A stretch of DNA of 64,000 nt. Source: Labia minor (taxonomy: Eukaryota > Arthropoda > Insecta > Dermaptera > Spongiphoridae). The stretch spans positions 43,191,296 through 43,255,295 of the forward strand of contig OY720346.1 in the NCBI GenBank assembly GCA_963082975.1. Direction: 5' to 3'. The position numbers were made by a program, and so were the translations under genes. The number at the start of each line of letters is the position of its first letter. Position 1 is the stretch's first letter. Positions 1-64,000 of this stretch are shown here, piece after piece. The notes beneath the pieces were generated by a model that saw only the letters and a program-made list of their open reading frames with translations, was not told where the DNA came from and did not search any database.

Positions 1-550
1 TTTTATCAATGTCTATCGTAATATTAAAAAAACAGATATGGATATAAAATAAATATTTTTAATTGTATTTTATTTATAATATCTAAGGAGGCGTTGGCTG
101 TGACGTCATGAAGGGCTGAGTGACGTCATATAATTTAAAATTAAGAAAAAACTAATGAAGATGATTTTTCCCGAGCATAAAACCAATACAAAGTGCATGA
201 TTCGTGGAGATGTGTAAAAAAATCTCCTCATGTGAAATTTGGTGTGAAAATAGCCCTTCCCTTCCTATCGTCGATCGGTAATACCACCACTTCCTGTTTC
301 CGGATATACATCAAAAGTTGATCAATTCATCATACTGATGCATTAAGTAAATATATCAAATTTTATCAAAATCTGTTGAGCCATTCAAGCTGTACACATC
401 TATACGGACACACAGACGGACGGACAGACATCATGCTAAAAATACTTTTTTCTGTTAACAAAATACATGATTCGTGGAGATATGTAAAAATCTCCACATG
501 TGAAATTTGATGTGAAAACAATACCTCCCTTATTATCGTCGGTCAGTAAA
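1..550 (-). mobile_element. Helitron/Helentron-like family A, copy A1 (cut by window edge)
   Basis: Family A is non-autonomous. In its forward orientation it starts ACCGACCGACGATAG, has a GTCC/GTCT microsatellite, then CGGCTCAACCGATTTTGATG, a second copy of its first ~90 bases, two TGACGTCA palindromes, an AT-rich stretch, and a 3' end with an inverted ACCGACCGACG block followed by a short hairpin (ACCTG-GCCA-CAGGT) and CAACTTATT. This layout of short subterminal inverted repeats, a GTCY microsatellite and a 3' hairpin is what is known for Helentron-derived elements such as Drosophila DINE-1. A1 is inverted and lacks its 3' end at the window start. Near 88-102 it keeps GGAGGCGTTGGCTG, where most copies read AGACCAGGCTG. 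Confidence 0.75.
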
Positions 551-1737
551 AACAGAATATATTATTTTTAATGTTTTATGAATACAAAAATATTTTCAAA
601 ACATCAATTAAAATCACTAAATTATATTATTTTTCTTTTTGTTTCAATTATTAATTACAACTATATTTTAAAAAATAATTTCTTGGTTACATAAAATTAA
701 AATATGATTTTTTAGATAAATGATATAAACGAGATGTTTTAAATTTTTTACTTTAATTTACTGATTAAATTAAAATATATTTTAAATAAGAACACAAAAA
801 GAAATGAATATTTTATGTTTTAAACTGACAAACAAAATGGATGAAAACCTTTTACTACTTTCAACCAAATACTATGTACCATACGGGGATACAGGGGGCG
901 GAGCAGCTAGATTTATAATAAGAATAAAGATATATATTTTATAATTTTAAAATTGTCATTTTTTTCTATATTTATCATAAAAATTCGATATTTGTCATAA
1001 AAAATTTTAAATAAAAATTAAAAAGTAATCACCTATATATTTTCAAAAAATAAATTTTAAATAAATTCTCATTATAATAGTTTTTTTTTTATTCTCATTA
1101 TTCTCTTATATTTTCATTATTTGTACCCGAACATAATATTTTATTTTAAAATCAGTAAAATATATGGTGATAAAAAATATATCAATGATTTAATTAGATA
1201 TCAGAAACTAGTTAAAATAGAGGAATTATAAAAATTGAATATTTATAGTTCTCAGTGAAAGTAAACAATTTGCTCAGGAGCTGGACTGAGTTCAATGTGA
1301 TGTTGATTGTGTGTACGTTCAGGATATTTCGGTGTCTCACGTAAGTAAAAATTCATCCGTTCAATAAAACCAAAAATCCAGTTATGACTGACTTGGCTGC
1401 CAAAATGTCGAGAATCAAATCTCATAATAAAACGTGAAAATAATCCGAAAATAACTTCTTATATATATTAAAACACCTTAAAAATTCATACATGGGTATA
1501 TAATTAAATGTTCACCAAATTATATTAAATTTATCTCTCTATTTATAAATATTATAAAAAATGAATAGAGGTTAAAAATAAATATTATGTTAAATTGCGA
1601 ACTTTAATAATTTAAGTTTAGACCATACCAATTATTAATTAGGTTGGATGAAGGACTTAAAATAAAGGTATTAATAATTTAAGTTATAATTAATAAGTTC
1701 GATATTAAAAATTAAAAAATCTTTTATATATTTAGTT
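551..1737. other. AT-rich intergenic or intronic DNA, no gene seen
   Basis: No open frame with recognisable protein content and no strong repeat. A slightly less AT-rich patch at 1255-1420 is low copy within the window. Confidence 0.5.
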
Positions 1738-1738
1738 T

Positions 1739-2150
1739 TTTTACCGACCGACGATAGGAAGGGAAGGATCGTTTTCACACCAAATTTCACATGTGGAGAT
1801 TTTTACATGTCTCCACGAATCATGCATTTTGTTAACAGAAAAAAAGTATATTTAGCATGACGTGTGTCCATTTGTCGATCTATACGTCCGTATATCCGGA
1901 AACCGGAAGTGGTATTTTCCTAAGTAATTAATTAATTATATATTCATTGTCGGAAATTTTTCACTTAAAATATAATAGTAATTAATAATTGAGTAATTAA
2001 ACTAAAAATAAAAAGATAATATATTTTAGTTATTTTAATTCAAGTTTTAAAAATATTTTTTTTTTGATACTTTATATATATAATGTTGTTTGGAAATTAA
2101 TTTATTTCAAATCGTCGGTCTGTTCTGTGCCTGTGTGGCTACAGCTCATT
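1739..2150 (+). mobile_element. Family A copy A2, shortened
   Basis: Starts in a T-run with ACCGACCGACGATAGG, carries the first ~90-base block and a decayed GTCC region, and then jumps to the CCGGAAACCGGAAGTGG part. The 3' end (AAATCGTCGGTCTGTTC and a hairpin-like GCCTGTGTGGCTACAGC) is present but altered. The part with the paired TGACGTCA sites is missing, so this copy has a large internal deletion and looks older than the others. Confidence 0.7.
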
Positions 2151-2610
2151 TTTAGAATTTTGATTTCAATCATATATTGAACAAATATTTATATTGAAAT
2201 TATTATTATTATTATTAAATTGATTTCAAAACATATAAAAATAAAAGTTTCAAAAAATGCATATAAAAATAAAAATGTTTTTCCTAAAGAGCTAAAATAA
2301 TAATACTATAATAATAGTAATAATAATAATAATAAAAACAAACCAAATTGTCATGTGGGCTAGTATGAATCCCGTTTGACCATCAATTGAATCTAATCCC
2401 TTCTCTATCTAAAAAGTAATTGAAGTTTTATCCACAGTAATGCTGAGAAAGTTAAATAATAAATGTGCATAACATAATAATAAAAAGAGAGTCAGAATTA
2501 AAAAATAAATTTTTTATTAATTATGAAAATTATCAAAGAAACTCTAATATATTATAAATTGTAAATGTGGATATTTATATCGGAGAAAATTCGAGTTCAT
2601 TCATCTATAT

Positions 2611-2833
2611 CAGTGATTCTCAACCTTTTTTTTTACCGCGGCACACTTTTAAAGGTTTAAAAATTTGGCGGCACACAAAGAAAAAGATAAGTGTAAAAGT
2701 TTACTATATTATAAAAAAGTGGTCCCTAAAAAGGTTTACCTTTTTTTATTTTTTTTTTAGAACCAAATTGAAAAAAGTCGGACACTTTGAAAATCACTTT
2801 AGAGTACCGTGGCACACTGGTTGAGAATCACTG
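2611..2833. mobile_element. hAT MITE with perfect 8-bp target duplication
   Basis: Terminal inverted repeats CAGTGATTCTCAACC and GGTTGAGAATCACTG end this 223-bp element. It is flanked on both sides by ATCTATAT (2603-2610 and 2834-2841), an exact 8-bp duplication as hAT transposases make. Subterminal GCGGCACAC and GTGGCACAC blocks mirror each other. There is no coding capacity, so it is non-autonomous. The perfect duplication suggests a fairly recent insertion. Confidence 0.93.
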
Positions 2834-2841
2834 ATCTATAT

Positions 2842-3690
2842 ACTCTTAATTTATAATATAATAATAATAAATAATAATAATTTAAAATAAATAGAAGAAA
2901 TTATTTTTTTTTATTATTTCTGTTACAGAGATAATAAATTTAATCACAATAATTCAAGAAGTTTAATCCATATAACAATATACAATATTCAATTGGTAAT
3001 CACCTAATAAAATTTTTCAAAATAAAGAAAAAATATCGGTGTGTAAATATATATTTAATTAAATAAATAAATAATGAGAGAGAGAGAGAAGGTTCATATA
3101 CAGGCATTTAAAAAAAATGCTAAATTATAAATTTTTCGAAATAACCACGTTTTGCCCGAATGATTTCTTTGCATTTTATGGATCAATTTTCACTAAGATT
3201 CAGCTGAGACATGTTACTATTCTTGCTGAAATATCTCCCAGAGGCATACCTCCATCGAGATGCGTTGCTTCTGTTAAATTCTGTTTAAATCATTCCCTTA
3301 AAATTCAATTGGATTGCAATCCAATGACTGCGCCCTTCATTCCATGTTTTTCAAAAAATTCGCTTTTCTCTATTGATTGAAAAAGTGAGATAGTAAGTTA
3401 TTAAGAAAAGAATTTCCTCCTTCGCTAAGAAACATCAAAAAAGAATAGTAAAAGGTCTTATTATCAAATTTAACAGAATTTCATATATTTGGAAATAAGT
3501 GGCGCCAATAGTGGAAGTGAAAAAAAGTAATAATGATAAATAAAAAAATTATTAAAGTATTTTTCACTGAGACTCGACTAGACAACTCTGGATTTCACTT
3601 GTTTGATAAGAGATTAAAACCTGATTCGGAAGTTAGATCTTTAAAATCTATAATTCTAATGTAAATATATATATATTTAAAATTATATTA
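2842..3690. other. Low-copy AT-rich DNA, no gene seen
   Basis: The stretch 3140-3420 is less AT-rich and has an open frame (3117-3380) without recognisable protein motifs. A short (GA)n run lies near 3077-3090. No repeat relationship to the rest of the window was seen. Confidence 0.4.
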
Positions 3691-3696
3691 TTTTTT

Positions 3697-4926
3697 TACC
3701 GACCGACGATAGTAAGGGAGGTATTGTTTTCACATCAAATTTCACATGTGGAGATTTTTACATATCTCCACGAATTCTGCATTTTGTTAACAGAATAAAT
3801 TAATAAGTTGACCTGTGCCAGGTCCGAACCGACCGACGGTTTGAAGTAAATTAATTTCCAACTACAGGAACAATTTCAAATAATTTTAATATATCTATTA
3901 ATGTAATAAAAAACAGACATGGATACATAAATAATAAATATAAACATTTTTAATTTTATTTTATTTATAATATATATGCAAGACCAGGCTGTGACGTCAT
4001 GAATGGCTGGATGACGTCATATAATTTTAAATCAAGAAAAAACTAATAAATATGATTTTCCCGAGGATAAAACCAATACAAAGTGCATGATTTGTGGTGA
4101 TATATAAAAAAATCTCCTTTGGTGTGAAAATAACCCTTCCCTTCCTATCGTCGATTGCTAATACTACCACTTCCGGTTTCCGGATTTGCACCAAAAGTTG
4201 ATCAATTCATCCCACTGATGCATTATGTAAATATACCAAATTTCATCAAAATCGGTTTAGCCGTTCAGGCTGTACACATCTATACGGACGGACGGACGGA
4301 CAGACATCATGCTAAAAATACTTTTTTCTGTTAAGAAAATGCATGATTCGTGGAGATATGTACCTAAAAATATCCATAGGTGAAATTTGGTGTGAAAACA
4401 ATACCTCCCTTACTATCGTCGGTCGGTAAAAAAGTATTTTTAGCATGATGTCTGTCCGTCCGTCTGTGTGTCCGTATAGATGTGTACAGCTTGAATGGCT
4501 CAACGGATTTTGATAAAATTTGATATATTTACTTAATGCATCAGTATGATGAATTGATCAACTTTTGATGTATATCCGGAAACAGGAAGTGGTGGTATTA
4601 CCGATCGACGATAGGAAGGGAAGGGTTATTTTCACTTCAAATTTGCATGACGAGATTTTTTACATATCTCCACGAATCATGCACTTTGTTTTGTTTTTTC
4701 TTAATTTAAAATTATATGACGTCACCCAGACATTCATGACGTCACAGCCAGCTCCTACTTATATATTAAAAATAAAATAAAATTAAAAATATTTATGTTA
4801 TATCCATATCTGTTTCTTATTGCATTAATAGATACATTTAAATTATTTGAAATTGTTTCTGTAGCTGGAAATTAATTTATTTCAAACCGTAGGTCGGTTC
4901 TGTGTCTGGCCACAGATCAACTTATT
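3697..4926 (+). mobile_element. Family A copy A3, split by copy A4
   Basis: The left part (about 3697-3801) is the 5' block starting ACCGACCGACGATAG and running to GTTAACAGAA. The right part (about 4431-4926) resumes at AAGTATTTTTAGCATG and continues through the GTCC microsatellite, the second block, both TGACGTCA sites and the 3' end. Intact copies such as A6 have these two parts directly joined by a short A-run (CAGAAAAAAGTATT). The sequence between them is a complete inverted A copy, so A3 is the older host. Confidence 0.85.
3802..4430 (-). mobile_element. Family A copy A4, nested inside A3
   Basis: A complete inverted A element: AATAAGTTGACCTG at its 3' terminus on the left, GTCGGTCGGTAAA at its 5' terminus on the right. 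It lies in the A-run of A3 (a T-run on the other strand) with no clear target duplication. Because host and insert are the same family in opposite directions, the region folds into a long inverted repeat. Confidence 0.85.
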
Positions 4927-5014
4927 GTTTATTTAATTAAATATACTTATATATAGATTGATTATATGACAAAAAAAAAAAAAAAAAAAACATGTTAATA
5001 ATCCAAGTAAGACT

Positions 5015-5590
5015 TTAAAAAACATTTTATAGTAATTGAAATCTTAAAACTTTCCATTTTGTAAGAAACATTATTGAAAATTATCATTTATTTTTAAATT
5101 AACTTCTTAGGATGCCGTTCTTCTTTAAAAATGCTTTCCCAAAAGTTAATGGAATTCCCTGTTTTGAAAAAAAATAAAACACGATGATCCCAACATGTTA
5201 CCATACTGTCACTTTATTGATGTGTAAAGGTCGATCATGAGTAGGATTCTTCGCAGCATTTATGGGCCAAAGAAGGATAAGGTCACCGGGGACTGCATAA
5301 CAAGGAATTGCCTGACCTCTATGCATCTTCAGACATAGAGAAATAAAATCGAAAAAGTTGCAATGGGTAGGACACGTATCAAGAAATTGTGATGATATAC
5401 TTGCGAAAATTATATTGTGAGGAAACAGATTGAGAAATATTCGGTTTTAAGACCAAAGAGGCGGTGAGTAGATAACGTAGGAAGGAACGTGAGAGAGATT
5501 GGAGGAAATAGGAGTTGGATGGGTGTTCAGGATAGAAGGAATGTGGTTGCTGCAACCAAGAACTTACGAATTACTTAGAGCCACAGAGAT
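5015..5590 (+). mobile_element. LINE 3' fragment (reverse-transcriptase C-terminal tail)
   Basis: Decayed frames read RILRSIYGPKKDKVTG, then CLTSMHLQ, a KK-x-LQWVGH-like stretch, and an ending like GVQDRRNVVAATKNLRI. This matches the well-known C-terminal tail of non-LTR reverse transcriptases (GP-K-R-D, LYASPDI, RRLRWAGHVARM, DRxxWR). The copy has several disruptions. The upstream 200 bases (from about 5015) are shared with the copy at 57415, so the repeat unit begins before the coding part. Confidence 0.75.
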
Positions 5591-6727
5591 CACGAACTGC
5601 ATTAAGAATTATGTGTATTTTCCCAGTCACGGCAGCAAACCTGTTAGATGAAAAAATCATTTTTTGAAAAATTAATAAATTATATTTATGTTTCTTAAAT
5701 GGCAAATTGAAAAGATTTTTCTTTTTGTATAAATAAACTTCAACTAGTAAAACAATAACTTTCGAAAATGCATTCATTATAAATTAGGCCATCTACAAAA
5801 ATAAATAAATAAATAAATAAATTCTATTAATATTTCTTAAATGGCAAGTTTTAAGATTTCATTTTGGATTATTAAAAAGTTTTCGTTTTTTTTTGGGTCA
5901 CCTTATATATTCATTATTCTTAAAAACTTATATAAGGTGTTTTCAGAATTATAGAGAAATAGTATATATAGAAAATTATTATATGGGCTATAATTCTTGA
6001 ATTACATATTAGCATAATTATTATGTGCAACAGAAATAATAATAAAATAATTTCTTATATCCCTTCTTCTATTTATTAGTATTATTTATTATTTATTATA
6101 AATTCATTCAGATATATCAAAGTTTTGCTTGCCCTGATAAAAGGCATAATATAAATGGTGTATGGCATGGATGTTAGGATAGATAGAGAGGTAGAGCAAG
6201 GGAAGGAGAATGGATGAGGGGGCGGAGGTAAATGGTAGGAGTGAAGGGGAGATAAATGGTGAATATAGCAAAAGGGTGCAAATCATCTACCCTTATCATC
6301 TAATGAAATACAGACGTCTTCATTATTATTATCAACTGAAGGGAAATAAATACCATCTTTATTCAACACAATATATATATATATATATATATATATCATT
6401 AGTCTAAAAAGCTAAATACAAGCATAAATAAAGTCTGTTGATGAATAAATAGATTTATCTATCTAATTTTATTAAAATACAAAAAAATTTTATATATATA
6501 TATATATATTCTGAATTTTAGAAAAAGAAAATGATTGATAATCTATTCATTATGAATAAATAGATTCATAAGATAAGAAAATTAAAATGAAGGAAATTCA
6601 TAAAAATGGACACAGCCAATAAATTATTATCCCCGAATCTACAATATTCTTAAAACAATATATTCCTATTTTGAAGAATAAATTTTCTAAGTGGGGGCTC
6701 AATGAACCTGGTACTAACTATATATAC
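5591..6727. other. Low-copy AT-rich DNA with (TA)n tracts
   Basis: No gene is recognised. There are (TA)n runs at about 6371-6396 and 6492-6508. A purine-rich patch at 6180-6260 has overlapping open frames on both strands that are compositional only. Confidence 0.5.
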
Positions 6728-6729
6728 TA

Positions 6730-7224
6730 GGTTGTTCAATAAGTTCGCGGAGCGCCATCTATCGTCAATATCATCGGAAAATATGGTATTAGAAGGCCCT
6801 CGATCGAATGAAAGAGATTTAACAGAGGCTTTAGGCATTTCATTGAGTGTTAATTTGGGTTTCACAAAACTGTGTGCAAAATGGGTGCTGCAAAAACCAT
6901 TGCTAAAATAACTGAATTGAAGTACAAATTGTTGCAACATCCAGCATATTCACCAGATTTAGCTCGCTCCGACTTCTGGCTTTTCTCACACCTCAAACAA
7001 TATATCAGTGGAAAACGATTTTCATCAAACAAAGGGGTAATAGCTGCCATGTAGGGATATTTTGCAGAGCTGCCGGAAAACCACTACAGTGAAAGGCTCC
7101 ATAAATTAGAAGTTCCGTTGGAATAAGTGTATTAAATTTGAGTGAAACTTCGCTGAAAAATAAAGTCATTTTTACAAATAAAAATTGATTTCTACATTTC
7201 CGTTCCGCAAACTAATGAACAACC
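6730..7224 (+). mobile_element. Internally deleted mariner (495 bp) with both ends
   Basis: Ends GGTTGTTCAATAAGTTCGCG and its inverted partner (CGCAAACTAATGAACAACC) are flanked by TA on each side (6728-6729, 7225-7226), the mariner target duplication. The coding remains are an N-terminal helix-turn-helix piece (SNERDLTEALGISLSVN, then LGFTKLCAKWV) joined to the C-terminal catalytic part (HPAYSPDLARSDFWLFSHLK, GKRFSS), followed by an in-frame stop near 7052 and a decayed tail. A full mariner is about 1.3 kb, so the middle with the first catalytic aspartates is gone. Confidence 0.9.
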
Positions 7225-7230
7225 TATTAT

Positions 7231-9110
7231 ATAAAGATGTTCAGGATTCAGGATAACTTTATATCAAATTTCCTTTCTCTTTAAAAATATTTATTAATTT
7301 AATTTTTTAACCAAAATTATTGACAAATATATATTTACTCAATTATTAAAATTGATATATTCAGATATTATTAATTTGAAATTTTTCTTCAATAAATAAT
7401 TCTCTCTAATATATATATTTTAATCTATTATATTTTATTTATACATTATACAATCATAATTCTTTCTTTCGATAAAACCAAGTGTTTTAATGTAATTCAC
7501 TAAACATTTCAATTTAAGGAGGTATAGTAACAGAAAAATGTTATAAGGGCGTTTTTGTCAATGGGCTTTCTCAACCGGTTGATTGCATGATAACAGCGCT
7601 GTCATGGCGATAATATTTTTCCGTCATTATACATTTATTAAATAATATATATATGATACAATCAATATTTAAATAATGAAATTATCACTTTTTTTTTAAA
7701 ATTATACAGGAATAAATTGATAAGGTAGAAATCAACAGGTGATCTCTTTCACTATCTTTCTCTTTCTCTCTTTTGATGGTATATATCCATATGGAATGTA
7801 TTAGATCAGTTCATTTCAATCAATGATTTATATATATATATATATATATTTGTGAATTTCTGTGAATGTGTGATTTGGATCAGGTGTCGTTTTGGCATGT
7901 TCGACATTCGATTTACAACCAGATATGGAAATGGATGCTATTCGATCGACCAGCTCCCTCTCCTTTTACATTCCAATACCAATACACTTTACATTCCATT
8001 CATTTAATATGAAATATATATATTCATTTATAATTAAAATTGAATCATATAATTAAAGATTTTCTTGAATCAATTAAAATCACATGTATATTAAAGGAAG
8101 GGGTGTTGAAATCATTCTTTCACTTTTAAAAAAAAATTAATTGAATGTTATGAAGCGATCAAATAAACGAAATTGAATTTATATAAATATATATATATAT
8201 ATATGAATCCCAAATTCAATTTTCCACTGTTTTCTATTCAATAAATAAAAATAAATACTGATACAAATATGATATTTATTTAAAAGAGTTAAATTTCATA
8301 AATTTGTCCATTCATCAGCTCCCCTCCCCTCAATTTCCTTTTTTCCTAAACGTGAATATAATTTGTTAAATTAAAACAAAAACAATACTAACACAAATAA
8401 AATAAATAATATGTATGTTTTTTTCAATTGTTGTTTATCATTACTATATATTTACATAATTTTTTGGAATTTAATATTATTATGTTTAGGTGATGATGTT
8501 CATGTGAGCTGCACAAAAAAAAACAAATTATTTAAATTAATAAAATTAAATTCATATAGTACAACAAATATTTACATACATAATATAAATATATATCTAT
8601 ACAACATAATATTAGACAAATAAATAAATTTTGTTGGCAGGAGTGGGGGAGGAGTAAGCAAGGACTTATGTAATTGATTAAATATTTTAGTTAGAAATGT
8701 ATTCCAACATTTATAATAGAATTGATATTGATTTTGATTTTAATTTCAATTTCAATTTCAAATCCCATTTTGTTTGACATAGATTTAATTTTCAATGTGA
8801 TACAATCATCGCCCAAATTATTTTCCATATTATTATAGTTTTAAATAAATCAATTATCATTGATTTTAGTTTTTCTCTATGATTAAATTATATATTTAAA
8901 TTACAAGACTATAACAATAAAACTAAATAAATAAAATAACTATATTTATTTATTTTTCTTATATCTAAAATTATTTGGAAATCTAGAATATACAAACTAT
9001 TATTCAAACAAACGTATTTCAAGATAAATTTGAATCAAATTATTATTTATTATAATATTATTGACTAAGTTATAAAAAAAAAATGTGAATTTTTATTTTT
9101 AAAAATCTTT
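7231..9110. other. Low-copy AT-rich DNA
   Basis: No gene seen. Two less AT-rich islands, at 7535-7620 (around AACAGCGCTGTCATGG) and 7860-7990, are single copy in the window and could be conserved noncoding sequence. (TA)n runs lie at about 7830-7850 and 8187-8204. Confidence 0.4.
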
Positions 9111-9111
9111 T

Positions 9112-9212
9112 TAGGGAGACCAATTGATGGATGTAGCTCAGGATAGTGATATTTGGAGAAATGTGGTTGCTGCGACCAAGAACTTTCGAGTTCAGAAGAG
9201 CTACAGAAATAT
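9112..9212 (+). mobile_element. Short LINE 3' tail fragment
   Basis: The sequence WMDVAQDSDIWRNVVAATKNFRV is recognisable in short pieces (TGGATGTAGCTCAGGATAG, then AATGTGGTTGCTGCGACCAA) and is followed by an AGAGCTACAGAA end and a (TA)n run. This is the extreme 3' end of the same LINE type as at 5015, heavily 5'-truncated as LINE copies often are. Confidence 0.7.
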
Positions 9213-10430
9213 ATATATATAGATTTATTTAATTTATAAATCTGTAACAGGAGAAAAATATTTTAATATTCATATCAATGTTTAATTTGATTAACAAATT
9301 TATATAAATAGTGACATTAAAATATTTTATATTTGAATAATGTTTTATTGTTTGTTAAAAATGTGAAATTTGATTATTATTGTGATCATTATTATGAAAA
9401 TTAATAATTTATTTATAAGGAATTATTTGTATTAATTATAATTAAAATTTTATTTAAAATAGGTCGTGGTGATTGAAAGGAAAAATATATAATTTATTTA
9501 TTAAAAAGGAATTTTATTCTGTTGCAGGTGTGGGTTGCCTATGCCGTCAGGCGAATTCAATTAAAGTCGTTTTTACTTTGAAGCGACAACCTCACTCGCA
9601 TCCCTCTCTTTTTCTCTGTTTGTCTGTCTGTCTGTTTGGGTCACAAAAGGGACTGTGAATGATGATGACGACGGAAAGTGAGGCGGGGAGGAGGTATGTT
9701 AAGGCTGTTAAGCAACCAACCAAAAGGAAAAGTGGGTGGAGAGTGGGACGACCATCTTCCGTTCTAATGAAAGAAAAACATTGCATAGAAGGGAGGAGTG
9801 AGAGAAGGTGTGGTTTAGTTATCTGCTTCATAACTGAATTTTACATTAAATGGAGTTAAAAGTGGGTAGATGGTGGGATAGAATGACGAGAAAGGAGAGA
9901 GGGGAATGAATGGGAGGTAAAGGCGAGGGAAAGGGAGGGGGAGGGGAAAGGAATGAAAAAAAAACGAAATAAAATGGAGATAAGAGGAGACAAAAGGATT
10001 TGGAAAATTGCAAAGAAATGAATCGTTTTAATCAGATTGACAGCTAAAAAGAATAGCGCCAGTCACTTGAAACAAAAACACTTCCCTCACTTCTTTCCAT
10101 TCAACCCCCCCCCCCTACCATGATGCTTACCTAACTTTATTCAATATAACAATGAGATATTGCCGCTTAGATAATAATTTATTTATACACAAATCAAAAA
10201 TATTTTTAAAAGATATATATTCAAGGGAATATCATTCAAAAAAAATTCAATAATACATTAATAATATCCAAAATGTAAACAAAATATAACAACTGAAAAA
10301 TTCAAAATTTTTTGTAAATTAATATCGAAAAAATAAAATAAATAATTAAAAAAAATTAAGTTATTGTGTTTTATTTATAAATGCACTAAAAACTAGAAAA
10401 TAATTTTTCACTTCAACAACAATGGTCTAG
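9213..10430. other. Low-copy DNA with a GC-richer island
   Basis: The stretch 9520-10130 is notably less AT-rich, with a candidate acceptor-like TTCTGTTGCAG at 9518-9528 followed by GTGTGGGTTGCC. The frames around it have no recognised domain and no good donor was found, so I do not call an exon. A conserved noncoding element is possible. A (GTCT)n run lies near 9620-9636 and a C-run near 10107-10116. Confidence 0.4.
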
Positions 10431-10438
10431 ATTCTAGA

Positions 10439-11358
10439 TAAGCGGTCGCCAAACTTTTTGACCTCACGCACCAGTTAATTCATAATTTAAATCCTGCGGA
10501 CCACTAATAAGATTTTTTAAGTGTTAAATATATTTATAAATAATAAGTTGACCTGTGGCCAGGTCCGAACCGACCGACAGTTTGAAATAAATTAATTTCC
10601 AGCTACAGAAACAATTTCAAATAATTTTAATATATCTATTAATGTAATAAAAAACAGATATGGATATAACATAAATATTTTTAATTTTATTTTATTTATA
10701 ATATATATGTAAGACCAGGCTGTGACGTCATGAATGGCTGGATGACGTCATATGATTTTAAATTAAGAAAAAAACTAATAAAAATGATTTTTCTCGAGAA
10801 TAAAACCAATACAAAGTGCATGATTCGTGTTGATATGTAAAAAATCTCCTTATGTGAAATTTGGTGCGAAAATAACCCTTCCCTTCCTATCGTTGATCGC
10901 TAATACTACCACTTCCGGTTTCCGGATTTGCACCAAAAGATGATCAATTCATCCCACTGATGCATTAAGTAAATATACCAAATTTCATCAAAATCCGTTG
11001 AGCCGTTCAGGCTGTACACATCTATACGGACGGACGGACAGACATCGTGCTAAAAATACTTTTTACCGACCGACGATAGTTAGGGAGGTATTGTTTCTGT
11101 TAAGAAAATGCATGATTCGTGGAGATATGTAAAAATCTCCACATGTGAAATTTGGTGTGAAAACATACCTCCCTTACTATCGTCGGTCGTTAAAAATTGT
11201 GATCAAGGAACACATAAACATTGAGTTTTTATAACTTATCACGTATTGTTATGAAAATTGAATCAAGTTTTAATGCATCTTAAAAGATAACTTAACATGA
11301 TGAGTAAGTATATTCCACATTTTTCTGCGGACCAGCGAACTTTTCTCGCTGACCACTA
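10439..11358. mobile_element. hAT-like relic, split by family A copy A5
   Basis: The left piece (GCGGTCGCCAAACTTTTTGA) and right piece (CTGCGGACCAGCG then CGCTGACCACTA) look like mutated hAT ends of the CAGTGGTC...GACCACTG class. Both sides also contain GCGGACCA blocks in opposite orientation (GCGGACCACTAATAAG on the left, CTGCGGACCAGC on the right). A5 fills most of the interior. No clear 8-bp target duplication remains, so this is an old insertion with approximate borders. Confidence 0.5.
10542..11195 (-). mobile_element. Family A copy A5, with an inverted 5'-end insert
   Basis: A near-complete inverted A element, from AATAAGTTGACCTGTGGCCA to CGTCGGTCGTTAAAA, with both TGACGTCA sites at about 10723-10751. 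At about 11062-11097, between CTAAAAATACTTTTT and CTGTTAAGAAAATGC, it carries some 36 bases of the element's own 5' end (ACCGACCGACGATAGTTAGG and following) in the opposite orientation. It lies inside a hAT-like relic. Confidence 0.85.
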
Positions 11359-11359
11359 A

Positions 11360-11877
11360 TTAATTAAGAAAATGAAAACTTTATTTCATATTCATGTATT
11401 GTCATCCAAATCTGAAAAGTGTGCAAAGTTTTAGTTCGATTGATCAACTGCAACTGTGTTAAAAATGAGTTACTAGATATGAACCATACAGACAACCAAG
11501 CAGTAAAAATAATATATTGTTTTCGTATTTTTTTTAACTCAAAATTACAATAGTCAGTTGCTTATTCTAACTAATTGTATGTAATACCAATAAATAATAT
11601 TTATATATAAAAACAAAATAAAGTTATTTATTTATTTTTATTCATATTTCTTATTTTGATTTTAGCTTTTTTTTAATATATTGATTCTTTTAACTCACAA
11701 AAACAAAATACAAAAAACTTTTTCTTTTTATTCATGTTATAAGTGGAGATTTTAGCTTGAATTAATCAAAAAAAAAAACAAATAAAAAAAACAAAAAATA
11801 AAAACAGCAACAAAAACGTTACTAGCTTCTTTACTTGACTGCTTTCCCTTCTGTTATTTATTGTTTATATTTTTATT

Positions 11878-11914
<37 letters not shown>

Positions 11915-12291
11915 GAGGATAAAAGAAAAAAGTGTGGATGAGAAAAACAACAACAAAAATAATAATAATAATAATAGTAACAACACAAATGCTGTCTGGT
12001 ATTTTTTAATCTCGTCCTTTGAGTAAGATGATGGGTCAGGGGTTGGATAGGAGAGGGGGTGAATATGGGGGTGGAACTGGTTTGTGGTTAGAAATGTTTC
12101 TCTCTTGCTGGAATCATGTCCTTTGTGTCCTTTTACCTTGACATTGTTTAACTCACCGACCTCTAGCAGCTATTTAGAAAAATTAACAAAATCAAACAAT
12201 AAAATATCACAACAAAATAGCATTTGTTTGTTTTATTTATTTATTTTAACAGAGGAAGAAAAAACAAATTGTAATACAATTTAATACAGAA

Positions 12292-12322
<31 letters not shown>

Positions 12323-12815
12323 TAAAATTTGAAAATGATTTAAAAGATTTGAGAGAAAGGTCTAAAATTTTTCCAAAAATGAAATTTGATATGTAAACAA
12401 AAATATTGAATTGACTTTATGGTTTCATTTTAATTATCTATATATCTATTAAATCAAAAAGGTTGATTTATTATAGGAATATTAATTGAAAAATATTTGT
12501 TTTTAGATAATTTTATAAAATTTATATTTATATGTATTTTTTAAATTTAAGAATAATTATAAAAAATGGCTAATATTAATATAAATAATCTATATTTTAT
12601 AGTTTTTCACTCTAGGCAAATATATTATATTACATATATAATATATTTTAAATAATATGAAAATTATATACATATTATACGAATTATTATAATTATTATT
12701 TATATCCTATTATTTATTATTCAATCTTGTTTTACAATAAATAATTCATCCACATCCTCTCCTAAAATGTGTCAATGCATATTGAATACATAATATATAT
12801 AAATAAAATAATAAT
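11360..12815. other. AT-rich low-copy DNA with trinucleotide repeats
   Basis: (ATA/AAT)n microsatellites lie at about 11879-11912, 11959-11975 and 12290-12321. No gene recognised. The open frame at 12084-12284 has no protein motif. Confidence 0.5.
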
Positions 12816-12819
12816 AAAT

Positions 12820-13680
12820 TATGGGGGAGACCGGGGAGACCGGACACTTCTTGTGTTTCCCACTTTTTTTCTAAGTCGCTATAAGCAGAGGTCGGCAACC
12901 TGGTGCCAGCGGGCAAATTACTATGTAACATTTTCGATTTTTCAAAATGACTCTTTAAAAAAAAGGTAAAATGTTTTTGCGATCAAGCTCTTAAACATTT
13001 TCGATTTTTTTTTCAATTTTTTAATTTGGCTCTCTAAGTATCACCCCTGATACATTATTACAGAAATGTGCCCGGCTATTGAAAAAGGTTGCTGACCACT
13101 GGCTATAAGCATTAGAATATTACTCAAGGTGTCATTAAGTAGCATGGAGATCCCCTTCACGGGACAATAGACATAGAGTGGGGAGATCCTGGACACCTAA
13201 GTGATTATTAGAGAGGTTTTGGACAAACACATTTTAAAGAAAATTTAGACTTATATGCCTCATAGATAACACTAGTTTGCAGTTCAGATAGACAGTATTT
13301 GTTACAGAGCAAGTTAAGCAATCACTGCACTTTTCAGTCAATCAGTTCAATTTGAACTCTATGTGGAGTTCCTTGTAAATTTGGTGACCCAATCCGGAGT
13401 AAACATTTTTATTTCTCTAGGTTTAGCCTGTTTATCCCCCTGAAGAACATTTCATTCATTCTCTTAAAGAGAGAAGATGTTTTCTTGAAGCCACCATCCA
13501 TCAAAATTTTTTGAAATTTTCTTCTAAAGTTTTTAGAGAATCTTGGTCATTTTCACTCTATTTGAAATGTTCATCGTAGTGCCCACATGACAAAATTATT
13601 TAAAATCTATAATGCAAAGAGGAATTGGAAAATCAGAGTGAACAATATCTCCCTTTGTTCATAGTCTCCCCGCTCTCTTC
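12820..13680. mobile_element. Unclassified DNA element with GGGGAGACC-type ends
   Basis: The left end has GGGGGAGACCGGGGAGACCG followed by GACACTTCTTGTG. The right end has AGTCTCCCCGCTCTC, the inverted form of the GGGGAGACT core. A related internal motif, GGGGAGATCCTGGACACC, lies at 13160-13177. The interior (13110-13660) is less AT-rich than its surroundings and has no intact frame. A hAT MITE sits inside near the left end. The borders and class are my inference; similar GGGGAGA-type ends occur on pogo-like elements, but I cannot confirm it. Confidence 0.45.
12886..13101. mobile_element. hAT MITE with perfect 8-bp target duplication
   Basis: A 216-bp element with ends CAGAGGTCGGCAACCTGG and AAGGTTGCTGACCACTG, flanked by GCTATAAG on both sides (12878-12885 and 13102-13109). 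It has no coding capacity. It is inserted in the GGGGAGACC element, so it is younger than its host. Confidence 0.93.
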
Positions 13681-13799
13681 TATAATGAGATTATTTTTAG
13701 AAGAATCACTTTTTTAAATCATAAAAATTTCAAAGTTAATTAGCTTGATTATTGTTTATCCAATATAATAGAAAAATGTCTGAAAAAGTCTAAATATCT

Positions 13800-13955
13800 G
13801 CCAAAATCCGAAAGTTCTTAGCATCAGCGACCTCCAAAAATGTTCTTATTCTGAACTACCTCCATCTAACTCTTATTCTCTCCTTACTCCTTCACGACCT
13901 TCATTACATTGACTACCAACGAGTCACTTCTCAATTGGTCTCCTCATAAACTATG
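13800..13955 (-). mobile_element. Very degraded LINE tail (tentative)
   Basis: The pattern ACCTCCATCTAAC...CTTATTCTCTCC...GTCACTTCTCAATTGGTCTC resembles, base by base with many changes, the minus-strand LINE tail at 15960-16080 (CTACATCCATCC...GTTTCCCAATCGGTCTCC). The order of blocks is the same. Confidence 0.4.
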
Positions 13956-13996
13956 TAAAAAAACATTTAAATTAAAAAGAAATACTTTCTTATGTA

Positions 13997-14453
13997 CGAG
14001 GGTGGTCTGAAAAGTTTCCGTCCTGGCCAAGAAAAACGATGTTTTTCAATTTTTTTTGTTTTATTTTTCAAAATTCAAGATAGCTGAGACCTGTACGATG
14101 TCAGCTGAACGTGTGCGAAATATTTTGCAAAACCATATGAATATGGAAAGCTATGTGCAACGTGGGTGCCGCATTTCCTAACGTTAGACCAAAAATTGCT
14201 TCGAAAAACCATTTCTAACGACAATTTGGCGCTGTAGGCGTGATCCAAACGAATTTTTGCGTGGATTCATAACTGTTGATGAGACTTAAATTAAATTAAA
14301 TCAAATTTAATTAATTAATTAAATTAATTAGAACACCGTTATGAGAAATGTATCAGTGTTGATGGAGATTATGTTGAAAAACATAGCAAAAAAAAAAAAA
14401 TTTAAAAACATCGATTTTCTTGGTCAGGTCGGAAACTTTTTAGACCACCCTCG
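13997..14453 (+). mobile_element. Internally deleted mariner (457 bp) with both ends
   Basis: Long inverted ends (CGAGGGTGGTCTGAAAAGTT and AACTTTTTAGACCACCCTCG, continuing through a CCAAGAAAA / TTTTCTTGG pair and ACGATGTTTTT / AAAAACATCG) are flanked by TA. Coding remains include SAERVRNILQNH, MEKLCATWVPHFLT, LRKTISNDNLAL and NEFLRGFITVDET (first catalytic D), then a low-complexity junction and a C-terminal piece ending RYEKCISVDGDYVEK. The region with the second and third catalytic residues is deleted. Confidence 0.9.
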
Positions 14454-14550
14454 TATACTTATTTATAAAATTACTTTTCGTTTATTTTTTTCTTAGATCT
14501 TCTTAATTATATTTTTGAAATAATTAAATATTTCCTCTTTATTTTTACTA

Positions 14551-14617
14551 TCTCGCCAGTGATAGTATTGCGATCACGAAAATTTTCGATGTCGAGATTT
14601 TGATGTTTTTATACGTT
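14551..14617. repeat. Short dispersed repeat E, copy 1
   Basis: A block around GATAGTATTGCGATCACGAA, AATTTTCGATGTCGAGATTT and ATGTTTTTATACGTT is almost identical to 63899-63966 at the other end of the window. Its centre CGAAAATTTTCG is palindromic. The surroundings differ between copies. Confidence 0.7.
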
Positions 14618-15895
14618 TCATACGCGCTGGTTTAATAAATATGATTTATTAATTTTAATTTATAATTTTCTAAATTTAATTTAAATATAATATATGTTCA
14701 AATTGCGAGATAGTCGAGTGGAGACACTCCAGATTTTCCTTTTTTGTTTTAATAATTGTGAATTGATCATTTTTTTATAATATAAATAATATATAAATCT
14801 GTATGCATTTTTTTTTATAACTTTTAATTTTATTCAAATTTATATTCTAATTTTTTTTTATTATTACATGTACAGTATGTGTATTGTTGTATGCGAACTT
14901 TTTATATAAATACAATATACAATATATTCGTATGTTTTCGTAAAGAGAAGAGAAAGAGAGAGAGAGAGAGGGATGAATGGTTTTTAATACTCGTTTGCAT
15001 TTTTTTTAAATTTTTTTTTAGATTTTATTTTTAAATATATTCTAACAAAAAATCTTTTAAATAATCATTTCTATTTTAATTACCTTTCTCTCTTATCTCT
15101 TTCGTTACCATTACCGTACTTTTATGAAATTATCATATATTGTTGATTAATATATTCGATTTCAATTTCTTATGATTTCAAACATTCTTAATGTCATGAA
15201 ATTTTCACTGCAATATTTCTTCAGTTTTAGTAAGAAGTGAGAGTATTTCTGAATTTAATTCACACAAAACAAGACATTTTTTTCTCATACTAAATATTTA
15301 TTCAATGGACATAATTCAATTTTATAATATTCTCTCTTCTCTCCAATTCTCTCCCTTTCTTTCTCTATTTTTTTTAATATTAAAATTTATAACCATAACT
15401 TTTACATATATCTTCTTCTATTCTACTATCTAATTGAAAGAAAGAAAGAAAAAAAGAAGGGTAAAATAAAAAGAAGATGATGGAAAATTTAAATTAAAAA
15501 TGATTTAGGTAGTAATATATAAAAAAGAAGAAAATATAATATATCCAGCCGGTTTATGATTATTTTTAAATATAAAATCTTTCTTAGGTAATAAAATTGA
15601 ATAAGGATTTAATATATACATATTTATACTAGTTTTCATACTATTCTACATTATACAATGTATTATGGTTTTATTGTTAATACTATAGTAGCCTTTTATC
15701 GTTTTTATTCTTTTTAATTTCTTTAATTCTAAAATTTATAATATTAGATTCTAGATTCCACAAACCTAATGAGTCATAAGATCGAAATAAAATTGCAATA
15801 GATGGAAGAGATTCTTAAAATGCTAGTAGGTTTACATAGTTTGTTTATAGATAGATATTGAAAGAAACAACCAGTAGATGGCCAAAAAATCTATC
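14618..15895. other. Low-copy AT-rich DNA
   Basis: No gene recognised. Contains (GA)n at 14955-14970 and pyrimidine-rich stretches at 15335-15370. GATAGTCGAGTGGAGACACT at 14708 may belong to the larger unit of repeat E. Confidence 0.4.
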
Positions 15896-15899
15896 AATC

Positions 15900-16345
15900 T
15901 AATTCTGTAGCTCTACAGAACTCTAAAGTTCTTGGATGCAGCAATCACATTTCTCCAAGTGTCCTATCCTGAGCTACATCCATCCATCTCCTATTTTTTC
16001 TCATCTCTCTTAAGTTCCTTTCTATATTTTCCGCCCATCGCTTCCTTGGTCTTCCAAGCGGACGTTTCCCAATCGGTCTCCATACCAATGTATTTTTCGC
16101 CATTCTTTCCTCTCCCGTTCTAGCTGCGTGACCCGCCTATTGCAACCTTCCCGATATATGTCTGAAGGTGCATAGAGCTCATGCAATTACCCGTGCATCT
16201 TACTCTGGCCCATAAATGCTGTGAATAATCCTATTCTTAAATACTCTAAACCTACTTTGATTTCCTAAGCTCTTAGACCACCCCTCACACCCATATAATA
16301 AAACCGGCTTAATAATGGTTTTATATAAATTTTAATTTGAATTCC
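15900..16345 (-). mobile_element. LINE 3' fragment (reverse-transcriptase C-terminal tail)
   Basis: Minus-strand reading with interruptions gives an SLLYGCEGWS-like start, then the R-x-G-N-x-x-AGHAART area, an ERxKNTLV-x-ETDWETSAWKTKEAMG-like run and the terminal DRTLGEM*LLHPRTLEF region. Plus-strand landmarks are CCCATATAATAAAACCGGCT, GGCCCATAAATGCTGTG, CCCAATCGGTCTCC and AGCTCTACAGAACTC. Same family as 39165-39470 and 57640-57925. Confidence 0.75.
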
Positions 16346-16469
16346 CTTTAACAACAATTTTAAAGCCCGTCTACTGCATGATATCAGTGGTTACCAGTTT
16401 GGGGGGAATCTAGTTTAAATGCTTCTCGAATATTATTAGTCTGCGTGATTACAGAGGAGATCAAAAAAT

Positions 16470-16590
16470 AAAGAAAATGTGTGAAGGAGATTTTGAATGG
16501 ACATGGGGTTTTGGGAAAGTTGGTGAAATGTGATTGCCCATGCCGCCAAAAACTTAAGTTCAGTAAAAACTCATATAGACCGATAAAGAA
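16470..16590 (+). mobile_element. Short LINE 3' tail fragment
   Basis: Decayed but recognisable terminal blocks, such as GAATGGACATGGGGTTTTGG and GAAATGTGATTGCCCATGCC followed by GCCAAAAACTTAAGTTCAG, correspond to the LINE ending DVAQDRxxWRNVVAATKNLxVQ. It lies 125 bp from the opposite-strand LINE tail at 15900. Confidence 0.55.
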
Positions 16591-16599
16591 ATAGAAATA

Positions 16600-17212
16600 A
16601 ATTAATTAATTATAAAAATTAGTTAATTAATTACTATAGTATTTAAAAATATACTTAAGACTAGTATCATTAAAAAATAATTAATTATTATTTTAATGGT
16701 TAAAATTAAATAAATAAAAATAAATTTAACCAAATGTACTCATTATTGATTCTTTCATCATTTTAAATTTTTCTTTTCAAATTATTTATTTTGAAAAATA
16801 TTATCTTTATTTATATTGAAGAAGTATCAAAAATATAATTAATAATAGAAAAGATTATTAATTTTTTAAAATCAATCATTATTTTTGTAGCTTCAATTTG
16901 AGTTTGGTTTAGATTTAGATATATTTAGATGATGTATTTATTGCAAAAGTATTAGAGTATTATATACAAAATTGGTTTCATAATTAATTGTATTTAAGTT
17001 TATTAATTCTTATTTTGAGTTTGAAATCCAAATATTATAGATATTTATTTTCAAACATTGTTGATTATAATGTAATAAGATGTTTCTAATTTTATATATG
17101 AAATATTAGATTATTTTTATGGTAATATAAAATCTTATTTTACTAGATAGATTGGTTAATTAACTACGAAATATGAAATATGTAACATGAAAAGTTTTAA
17201 ATCTATATACCA

Positions 17213-17258
<46 letters not shown>

Positions 17259-19650
17259 GTTAAAAATATACATGTTAAACACAATTTCTTCTTTCTATCT
17301 ACCTATCTAATAATAATTACTTTGCAAAGGTTGTATTATAAGATGATTAAGTTTGACTTGAAACTCTGTCGCATTTATAAAAAGAAATCTCTCTCTCTCA
17401 GAGGTATAATTATTAACAGAATTATCTCTTCTTCATCTCTTTTTTAAATAGATATAAGAAACATATTATTATTATTATTATTATTATGAATGTTCAACAA
17501 AAAGATTGCAAAATAATTAAACAACTTTATCTCTTATATTTTAAATTACAAATTATTATACTAGCTTTGTTCATGGAGAAAATTTGAAAAATTGTAATAT
17601 ATACAATTCAAATACAAGAGCATGCGGTGTTCCAAAATATATTCATTCATCTCTCAAACTCTAATTGGATTGTGGCTTAAAAATATAATATATATTATAA
17701 TATATTGATATAATATAATTATGACCAGAAGAAATGATATTGGTGTAATATATACCATAATTATATAGAATGTTTTTAATAACCAATCAAAAAAAAAAAT
17801 ATATATATATAATAACATATGTATAACATATATATATAACATATATATGTAATAATAACAAATTCAATAAAATTGGAAAAAGAGAATGAAAAAAAGAAAA
17901 GTAATATTAAACAAATTGTATATATTTATTTAGAATTAATTTAAAAGAATTAAAAAATAAAAGATCAAAATTGATTAAAATATATTATATTAATATTATT
18001 GTCCATAAGTTATAAAAAATTTTTTGCAGCTTATTGTAAAAGAGGTCTAAATTAATTTTCTGTTGTATATACAATAAAAAGGTGCATGATTTCATTTTAA
18101 AGGGAAAATATAAATTTAAACTAATTATATTACTTGATATATCATCTTTTTAAAAAAAAATTGACATACATCATTTTTATAAAATATAAATAGCCTATAT
18201 ACTAGTATATTCTTTTGTCTCTTGCCCTGTACAATCTCTTTAATTATATTTAACCTTAAAATTAAAAAAACACATCTTCCATAAAGTCGGGAAGAGTTCA
18301 TGTTGGTAAAAAATAACAATAACAACAATACACGTTCATTTCTTTCAAATTTTCTATGTTAAATTATTTCCACCTGACTACACTAAGCATCTCTCCATTC
18401 CATACAATCCCTCCTCCCTATAAAGTAGGGCGGATGAAGAGATTAGCAAACGTTGTTACATTTGCACTTGTGCATTTTATTATAGAATTTCTATTAACCC
18501 CCTCACTCTCTCATTCCACCAATACATAGAAATAAATACAGACATACATACATCCAAAGGACACTATTTAATTTATTTATTATGTTTAAATTCTATAAAA
18601 CAGTTGTAATTAAACAAAACAGAAAACCAAATAAAACAACAACATAAATAATCTAACAGACAATAAATTAAATGAAAAAAAAACAATTTACAAGTAAATA
18701 TATTTAATTATAATTAAACTCTATTTAAATATTAATATAATTAATTATTAATATTAATTAAAATATTTTTTATTTAATTTAAATAATAAAAATAAAAAAT
18801 ATTTTTATAAATAAAAAAATATATATATATATATTTATTTAATATAATTTTAATACTCTGGATGCTCATATAAATTGAATTCTCATAATTGTTATTTGTA
18901 ATATAATAATGATTAAAGAGTGAGTGGGTGAATGATACTAATCAATGAGTAGGTGTATCATTGTGTGGGTTGATCGGAATATGACCTCTTGAATGTGTCA
19001 TACAAATTAAAGTCCATTCATTTGACAATATTTGAATTGCTTTTCAATAAGTATATTGAACACTCGACATAACAATATAATTATTAATAATAATTTTGGA
19101 ATAATATAATAATTAATTAATTATAAAATTATAAGAAAATGACTAAAGGTAGAGGGGGGTCGGGGGAGTTAAGAGAAGAGAAAGTGTCGGGAGGGTACGG
19201 GAAGGGGAAGGATGGTCGATTTAGTAAAAGGTTAATATGAAATATTTGACGAGTGACCAAAGATCGCCCTTCAATTGAATTATTGACCATAACGAAAGAG
19301 GAGGGACAGCCCACCCCAACCCATCCACTTATAAAAACTCATTCGACCTGGACACGTACCCACACAACAGGCATCAACAGCAGCCAAGAAGGCCATCAAA
19401 GCTTCATATCCATTTCCCAATTTCTCATTCCACCAACAAACACTTAACCTCAATTTTTATCCAACAACATTTTTCTTTTTCTAAATGAAATTTCACATCT
19501 GTGATATTAAAAGATATTATCAAAATGGAAATTGTTTTTAAATAATTTCATTATTCTTTATACATAAATTAATATATTATTAAATAATCACTTTTAAATT
19601 TTAATATATATATATATATATGAAGAATATTGAAAATTCGATATTATACA
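16600..19650. other. Low-copy AT-rich DNA
   Basis: No gene recognised over about 3 kb. A long (AT)n run lies at 17215-17257. The island 19135-19445 is clearly less AT-rich (GGGGGGTCGGGGGAG, then CATCAACAGCAGCCAAGAAG) with short open frames on both strands but no known domain; it is a candidate regulatory or unrecognised transcribed segment. Confidence 0.4.
17215..17257. repeat. (TA)n microsatellite
   Basis: About 20 uninterrupted AT units. Open frames through it are compositional (repeated Tyr-Ile). Confidence 0.95.
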
Positions 19651-19654
19651 TATA

Positions 19655-20319
19655 TCTATCTAATCTTATTATGCTAGCTAAAATTGTATATATATATATA
19701 TATATATTTGTATTTGGAATATATTAAATCGCTCCAAGGATTTTTAACATGAATTTACACGATAGATAATTTTTATAAAAAAAATTGATCTGTATTGGTT
19801 TCGGGGAAAATCTTCATTAGATTTTTCTTAATTAACATTTATATGACGTCAGCAACTACATCAGCCAACCCTTGCTTATATACAAAATATATTATAAATA
19901 AAATAAAATTAAAAATATTTATGTTATATCCATATCTATTTTTTATTGCATTAAAACATTCAATTAAATTATTTGAAATGGTTTTAGAACGTTTATTAGT
20001 GTTTTCTTAATTTAAAATAGGAAATTTAAATGACGTCATCAACTTCGTCAGACAGACCTTCCGTAAATACAAAATATTATAAATATAAATAAATCAAATT
20101 ACGAAAATATATATTATTTTATATGAACAGACCAACTTTCTGTCTTTCATTGCATGAATACATACGTTTAAGGAGTATATGTTTTATTAGTCATTTGTGT
20201 TCTTTTAAATTATTTGAACGGCGGTTCGGTAAACCAGGTATTAATATTAGCAGCCAAACCCGATAATAAGGAATAATTTTTTTTAATGACCGAGCGGCGG
20301 CTCGATGAACCAGGTACTA
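19655..20319 (+). mobile_element. Helitron-like family B, copy B1
   Basis: Family B begins around TCTTATCTTATTATGCTAGC and AAAATTGTATATAT, and ends with a GC-rich hairpin (here GAGC-GGCG-GCTC) about 15 bases before GGTACTA. B1 keeps both ends and two TGACGTCA sites (about 19843 and 20030). It carries an extra, related end-like block at 20219-20275 (GGCGGTTCGGTAAACCAGG then TATTAATATTAGCAGCC). Its middle (TATAAATAAAATAAAATTAA, then TTATGTTATATCCATATCTA) is shared with family A. No coding capacity. Confidence 0.75.
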
Positions 20320-22005
20320 TATATAAAAAAATTAATATTGCTAAACTTATATAAATTAATTTAAATTGTATAAATGAACAAAATAAAAATTCATAGAAAT
20401 GTCAGTTTTTATTATTACTATTATTATTATTATCGTAATTGTTTTTTTTTGTATGTTTTTTATTCTTTTATACTTTTGCCTTGCATGTTAATGTAACATG
20501 GATTGTTTGCATATAGGGTGTGCTTTTCAATTCCATTCCGTCCTTCTCCATCCTCTTCCCTGACCTGACTTAAATCAACCTCTCGATTTGATTACTTTGA
20601 ACTAACAACACTCCCCTTTCCCCTTAATCCCCGTTCCACCTATTTATTTTACACAATGACCTTCTCTGGGTCTCTGAAACCCACCCACCTGATCGGATCA
20701 AACAACAATTCATTCTTTCTTTTAATAATAGAGAAACCTTGTCGTTATTGTTATAATAGGAAAGTTACTGATTGAATGTGAAGATATGACAAATCATGAG
20801 ATGAATGATTGAACAGTTCATTCCCATTTGCACCCCCTTACTTCTCCACCACTCTTAAAAAACATTCATCCATCCATTCACCATTATATTAAATATTTCA
20901 CAAAACAAAAAAAAAATATTCGCTAGTTTTGAATTGTAGGAGTGGTTTTAATGTTAACATCCGGTAAAATCGAATTCTACGACCTTTGCATGCCGGGAGA
21001 ACATTTCAACAGAAACATCAAAAACAAAATCCCAATTTAAGGGTGGTTAACTATAAAATTATTTATTCAAGATGAGTATGAATATTTCCACTATCGTGAA
21101 AATTACCTATTTCCATAAAAATAATATCTATCAATAAATTCAAATTTATACAAAAAATAAAAATTTTCTATTATTATTATTATTATTTCATAACACAATT
21201 AATTATTTATTATAATAAATTATAGCGACAAATTGTAGTCAAATTTAATTGAATAATGATGTTGAGCTATTGTTGGATATGTAAATAAGTTGATATTACT
21301 GTCGTAGTATCATTTTTTTTTAAATAAAATTGGCTCTGGCAAGCAATTGTGCTCTGTTGTGAATACTTAATGAATGTTTTAGTGGGCGGCGAGGTTGGAG
21401 TTTGTTGAAAGAGATCAACAAGCAGAAGAGGAAGAGAGAGAGAGAGAGAGAAACGAAATCCTATTCGGAATTATAAATATCATCATCTTGCTATCCGATA
21501 ACAAACTCTACAAAAAATAAATAAATAAAAGAAAAGAAAAAAACATTTAAAAAAAAAAATAAATAAAAAGATATCCTACTAACAACAATAATACAAATGG
21601 TAACAATATCAACAAAGTAGAATATTAAATTAAGTAAAGGATTTATAAAATAACAAAATTCAATACAAAATACATGTAAAAAAAATTAATTATTTACAAT
21701 ATAGAAATTTTTTCATCTTTCTATTTCAATTAAAAAAGTATAAATAAAAATTAGAATTACCATACAATATACCTTGATGGTGGGTGAATAGAAAAGAAGA
21801 AATATTCAAATATAAAATAAGGTAATTAAAAAAAGTAATAATTTAATATAAATATATGATCAAAATATATTATTAAATTAATTAAAATGAGAACTTTTAG
21901 AATAAATTAAATATTTTGAAATTAAATTTGAATATTAGAAATTAAAATAAAAATTTAAATATTATAATCATTTTTTTCTATGGGAATTGCTATAATTATT
22001 GATTT
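20320..22005. other. Low-copy DNA with two GC-richer islands
   Basis: Islands at 20500-20720 and 20930-21060 are less AT-rich and single copy in the window. A (GA)n run lies at 21436-21450. No gene recognised. Confidence 0.4.
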
Positions 22006-22009
22006 TATA

Positions 22010-22330
22010 TTCATTGTCGGATATGAATCGACTTATTCACTGAGCCACGAGAGGCTCTGAATGAACAACATGGAGAATTACATAAATTTTTATAAATTAA
22101 TTTCTGCGGTTATTGATTAGATATTTTTAAAATTTATAGTCTATATTCAAATAGAGGTTTTTAAGATTGTTGTGATTTAATTTCATAGTAATCCGCCAAT
22201 CCAATTTTTTACTAAGGACAAACAAACACACATTAAATATTCTAATCATATTTTAATTCTTCAAATGTGAAGATATGCAAAAAATTTATAAATTCTGTGC
22301 AAACAAAACCTTTTTATATATATAGAATTT
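22010..22330 (+). repeat. Diverged dispersed repeat D, copy 1
   Basis: Shares an ordered series of blocks with 39540-39890 and 43820-44060: a TTGATTAGATATT start, CAATTTTTTACTAAGGACAA, and GATATGCAAAAAATTTATAA ATTC near the end. A GAGCC-ACGAGA-GGCTC hairpin lies at 22042-22057. Probably an old non-autonomous transposon; class not determined. Confidence 0.45.
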
Positions 22331-22339
22331 AATTATTTA

Positions 22340-22915
22340 AGGTCTGGTACCGAATATATGATATTCACTTCGCTTTCTGAAACGGGTGGGGTTTAACCAA
22401 GTGGGATAGAAAACATGTCAACTGGCCACTAAAAGTTCTAAATTGTTTAGTTTCTTTAATTTTAAGATTAAAATACATCAAATGAAAATTTATCTTAATT
22501 ACATTTTATTATATATTTTACAAACAGCTAGTCATAGGAATCTAAGGCGCGTCACCATATTATTTATCAACAATAAGTCCCATTAGCAATAATACTTCAA
22601 AATTTAGTTATTTAATCTATAATGGTCTGTTTTAATTAATAACATATACCAACATAAATCGACCATATAAATATGTAATTCTAATTACAACTTACCTAAA
22701 GATTTTGAATTCTCAACAAATCAATTGAAATTCAATATGAACTTTTATCTTCCGCCAGTAAATTGTTAATTTATTCAGTCCACTCCACTAAATTATTCCA
22801 ATATATTTTGAACAGATTATATTATAAAAAATATCATTAGGAATGAATGTAATTTTAAAATAATATATATTTTAAGTAAAAGTTTTGCAATCCTGTCCAC
22901 TTTAGGTCCGTGTAT
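22340..22915. other. Low-copy AT-rich DNA
   Basis: Nothing recognised; two slightly GC-richer patches at 22345-22440 and 22535-22600. Confidence 0.4.
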
Positions 22916-22920
22916 ATATA

Positions 22921-23971
22921 AGCCGTTTATTTTGAAAATGGCCTAACAACGTTTTTCATTTTTTTTTCGGTTACAGTGGTTACATGTACAACTTCATGTT
23001 ATTTATCAGTGAAGTATTTTAGGTTGTTTATATTCCAAGCAAATAAGATAAATTTTTGACACATAAGTTTTCAGAATTAATTCAATAACTAAACCGTGTA
23101 GTTTGAAAGTGGCCTAACTCCATTTATACTTACATCAATACTTATGCGTGATGGAAATGTCATTAAAAAAATAATTTATTGTTCGTTTCCTAAGATTATT
23201 ACAAGATTAATAAAAAGTGTCGGAAAGGTAATAATACTATTGCAAATGAAATGAGACAAGAAGATTATGTATCGATAAAATTATTAGAAGATGCAATTTT
23301 TGAACGGGCAAAGAATTCTGGTGGAAATCAGTAAACTGGTTAAAAATGAACTATATAAAGTTTTCAATAACATATCAATGAATGTGAATGAGAATTTTAA
23401 AGTCCTGAATTTATTACCACGTTAGACCAAGGAAATTCGAAAATTTTGTATTGACACCATTCAATAAATTATCAGACCAATTACAACAGCAAAATTCAAG
23501 GACATGATTGACCTATTACGGTATATACCACCGAAACATCATGATTTCTTCAAATCCCTTTCAAAATGTAAATGAATAGTAAATTGTTTTGGAATAAATT
23601 TATGTTTGTAATTTTGCATAAAATATGCTTCCTAAGTGTTTTAAAGATATATAAAATAAATTCAGTATTGTTTTTTTTTTTCAATTTGAAGCATCTTAAA
23701 TTATGTTGAATGGACTTGTGGGCACTTTCAAATTTTATAATGTATCTGGTTGTTAATTTTGAAAGTGATCTAACTCCATTCTTGTTGAATTATTCACTTA
23801 ATAATTGCCACTATTTTAATGGGAACTATAAATTTAACCTACTTAGATACACTTAAGCAGTATGACTTATTATTATCCTAAACATATATTTTTAAATTCA
23901 TTAAAACTCAAATCCTTAAATACCTCGATTTGAAGATAAATGGAGTTTGGCCTCTTTCAAAATAAACGGCT
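22921..23971 (+). mobile_element. Unclassified TIR DNA transposon (about 1.05 kb)
   Basis: The ends AGCCGTTTATTTTGAAAATG and CTCTTTCAAAATAAACGGCT are inverted repeats. Related subterminal blocks recur inside (GTAGTTTGAAAGTGGCCTAA at about 23099, TTTTGAAAGTGATCTAACTC at about 23757). The interior has decayed protein-like frames on the plus strand, with pieces such as ENFKVLNLLPR, TKEIRKFCIDTI and FKDMIDLLRYIPPKHHDFF, interrupted by stops. I do not recognise the protein family. The flanks are (TA)-rich, so the target duplication cannot be read. Confidence 0.7.
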
Positions 23972-26115
23972 CATATATTCTATATAGAAAACATCAAAAT
24001 TTATATTATTTTTATATTTTCTATTAAAAATTTAATAAAAAAATATTTCCTTACCACCACTCTGTGCTCTATTGTAGCTTAATTTAAAAGATTTATTTTT
24101 TATATTCCTTCTGTCCTCCTCTCCCTTTCAACATTTTAGTTCCGTGTATGTGTGCTTGTAAATAAATTTGTAATGTTTGTTAAACAGCCCATTTATCTAT
24201 CTAATTAAACTTCCATACCCCTACTTTTACCATCATCCTCTCCTCTTCCAACCCTTCCACCCTTCACCCTTTCTATTTCTTTTTTTTTCTCGTAAAGGAG
24301 AAGGCATTTTAGTGATGGGCACATAACTCTCTCACACTTTTGCACTCACTCTACTGAAAGATATCCATTTGTATGTATATACTTACAACCCTGACTAACT
24401 AACTAACTAACACAAAACATAAAGAAATACACTTTAACAGGTTTAATGACCCAAAACGAGACACAATGAAACAGTCTCAAACCCATTAAAAAAAAGTAAA
24501 CGAAATTAAACTTTTCTAACAATTGAAAAACAACATCACAACAACAAAAAAAAAATAAATTTGTTATCTTTTTTTTTTTTAATTTATTTTTGAAGATCTC
24601 CTTGTGTATATTAAGATCTCTTAACAAAATCTAATCAACAGTTAAATGATTGGGAATTATTTTTTCAATATATATGGTATATATATATTTTATATACTAA
24701 AATGACAGTTCAATTACCCCTTCAAATACTTCAACACTCCTTCTCTCAATGCTCCTTTACTAATTCTATTTCTCATGTCACTTACATTCAAAACCATTCA
24801 CTCCTCATATTACTATACATAATATTGATAAAATGTATTATATATTCAATTTTTTAATAATTCAATATACATGTAAACATATATTACTGAAAAATAAATA
24901 TAGTAATATAGTATCATGATAGTATTATTAGAAACTAATTACTGTGATCGATTGGTCTATACTTTAAAAAAATCTTTTAACAAAAATAATAATTAATATT
25001 ATATAAATTTATTTTTATAGGTGTTTTTAAGCAAACATTTACATAAAATATAAACTAATATTACAATGTGCTTATATATTTAATTAAAAATAGAAATTAT
25101 GCCAGATCCCGAAATATTACATTAATTAAGGATATCTAAATTTAATTAAGGAAATATTATAATGATATGTAGATGAAAGTTGTTTTAGGCCTAAATATAG
25201 TTTTGTCTATTAGAGAAAGGCCACTTTCATTCACTAATGTAAGTAATTAGAACCCCGTGACATTAGGCAACCATCATCACAAGCTGTCAAGTTCTTTTTA
25301 TATTGTTATTTCTATAAGTATATATTTCTATTTATAATCATAATATTTATATTAAATATACATTTCGGATTTAAATATATATATCTATATATAATTTATA
25401 TATAGATATATATAGAAATGGTCATTTTATTAAAAAAAATAAAATATAAAAGAATGAAAGAGAATAGAATTTGTATAACAATTGTTAAGAATTGTGAGAA
25501 TTGTTATGACCAAAATCTTTTATGATTAGTAATGTCATAAAATTTTATATAAATATAATTTATAATTTCTCTCTAATTAACTAATAATTATTATATATGA
25601 GAGAAAGATATTAGAAATGATTTCGACAAATTTTTCTATGAATGTAATTAAATTTGTTAAAAGAAATAATTAAATTCAAGAATATTATTGTTTTTTTTTT
25701 AATTGAAACACCATAAAAATATTTCAATCACCATTCTCTCTACTACCCTTTCCCATTTTCTCGTCAATTATCTCTCTCTTTCATTCTTACCAAACATTCG
25801 AAACCCCCATCCACCCGAACCAGCCCCGCAACAATCTTTTTACTTTCTTTTCTACTTTAATCAACTTAAATAAAAGTTTTCTAATTTTGAATATTTTTCT
25901 ATGAATTCCATTTTTTTTTTCTTTTTCATTTTATCACTAATTTTTTATCTTCATCCAGTGGTCTTCTTTCCAAACTCATTTCACATTCCACCTTCCCCTC
26001 TTTTGCTAATTTAGCATCTTACAATTCATAAAACTTGCCTCATTAGATTAAAGGTTATTAGAATGTTATAAAAAATTTCAAATTATATTATATAATTATA
26101 GAACATCAAAATTTC

Positions 26116-26146
<31 letters not shown>

Positions 26147-27465
26147 ATTTTTATAATTAATCGAATCTCATTTATAATTTTTTTTTAAATTTTGAAATAT
26201 CATACAATAATAAGTCATATTCAATTTTGATAAATAACCGTTATCGTTTTAGGGTGTTTGAAGAAGAGTGTGTGGGGAATTAATAAAATTGATGTTATGG
26301 CAATTAAAATTGGCAATATAATAATTAAAATTATGAATTATTTATATTAATGAGTTAAAAAACAACAACAAATAAACATAAAGCAATTTGTTTTTTAATT
26401 TTATTCTCAATGATTGTTATTTAGTTTTTTTTTATCTGCTGGGTCAATCTAAAGCTCATCAACTTCCCCTCACTGCCCCTTGCTGCGGCTAAATTGACAA
26501 TAAAACTTCAATTAATTATCTCTTTGAATTAAATATTTGTGGAATGTATTGATATGAATGAAAAATATATAAAATGAGACTTTTATAAAGTTATTCAACA
26601 TTAATCGAAATTTAATATTCAATATTTAATGTATGCCCCTTCACCTCTATTATATTATAAGGGGAGGGGAATGAGAAATCAGGGGGAGTCAAAGGTTCAA
26701 AAGAGAAAGAGAGAGAGTATATGGATTTATTTATACCATATTTTTCAACAATAGTGAATTAATCTACATACATTAAAATAAAACAAAAAAGTCAACAATT
26801 GTAAATTTAATTTAATTGTTAATGAAATAATAGAATCACAGATGATTATTCAAATTTAATTTTTAATTATTCATCTTTTCCAATAATAAAATGTTAATAA
26901 TAATAGAATTAAATATAAATGATATAAAATTTATGGTATTGTTTTTTAAATTTAAATATTAAAATTAAGTTGTTTTTTTTAAATATTTTTGTAAGCTGTT
27001 TGAATCGAATAATGTTTGTTAACAATATCACAACAATAGTGATATAGTGATATATTTAATAATATAATTTAGTTTGAGTAAATTATTAGAAAGATATTAA
27101 ATAAAATTTATTTTAAAATTTACACATTCAAAATTTTGTGTTTGGAATACCGTGTGTAGTGAACATATTTTTAAATTTGTATTCTTTTTCAACAATACAT
27201 TATAATAACCAACAAAATGACTAATATAAAAATGAACGACAACAACAAGCAAGCAAAAATAATAATAATAAAGGGAAAAAGATAAGAGACAAGAGAATGA
27301 GAAAGTAATGGAGAACATGTGCTCACTTTTACTATGCAGTTAAGAAAAACACAAACAACAGCAGCAAAACCATCAAAAACAACAACAAAAAAAATAAATC
27401 TGAGAGTTAAGGAAAACTTATTCCTATTTGCATCTTAATTAGATTAATAATTAAACCATCATTAG
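23972..27465. other. Low-copy AT-rich DNA
   Basis: No gene recognised over about 3.5 kb. A near-perfect AT palindrome lies at 25377-25412 (TATATATCTATATATAA / TTATATATAGATATATA). Pyrimidine-rich C-containing patches at 24100-24280 and 25720-26040 are single copy. Confidence 0.4.
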
Positions 27466-27467
27466 AA

Positions 27468-27537
27468 TATAGAAATTTCCATATTATAGATTGTTATATT
27501 TATATAAATATAGCTAACTATAATATGGAAATTTCTA
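27468..27537. repeat. Inverted repeat (21-bp arms)
   Basis: ATAGAAATTTCCATATTATA and its exact reverse complement TATAATATGGAAATTTCTAT flank a spacer of about 28 bases. It could be a tiny MITE or a replication-derived palindrome; no target duplication is clear. Confidence 0.8.
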
Positions 27538-27539
27538 TA

Positions 27540-27995
27540 TATTTATATATGTATATTCTAAAATGCTTTGAGCCAGATGTTATCAAATTGGATCATTTTT
27601 TCATCTTTTTTTTCTTAAAAAAGATATTTCTTCTGATGAAAAACATATTTTTGAATTTTTAAAGAGAAATAAAAAAAATGAATATTCTTGCTTAATTATA
27701 TATATATATATATATATATAAAGGAAATGATGAAAAGAATTGTAATGCCTTGTGGATTTAATTTAGAAAAAAAATAAATAAATATAGATAGATAGATAGA
27801 GAGAAAGAAGTTATAAATATTCATAGATTACTATGAAATCATTTCTCAAGAGAAAACTACGGAAGAGAGAGAGAGAGAGTCATATAATGTAATATTAAAG
27901 AAATTGGTAATATATGATCAAAATTTAATTATTAATAAAAACATTTCTTAATAATGAATCATTATTTTTTTCTAAAAAAATATTCATTTAGGAAC
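27540..27995. other. AT-rich DNA with simple repeats
   Basis: A (TA)n run at about 27698-27720, a (GATA)n run near 27785-27800 and (GA)n at 27865-27880. No gene. Confidence 0.5.
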
Positions 27996-28120
27996 ATACC
28001 AGAGCAGGTCAATAAGTCCGTGACTTTTTGAATGTAACCCATGTTTTTGGATAAAAAATTATTTTATTTTTCAATGTAGTCTCCTCTGAGTTCTATACAC
28101 TTCGTCCAACGTTTCTCCAA

Positions 28121-28783
28121 TTTTTACCGACCGACGATAGTAAGGGAGGTATTGTTTTCACACCAAATTTCACATGTGGAGATTTTTACATATCTCCACG
28201 AATCATGCATTTTCTAAACAGAAAAAAGTATTTTTAGCATGATGTCTGTCCGTCTGTCCGTCCGTCCGTCCGTCCGTCCGTCTGTCCGTCCGTCTGTCCG
28301 TCCGTATAGATGTGTACAGCCTGAACGGCTCAACCGATTTTGATGAAATTTGGTATATTTACTTACTGCATCAGTGGGATGAATTGATCAACTTTTGGTG
28401 CAATTCCGGAAACCGGAAGTGGTAGTATTAGCGATCGACGATAGGAAGGAAAGGGTTATTTTCACACCAAAGGAGATTTTTTTATATATCACCACGAATC
28501 ATGCATTTTGTATTGGTTTTATCCTCGAGAAAAATCATCTTTATTAGTTTTTTCTTAATTTAAAATTATATGACGTCATCCAGCCAGTCATGACGTCACA
28601 GCCTGGTCTTGCATATATATATATTATAAATAAAATAAAATTAAAAATATTTATGTTATATCCATATCTGTTTTTTATTACATTAATAGATATATTAAAA
28701 TTATTTGAAATTGTTTCTGTAGCTGGAAATTAATTTACTTCAAATCGTCGGTCGGTTCGGACCTGGCCACAGGTCAACTTATT
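28121..28783 (+). mobile_element. Family A copy A6, near-complete reference copy
   Basis: The cleanest A copy: ACCGACCGACGATAGTAAGG at 28126, a long GTCC/GTCT microsatellite at 28245-28308, CGGCTCAACCGATTTTGATG, the second 5'-like block (GCGATCGACGATAGGAAGG at 28431), two TGACGTCA palindromes at about 28571 and 28590, and the 3' end AAATCGTCGGTCGGTTCGG, hairpin ACCTG-GCCA-CAGGT, CAACTTATT. It lies in a T-run of a mariner (CTCCAATTTT / TTTATTTC), consistent with the TT target described for Helentrons. No coding capacity. Confidence 0.9.
28245..28308 (+). repeat. GTCC/GTCT microsatellite within A6
   Basis: About 15 tetranucleotide units of GTCC and GTCT, expanded relative to the 3-6 units in other A copies. 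The same microsatellite type marks DINE-1-like elements in flies. Confidence 0.9.
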
Positions 28784-29114
28784 TTTTATTTCTTTCAAAA
28801 AATAAGATTTGTCGAGGACATCCAAATACGTATTTGTTTGTGAGATGATTTCATCAATGGAGTCAAATCTCTTTCCTCCGAGTCATTTCTTCAGGTTTGG
28901 AAACAGTTATTTGGAGAAAGGGGCGGATGAGGGAACAAATTTATGAAATTTTAAGGAAATTCATTTTTTTCCATTTTCTTCTCAAATTACGAGGTTGCTA
29001 GTTCAAATTTTGACAGGAGTCAGCTGATGGTTGCCTGCTGACAGGAACAGTGTTACCATTTCATTAAGTAATGGGAAATTCAATGACTCACAGGCTTATT
29101 GACCTACCCTCGTA

Positions 29115-29116
29115 TC

Positions 29117-29150
<34 letters not shown>

Positions 29151-30115
29151 AACTAATAATAGGTTGATATTCCAGTCCTTCAAAGATACATTTAGAGCTT
29201 ATAGATTTTTTTAATGGTTTATCCAATTAATAATTAAATAATTAACAAAAAAAGCATACATATAATAATTATAATATATATAAATAGCTACTAAAACTAA
29301 CGAAGTAGTTGTAAAGAGAAGTCAACTTAATAAACTACAATAAATAACAAACTAATATTTTTATAAAATATAATGTGGTTTTATTGTATGATTCTAATAG
29401 GCTATATAGAAATTATTGCGGGGTTAACAGATATACATATTTTTTAAAAAAACGAACAAACCAGAAATTAATTTCTTTGCTAGTTTATGGGGGCGTTATA
29501 AAAAAACAATAAAACAACTCGATTTAATCATTGATCATTATTTTTGTTTGTTTCATTTTCTATTTAATTTTTCATCTCACTGGTAAAAATATTTCAAATA
29601 TTAAATATTATATTATTAATTAAAGATCAGTGTATATGTATTAAAAATTTTTTTGAAATTTTACAATTTTTCCATGAGTATTGTAATTCTCTTTGGAAAT
29701 AAGGTAATAAGATAAAATATTACATTTATTATTTAAACCGATTTATATTTCAAATAGAATCAATAATCATTGAAATGTAAATTAAATAATAAATTTTGAA
29801 TCAATCAATTTAGAAATGTACTTTCAAGTATAATACGATAAAATACGAATATGTATAATTAACAAATTAATTAAAACTAACAGAGGTTATAATACAATTT
29901 TTTAGAAGGAAAATGTTTAAATATTTGTGTCTGGAATTGCAATTATGATATGAAATAAATGATTTTCTAGGTACAATGAAATTTGAATAAAATGAGCAAA
30001 TAAATCAGAGGGTGTTTCAATTTAGAAAAATATTATTAAATGTTTGTTTTTTAAATTTAATTTTGATTTCATAAAATTATATATTTTACTTTAATAAGAC
30101 ATAAAGTTAGATTAC
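29115..30115. other. Low-copy AT-rich DNA
   Basis: A (TTA)n run lies at 29118-29150. Nothing else recognised. Confidence 0.5.
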
Positions 30116-30138
30116 ATTACTTGTATATATTACGTTAC

Positions 30139-30500
30139 ATTAGGTTGCTCGAAAGTAATTACGTTTTTTAATTATATTTTTTTTCTAACACAACTTCACA
30201 CTTAAGCCACATAATCATTATATATTGGAGAGATGATATAGCAATGATTGTAAAGTTCACTTGAATCTACGCAGTAATTTTATGATTGGTGTCCTTTTAA
30301 TATAAGAGCAATAAACAGCATATATTTTATATTTTATACATATATTATATTATATTTTACTTTATTTCTATAAGAAAGGTAAAAACACTGTTCAAACCAG
30401 AAAGAAATTAACGGATGTCTTTGGAGAAGATTTTTGACAATACGCCAGTGCCAGAACTGGTTTGCAATTGGTGTAGAAGATGCACTTACTGGAAGATAAA
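30139..30500 (+). mobile_element. Mariner 5' fragment
   Basis: Starts TTAGGTTGCTCGAAAGTAAT, a typical mariner end. Frames downstream read KGKNTVQTRKKLTDVFGED, then RQCQNWFAIGVEDALTGR, matching the transposase N-terminus (K-K-G-K-x-x-x-x-A-x-x-K-L-x-x-V-Y-G-E-D and R-x-C-Q-x-W-F-x-x-F). The catalytic part and 3' end are missing. A different lineage from the other mariners in the window. Confidence 0.75.
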
Positions 30501-30504
30501 GGCA

Positions 30505-31370
30505 TTAGTTGATTTTTTGGATGGTTAAACCTTTAGTTCAAATGAAAAGGTTAAAATAACCAATAGCATCAGTTTTTTCCCAGAAAATATTTATTCAATA
30601 TACAAAAGTTATCTTTAAAGAGAAAGTCTAAATTTATAAATTTGTAATATGGAAAATTTTTTGTAAATCTTGGATATTAATGGAATTCTCTTTTATTTTC
30701 ACTTTCTTGAATTTCGGATTTAAAAATAAAAGCATTTTTCAATTTTTATCTTTGAATGGAGAGTAGTGGAAGTGATGAGAGATAAAAGAGGTTGGGAGCG
30801 TAGGGAAGAGGGTTGAATAGATGGGTGGATGTAAATAGGAAAAAAAAATGTCAAAGACAACGACACTCCATGGATGGAGTACTTAGTCAGATGTTCAAGT
30901 TCAAGTCAAATGAAAAAGGAAAGAATAGATGGGTGGATGGGTGAACTAGTCGTGAGACAGAAACAGAGAAAGAGGAAAAAGATGTGCATTTGCCCAATTG
31001 GACGGTTGACTGGAGTGTGTCCATTAAAAACTTGTCTCTTTTGCATAAAACTAACAACCATCGTTTCATGTTGGATGAAAAAGTGAATACAATGACATTT
31101 AATGGAGGTTCAAGCTTTCAAAGTGGATCACTCCCATTCTTCCACTCACCAAATCTTTCTTTATCTTAGAATCTTTCATTGAAAAAAAAATAAAAACAAA
31201 TAGATATTAAAATTCAAATTAAAAAGAATATGGAAGTTTTAACTTTTAATTAAACCATTTATTTTTATATTAAACTATTTTTCTAGGTAATTATTTTAAA
31301 ATTTATATTATTATATATAAATTATTAGCATTCCTTATTTTATATATATATATATATATATATACCAATA
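30505..31370. other. Low-copy DNA with a GC-richer island
   Basis: The stretch 30760-31170 is less AT-rich, with overlapping short frames on both strands and no recognised domain. A (TA)n run lies at 31341-31364 just before the SINE. Confidence 0.4.
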
Positions 31371-31372
31371 AC

Positions 31373-31625
31373 GGAGGCAGCTTAGCCGAGAGTGTAGCAT
31401 AGCAATTTTCTACACAAGAAGTCGGCGTTCGTTTCCAACTAAGAACAAATTTTTCTAATAAATTCAATTAAACATCAGCTGCCTCTGGCTCAAGGAACTA
31501 TCAGTTCCTGGTTCTATACATGCGGAAGGCAACGGGAAACCACCGCATTAACATTCCCAAGAAAAATCATCATAGCTGGGCAGCTTATAAGGCTATCCTA
31601 GTCATGATGATGGCCTAACTCCGAA
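31373..31625 (+). mobile_element. tRNA-derived SINE
   Basis: The head, from GGAGGCAGCTTAGCCGAGAG to GGCGTTCGTTTCC, has an A-box-like TAGCCGAGAGTG and a B-box-like GGCGTTCGTTTCC about 45 bases apart, as in a polymerase III tRNA promoter. The body has GCGGAAGGCAACGGGAAACC ACC, a segment seen in many invertebrate SINEs, and a tail with ATCATCATAGCTGG and ATGATGATGGCC. It follows a (TA)n tract, and no poly-A was found. Confidence 0.7.
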
Positions 31626-31875
31626 TGTGGGTCTTTCAAAAGTAACGAAAATATTGAAATATATTGGAGAGGAGCGTTGGGAGATACTAAAAAGGTTAAT
31701 GTTAAAACATGATCTAAAAACGAATGAACAAATGTTAAAAAAACAACGATTGATGTAACGAACTAATTATAAATTTTAATTTTTATATATAAATATATCA
31801 TTTATTCTTTAAATAAATACTTTTTATAAAAAGTGGGTTAAAAAACAAGTTAATAGAAAACAAAACACCCTATAC

Positions 31876-32011
31876 CAGTGGATCTCAACGTGAGGGACCA
31901 CAGAGGGACAATGAAAAACATTGATGAGATGTCAGAAGTTCATCATTTAAGCTCTGACATTTTAAGTATTTAGCTCTGGTGGGGCATGATATTAAAGGTT
32001 GGAAAACACTG
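31876..32011. mobile_element. Small hAT MITE (136 bp)
   Basis: Starts CAGTGGATCTCAACGTGAGG and ends TTAAAGGTTGGAAAACACTG, an imperfect hAT-type inverted pair. Flanks CCCTATAC and CCCTACCA look like a mutated 8-bp duplication. No coding capacity. Confidence 0.7.
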
Positions 32012-32250
32012 CCCTACCAACACAACCAAAATTACAGGGTGCCATTTCAGCACATTTGAATATGGTATTTGAACATTAAATTTAAGCTCTCTAACACTAA
32101 AAAAATATCATGAACATTTTTTAAAATAATTCACTTGAATATAATATATTGAACACTAAAATAAGCTTAGAAACATTAAAAAAATCTTTGAGCACTAAAA
32201 CAATTTTAGGAACAATAGAATTCTATTTAGGAACAATAAAATAAAATTAA

Positions 32251-33489
32251 AACACTAAAACTGTTAAAAAAATAAGAGGCTCAAATTTTGCAAGCGAATT
32301 AAAAAAGGACATTCATCGATTAAGAGAATGTTACACAGAAAAAGTATTCGATAAAGCTTCAAAATTATTTCTAGAAAAGTGGCAAAAGAAGAATGATAAT
32401 GAAATTAATAAATTTGTAAATTACTTTTATTCGGAATACCTTCAGCAAAATAAATACCGGTTTGAAGGTGCTACAAATGGATATCCAAGTACAAATAACG
32501 GCTTAGAAGCTACAAATTCAGTTATTAAACGGGAGCATACACTAAGAGAAAGATTACTCATTACACAATTTCTAAATGCTTTAAATAATCTTCTTTTGAA
32601 ATGGACCGAAGAAAGAAATCCTAGTTGTCCCAATTATAAATGTTTTGCATTAAAACCAGCTATAAAATTAAAACTATGTGCAGATGCATTTCACTGGGCA
32701 TTATCAAATAAAACTGTAATAAAAAAATCTAATAAATATTTTGTATGTTCCTCACAATCACATTTTCAAAAAGTAACTTCTGAATTAATCTCGCAATATC
32801 TTATCTTCTTATGCTAGCTAAAATTGTTTGTAGGGCCATGGGTTCTCAAAAACCGTTCTAACGATTTTTTTGAAATTCACACTAGATATAGTATTTATAA
32901 AAAAAAATTGAGTTTTATTGATCACATCTCAGAAAAAATACATCTTCATTAGTTTTTTCTTAATTTAAATGTATATATGGATGACGTCACAAATGACATC
33001 CATATTGAAATTTGACTCCCGCCTTTTATTAAAGGATATTGTATTAATATTTTTTTTTTATTTTTAAAATATTTTAAAAAATTTTATTTAATTTCGAAAT
33101 AAAATTAATAATATATATTTTAATAATATTTTATAATTATAAATTACGATATATATTTATCATTCTTCCAATAAAAAAAAATATTCATGCACTTAGAAAC
33201 ATACCTAATAATACATATTTATGTATTATTGAGGACCCATCCATTCATTTTAATCAGATTGATGCAATGATGCAACATTTAATAATTGTAATAAAGAATT
33301 AAAGAATTGTATATCAGCTCGGTGTCTCAAGTATTAATATTACCAGCCAAACTCAATAATAATGAATTTTTTTTTTAACTTAATTACCGAGCCGAGGCTC
33401 GGGGTCCCGGTACTAATTCATTAAATGAAAAGTGGGAGTCATTTAAGGAATATGAAAAATTTAATTTTGGAGGTCTATTTCGATTATAA
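32251..33489 (+). pseudogene. MULE transposase C-terminal part, interrupted by B2
   Basis: The frame from 32251 to 32798 is open for about 182 codons. Key segments are FYSEYLQQNKYRFEGA, then TNNGLEATNSVIKREHTLRE (the MULE TNN-x-LE-x-x-N signature) followed by RLLITQFLNAL, and a Y-F-V-C-S-S start of a SWIM-like zinc finger region. At 32799 Helitron-like B2 begins. After it, at 33417-33489, the same frame resumes as YSLNEKWESFKEYEKFNFGG and ends in TAA. The DDE catalytic core expected upstream is not visible, so this is a 5'-truncated fossil. MULE transposases bind and cut their own long inverted ends; this copy cannot. Confidence 0.85.
32799..33416 (+). mobile_element. Helitron-like family B, copy B2, exact borders
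   Basis: Starts TCTTATCTTCTTATGCTAGC at 32799 and ends GGTACTAA at 33416, with the hairpin GAGCC-GA-GGCTC at 33390-33401. It lies between A and T in the MULE transposase frame without target duplication. Removing these 618 bases restores TAT (Tyr) and the downstream frame. The TC start, hairpin, CTRR-type end (CTAA) and A/T target are the defining Helitron features. The borders could slide by one base because the flanks are similar. It keeps one TGACGTCA (about 32982). No coding capacity. Confidence 0.88.
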
Positions 33490-33522
33490 ATAAAAATGTT
33501 CTTATATCTATAATAGTCTATG

Positions 33523-33524
<2 letters not shown>

Positions 33525-33556
<32 letters not shown>
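33525..33556. repeat. (TA)n microsatellite
   Basis: About 15 AT units, inside the right part of the MULE region. Confidence 0.9.
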
Positions 33557-33563
<7 letters not shown>

Positions 33564-33744
33564 TAGTGTGCAAGTACTCAAATTTAATGTTCAAATCAGA
33601 TTTTCTAAATGTTTATTTCTCAATGTGGAAATCTCCTATTTTAGTGTGGAAATAACCTATTTAAGTGTGCCATTAAATTTATCCCAAAATTACATATGCA
33701 TCGCATATACACGTGTATATTATAAAGCACAATACTAAGAATTT

Positions 33745-35195
33745 AAAATTTGATGAATTCAAATATAATTTTAGATTTGTTCATGTCTACCTGTTGATGA
33801 ATGGAACAATACTATGAATTTACAAAACACTACTCTTATTTGATTATATAGGTATATGCTATAAATTTGATCAATATTTAATAAAAAAAAAACTTATATT
33901 CATTATTAATTATAACAACCGATATCACCATCAAGTTTTATTTATATATCTCTTCCACACTCTTGAAAATGGCATCAAAATGAGCACCGAAACATCGTGA
34001 TTTATATCTCATTAACCAACACTAGAAAACCCATATTATTCCAATATTTCTTATAATAATAATTCCATATTAACTCGTAAACAAAACCTATACGAAATAT
34101 CGTATATATATACTTATATATTGTCAATATCAAAGGACCAACAATACATAAAAGTCATTAAATTTTTAATTAAATATTAATATACCAAATTATTTATTTA
34201 AACTTCCAAGAAAAAAACACATAAATATTGAAAAGTTAATATTTCCTATGAATATAAATATATTTATAGTCAATAATTTTTGCAATATTTCCCAACTTAA
34301 TAATATGGTACAATATACATGATAATGTCAATAATATTAGGTAACTCGAGAGTTTTTTTAAATATATTTTTTTGATAGAATAGATATTAAAAAAAAAAAA
34401 ACTTGAAGGCAAATTTTGATGAATTTAAGTTCTTAGGTGGTAAAAAAAAGAAAAAAAATAGACAAACCCACTCACTTGAAGGGTTAGTAATGGTGTGAGA
34501 TGAGGAGGGGCGTAAGGTCTTGTAAGGGAGTTCACAGGTGGTGGCGGTTGGAAGAATTTTTAATTTTCGCATGCGGCGTTTTGATTAATGGCCCCAGATG
34601 GTGCGCTAACATTGAATGCATGAACTTTAATCAGAAGACATCCCCTCCAGGGTGGCCCGGGCCCTTCACCTCGCCCCCTCCCTCTTACTTCCAACTCCAC
34701 CCACTCACTCATACACTTTCATATACGTTCAAAAGAGAGAGAGTGAGAGATTCATCTTTGAGAGAAAGAGAGAAGTTCAATATCACTAGAAACATTCTTA
34801 AGGAGGTGAAAAAAAATAATAAATCTTAAAATGAAAAAGGATCAAAAGATCAAAAAGGAAGAAATGTTAATTAAATAAGTGAATTTGCCGAGTGAGTGAA
34901 TAATTATTGCTATCTATTATTTATATAACTTTGAAAATCTTCTTTAAATATATATCAAGAGGAAAGTCTGTTTATTTATATGTCTAGTTTTTATATTTAT
35001 CTTCTCATTCAATGAAATTTAACATATATATACTTTATTGGAGACTTTCAATGAAAATATAAATAATTTCATTTTGATAATTTCTTCACTAACTATCTTT
35101 AGTACTTTGTTAGTGTTTTGTTTTTTGTTCTTTTTGTGCCATTTATTTGTAATTATTTTAATTTGTAATTAATTTAATTATCTAAGTTAAGAAAG
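33745..35195. other. Low-copy DNA with a GC-richer island
   Basis: The stretch 34480-34720 is distinctly less AT-rich (GGCCCCAGATGGTGCGC, GGGTGGCCCGGGCCC) and is followed by (GA)n. The open frame 34500-34829 has no domain and ends in low complexity, so I do not call a gene. Regulatory or other functional noncoding DNA is possible. Confidence 0.4.
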
Positions 35196-35199
35196 AAAA

Positions 35200-35826
35200 A
35201 ATAACTTGACCTGTGGCCAGGCACAGAACCGACTGACGGTTTGAAATAAATTAATTTCCAACTACAGAAACAATTTCAAATAATTTAAATGTATCTATTA
35301 ATGTAATAAAAAACAGATATGGATATAACAAAAATATTTTTAATTTTATTTTATTTATAATATATATGTAAGACCAGGCTGTGACGTCATGGATGACGTC
35401 ATATAATTTTAAATCAAGAAAAAACTAATAAATATGATTTTTCTTGAGGATAAAGCCAATACAAAGTGCATGATTGGTGGAGATATATAAAAAAATCTCC
35501 TCATGTGAGATTTGGTGTGAAAATAACCCTTCCCTTCCTATCGTCGATCGCTAATACTACCACTTCCGGTTTCCGGATATACACCAAAATTTGATCAATT
35601 CATCCTACTGATCCATTAAGTAAATATACCAAATTTTATCAAAATTCGTTAGCCATTCAATCTGTACACCTCTATATGGACACACAACGGACGGACGGAC
35701 GGACAGACGGACAGACATCATGCTAAAGATACTTTTTCAGTTAACAAAATGCTAAGATATGTAAAAATCTCCAGATGTGAAATTTGGTGTGAAAACAGTA
35801 CCTTTCCTTCCTATCGTCGGGCGAGA
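35200..35826 (-). mobile_element. Family A copy A7
   Basis: Inverted A element from TAACTTGACCTGTGGCCAGG to CCTATCGTCGGGCGAG. The two TGACGTCA sites (about 35382 and 35394) are only a few bases apart because the spacer present in other copies is shortened. The 5' end is slightly altered. Confidence 0.85.
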
Positions 35827-35829
35827 ATA

Positions 35830-36377
35830 TTATATGAACTACATTTAGCAAAGCAATTATAATATATTTGTTTTTTAAAATGAATTTCAATTGGTGTAAA
35901 AATTATTAAATTAAATTAATTGAAATCAATTAAAAATAAAAAGTTTATTTTCATCTATGACCATAGACCACAAAATTTTAAAAAACAAAGAGATTATAAT
36001 AAACCGGATAATTGACACAAATAAGAGAAGAAAAGTATTTTAGTAGGAAAATAGTGTTAGGTTGATCAAGAAAATAATATTGATAGTGGAGAGGAAAGAA
36101 ATATAAAACTTAAATACCAGAATTACAAAATAGAAATTTAATGAAAATGGCTGAGAAATAGTTAGAAACAAAGAAAGAGCCTATTACATTAATAAAAATG
36201 AAAATTGTTTTTTTTTTTATATTTTCTTTTTGAATAATTAAAAATTGAAATCATAAGTACCTACCGAAGTATATCAACATGTTGTATATTTATGAAAAGT
36301 TTATCATCTTATTTGTCGCGTTGATGATTTTACGGCTGAGAGACTTCACACATTCACTCATCCGTATACAATGTAAA

Positions 36378-36419
<42 letters not shown>

Positions 36420-37300
36420 TGTGTATTAGTTACTACCCTCACATCTGTATTTATTCGCCTACAAGTCAACAGTAAACCTTCAGAGAGGATTATTATTATT
36501 ATTATTATTATTAGCTGCATATGCAGATTCGAATAGACTACATAATAATAATAATAATACCTACATAAGTGTGTTTGACTAATCCATATGTGAGTAAGTG
36601 GAAAGAGAGAGGCTCCGCTCAACGATTTATGGATGTAAACCTCTTTGTTATGTTTCATTATAGTGAAGATAGGCATGTCTAAATACAAACTAATTGCTAA
36701 TCGGATTTAAGACACTCTCTTCTTTAATATTCACCCTCTCTATCTCCCCCACTCTCTTCTAACACCAACGAGCAACCCTTATAAATCCACAAATCTCATT
36801 CTATCAACAATGAATTGAGAAACAATCTAATTATAAACATTAAGAAATCAATTTTAATATAAATATAAATATTATGAATATTTCAATATTATATATATTT
36901 ATATGTAATTCTACAATATAATCTGAAATATAAAAATATTAATTATAAACAGGAAATTTGCTTTTTTTTATTCGTTATTTTCAATACTTTATCATATTAA
37001 AAAGTTAAAATTATAAATAAATATTATTTTTTTTAGATATTCTCGTGCTCATTAAATGTATCAAGAATGGGTAGATTATTTTGAAATATTTTATCAAGAG
37101 AAATTATATCAAAATGTAACTTTAACAATTAAAAGAATTTATAAAATTTGTTTATATTTATGAATTATTATTATCAAATAAATGAATGAATGAAGTATGT
37201 CTATATAATCATAATGATGAAGATTTAGAACGTTATTATTAGGGGGTAAAAAATTAAAATTAAAATTAATAGTTCTCAATTGTAATAGAATAGAATTAAG
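35830..37300. other. Low-copy AT-rich DNA with simple repeats
   Basis: (TA)n at about 36386-36416 and (ATT)n at 36489-36513, with (AAT)n at 36543-36558. Long frames over this stretch on both strands are made by these repeats. No gene recognised. Confidence 0.5.
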
Positions 37301-37304
37301 TTTA

Positions 37305-37690
37305 TTTATTATACAGATTACTGAATCCTGACATATTCCAATGTGACAGACTCACAAATGATAAATGTTTCTTTTAGTCAAAAATCTGTCTATTCAATAA
37401 TAACTAATAACTAATTAATAAATACAATATAAAATAAATAAATAAATAAATAGTTGAATAAATAATAAAAATAAATATCACCACTCAAATAAGGGACCTT
37501 AAAAGGGTCCCCATTGAACATAAAAAATAACAACAAAAAACAATTTATATTTACAAATAAATAAATAAATAAATAAATAATAATTAAATACTATATTTTG
37601 TATAACAATCTAATCCTATCCAGAAACAAACAAATTCTCAATATTTTAAACTTTTCCTAAAATAGATCCCTTATATTCAAATCTTCCTAT
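37305..37690. repeat. Dispersed repeat C, copy 1
   Basis: Shares about 380 bases in order with 41015-41430: TTACTGAATCCTGACA, TCTATTCAATAAT, AAATATCACC, a GGGACCTTAAAAGGGTCCC hairpin, CCATTGAACAT, an AAATAAATAA-rich part, then ATAACAATCTAATCCTAT and AAACAAATTCTCAA. Non-coding and unclassified; it could be the 3' end of a retroelement or a MITE. Confidence 0.7.
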
Positions 37691-37699
37691 TTACATGAA

Positions 37700-39160
37700 C
37701 AGATATATTATATTTATAGGCTGATTTGGTATTTTAGATTAAATATATATTTTATATACTTATATATATATATAAATGTAAATTAAATAAATATTGAGTT
37801 AGAAGGTGAGTAAAAAAAGATGTGATATATATAGAAGGGATTTTTTTTAAGGAAAAAAAATGGATAAAGAAGGGGTCGAAGGAAGTAGAGGGAGGTAAGG
37901 GATGGGAGAGAAATATTGACCTTCGGTGAGTGTAGATTAAGGACCAGGTGGGTTAAATCATGACAGCAATATAAGGGGTGAGAGGATATATATGGAAGGA
38001 AGATGGTTGATCGGTTGGTTGGTTAGCCTAACTCAACTGAAGAGTGGATATTATCGAGACAGTAGAGATTTAAAACTTCCAACTCCCCTGACAAATAAAT
38101 AAAGTCAAGATGGTCTTTTTATAGATACTAGTATATTGAAGTTATTTAAAAAGATAGACATTTTTATTTCTAAATAATAAATCAATATTAAAGAAAAAAC
38201 AAATCACCATTGTTTATATACTTATAAACCATTTAATTGATAAATTAAGTTGTAGCGCATATTTGTTTTTCCTTGTTGCGTGATTACTTGATTATGATAT
38301 AATCGTTATCAAAATATTATCGCTTATTAAAATATATTCATATAGAATAAATTATAACCTATTATTATTATTATAGTCTTAAGAGCATATAAACTTGATT
38401 TATTTATCAAGAATTTAATAAGAGAGTGGAAAAAATAAATAAATAAAATTGAAAGACTTGAAAAAAAAAAATAATTTAGATTGAAGAGAGGTTCAGAGAT
38501 TTGAAGATAAGTCTCTCTTGCATTTAATAATTTAAAAAAAAAAATATTTAGAAAAAGAGAATATTGAAGAGAAGTTAATGTCAATTATAATATAATAAAA
38601 CTGCTCAAAAGATTTTGGCCCCAAAATCCTATTCTCTTCCAATTTTCTCACCTGCATTGTCTGTCCACCACATCCTTGTCCCATCAATTCTAATTGATCT
38701 TATATCAAATAAATTTCCCGAGGGCCTTTGCTCACCCAAGAATATATTTTAATAATTCTTGCTAGAAATTTCTATTTTTATATTGATTGTCGAACAGATT
38801 CCCTGAGTAGGTATTGGATCAGCAAAGTGTTAGCCAATGTAACCACAATCATTCCTATTCATTTTTACTATTCGTTTTTACTATCCTCGACACAAATCCG
38901 AATCAGACAAATTAATTTTTCATGAATCTCTATTAAAATTAAAATTTAAAAAATAACTTTAATAAAAATTTTAAAAGAAGTTGAATAATATTAATTTAAT
39001 TAATATAATAAATATTTTGTAAGTATTCATTTATTCAAATAATATTATCAAATGAAAATTTTTACTGATGAAAGCATAAACATGGATATAAATAAACAGA
39101 AATACTCAATAAATTATAATTTAAAAAACGGTTTCCTCCATCTATAAAGGTATATATATC
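37700..39160. other. Low-copy AT-rich DNA
   Basis: A GC-richer island at 37855-38100 (GGACCAGGTGGGTTAAATCA area) and another at 38610-38910 are single copy. No gene recognised. Confidence 0.4.
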
Positions 39161-39164
39161 TATC

Positions 39165-39470
39165 TCTGTGATTCTATGGAACTCGAAAGATCTTGGTCGC
39201 AAAGTATCCCTATCCTGAGTCACAATCCTCCAATCCCTACCCTCTCCCATCTCTCTCACATCCCTCCCTACATTGTCCACCCACCGTCTCCGCCATTCCC
39301 GGTGACCTCATCTTTCTTTTTCCCATAAATGCTGCGAAGACTCCTATTCTCAAATACTCTAAATCTACTCTCGTCTTACAAAGTAATAGACCATGCCTCG
39401 CCCCCATATAATACAACCGGCAAAATAATTGTTTTAGATATTTTAACTATTATCACCTTTGATAATACAC
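39165..39470 (-). mobile_element. LINE 3' fragment
   Basis: Plus-strand landmarks match the minus-strand LINE tail at 15900: a TCTATGGAACTC-type end, TATCCCTATCCTGAGTCACA, CCCATAAATGCTGCGAAGAC TCC, CTCAAATACTCTAAATCTAC and CCCCCATATAATACAACCGG. The middle part is deleted relative to that copy. Confidence 0.75.
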
Positions 39471-39539
39471 TTGTGAATACACTCTACTAAAGGTTTTCCA
39501 ATATATTTGATATCTATAAAGATATAATAGGAATAATAT

Positions 39540-39890
39540 GTGAGTTAATGTTTTTCTTCCAGAAATCGCAGAGATTTTTCTCATAATTTTAGAAAAAAGC
39601 ATTATTGAGATTACAAGACAACTCCGAGTATTAGATAAATTTTAAAAAATTAATTTCTGAAATTTTTGATTAGATATTGATAAATTTTATAGCATATGTT
39701 CAAATTCAATGCTAATATATAAGATTAGAGAGGAGGAATTTCATCGTATTCGGTTGAACCAATTTTGAATATATATTTCCCTGGTGAAAAATTCTAAAAT
39801 GATATTTGGATTCTCGAGGTAATGAAACGTAAAGAAATGTAAAAATTTATAAATTCTAAACAATGAGTAGACAAAAAAAAACCATTATTT
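39540..39890 (+). repeat. Diverged dispersed repeat D, copy 2
   Basis: Blocks in the same order as 43820-44060: TTTTTGATTAGATATTGATA, TATTCGGTTGAACCAATTTT, TTTGGATTCTCGAGGTAATG, AACGTAAAGAAATG and ATAAATTCTAAACAATGAG. The block ending AACCAATTTTGA resembles the AACCGATTTTGATG of family A. Confidence 0.55.
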
Positions 39891-39899
39891 ATATATATA

Positions 39900-41010
39900 T
39901 ATATGTATATTTATCAATAGTGTTGTTAATATTATTTGGATGTATATAGATGAGGTAGGAGGTTTTGGATAAAAGCCTATCAGGCTAATGCCTTGGCAGG
40001 GCTTTAGGGAATATCCATCGGGAAGACACCTGGACGGAAGAGAACGGAACGGAAGCCCAGGCTTTCACAAAGACCGCCCCCGTATTTGCCCTTTACTACA
40101 TAGAGAGAGTGAGATAGAGAGAGAAAGCAGCCCTTATCAGTTCAAACTCCCACTCTCACCCACCCACGACACACAAGTCATCCATCCTTTAACATGAAAT
40201 GTCATTACATGTCTCTTGTAAAGGGAAACAGACACACGTACCCACACAAGCAAACACACACAAACACATGGGTAATGAATTCACAAACAGATGTAACTCT
40301 TAATGCCACACACTGTTTGACAACAACAACACAACAACAACATCATGCTACAATTAATTATTTTATCTAGAAACGATACATTTAGAAATAATAATGAAGA
40401 AACCGACAACAATAACCAATAAATTAGTATGAATAAAATTGTTGTTTGTGGTTCAAATTCAATTATCGAATACAAAATAAAGACATTATTATTATTATTA
40501 TTATTATTTGAGGATCGAGGCATTTCAGGTGCTACGGCCATTTGTGCCTTAAAGAAATCATCCACCGTACTAGATAAATTTCATTTATCTCCAAGCAATC
40601 CCTACAGGAGGTGGAGAAGCACCAAGCTTCGAAGAATTAATATAGGGGGTGCTACAAGCCCTTCGACGCCGCCAGAGAGATGAACGAAGCTTCAGCGAGA
40701 GCCATGTTTATTCATTCGTGTTTTGAACATCCACTGAATCACATCATTGCAGGACATACAGTCCACATCATCGTATTTCTTTGAACCTGTATCATAACAC
40801 ATTAAATGTTTATATTTCTTTAAAACTCATAAATATATATTATATTATTTGCAATCATTTCATTTATAAACATTTATTCATTTTCATACTATTTCTCCAG
40901 ATTACATTATTACAGATACACAACAAGCTTTCTTTAAATAATTCGTCAAGCATACATTCAACAAAACAGGGAGAATTTCATCTTCGCCGGGGCACAGCCA
41001 GGCAAACAGT
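39900..41010. other. Low-copy DNA with two GC-richer islands
   Basis: 39955-40180 (GGAACGGAAGCCCAGGC area, ending in (GA)n and CAC-rich sequence) and 40510-40760 are less AT-rich. The second has AG before GATCGAGGCATTTCAGGTGC and an open frame to TGA at 40681, with no recognised domain on either strand. A (TTA)n run lies at 40487-40508. Confidence 0.4.
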
Positions 41011-41014
41011 AAAT

Positions 41015-41430
41015 TACTGAATCCTGACCGATTCTATTGTGCTAGTTCACTTGGAAAGAATAATTTTTACTTTTAGACCAAAAACAATCTATTCAATAAT
41101 TAACCAAATACAAATACAATATACAATAAATAAATTAATAGATGAATAAATAATAAAAAATATCACCGCTCAAAAAGGGACTGTAAAAGGGTCCCTATTG
41201 AACATGACTAGAATATAATAATAAAAACAACAATAATAAACTACGCAGAAAATAATAATAACAAAAACAACAATTTATTTTTACAAATAAACAAATAAAT
41301 AATAAATAAATAAATAGCAATAAATAAAAAATAATAATAATAATTAAATAAATACTATGTTTTGTATAGCAATCTAATCCTATGTAGAAACCTAAACAAA
41401 TTCTCAAAATTTTCAAACTTTTATTTATTA
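41015..41430. repeat. Dispersed repeat C, copy 2
   Basis: Second copy of the 37305 repeat, longer because of AAT-type expansions. The hairpin here reads GGGACTGTAAAAGGGTCCC. It is directly followed by the unassigned segment 41430-41740. Confidence 0.7.
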
Positions 41431-41760
41431 TTTAATAAAAAAACTTCTGACTTCTGTACATCCTATAGTAGGACAGTGCCTATTATCAATTCGTTTGCCG
41501 CCTAAGGATGTTAAAGGTGTTCTAAGATCAGTAAAACGGATCCTCTGAACCATTATCTTAATTTCCTTGAACGGAGGCGCTACTTTTTATTTCAAATACC
41601 TTCCCAATTTTGATACCGGAGACTGGTTGAACTCCGTCCCATTGACCAAATCTAAAGAAATTCGCTTGATAGGCTCGGGACTTGAAACCGTACTACGAGA
41701 ATGAGATTAAAAGTCCGTGGCTTTCTTTCACTGAGGTCTTGATTATATAATAAAGAATAG
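41431..41760 (-). other. Unassigned GC-richer, coding-like fossil segment
   Basis: Less AT-rich than the flanks and adjacent to repeat C. Minus-strand frames give protein-like pieces (IKRISLDLVNGTEF, KVAPPFKEIKIMVQRI, CPTIGCTEV) interrupted by stops. I do not recognise the family. Its link to repeat C suggests a retroelement 3' part, but only one copy carries it here. Confidence 0.35.
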
Positions 41761-41764
41761 TAAT

Positions 41765-43040
41765 TTTTCATAACTGATAGGGACTCATTTTCATAATGTA
41801 TATGTTATTACATAATATATTAATGGAGAGAGGCTGATTAAGATCTGGAAAAGATAAACATATTATTTACATGTTATAAACAAACATAATTTAAGTACTT
41901 GCTGGTATATTGTATATATATAATTGATTTTTATTAAACTACCACTGTGAATGAAGTATGGCGATTTTGATACAAAACAGAGTATGGCTTTTTTATTTGT
42001 ATTTTTTTAAATGTTTTATGATTCCAAAAATTTATTTTATATATGATATAAAATATAACTTATATTTATATATTAATCTGTGTTGTATATTCATATACAA
42101 AAATATATTATATTTAAATTATATAATTTTCTTTTATTATATATAAATTATTTTTTTTTTAATTAAAAGATTTAAGATTTTTTCTTTATATTATGTGATG
42201 TAATTTTAATCTAAAATTGAGATTAAAGCAGAGGAAAAAAAATGAAATCTAAAAGTGTGGCAGGCATGCTTATTTGCCCTTTTAGAAATCCCCGTCTCCT
42301 CTCGTTTCCCCATACTCATACTATCAACCTTCTTAATCTTTTCTTTACAAGGGGTTAAAGAGAGAGAGAGAGAAAATAAAATAAGAAACCTCTCAATCAT
42401 TTATCATCATTAGTAAAGTACGTTACTCAAATATACATTGAAAATTATGTTTATAAGGGAAAGGAATTAATTCCCTCTTAAACCTTAAATAAAAATCCAG
42501 TGAAAAGAAGAAAACAATTTGAAAAATCAATATTTTATCAATTTATATTTATATTTAAATATAAATTCTTTAAAATTTAAAGATTAGTCAAAATTACATT
42601 TCATGTTTCAATTAATAATCATTAAGTTTTTCTTTAAAATGCATATTATTTTAGTTATTTTAGTGTCTTTATTAAAATAAAATATAATTAAAAAAATGAG
42701 ATGGAGATAATACAAAACAAAACAAAAAAATTTAAATGATAGTACATCCAGCTAGACAGTAATTAAAAATTGTTGATTAATACAAAAATAAAAGAAAATA
42801 ATAATATTAATAACAAAGTTAATTTATTTTATCTCTCTATATACAATTATATACAAAGTAATAAATTTTTTTTATATATATAATACACAAAATAATAAAT
42901 AAATTAAAAAAATAAATTAAAAATTACATAAAACAAATAATAAAATTTAATTTATTTATTTTATTTTTTTTTATTGATTTATTCATTAATTTATTTTTCA
43001 AAAATTAGAAATGAAGCTAATATCTCTATAAAATAAAATA
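41765..43040. other. Very AT-rich DNA
   Basis: No gene recognised. The open frame 41958-42146 is compositional (Phe, Tyr and Ile only). Confidence 0.5.
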
Positions 43041-43048
43041 TAGTAGAC

Positions 43049-44378
43049 CAAGGATGGCGAACCTTTTTCAATGTCCGTGCCACAAAATTATAAAAAATCT
43101 TTTGTAGTAACTAACGTGCCACAAAATTGTCATGATTGATTTTTTTCTCCACCACATGTAACTCTTTTAGTGTTAATATATTATCGAATATTTTTATATA
43201 ACTAAAAGTGTTATAATTTTAAATTTCAAGCTTTATACTAAAAAAATAAAATGATTATGAAAAAATGTGGAATTTATTTGTTGTAAAAATAGATCTTTCC
43301 TAAAAATTGTCTATTAATTTTTTTTTTTATTTTATTTTTATTATATGAAAATTTTTTAATTGATTTTAGTGTGTAGTGCTGTGGATTCATTATATAATTT
43401 CTAATATTTAACTGAATTTTAGGCAAATTCTCATTTCGACATTTTTGAAAAAAATCCTTGTTTTATTATTCTAATAACTTTCTTTCTATCTCAGATGATA
43501 TTCAAAAATTTCAGAAATTATTAGATATCATCAATATAATTTCGACCAAATTCTTGTAAATTATCTAGATAAATTATGTTTGTTAATACACGTTGGAATA
43601 GTATTGGTGAAATATATCGAAATGAAATCTTTCTCCCTTACAGATAATGACCAAAAAGTAAAATTTATATAGATAATATCGTGAACCACTTGCAATTTCT
43701 TGTTTTAACAATGCTGTGCTAAATTCTAAGAAAAGATTGTGATTCTGGCACTATTTTCCAACCGTCTCTATGGGCAAAGTAAAGTTTTGTTAAGCTTGAT
43801 ATACATTTTAAAAAAATATGTTTTTTTTTATAAATATTGATAAAATTTACAGCATATATTAAAATAAGAGCATATAAGAATATTCTGGTAATATTTTATT
43901 GTAATCGGCTCAACCAATTTTGAGTTTATAACTTCACAATTTTCTGGACAAAGAGACGGATAGAATGATAGATATGAAAAGTCAAATTTGGATTCTCAAG
44001 GTCATGAAAAGTAAAGATTTGCAAAAAATTTCAAATCCTAAACAATTCGATTTGTACGGGAGGGGGGGTAACAACACTCAATGATATTAACAAAAGTCCA
44101 AACATCAAACTGCATATACTGTATTTATCATGAATGTTTTTATATTGCGAGGGAATTCAAACGACATTTCAATAATAAAATGTAAAATTTGCCGGTTTCA
44201 TCTACTAAGATAGATAAATAAATATTTAGTACTACAAATTTCATAAATTAAAATTTTAATGGGTATTGTTCAATTTTAACTCATTTCTATTGAAGAAAGT
44301 TAAAATTATTCAAAAAATAATCTTGTCTTTGTGCGTGCCATCAAAATTTTCAAACGTGCCATAGGTTCCCCATCTCTG
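43049..44378. mobile_element. hAT-type element (1.33 kb) with 8-bp target duplication
   Basis: Ends CAAGGATGGCGAACCTTTTT and GGTTCCCCATCTCTG are inverted hAT-type termini, with subterminal GTGCCACAAAA and CGTGCCATCAAAA blocks in mirrored order. Flanks TAGTAGAC (43041-43048) and TACTAGAC (44379-44386) match in 7 of 8 bases. The interior has no intact transposase and carries a copy of repeat D (43820-44060). Non-autonomous. Confidence 0.88.
43820..44060 (+). repeat. Diverged dispersed repeat D, copy 3 (inside hAT)
   Basis: Contains GTAATCGGCTCAACCAATTT, GACAAAGAGACGGATAGAAT, TTTGGATTCTCAAGGTCATG and AAGATTTGCAAAAAATTTCA. The middle reads like the CGGCTCAACCGATTTTGATG and GGACAGAC region of family A, so D may be an older relative of A. 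Confidence 0.55.
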
Positions 44379-44389
44379 TACTAGACTCT

Positions 44390-44450
44390 TCAGTGGTTTA
44401 GTGGTTAGTAAGACAGTCTACCACACTGAAGACTCGAGTTCGGCCCTAGG
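44390..44450 (+). other. tRNA-like sequence (tRNA fossil or SINE head)
   Basis: The segment has an A-box-like TGGTTTAGTGGTTAGTA and a B-box-like GAGTTCGGCCC. Between them CAGT-CTACCAC-ACTG forms a 4-bp stem with a 7-base loop, U33 and a central ACC like an anticodon arm. The T-arm and acceptor stem pair poorly and no proper 3' end is present. A decayed tRNA or a SINE head truncated by the adjacent hAT MITE fits better than a working tRNA-Gly gene. Confidence 0.4.
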
Positions 44451-44451
44451 A

Positions 44452-44775
44452 TAGAGGTCGGGAACCTTTTGAGACAGACGAGCCAAAAGTTACAATTTAC
44501 AAAATTTCCTTATTTTTAAAGAGCCACTAATATTTTTGTTTCAATATTATAATATTTGAATTGGATTTGGGTAGATGGTATAAAATTTATTTTTTATTTC
44601 AAATAACTGTTCCCAGTGAGTGTTATTATCATGTTTGCAGTATTTGTTTGTTTTTTTTGCGCAATATAATATTTGCAATTTTGAAAATAAAATAATATAA
44701 TTATTAATATTTACGCATGGAAATAGAGAGCCATAAATGATATAGAAAGAGCGAGCCGTAGGTTGCCGACAACTG
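44452..44775. mobile_element. hAT MITE (324 bp)
   Basis: Starts TAGAGGTCGGGAACCTTTTG (expected CAGAGGTC; first base changed) and ends GCCGTAGGTTGCCGACAACTG. Subterminal ACGAGCCAAAAG and GAGCGAGCCGTAG mirror each other. The flanks do not give a clean 8-bp duplication. No coding capacity. Confidence 0.7.
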
Positions 44776-44862
44776 GTGTAGGGAAATACAATAATTAATA
44801 ATTTCACTTTAAAGCTCTGCGTGATTCTCAGGGTCTCTATCAGGTAATAATAAGAAAATATA

Positions 44863-46879
44863 GGGTAAGGGGTTGCTCAAGTCGTACCCTTTAAGAAAAA
44901 AATCGTATAGAACCTAGGATTTATCTAATAAATAAAAATGAAATGTGTTGTTCACAACATGTACTAATATTATAGTTATTTATTATAGCGAAAATATAAA
45001 ATTTATATGCTTTCACGTAAAATAAACTAAATTTTAAAATACTTACATCGGTACGACTAAAGAAACCGGTTTCCTAAGTCGTATCACCTATAGCCTAAGT
45101 CGTACCTAAAGATTAAATTCAGCAACAAAATTAATAAAAATTTATTTTTTATTAATCTGTTTACATGATACATAATCAATCAGATAAATCAGGTTTGCAA
45201 ACATCACTTATATATTTTTACCGACCGACGATAGTAAGGGAGGTATTGTTTTGACACCAAATTTCACATGTGGAGATTTTTACATATTACATATTTACAC
45301 GAATGCATTTTCTTAACAGAAAAAAGTATTTTTAGCATGATGTCTGTCCGTCCGTCCGTCCGTCCGTCTGTCCGAATAGATGTGTACAGCCTGAACGGCT
45401 CAACCGATTTTGATGAAATTTGGTATATTTACTTAATGCATCAGTGGGATGAATTGATCAACTTTTGGTGCAAATCCGGAAACCGGAAGTGGTAGTATTA
45501 CCGATCAACGATAGGAAGGGAAGGGTTATTTTCACACCAAATTTCACATGAGGAGATTTTTTACATATCACCACGAATCATGCACTTGGTATTGGTTTTA
45601 TCCTCGAGAAAAATCATCTTTATTAGTTTTTTCTTAATTTAAAATTATATGACGTCACCCAGCCCTTCATGACGTCACAGCCTCGGGTAACGCCGGGCAA
45701 CGCCGGCTACTTCAGCTATATATTATAAATAAAATAAAATTAAAAATATTTATGTTCTATCCATATCTGTTTTTTCTTACATTAATAGATATATTAAAAT
45801 TATTTGAAATTGTTCCTGTAGCTGGAAATTAATTTATTTCAAACCGTCGGTCGGTTCGGGCCTGGCCACAGGTCAACTTATTTTGTCCTATTATCAACTC
45901 CAGTGCATAAATCGTGAGCCCTTAATTTGCATTTCAAGCAACTAATCATGCTTTCCTCTCCATCTTCTTAAAACAAAACCAATTATTTTTCTTCTTTTTA
46001 GTTTTTAATGCCATTTCTTTTTTATTAATTTTTGCATTTCTTTTATTTGTTGCAATTCTTACATTTGCTTTATTCTGTGTTGAAGTTATTTCGATTGGCG
46101 AGGTAGAGCATCGACTGTTTCATTTTATTATTGGGATAGGAGCTAAATTATTTAAATGAATTTCTATTTGATTTATAGACGCTTCCGTTTCTATTTCAAG
46201 AATTTCTTTATTTTCCTGTGTAGCCACTGTAGAAAGATTTTCTTGATTATTGAAGTAAAAACGAGGGAGTTCGTAAAGAGTTTGCAATCACAGGTGTAGA
46301 AGCACAAAAATCATCATCAAATGCATACTTGTGCCATGCCAAATACCAGTAGTTTAAAACCATTCAAAGCAATATCCATCCTGTTGCGACATAATTATGG
46401 CTAAAAAATAAAAAATGAAAGCAAATTCAGTTGAGAACAGGTTAAAAAATAATTAATTTCTTAATTCATACCAGTAAGATTTAGGAATATCATATGGGTA
46501 CGACTTGAGGCACAGTACAAGTTAGCATTAAAAATAAGCATAACCAAACATTGAATAAAATCAATTCAATCTCGTTTCGGCTAAACTATTAAATATGTTC
46601 TTCTGAATTTATATTTAAGAAGTAAAATCATTTTAGGAATAATTAACCTGCAATATTAACTTCGAAAAATATACAGAAAATTGTAAGAAAAATGAAATGA
46701 ACTTACTTAATGAGAAAATTTATAACAAACCACTTTTAATAAAATAAAATAACACCTAAAATATGGGGTTGACTTATATACATATATTCCATTTTGTTGT
46801 ATGAGCGATTGTCTGCACAGTTCGTTCAAAATTCAAGAGGTACGAATTAAGCACTGGTACGACTTGAGCAACCTTACCC
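44863..46879 (-). mobile_element. Pogo-like DNA transposon (2.0 kb), split by A8
   Basis: Ends GGGTAAGGGGTTGCTCAAGT and ACTTGAGCAACCTTACCC are inverted and flanked by TA on both sides. The motif AAGTCGTACC is repeated near both ends. Minus-strand coding remains at 45885-46300 are the transposase tail: an acidic stretch (TQENKEILEIETEASINQ), a lysine-rich stretch (KKEMALKTKKKKNN), and CLKCKLRAHDLCTGV. That C-x-x-C-K-x-x-x-H-x-x-C-x-G ending is the zinc-finger-like tail known from many insect pogo-type transposases. The frames are broken and the DDE core is absent, so it is dead. Confidence 0.8.
45215..45883 (+). mobile_element. Family A copy A8 with GC-rich internal block
   Basis: A complete A element in a T-run (TATATTTTTACCGACC), ending GGCCACAGGTCAACTTATT. 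Both TGACGTCA sites are present (about 45650 and 45670). Where other copies read CAGCCTGGTCTTACATATA, A8 has a GC-rich block (GGGTAACGCCGGGCAACGCC then GGCTACTTCAGCTA) at about 45685-45718 that looks like the 3' terminus of a different or older Helitron. Confidence 0.88.
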
Positions 46880-46904
46880 TACTATATAATTTCCAATGGA
46901 TGAT

Positions 46905-46936
46905 TAGGTATAGGTTAGGTTAGGTTAAGCTAGGTA
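46905..46936 (+). repeat. Short TTAGG-like run
   Basis: TAGGTTAGGTTAGGTTAAGC has three or so units of the arthropod telomere repeat TTAGG. It is too short to argue for a telomere or fusion and may be chance or a small insertion at a repaired break. Confidence 0.5.
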
Positions 46937-47444
46937 GTAGAAGTAGTGCAAAGCAATCTCCAGGTTTTGCTAGCCTTTCCTGGTGAGTTGACATTCACAA
47001 CCCTGATTATATCTTATCTTATTATGCTAGCTAAAATTGTATATATCTATCTATCTATCTATTTATCTATATTGGTTCTCAAAAACCGCTCTAACGATTT
47101 TTTTCAAATTCACACTAGATATAGTATTTATAAAGAAAAATTAAGTTTTATTGATGATATCTCTTGAAACATTCAGCTTCATTATTAATTTCTTAATTGA
47201 AAATTATATATGGAAAACGTCAAAATTGGCATCCATTTTTATTTGTATTAATATTTTTTTTTATTTAAAATATTTTAAAATTTATTATTTAATTTCGAAA
47301 TAAAATTAAAAATATTTATTTTTAATAAAATATATATAGATATTTATTAATCTCTCTCAAAAAAAAAAAATAAATAAAAAACATCAAATACTGCTAAGAC
47401 AGTAAAAAAATGACAATTTTTTATCTAAATATATATAGTACAGA

Positions 47445-47510
47445 GGCTAGAGTGATGTTTTAACGAGTGGATTTCGTCGGTTCGAAACTCGCCGGGTGAA
47501 TCGTTATTTA
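47445..47510 (+). other. tRNA-like sequence inside B3
   Basis: GGCTAGAGTGATG resembles an A box, and GTCGGTTCGAAACTCGCCG contains a consensus-like B box (GGTTCGAAACT). Spacing is about 40 bases. No convincing cloverleaf; probably a SINE or tRNA relic captured by the B copy. Confidence 0.35.
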
Positions 47511-47897
47511 AAAATGAAAATAATGATTTTGTTATTTTTTTTTTCTTTTTATCTATTGTTTACTTTTTAATAAATTACTATTTTATATTTATTTATTCAT
47601 TGTTCTTTTATTAATTAAGTTTTAGATAGTTTTATAATTTTTAATATTTTTTCAATAAAATATTATTTAATATATTTATTAATATTATTTTATTTATTAT
47701 TATTGAGTACCCGAAGTTCCATTCATTTTAATCAGATTGATGCAATGATGCAACAGTTAATAATTGTAATATTGTAATAAATTTCTATCTTGAAAATTGT
47801 TACATATTATTCAGGATATTTTAAAAACAATTTCTTTCTTTAATTAATTTTCATTTTTTCTATAAGTCAGATATATTTCCAAATATTAAATAATTTT

Positions 47898-48505
47898 TGA
47901 AGTGAAAACTTCTTTAGCGGCGTTGAGCACTTTTGCGGGATGGGGAAAAAGTATAGAACTCGCGTGATCGTGACCAACACCATGAAGCTAGCACATTACG
48001 TCTGCTTTCAAATTTCTTATAACAGAGCGCGAAATTTGAATTGTCATTAGAACTGTTTTATAAATTATCTCTAACATATAAATATATATTTATTATGTAA
48101 AGTTCATTTCATATATACATATATAATCAAAATTATACGAAATGAACTTCACATAATAAATATATATTTTATGTTAGAGATAAGAATTATAAAACAGTTC
48201 GTATTGCAATATTTTAAACAAAGTTGTGTATTTATATATATATAAATATAAGTTACAAATTTGTTTAAAATATATGTTTAAAATAATATATAAGTTATAT
48301 ATATATACATGCATATGAAATTCATCTTTCTCGTGAAATAGCGCGAATTTCGTCTGTTTTAAAATTTCTTACGCAGAAGTTTTCACTTCTGTCGGCCAGT
48401 CCCACGACTGCCAATTTTGCTTTTTTAATTCCGAAAAGCTGCAAAGCACGTTTTTTTTCTTTAGTTTGTTTTATAACCACTTGGGGCGCTAAACAGTTTT
48501 TCAAA
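47898..48505. mobile_element. Unclassified insert with long inverted repeat, inside B3
   Basis: The core 48048-48200 is an imperfect palindrome: GAACTGTTTTATAAATTATC TCTAAC... on the left and GTTAGAGATAAG then AATTATAAAACAGTTC on the right, with arms of about 70 bases. It is flanked by GC-richer segments. GAAGTGAAAACTTCT at 47898 recurs inverted at about 48374-48390, and GTCTGCTTTCAAATTTCTTA recurs in direct form (with changes) at about 48352. This layout suggests a foldback or MITE-type transposon. The short minus-strand frame at 48322-48504 is not recognised. Confidence 0.55.
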
Positions 48506-48779
48506 AAAACACTATAGAAAAAAAATATATGTACCTATATATTATATATTTATGTATTATTGAGGAGCACAAGTTCATTAATTTTAATCAGATTGATGCA
48601 AATGTGTAACATTTAATAATTGTAATAAATAATTAAAGAATTGTGTATCAATATTTTTTAAAGGGTAGAGCGAGAGCTCGGTGTCCCAGGTATTAATATT
48701 ACCAGCCAAATCCAATAATAATGAATCATTTTTTTTAACTTAAGTACCGAGCCGAGGCTCGGGGTCCCGGTACTATATA

Positions 48780-50715
48780 TTAAACTTAAAAAATGCTTAA
48801 GTAAAAAAAAGAAAAAAATGTAAATAAAATTAAATATAATTAAGTAAAATTGTAATAGCGTATCAATAAATGATCGCAAAAGAAACAATTTAATTTTGTA
48901 AATATTATAACTTTCATCTTTTATATGTTCTGATAAATCAAATTTTGTAAAAATTTTGGTTAATAAACATACTCTTTAAATTGAAAATTGAAAAAGAAGT
49001 AGTACAAAGACGGTTTCGGGGGGTTGACGTAGAGATTGACAAAGGAAGGGGATAATAAAAGATAAAAGTCAGGTACTACCTCAGAATATATGCAATATAT
49101 GCAATGTGGATTTCCCATTCAAAAAACAAAAGAAAATATGATTGTTGCACTATTTGATATTCATATTTATTTGAGCTGATAATTAAGAAGATAACGTAAT
49201 AATATAAAATCACTAATTTAAATTTTTAAAGCATAGTTTATGAGTTGGAGGACATTTTTTGGCAACATTTTTTATCATTTATATGTCATCCATTTAAAAG
49301 AATATATTTAATTTTTATTAATTATTTATAATATTTAAACAAAAAAAAAATAATCAAATCAATTTATAATTAATAAATAAATTATTGACATTGTTTAAAT
49401 TACATATATAATTAAATTATTTTTTTTTTAGGTTTATTATAGTGATTTATATAAAATGAAATTTTGAATATATTACATATAAATTGGAAAATCCCATTGA
49501 ACTAATTAATAATTAATTTATTTATTAATGATCAATGCATGGTTATCAAATATTTGTGTAATTGTGGATAATACTTAAATCAATAATTTTTTGTCAAGGT
49601 TAGCTTAATAAGGCTGACATATATATATATTATATATATATATACATTCTACTACCAATATACTTCTCTTACCCCTTTTCCACCCTACCCTTCTCATCCA
49701 CCACCGTTCATTCACTTAGTCCTTAACCTGATACCTACTTATCTTACGTCAAGACAATAAATTATCCAAAATGGACAGACAGTGTGGATTCGATTACAGG
49801 CATAAAAGAGATAACAAACACACCGATGTTGACATTGTTATTTAATATGATAGTTGTATCATATAAAACAAATAAAAACACGTTTCATTAATTTATTAAA
49901 TTCCATTGAAACAAAAAAAAAAAAAAGAAAAAACTAAAATAGTAAAATTAATGAATTAGTGAAATCGAAAATTGATTTAATACTTGAGAAAGTATATATT
50001 CATATAATCATTTTTGTTCACATTAATAGAGAAAAATCAATATTCTATATTCATATAAAAGAATATAATATAATGTTTATTGATTTTGTTATTATTTAAA
50101 GGTGACTGTTGATTGGAGATTTTTAGATTCAAGTGGTATTTGGCTTATTTCTATCCTCCATTGAGGAAGGCGATGGTGGAGGGTGATGGAGAATGCCGTC
50201 ATCCAGGACGAAATTGAAACATTTATAATTTACTAAAAGGGGATGGATGGGAATAGCAACAGTAAGTGCTAGTAGACCTATTCCTTGGTCTTACCCCTTC
50301 ATTGTGGATGAGTTAAGGTAAGAGGGTAGGTGAGGGGAAGAAATTACAACTCTATTTTATCGACAATCAATTATACAAGTGCTCTCCCTTACTCTCTTTC
50401 TTATTTCTTTCTTATCTCTCAGCATTATTTTTTATTTTCCTTTTTCTTTAGTTTTTTTTTGTTATTGTCGTCTGACAACAAGTTATTTCTACTTTAATAG
50501 ATTATTATTATTAATAGGTTAGTTTTCTTTTTTCCATCTTTTTTTAGTGACAACAAACATTTATTTATTTATCTTCTCAAAATTTAAATTGGTTTCATAA
50601 GAAAAAAGGTATATGAGTATTACAGATGGGCGTTGGCAAATAATTATTATTATTCAATCACTTAATCCCCTTTACAATTGATTCATTAAATATATTCTAA
50701 TATTTCCTAAATATA
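48780..50715. other. Low-copy AT-rich DNA
   Basis: No gene recognised. The GC-richer island 50110-50345 and the smaller 49000-49085 are single copy. A (TA)n palindrome lies at 49619-49646. Confidence 0.4.
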
Positions 50716-50717
50716 TA

Positions 50718-51617
50718 TCTTAATCTTATATTATTATGCTAGCAAAAATTGTTTATATATATATTTATATCTTTGATATATTTATTATTCCCCTAACCCA
50801 AAAAGAAAATTATTCATGAACTTACCAACATACACCCTCCATTCCAAGAGAAACCTAACTTTAAAAAAAAACAAAAAACCAATGTACATTTTGGAACAAA
50901 TCACTTTTATTAATCAATGTATTCCCCTTCTGCATCGATACACAAATTTGCACGCTCCAACAAGTTGTCAAACGACTTCTCCATGTCCTTTATTGGAATG
51001 GTCTTTAGGACGTCGGTCGTCGCCTTCTCAATGTCTTCAATCGATGCGTGCCACTTTCCTTTCAACGCCAAATGCAGTTTAGGGAACAGATAGAAGTTGC
51101 ACGGAGCCAGATCTAGTGAATAGGGCGAATGATGGAAAGGAATATCGTGATTTTTGACCAAAATTCAGTTACAAGTCGCAAACGATGTGATGGTGCATTA
51201 TCGTGCAAAAGAGTCCAACTGCCGATTTCTCGATATGCTGGCCGAATACGACGAATTCTTGCCAGCAAACGCTTCATGACGCCTAAGTAAAACTCTCCAG
51301 TGGCTACAAGTCACGATAAATTAATTTTAAACTTAGATTGCAAACACCATTTGCAACGGGTTCGATTATTGATTAATATTTTCTAAAACAAAGTAAGTAA
51401 TATTATTTATATTTAAATTTATATTTTGAAAAATAGTGCAATTTGCAAATTTGATTCAAAAGGAAAATCCAAATGAAATAAAAAATATACTGATTGAATT
51501 AAAATGAAAAAAAAAACTCATTTATCAATTGTAATAAATAAAAAATTGTAAGATTTTTAAAGTTTATAATAATAAATTGTATAAATTTGTTAAAGGGTCG
51601 ATCGGTGTTCCAGGAAC
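50718..51617 (+). mobile_element. Helitron-like family B, copy B4, split by a mariner
   Basis: The left piece has the B start (TCTTAATCTTATATTATTAT then GCTAGCAAAAATTG). The right piece ends with a decayed B-type terminus, GGTCGATCGGTGTTCCAGGA AC, directly abutting the next B copy. The interior is largely a mariner fragment. The 3' hairpin is weak, so the 3' border is uncertain. Confidence 0.5.
50822..51312 (-). mobile_element. Mariner 3' fragment inside B4
   Basis: The minus strand encodes FYLGVMKRLLARIRR, then SWTLLHDNAPSH (second catalytic D), a one-base frameshift around GAATTTTGGTC, then SPYSLDLAPCNFYLFPKLHL (third catalytic D), GKWHASIEDIEKA and a natural end at NLCIDAEGEYID*. This is the C-terminal half of a mariner transposase. 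The N-terminal half is missing, and no matching inverted ends were found. Confidence 0.85.
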
Positions 51618-52627
51618 TCTTATCTTATTATACTAGGAAAAATTGTATATATTTTTACCGACCGACGATAGTAAGGGAGGTATTGTTTTCACACCAAATT
51701 TTACATATGGAGATTTTTACATATTACATATTTACACGAATGCATTTTCTTAACAGAAAAAAGTATTTTTAGCATGATGTCTGTCCGTCCGTCCGTATAG
51801 ATGTGTACAGCCTGAACGGCTCAACGGATTTGGATGAAATTTGGTATATTTACTTAATGCATCAGTGAGATGAATTGATCAACTTTTAGTGCAAATCCGG
51901 AAACCGGAAGTGGTAGTATTAGCGATTGACGATAGGAAGGTGAGGGTTATTTTCGCACCAAATTTCACATAAGGAGATTTTTTACATATTACCACGAATC
52001 ATGCACTTTGTATTGGTTTTATTATCGAGAAAAATCATTTTTATTAGTTTTTTTCTTAATTTAAAATTATATGACGTCATCCAGCCATTCATGACGTCAC
52101 AGCCTGGTCTTACATATATATTATAAATAAAATAAAATTAAAAATTTTTTGTTATATGTTATATCCATATCTGTTTTTTATTACATTAATAGATATATTA
52201 AAATTTTTTGTAATTGTTTCTGTAGCTGGAAATTTCTTTATTTAAAATAGGAATTTTAATAATAAAAAAAATGGCGACGGACAGTTTCCTTAAATAAAAA
52301 ATATTAAAAATAAAATAAAATTAATTTATTTAAAATAAAATTAATTTATTTTATTAATATTCTGTAATCAAATGACGAAATATATATTATGTTATATCCC
52401 CCCCCACAGGCCATACTTTTCTGTCTTCCAGTGAATACGTACGTTTAAGAGCTGAATGTTTTATGAATATTTTTTTTTTAACTTATGTTCTTTTAAATTA
52501 TTTGAAATTGTTTCATATATTTTGTCGTTTATTTATTTTAAATAATAATCTTAATCTTAAATATTCATAGTTCATAAGGAATAATTTTTTTAAAGTACTG
52601 AGCGGCGGCTCGGTGAACCAGGTACTA
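51618..52627 (+). mobile_element. Helitron-like family B, copy B5, chimeric with family A
   Basis: The first 34 bases are the B start (TCTTATCTTATTATACTAGG then AAAAATTGTATATA). An A element follows at once (51652). From about 52236 the sequence is B again (TTTCTTTATTTAAAATAGGA, as in B1) and ends with the hairpin GAGC-GGCG-GCTC and GGTACTA at about 52620-52626. The A 3' end is missing at the junction, so this is either an insertion with deletion or a template-switch chimera. Confidence 0.7.
51652..52236 (+). mobile_element. Family A copy A9, lacking its 3' end
   Basis: Begins TTTTTACCGACCGACGATAG and has the GTCC region, CGGCTCAACGGATTTGGATG, the second block and both TGACGTCA sites (about 52072 and 52091). 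It stops after CTGTAGCTGGAAATT. The subterminal inverted block and the 3' hairpin are absent. Confidence 0.85.
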
Positions 52628-52629
52628 CT

Positions 52630-55600
52630 ATAATTAAAAAGTGAAAAGAATAATTCAATAATGATTTTCATTATTATTTATTAATTATATAATATGCAAG
52701 TGACAATATTAATTTTCCCTTTTTAAATGGTAATTAGGGTTTAAAATGTAAATTATTCAGATCGTATCGTATAATCTCCTCTCTAAGACCATCTTCCTTT
52801 ATAAACTAATTGCCTAACACCTACCTTTCTCTACATATCATTGCTTATTCAAACAAAATCTTTTTGATTTAATTAATAATATGTTTTGTTCTTTTTGTTT
52901 TCGTTTCTTCATTTGTACATTTGTAGTTAATAAACTAAAAAAAAAATATAAATAAAAATGACAAAAAATAATAATTAAATATACATTAGGAAGAAGAGGA
53001 ATAGTAATATTGATTATAATAATAATAATAATTATTATTTTTTTGGTCTTGTGAAAGAAAATGGACATGTTATTTAATATTTATATAACAAAAACAAAAT
53101 AATAATATTAATAATAATAATAAATGAGTAGAATTATCCATGTAGATAAAATTAAATACATACCTAATATTTTTATATTAGGTATGTAATAATATTTTGT
53201 TAACATAATCAAGTAATAAACTAAATAAATAATAAAAATGACTAGTACAAATATTATTTATTTCATTTTTTTAAATGTAGGTTATAATTCGAGTTTTAAT
53301 TCTACAAATGACTATATATATATAGATATGTATAAACACCGAAATTATTATTATTATTATTAATTATATACAAGATAAAATTTTACAAAATATTCTTTAA
53401 AACAAAACAAAAAACTTAAATAAATTATAATAATTTTTAAAAAAAATATTTAAAAGAGGACAGATGCAGATTGTATTTATTTGGAGAATTAATTTTTTAT
53501 TTAGAATATTACTAGTATAAAATATATAAACAGTTTAATCATATATTTATATAAATAATTAAACCTCTATATAGCTTATTAATAATAATAATCATAAGAA
53601 ATTAATTTTTTAATAAATTTTATATATTATTTCCCGCCAAAAGATAATAATTCTAACAATGTTCTTTCAATAATCAAAACGATTCAATAATTTAATTATT
53701 AAAGCAGGTTTAATTGTTATATAATTGTATTTTGAATGAAACAGATTGGTGGAGAAGGGAAAGGGAGTAAAAGAGGGGTAGAGAAGAGGGGTGTCCAATA
53801 CTCTAGAGTTTGTTAGTTAGTAAAATTTCTTTGTAAAATTAATCCCGAGTGGAAATTATTAATAGTATTATTAGCGTAATGCAATTTCCGTCTCTAACTG
53901 TAGCCACTTTATTACTATTCCAATTATAAAGTTTGGTTCGTTGATTCGATCACAGAGGGGAATGGTGATGAAAGGGATGAGAGTATGGTGGGGTGGATAT
54001 AGGGAGGCAGTCAAATGGAAAGAGAGTGGCATGGCATGGGAGGAGGGGTGCTACTGCTGCTGAGCTTTATTTCCATTTTAATTGAATTCTATAACGAATT
54101 ATTATAGCAAATCATTAGAAGACATCAGAATTAAAGAGAAAGAGTGCTGAATGAATGAAGAGAGACAAAGAGGGAGAGAGAGTGGGGGTTTGAAGGGTGA
54201 AGGAGAGAGAAGGTGAAGATTAATAATCTTTATGAATATAATTTTTATTCTGAATGAATGATTGAAATTGAAAAACTTTTATCTATATTAGAATTATGAG
54301 AATTACGGTATGTATATATAAATATATAAGTATAATATTGTAACAATTCTTATAAATTTAAAATTAAAAGGGCGTTATCGGTGTCACAGATTATTAATGA
54401 TTTTATCACTGATTGTACATTGAAATGAGTAATTGTTTCTAATATTCAACTTAATTTTAAGATTAATCCATATATACAAGAGAAAATTCTCTTAGATTTT
54501 AAATTGTTGTTTTAATTTGCGAAATAGAAAAAAAAATTCAATGAATTCGAAAAATACACATCAGCAATATTCTTCCTTATCTATCCTGACCTATTTCATT
54601 CTGTCTCAATCCCCCCTCCCACAAGATTTATGTTTAAATCTTTAAATTAAAATTAAATAGAACAAATAAAAAATATTATTTGAAATTTGAAATTGTATAT
54701 TAAAAATTGAAATGCAATGAAAATATGAATTATATTTAAAAATATTTTTCCTAAATAAATACTTAAATATTGTTTTTAGGTTGCGTAAAATAGAGAATCA
54801 AAATTATGGATATACATAAAAAAGTTTTATTTTAAAATGTTAGAAAATACGAGTAATTTCATATAAAATGTATATTACGTATATATATTCTTTGATAATT
54901 GATTATATATACCATATATATATATTGAAATAAATTTCCTTCGTTATTTTTTCATCATTTGCTCTCTCTCTCTCTCACTCTTTCTTCCAATATACATACA
55001 TTTATATATAAGATATATATATATATATATCTTTCTTAAAGAGCTCGATTTTATTTTTATTTTGAATTTTCGATTTGCATATCTAAACAAGAATTCTTTC
55101 TCTTTTTTATTTTCATCTTCTTCCTCTTCTTCTCTTCTTCTTCTTCTTTTTCTTTCAAGCTACGTGATTTTAAATTCTATTTGAATTGACTGACTTGTTG
55201 CCAGCCTAACCACATTTTTAGTCAAACGAAAAAAAACAAATAAAAAATAAAAGGGCATCTAAGAAAAAAAAAATAACAATTTGGATTGGAGATGAAGTTT
55301 TCAATGAAAAAAAAAAGAATGGAATTGACGAAGGCATGGTCGTCGTATTTTTGGATGTGGTGTCGGGAGTGGATAGGTTGAGATACATGGGGGGAGGGTG
55401 CTTAACCTGACAGCTGTGTGGTCAATAGAGGAAAGAAAACATCTCCACATTGACTCACTTGCTTCTATCTACTAGCAATGAAGATGAAGTCAAGAATAAA
55501 AAAAAAAATATATCAAGACTCAAAGAGTGAATCAAAACACACTTTTAGACAAACAAACATACAAACAAAAAAGAATTTTAAAAAATGCAAAGTAAAGAAA

Positions 55601-57080
55601 ATGATAATATAAAAATATCTGGCTATATTACTTATTATACTTAGTTTTAACAAGAAATTTAAATATAAAAAATATTAAAAAATTTATTAATTAAATTTTA
55701 TTTTTATTCAAGTGAAAAAAATAAATGAGTTTATAAATTAACTGTGATTTTTAAATTAACAGGTCTAAAAAATCTCTAAAAAAAATTCAACTTGACCTTT
55801 TTATTTCATTCAGTCTATTAATAAGAATAATAATAATTAAATAAAAAACTAATGACATTTGATAAGCATTGAATTTTTATTAATATATTTTTTCTCTTTC
55901 TAATAAATTATAAAATAACATCCTTTTTCAATTTCCTTTCCCATACGTCACTCCGCTTGGACCTCCTCCTCCTCTTCATTTCTTTCACCCTCATTTACAT
56001 CAATGTTTGAAAAAAATGTATAAAAATGCATATTAAAAAAAAGCAAAAAAATAAAACAAATCTAATAATTTATTTAAATGATTTTTCAGCCTTTTAACCC
56101 CTTTAAACAAAAACAACAACTAATTTTTTTTAATACTGAATGATGATAAAAAAAGTATTTTATATTTGAGTGTATTTAAAGAATGAAAACTTATATATAT
56201 ATATAATATTTTACCATTCTATATTTGTTCTTTATATATATGTATATTTGAAAATATATTTCAGAGAAATTATATATATTACAAATGAAATATTAATGAT
56301 ATTAATCAAATTAAATATTATTTTCGATTGATTGCAGAAGGGACGTTATAATAATAATAATATTAATTTAGCTGCAGAGGTTTATGATACGTAGAATTGG
56401 TAGAGAGAATGGAGAGCTGAGTAATCATCAGAACTGACTGATAGAGGGGGTGTGAAGAGGTTTATTAGTCGTTTGGGTGGAGGTGGTTGATGCCCATCTC
56501 ACGTATTGGCTTGTCCAAATAAGACCTCCCCCATTCTATATCCACCCCTCCTCCCCAAAAGAAGGTCAAGCCCCCAAAACTTGCCCTCGACTAAAAGCCT
56601 CATTGAATTACGTTCCAACTCTCCCCAGGCCTTCTCTCTCTCTCTCTTTCTTACTTTTTTTTCAATAAGTTCACCTCAGGAGGGGCTTTAACGAACGAGG
56701 AGGTGCTCAAGAAAAAGAGAGAGAGAGAGAGAGAGAAAGAAAGACATTAAGAATAAAAAAAAGAAAATAAAAGTAAAAGAAAAAAAAATGAAGGGTAAAG
56801 AGGGGGTGAAAAAAGGTATTCAAGAAGAAAGTAATAAAGATTAATGGAAGTTAAATTAATTACACATACTATATTTTTTAAAAAACAAAAACAACAACAA
56901 GAGAGACCAAGAAATGAAAATATAAATAGGATATAAAGAGAAATTATTGTCTTTATTTAAATAAGAATCAAGTATAATAATAAATGATTTTTTTTTTCAT
57001 TTTTACTTTGTCTCATTTAAATTGGTTAAATATGATTTTATTTATCATAATGAAATATCGATAGAAACATTATATATATA
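52630..57080. other. Low-copy AT-rich DNA, probably intron of the beat-like gene
   Basis: About 4.5 kb downstream (in gene direction) of the Ig exon. A perfect hairpin ACATACCTAATA / TATTAGGTATGT lies at 53158-53188. GC-richer single-copy islands are at 53735-54230, 55310-55450 and 56380-56700; the last ends in (GA)n. Polypyrimidine sequence (TCTTCT repeats) lies at 55110-55160. I looked for the second half of the Ig domain and found none. Confidence 0.45.
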
Positions 57081-57085
57081 TTATG

Positions 57086-57092
57086 TACTTAC
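57086..57092 (-). promoter_or_regulatory. 5' splice donor of the beat-like exon
   Basis: On the minus strand the sequence reads GAT then GTAAGTAC, a near-consensus GT donor directly after the aspartate codon. It ends the exon in phase 0. The open frame continues only a few codons into the intron before a stop, as expected for read-through. Confidence 0.8.
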
Positions 57093-57310
57093 ATCAATGG
57101 TGGCTCCCTGGACTGGATAATGTCGATAAGCAGGTGTCCTATCCCGGATATACTGGAACAAGCGTTGCCTACCCTTTAACCATTCGACTTTGTGCAACGC
57201 TTCTGGAGCAACCGTATGCTCGCATCGTAACGATGTAGAACTCCCACGCAAAACCCACCGAGGAACTTGTAACGCCACCTCAAAGGGCGGTTTCTCAAAC
57301 GCAACACCAT
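57093..57310 (-). CDS. Internal coding exon, beaten-path (beat)-like Ig domain protein
   Basis: This is the only convincing host coding exon in the window. Read on the minus strand it begins after a TTTTTTTACAG acceptor (AG at 57312-57311) and ends at a GTAAGT donor starting at 57092. That gives 218 nt, entering in phase 1 and leaving in phase 0. The exon encodes about 72 residues: an N-terminal VALQVPRWVLRGSSTSLRC stretch with the first Ig cysteine, then KVEWLKG with the core Ig tryptophan, then LFQYIRDRTP and a YPVQGATID ending. The order V-P-x-x-V-x-R-G, C, K-V-x-W, Y-I, then F/Y-P-x-x-G-x-x-I-D is the signature of the first Ig half-domain in beat proteins, which are secreted or membrane-anchored axon-guidance ligands that bind Side-family receptors. 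The second Ig cysteine (YxC) should lie in the next exon at lower coordinates, which I did not find. Codon use is clearly less AT-rich than the surroundings. The family assignment is by remembered motif; another Ig-superfamily protein is the alternative. Confidence 0.8.
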
Positions 57311-57322
57311 CTGTAAAAAAAT
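57311..57322 (-). promoter_or_regulatory. 3' splice acceptor of the beat-like exon
   Basis: On the minus strand a T-rich tract ending TTTTTTTACAG precedes ATGGTGTTGCG. The ATG here is not a start codon: the frame that gives the Ig sequence splits it (phase 1), so one base of the first codon comes from the upstream exon at higher coordinates. Confidence 0.8.
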
Positions 57323-57374
57323 AAATCAAATAAATTGTTTCATTGTTTCAACATTGTTTCTTCATTTTATAATA

Positions 57375-57925
57375 GTTGATATGTAGGCGTTGCATGACCT
57401 CTATGCTTCTCCAGATCCGTAGTAATTAAAACCTTAAAACTTTCCATTTAAGAAACAATATTGAAAATTATCATTTATTTTTAAATTAACTTCTTAGGAT
57501 GACGTTCTCCTTTAAGAATGTTTTCTTATAAGTTAATGTGATTCCCTGTTTTGAAAAAAAAAAAAAAATAAAGCCCGATGATCCCATATGATGATACCAT
57601 ACTGTCATTTTGTTGCAGTGTCATGAATAAGATTCTTATAAGTATATATGAGCCAAAGAAGGATAAGGTCACCGAGGAATGGAGGAGACTGCATAACAAG
57701 AAATTGCATGACCTCTATGCATCTCCAGATAGTTAGAGTAATAAAATTGAGAAATCTGCGATGGACAGGGCAAGTGGCTAGAATGGGAGAAGAAAGAATG
57801 GTGAAAAAAAATATTGTTGGGGAGACCGATTGGGAAACGTCCGCTTGGAGGACCAAGGACGGAGAAATCTGCGATGGACAGGGCAAGTGGCTAGTTTTGA
57901 GTTCCGTAGAGCTACAGAATTAAAT
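57375..57925 (+). mobile_element. LINE 3' fragment with internal 33-bp duplication
   Basis: The coding-like part reads MSQRRIRSPRNG in one frame and, in the LINE frame with breaks, EPKKDKVTEEWRRLHNKKLH, DLYASPDS, then NLRWTGQVARMGEERMVKK and TDWETSAWRTK. The segment around GAAATCTGCGATGGACAGGG CAAGTGGCTAG occurs twice (about 57750 and 57863), a local tandem-type duplication. The upstream 200 bases match 5015-5220. The 3' end (GAGCTACAGAATTAAATAGA) is followed by a GATA run, a common LINE target or tail feature. Confidence 0.8.
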
Positions 57926-57929
57926 AGAT

Positions 57930-58968
57930 AGATAGATATTTGATATTTAGATTTTATCCGTTCAATTTGGAAGCAATCAACATGACAAGAAATACATGGA
58001 CTGGATAATAAGTACCTACATATATAATATAATATAGGTAATATCATACGATCATTAATATAACATTTTAACAATTCCGAAACTTATAAAGTAATATGTG
58101 CATAAAATATACACCTACTCAGTGTATAATTAAATTAATTAAAATATAATTTTATGCATAATTATTTGATTTGAAATATTCTATTAAATTATTAAAAAAT
58201 AATGGAATGATAAAAAAAAATTAAATTTATATGAATAAATAATATAAAAATATCTACATTAACATGTGAATTCATAAAAAAATATCATCTGTTTCTTTTT
58301 ACTACTATGTATTTACATTTTATTTTTTTATTTATTTATTTATTTTTTTTCGTTTTGTTTTGTTCAATTATCTATGAGTGCATGAGCTGGGATGGGTTTA
58401 TAATGGGAAAATGAGAGGAAGGGCAGATACAAATATAAAAGAAGGGTTGAGGGATGAATGTTTGAATTTCATATATATATATATATATAGTTTCATATAA
58501 ATTGGAAAATTTCATTTCAATTTCGATAAAACTCAGGTGTTTGATTTATTCAATCTCAATTGAATTATCAATACAATAGATAAATATTTATATAGACATA
58601 AAATATCACTAATATGTACTTTTTTATTATGGAATAAAAGAAGCTATTTTGATTATAATGAAAATCTGACTAGAAGACTGGAATTTTTTTAATATTCGAA
58701 AATCCATTTAATGACAATAAATATAGAAGGTATGAGAGCTATATAATTAATTTTTTAAATTAAAAAATTAATCTATTATTTTTGTATAAATTTTGATAGG
58801 TGAAAAAAAAGTTGAAAAGAGGTTAGGGTCTAAATATCCCATATTCCAGGAATATAGGTTAAATGGATTGGAAAAAATCTGAATGAAGCGCAAATCTTTA
58901 TCCATCTATAAATAATAAAAAAAAATAATAATAAAGATTGTATAATATTTATTTTTCACAAAATTATA
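57930..58968. other. Low-copy AT-rich DNA
   Basis: (TA)n at 58471-58489. No gene recognised. If the beat-like gene has an exon upstream of 57310 in this stretch, I could not see it. Confidence 0.45.
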
Positions 58969-58972
58969 TATA

Positions 58973-60067
58973 CAGTGGTACCTCGACATACGAGCTTAAT
59001 TCGTTCCAAGACCTTGCTCGTATCTCAAATTGTTCGTATCTCAAAGCACTTCGCGCCATTAAAACTAATAGAAAAGCTTTTAATCCGTTCCAGTCCCCAA
59101 AAATCACCTTAGTTTTGTTTTTTGTATGCTATTTTGAATCAAACAAATGTCTTTACGAGAAGGAACATTTATTTAAAAACAACAAAAATAATGGGAACAT
59201 TTAAATAAATAAAAATAAGAAGAATTAAAAAAAAACTTAAATATCATCGCTTGTCTTTGCTTTTTTCGCCTCCCCTTGCTCATCTTGTTCTGCAAAGCGT
59301 TTTATAAAATTGTCTAAGGAAGTTTGTTTTTTCCGCCCCTTCAGGGTATTGCGAAAATGATTGAGACAGGTTTCGTTAAATAATTCCGAAGCCCGACCAG
59401 TTGCAACCTTTTCGGGGTGGTTTTTATCTACAAATTCAACAATTTTCTCCCACATTCCTAGGATCTCTTTAATTTCTTTTGAAGAGATAACATTTTCTGT
59501 TTCTGGCGCCTCTTCAGAAACTGTGTTTTCTTGGGTCACAACATCATTCTGTGTTTGTAGGTTTTGTAACTCTTCAGTTGTAAGCTCCTCAAAATGTTGC
59601 TCGACAAGTTAGTTTACATCATTTTCATCTACTTCTAGACCCAAAGATTTTCCCAAAGAAACAATCTCTTCTATTTCTGACACTTGAGATTCAGATTCTG
59701 CAATGATCCTTTCAGTTACAGCGTCAGGCCATAGCTTTTTCCATGCAGAAATTAATGTTCTTTTTGTGACACCCAGCCAGGCCTGATCAATAATTCTTAG
59801 ACATGTCACTATGTTAAAATGGTCTTTCCAAAACTCTCGAAGGGTCAGGTTTGTACTATCCGTCACTTCAAATCATTTTCGGAACATATGCTTTATGTAC
59901 AGCTTCTTAAAATTAGAAATGCGGGGGCAAATTGGTGCCGTGTGCATCGTCACGGGGTGCTCGTATCTCAAATCTTGCTCGTATCTCAAAGCAAAATATC
60001 TGTCGGTTGGCGGCTCGTATCTCAAAACACTCGTATGTTGGGGCACTCGTATGTCGAGGTACCACTG
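58973..60067 (-). mobile_element. Tigger/pogo transposon (1.1 kb) with both ends and TA duplication
   Basis: Ends CAGTGGTACCTCGACATACG and CGTATGTCGAGGTACCACTG are a perfect 20-base inverted pair, flanked by TA (58971-58972 and 60068-60069). CTCGTATCTCAAA is repeated subterminally on the right, and the left has CTCGTATCTCAAATTG and TCGTATCTCAAAGC. The minus strand keeps the C-terminal third of the transposase. The N-terminal DNA-binding and DDE domains are lost by internal deletion, since a full Tigger is about 2.4 kb. Confidence 0.95.
59237..59866 (-). pseudogene. Tigger transposase C-terminal fragment, one in-frame stop
   Basis: A single minus-strand frame encodes LTLREFWKDHFNIVTCLRII, DQAWLGVTKRTLISAWKKLW, then EIEEIVSLGKSLGLEVDEND and VN, an in-frame TAA at about 59608, and then LVEQHFEELTTEELQ and the acidic/lysine-rich tail ending KAKTSDDI. 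This is the conserved C-terminus of Tigger-type (CENP-B-related) transposases. No frameshift was seen, only the stop. In the intact family the protein cuts and re-inserts the element at TA; this copy has lost the catalytic part. Confidence 0.92.
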
Positions 60068-60069
60068 TA

Positions 60070-60656
60070 TATATATAGTTATTGTACCGGTTCTAGGGTT
60101 TTGGTACTCTTTCATATAAATTATCGTTTAAATAAGGAATATAAAAAATATTTTATTCTTAAATCGGCGCCCCTCAATATTTGGCGCCATGGGCAGTCGC
60201 TCGACTTGACCGCTTCTTTATCCGGCGCTGATTGTACAATATATAGACATTTGACATTGGGGAATATACTTATATATATATATATATATATATATATTTT
60301 CTTATTAGTTTGTTTAACCAAAGTAATTATTATAATTTTTTTTCTTGTTCCATTAAGGTTATTAATCAATGTGGAGAGGTGGTGAAAGTACGAATAAAAC
60401 CTAGAATAGAAATCTATTGTCACTTTAACCCTTCACTTTTGCCTTGAATGTGTGTTGGATGAATAAAGTGGGTGTTTAACCCCTCTTCTTCGCTTTTAGT
60501 AGGTATATTCCTTAGCAGTTCAAGAGAGGAGTGAAAGGAATGGAGGAGGGTGTAGATGGCAGGTAGGTTTAGTAGGAGTTCTTAAGTTGAAAATGCGCCT
60601 CCCTTTTCGACGTCTTTGTCAACCACCAAATGCATACATATGATATATATATCTAG

Positions 60657-60690
<34 letters not shown>

Positions 60691-61485
60691 TTATATATAA
60701 AGAGAGAGCGAGATAGTGAAAGTAGAAAGTGTGTGTGAAAGAGAATAGTAGTAGTGGTGATGGAGTGGAAGGGGAGTCAGAGGGTTAGATGGGGGAGGTG
60801 GATCGTTTGACTATGAATGTAATTTATTTTCCGCTTTCGGTTGCTGCAAAGTACAAAAGCAGCAGCCACCTTTTCTTTTACCCACAGACAGACAATATTT
60901 TATCAACATTGAATAACGAATATTATAATAATACATGCAGAGACATTTATTTAATAATAATAATAAATTCTTTTAATATTATAATCAAATTATATAAATC
61001 ATTTTATTTTTTATAAAGCTAAAAGATACATTTTCCTATTATTTGTTTTCATCTAAAAGAGTTTTACAAATAGTTTATTTTATTTTATTTATTTATTTAT
61101 TTATTTTTTTGAAAAAAGGCTTTAGTGAATATTAATGAAATGAAAGTGTTAAATGATTAAGGGCTGCCTACCTTATTAAATAAGAAGAAGGTGCCCTTAT
61201 TAATGCCCTTTTTATGTTAATTTAATTTTATAAGTGTTAAAGTGAGGCCCGATGGCACTTCTACGATTATTCAAATAAACTGACATTGATAAGGAATGGT
61301 GGAGAGGAAAGGGAAAGATATAACAGTGTATGTTTATCTTGATAAATTTTGGCCACATTGAACATTTATAATGTATAGAAAAAACTATAAAACCTCCTCT
61401 TTTCATTGGTATTCAGATTGTTAATCTGGAATTTGTGCTTTAATAAATACGAATTATTAAAAATGGGTCTATCATTTATAATAAC
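60070..61485. other. Low-copy DNA with (TA)n and GC-richer islands
   Basis: (TA)n at about 60268-60297 and 60652-60689. Less AT-rich single-copy stretches lie at 60160-60250 and 60420-60620. No gene recognised. Confidence 0.4.
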
Positions 61486-61491
61486 CCTGTA

Positions 61492-62361
61492 TAACAAGTG
61501 GGCTGAAAAGTTCGAGGGCTAGCAAAGAAATTTTTTTTTTATATAATTTGTTTTTATTATTCAATATAGTACCTTTCGAGGGCGATACAGCGATTATAGT
61601 GGTCTTATAATTTTTCGATACTATTTTTATAATATTATTTGTTTTTTGCCTCAAAATAGGCTTCAGTTTCGGCGAGAACCTCTTCATCGGAGCAAAATTT
61701 TGACTCCGGAGTGAAATAATGGAGCCATGTTTCATCCATAGTCACATATCGACGCAAAAATTCGAATTTATTACGTTTGAACAGCTTCAAACACTCCTTA
61801 GAATTATCTATTCGTTGTTATTTTTGGTCGATTGTCAGCTAGCGCGGCACCCACTTTGAACATAGCCATATATTCATGCACGATATGACCAACACATTCC
61901 TTTGATATCTTTAAGTTCTCAGCTAACTCACTCAACTTCACTTTGCGATTGTCAAAAATTATTTTGTAGTCTTGATGTTTTCGTTCGTAACAGCCTCTTT
62001 GGGGCAACCACGACCATCGACCTTGGTGCTCATTTCGCCTCGTTTAAACTTAGCAAACCACTTCTCTACAGTTGATTTTGCCGGTGGAGAGTCCGAATAA
62101 TGTTTATCAAGCCAAGCCTTTGTTTCAACAGTAATTTTTTAGCCAAAAAGCAATGCTTTATCAACATACGAAATTCCTTTTTTTCCATTTTTTTTAAATT
62201 AAGAAAAGTTCTTTCACAAAAAATTCTATAACTCCGATACTAATTGTGCAACAGCTGTCAAATTTATACACGCGTCTTTTGAAGGATAGGGCTAACTAAA
62301 AAAATATAGATTTGATACTAGTTGTGCCATGTTATGTGTCAGCCTACAAACTTTTCTGTTA
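61492..62361 (-). mobile_element. Internally deleted mariner (about 870 bp)
   Basis: The minus strand starts near 62187 with MEKKEFRMLIKHCF, then VETKAWLDKHYSDSPPAKST and VEKWFAKFKRGEMSTKVDGR, GCPKEAVTNENIKT, KLSELAENLKISKECVGHIV (helix-turn-helix), then a jump from TWLHYFTPESKF to CSDEEVLAETEAYFEAKNK and RCIALEG. The catalytic centre is deleted and there are frameshifts and stops. The ends (ACAAGTGGGCTGAAAAGTTC and AAACTTTTCTGTTATA) are imperfect inverted repeats next to TA. Confidence 0.9.
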
Positions 62362-62364
62362 TAT

Positions 62365-62945
62365 ATGTATATATAACTAAAATATCAGTTTTTTATACTT
62401 ACTATATATAAATAGCTTTTTAATTTTTGTTATCCTATCTAAAATATATTATTTTCTTAAACAATTTTATATATTAATATATATATATAGATATATTTAT
62501 AATTAAATATTATGATATTATTGTTTTCAAGAATATTTGAATAAGCTAGATTCTAATAATTATAGAACTTTTTATATATGTATAAATATATATTTGAATA
62601 AATTTATAATATTAAATCATTAAATTGTTTATAATATTAAAAGTAAATAATATTAATAATAATGTTCATATTGGTATTTAGTTAAATAGAGCGAAAGGAA
62701 ACTTTAAAAAATAATGAAATTAGAGTGGTTTAATTTTTTTTCCTTTTTTTTTTTTTTGAAAATTGCATAAAATTGCTTTGATTAGTAACCAATAAAGAGA
62801 TATTAGAGGGTGAAGGGTGGAGTGGATAGAGTAATATGCAATGAGGGGTGGTTAAGAGGGGGAGAGAAGGTGGAGAGTTATGATATATGGATATCATCTG
62901 TGCCTGTGATGATAATAAATCAGTTCAAGCCGTTGCTATGTATGA

Positions 62946-63019
<74 letters not shown>

Positions 63020-63895
63020 CATACGTTCCATTGGAAGCCCATCTATTCACACTTTTTTTTGTCTTCTAATTTCATTGGGAAACGTACACAAATGACACAC
63101 ACACACTACTAATATTTTCAAAGTAATCTATCTATATATAAATAAATTACATTCTACCATTTACAATTATACAACTCCATCTATCTTCTACTGTCACCTT
63201 TTTCCTCCCCACCCAAGATTATATATATATATATAATATATATAAATATAATTCAATATTCTATATATATATAAATAGAGAGAGAGAGAATATATAGAAT
63301 TCAAATTTTGTAAATATGATATATATATATATATATATACAATAAGGATATTAAGATTTTTGTTTAACTATTTATTATAAAAATATTATTTACTTTTCTT
63401 TTGTTAAATATCAGTAGATTTAATAAATCTATATAAAAATGAGTGTATACAAATTTTATTTCAATTAATGTTGTAGATTATTGTTGTGTGTATTAATTTG
63501 ATTTTGATAATTCCATGTAAGTATCTACATATATGAGAGATGGATGTAGAATGAGATATTGATATTAGTAGATGTGTTGATTACACTCTTCTCTTGAATT
63601 ATATCATCATTAATATATTATTATCAACAAGAGTGAATATGTCATTATTTTAGAGGCAAGCAGCATGACTGACTGCTGTCATTTGCATTTATAATTAAAC
63701 ATGATTTAAATTGATAAATTAACAATACAAATATTTAAACTGTATGAGAATTTTTAAGGAAGAGCTACCAAGTATTTTTTTTGTGTGTTTATTTTTGAAT
63801 ATAATATAGATAATATGAATTAATGATTAATTTATTTTCACTATAAAACAAAGGATATAATAAGACAAGCAAAATTTATCAAAAAAAATATTTTT
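62365..63895. other. AT-rich DNA with a long (TA)n tract
   Basis: No gene recognised. Palindromic AT sequence lies at 63218-63300, where ATTCTATATATATA and TATATAGAAT flank a (GA)n run, and (TA)n lies at 63319-63340. The single-copy patch 62805-62935 is less AT-rich. Confidence 0.45.
62947..63015. repeat. Longest (TA)n microsatellite of the window
   Basis: About 34 uninterrupted TA units. The two open frames running across it (Tyr-Ile repeats) are artefacts of the repeat. Confidence 0.95.
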
Positions 63896-63898
63896 TTA

Positions 63899-63966
63899 CT
63901 CTGGCCAGAGATAGTATTGCGATCACGAAAATTTTCGATGTCGAGATTTTAATGTTTTTATACGTT
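63899..63966. repeat. Short dispersed repeat E, copy 2
   Basis: Nearly identical to 14551-14617 over about 60 bases, from GCCAG through GATAGTATTGCGATCACGAA to TTTTTATACGTT. Similarity stops just after, at 63967. Confidence 0.7.
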
Positions 63967-64000
63967 ATTCATTTTCACTAAGGTTGAGAAAAATGTCTGT

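Follow-up and report, generated by a model that had tools for sequence, protein, structure and literature searches.

A Helitron-like family in the insect Labia minor that ends in GGTAC and shares its ends with a Helraiser-like element

CTRR is a stated hallmark of the Helitron1 3′ end, and A^T (the caret marks a border or insertion point) is the known Helitron choice of target. Helraiser (Helibat1), from bats, resembles the system described here in its RepHel protein over about 1000 residues. Like our family, Helraiser has a 5′ TC, a hairpin 11 nt from its 3′ end, an A^T target and precise head-to-tail joins (PMC4778049, in excerpt). Helraiser ends in CTAG, whereas the present family ends in GGTAC, and the autonomous copies seen add an upstream hairpin module. 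Helitron2/Helentron and HINE/DINE-1 elements share with our family the lack of a target duplication and a 3′ stem-loop, and non-CTRR ends are known among them; however, their targets are TT, T-rich or TNAT rather than A^T, and they bear asymmetric or subterminal inverted repeats (PMC5148889 and PMC4067079, in excerpt). No inverted repeat linking the two termini of our element is among the 25 listed of the 54 found in 32750-33450. The Hel-2 and Hel1 elements of Lepidoptera and other insects are also short and non-coding with a 3′ hairpin, and Hel-2 has an AT flank, but both end in CTRR (PMC4344730 and PMC6544945, in excerpts).

We analysed a stretch of 64,000 nucleotides (the window; 26.6% G+C) of the Labia minor genome (604 Mb in 71 contigs), in which an element that we call B2 breaks a MULE-like transposase frame. 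Judged from sequence comparison, B2 is very probably non-autonomous, derived by deletion from a 9.26-kb Helraiser-like Helitron that the genome also contains and moved in trans by the RepHel of that element.

B2 and its copies

The left part of the MULE-like frame is open as far as CTCGCAATA, after which the sequence runs TCTTATCTTCTTATGCTAGC...GGTCCCGGTAC and continues with TAATTCATTAAATGAAAAG. A reading of the sequence alone had proposed that foreign DNA enters the frame at 32799 (TCTTATC) and that the frame resumes beyond it, and this proved correct. The MULE label is taken from that sequence-only reading, because the left part of the frame has no match in Pfam. The features of the locus are as follows.

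32251 to 32798, plus strand: left part of the MULE-like transposase frame (open frame; 45 genome matches to 32300-32798).
32799 to 33413 (or equally 32800-33414), plus strand: B2, a 615-bp non-autonomous Helitron-like element, TC...GGTAC (shared ends of 40 copies; empty sites).
32799 to 32827, plus strand: 5′ terminus of B2, TCTTATCTTCTTATGCTAGCTAAAATTGT, almost matching that of the autonomous element (comparison with that element and with copies).
33316 to 33333, plus strand: decayed internal copy of the 3′ module, AGCTCGGTGTCTCAAGTA (45 aligned 3′ ends).
33387 to 33402, plus strand: terminal hairpin CCGAGCC-GA-GGCTCGG, 11 nt before the end of B2 (sequence and DNA fold).
33403 to 33413, plus strand: GGTCCCGGTAC, the true 3′ end of B2 (conserved to C then T, variable after).
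33414 to 33416, plus strand: TAA, flanking MULE sequence and not part of B2 (kept in uninterrupted MULE paralogues).
33414 to 33489, plus strand: right part of the MULE-like frame to its stop (in frame once 615 bases are removed).

B2 belongs to an abundant family. A genome search with 32799-33416 gave 4851 first-look candidates, 40 of which were scored, fetched and compared; all 40 are at least 91.6% identical to the query. Exact matches to the 21-base 3′ end number 4437 in the genome, against none for the same string written backwards, so that the repetition far exceeds what chance would give. The sequence shared by the 40 aligned copies extends from A^TCTTATCTT to GGTAC^T, beyond which it is variable.

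An autonomous partner and head-to-tail joins

The Pfam family PF14214 has 104 matches across the genome, and several classes of RepHel are present, among them L015–L021 and L011/L013. Copies of the first class have open frames of 1651–1652 amino acids (1537 in one copy), and the six others are at least 99.94% identical to L015 in a comparison of 3558 bases. The L015-class protein matches Helraiser (PDB 7lcc) with an E value of 1.4e-171 across about 1000 residues, and the alignment shows conservation of pHmHill and kYlykYiyK, which we take to be the HUH motif and the YxxxY double-tyrosine motif. Pfam gave no Helentron-type endonuclease domain in the 1186 residues of L015 that were scanned, which lie ahead of its C-terminal part; nor did the window frame at 59240-59608 match any Pfam family.

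One autonomous element, on contig C10, could be delimited at both ends, and is the single copy on which the autonomous 5′ end was read. It extends from 14921034 to 14930295 (9262 bases), from A^TCTTATCTTATTATGCTAGC to GGTAC^T, and its last 100 bp or so are 93% identical to those of B2. Among seven RepHel copies for which the predicted 3′ stretch was fetched, four (L094, L095, L099 and L101) have a B2-like 3′ end; none was found in the stretches of L097, L098 and L100, whose positions were set by prediction and which perhaps missed the end. The RepHel copy on C9 contains a 523-base duplication that shifts its end. The Helitron-like nature of B2, as first proposed, thus gains strength from a RepHel-coding element with matching ends, and that the family works like a Helitron is strongly supported.

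Copies of the family are also joined to one another. The zero-spacer junction GGTCCCGGTACTCTTATCTT, in which GGTCCCGGTAC is followed directly by TCTTATCTT (GGTAC^TCTTATC), occurs exactly 127 times in the genome and not at all in the backward control. This is the join expected of a circle or of read-through; the 127 junctions, observed in genome sequence only, fit rolling-circle transposition. Tandem Helitrons of bat and silkworm have been attributed to bypassed termination (PMC4067079, in excerpt), and Helraiser circles have an equivalent join, with CTAG in the place of GGTAC (PMC4778049, in excerpt). The array at L050 contains two joins, one exact and the other missing the C. On C6, an exact join (L103) lies 4.1 kb upstream of the L023 RepHel domain in the same orientation, and the sequence to its right is 93% identical to the first 192 bases of the C10 element; the join stands where the 5′ end of an autonomous C6 copy would be expected, and we take it as that end, position being what links it to the RepHel domain.

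Two arrays on different chromosomes (C2:60844360/60845952 and C4:26668167/26669759) have junctions exactly 1592 bases apart. Ordinary duplication may have multiplied part of the 127 junctions.

New copies that inserted at the leading A^T of copies already in place would produce an identical GGTAC^TC join, and the arrays could have been built in this way rather than by read-through or from multimeric circles. However, random targeting would yield about 0.06 such events for 4437 copies (assuming 13% AT dinucleotides), against the 127 observed, and we regard serial insertion as a rather unlikely source of the arrays. Because the genome holds more than one RepHel class, B2 could also have been moved by another of them, such as L011/L013; the B ends are, however, carried by the L015 class (the class for which ends were compared), which makes a different mobilising class improbable.

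Under the preferred reading, in which a RepHel of the L015 class moved B2, the protein would nick at A^TC and peel off one strand until stopped by the terminal hairpin, and the cut would follow GGTAC, 11 nt downstream. Once joined into a circle (GGTAC^TC), the element would enter between A and T without duplicating the target, and missed termination or multimeric circles would account for head-to-tail arrays. We infer both this order of nicking and joining and the identity of the mobilising protein.

Borders, target and empty sites

The flanks place both ends of the element. Two copies (L038 and L050) could not be anchored on the 5′ side, and flank tables use the other 38. The 5′ border reads A^TC in 37 of these, one of which reads TCATATC. 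Extra TCTTA units stand ahead of the border in 11 of the 38 anchored copies (one unit in five, two in six), and the first unit is preceded by A in 37 of 38. At the other end, 36 of the 40 copies have CT after GGTA and four lack the C, so that T comes next; if the latter are read as GGTA^T, the flanking base is T in 40 of 40. If backgrounds of 0.35 and 0.45 are assumed for A and T, the binomial tails of the A column (37/38) and the T column (40/40) are 3e-16 and 1e-14. The base after GGTACT (A in 22 of the 36 copies, T in 12, G and C in one each) resembles the remaining flank. From these two columns and the variable base beyond, we conclude that the element ends in GGTAC and that the T that follows is target. 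The TC start and the A/T target of the sequence-only reading are supported. The border can slide by one base, and TC...GGTAC at A^T is indistinguishable from C...GGTACT after AT; the first form follows the known Helitron choice.

Copies differ in how many TCTTA units their 5′ terminus has (for example, L002, L007 and L059). As each unit begins with TC after A, alternative nick sites could explain the variation. A TA target duplication was considered and rejected: copy by copy, the TA of the 5′ flank is unmatched by the 3′ flank.

Uninterrupted paralogues of the broken frame provide an independent view of the junction. Forty of 66 candidates were scored, with 45 matches; 30 loci were then retrieved, including that of the window itself. 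Of the 29 others, three (L078, L086 and L087) miss the junction and L085 coincides with L084, leaving 25 distinct crossings. Seventeen read CAATATAATTCATTA exactly, that is, CAATA followed by TAATTCATTA; four keep the spacing with substitutions (L063, L068, L072 and L089), and four have small indels (L070, L074, L077 and L080). None of the 25 reads CAATATTCATTA, the empty site that had been predicted from the sequence alone. An intact paralogue reads SQYNSLNEKWESF; removing 615 bases from the window gives SQYNSLNEKW, which matches it, and removing 618 gives SQYSLNEKW. The test proposed from the sequence was a sound one, but both numbers are multiples of three, so the frame was blind to the difference.

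Other copies have empty sites of their own. L006 and L033 are inserted two bases apart into one repeat family, and window copies of that family that are gapless at the junction restore GGTATATTTACTTAATG, some being gapped further upstream. The flank of L058 recurs nearby in inverted orientation without the element; this empty copy shows a 4-base gap shortly after the junction. There is no target duplication at the empty sites of L001, L006, L033 and L058, as had been claimed for B2, and the empty sites agree with the A/T target. The remaining matches that span a junction were set aside as low-complexity or self-matches, and L048 as a copy whose 5′ end is worn.

The repeat family (...AAATTTGGTATATTTACTTAATGC...) that is the target of two B copies elsewhere occurs in the window at 295-420, 4176-4584, 10916-11042, 28285-28415, 35569-35692 and 45359-45485. 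Separately, the MULE copies L086 and L087 (C9, 39.5 Mb) both stop at CAATA, after CTCGCAATA, and then share unrelated DNA that is 99.7% identical between them over its first 344 bases; this break is perhaps another insertion at the same CAATA site, or a shared truncation.

Two other placements of the ends fare poorly. Taken by itself, B2 permits the one-base slide to the T/T target that the sequence-only reading kept as an alternative, and some Helitron2 elements also lack CTRR (PMC5148889, in excerpt). However, the base ahead of the first TC is A in 37 of the 38 anchored copies, T is not fixed at the second position beyond the element and the partner matches Helraiser. The flanks refute a T^T target, and a Helentron/Helitron2-type element inserting at T^T is very unlikely. 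A canonical Helitron of 618 bp ending in CTAA at 33416, as first proposed, is more improbable still and is refuted by the empty sites: CTAA is found in the B2 copy and the frame survives the removal of 618 bases, but what follows GGTACT varies among the 40 copies (CTAA therefore includes flanking DNA), the MULE paralogues retain TAA and the head-to-tail join is GGTAC^TC, so that paralogues and copies agree on 615 bases and on a right border three bases further in. The sequence-only reading had named paralogues with another junction and copies with other shared ends as observations that would count against it; at the 3′ side, both were found.

Terminal modules and the place of the family

The proposed GAGCC-GA-GGCTC hairpin is present near the 3′ end of B2, as part of the longer CCGAGCC-GA-GGCTCGG, and the last 33 bases fold as DNA into a 6-bp stem with a 4-base loop. 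The window holds two further copies of the family.

19659 to 20317, plus strand: B1, a divergent copy ending ...CCAGGTAC^T, with a different but paired hairpin.
47012 to 48773, plus strand: B3, a longer copy with part of the autonomous 5′ region and both 3′ modules, ending GGTAC^T.

A terminal hairpin folds in both B2 and B1; in the last 33 bases of B3, the best DNA fold pairs GTACCG with the final CGGTAC rather than forming the simple terminal hairpin. In the autonomous copies seen, a second module about 80 bases before the end consists of CGAGC-AATA-GCTCG followed by GTGTCCCAGGTA, and at the same distance B3 has the hairpin GAGC-GAGA-GCTC, likewise followed by GTGTCCCAGGTA. The 5′ arm of this internal hairpin is present in B3, in B1 and in three aligned autonomous ends, and is absent from the 40 B2-like copies. 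Since the B2-like subgroup multiplied without that arm, the terminal module would appear to suffice. In L101, ATGTCCCAGGTA follows the internal hairpin and a third hairpin-plus-GGTA module is present; in B1, both modules have the loop GGCG and the tail AACCAGGTA.

The B3 stretch at 47391-47694 is 92% identical to the 5′ region of the autonomous element and includes GGTTCGAAACTCGCC, which we take to resemble a tRNA-type B box.

The two alike modules of B1 and the three of one autonomous copy hint at repeatable, homogenised units. We tentatively suggest that, in this Helraiser-type lineage, the 3′ end may be recognised as a repeatable module of hairpin plus GGTA or GGTAC, rather than as CTRR, and that tandem modules may serve as alternative terminators that are gained, lost and homogenised within subfamilies.

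We rate the B2 family as neither strict canonical Helitron1 nor Helentron. It has the TC 5′ end, the A-T insertion without target duplication, a hairpin (11 nt before the end in B2) within the 10–12 nt of Helitron1 and a RepHel partner with the same ends (both on the C10 copy). Strict membership nevertheless fails because the element ends GGTAC^T, and CTRR can be read in only 12 of the 36 CT-bearing copies; Helentron membership fails on the T^T target. We met no GGTAC-ending Helraiser-like lineage in the Helitron literature, consulted partly in excerpts and through searches not aimed at that end, and this is the sole basis on which we call the lineage new.

Even near the best-studied Helitron, the CTRR tetrad seems not to be fixed, to judge from a Helraiser-like RepHel element with a GGTAC end. 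Programs and readers that rely on CTRR to find Helitrons would be prone to overlook this family, with its more than 4000 exact ends, or to set its borders wrongly; here the misplacement was three bases. Restoring the frame of a broken gene says little about where a border lies if the misplacement is a multiple of three. Ends with one, two and three modules form a natural series that makes the read-through model testable within a genome, and a 3′ end made of repeatable modules, if that is what this is, would let an element shift its end and extend itself stepwise.
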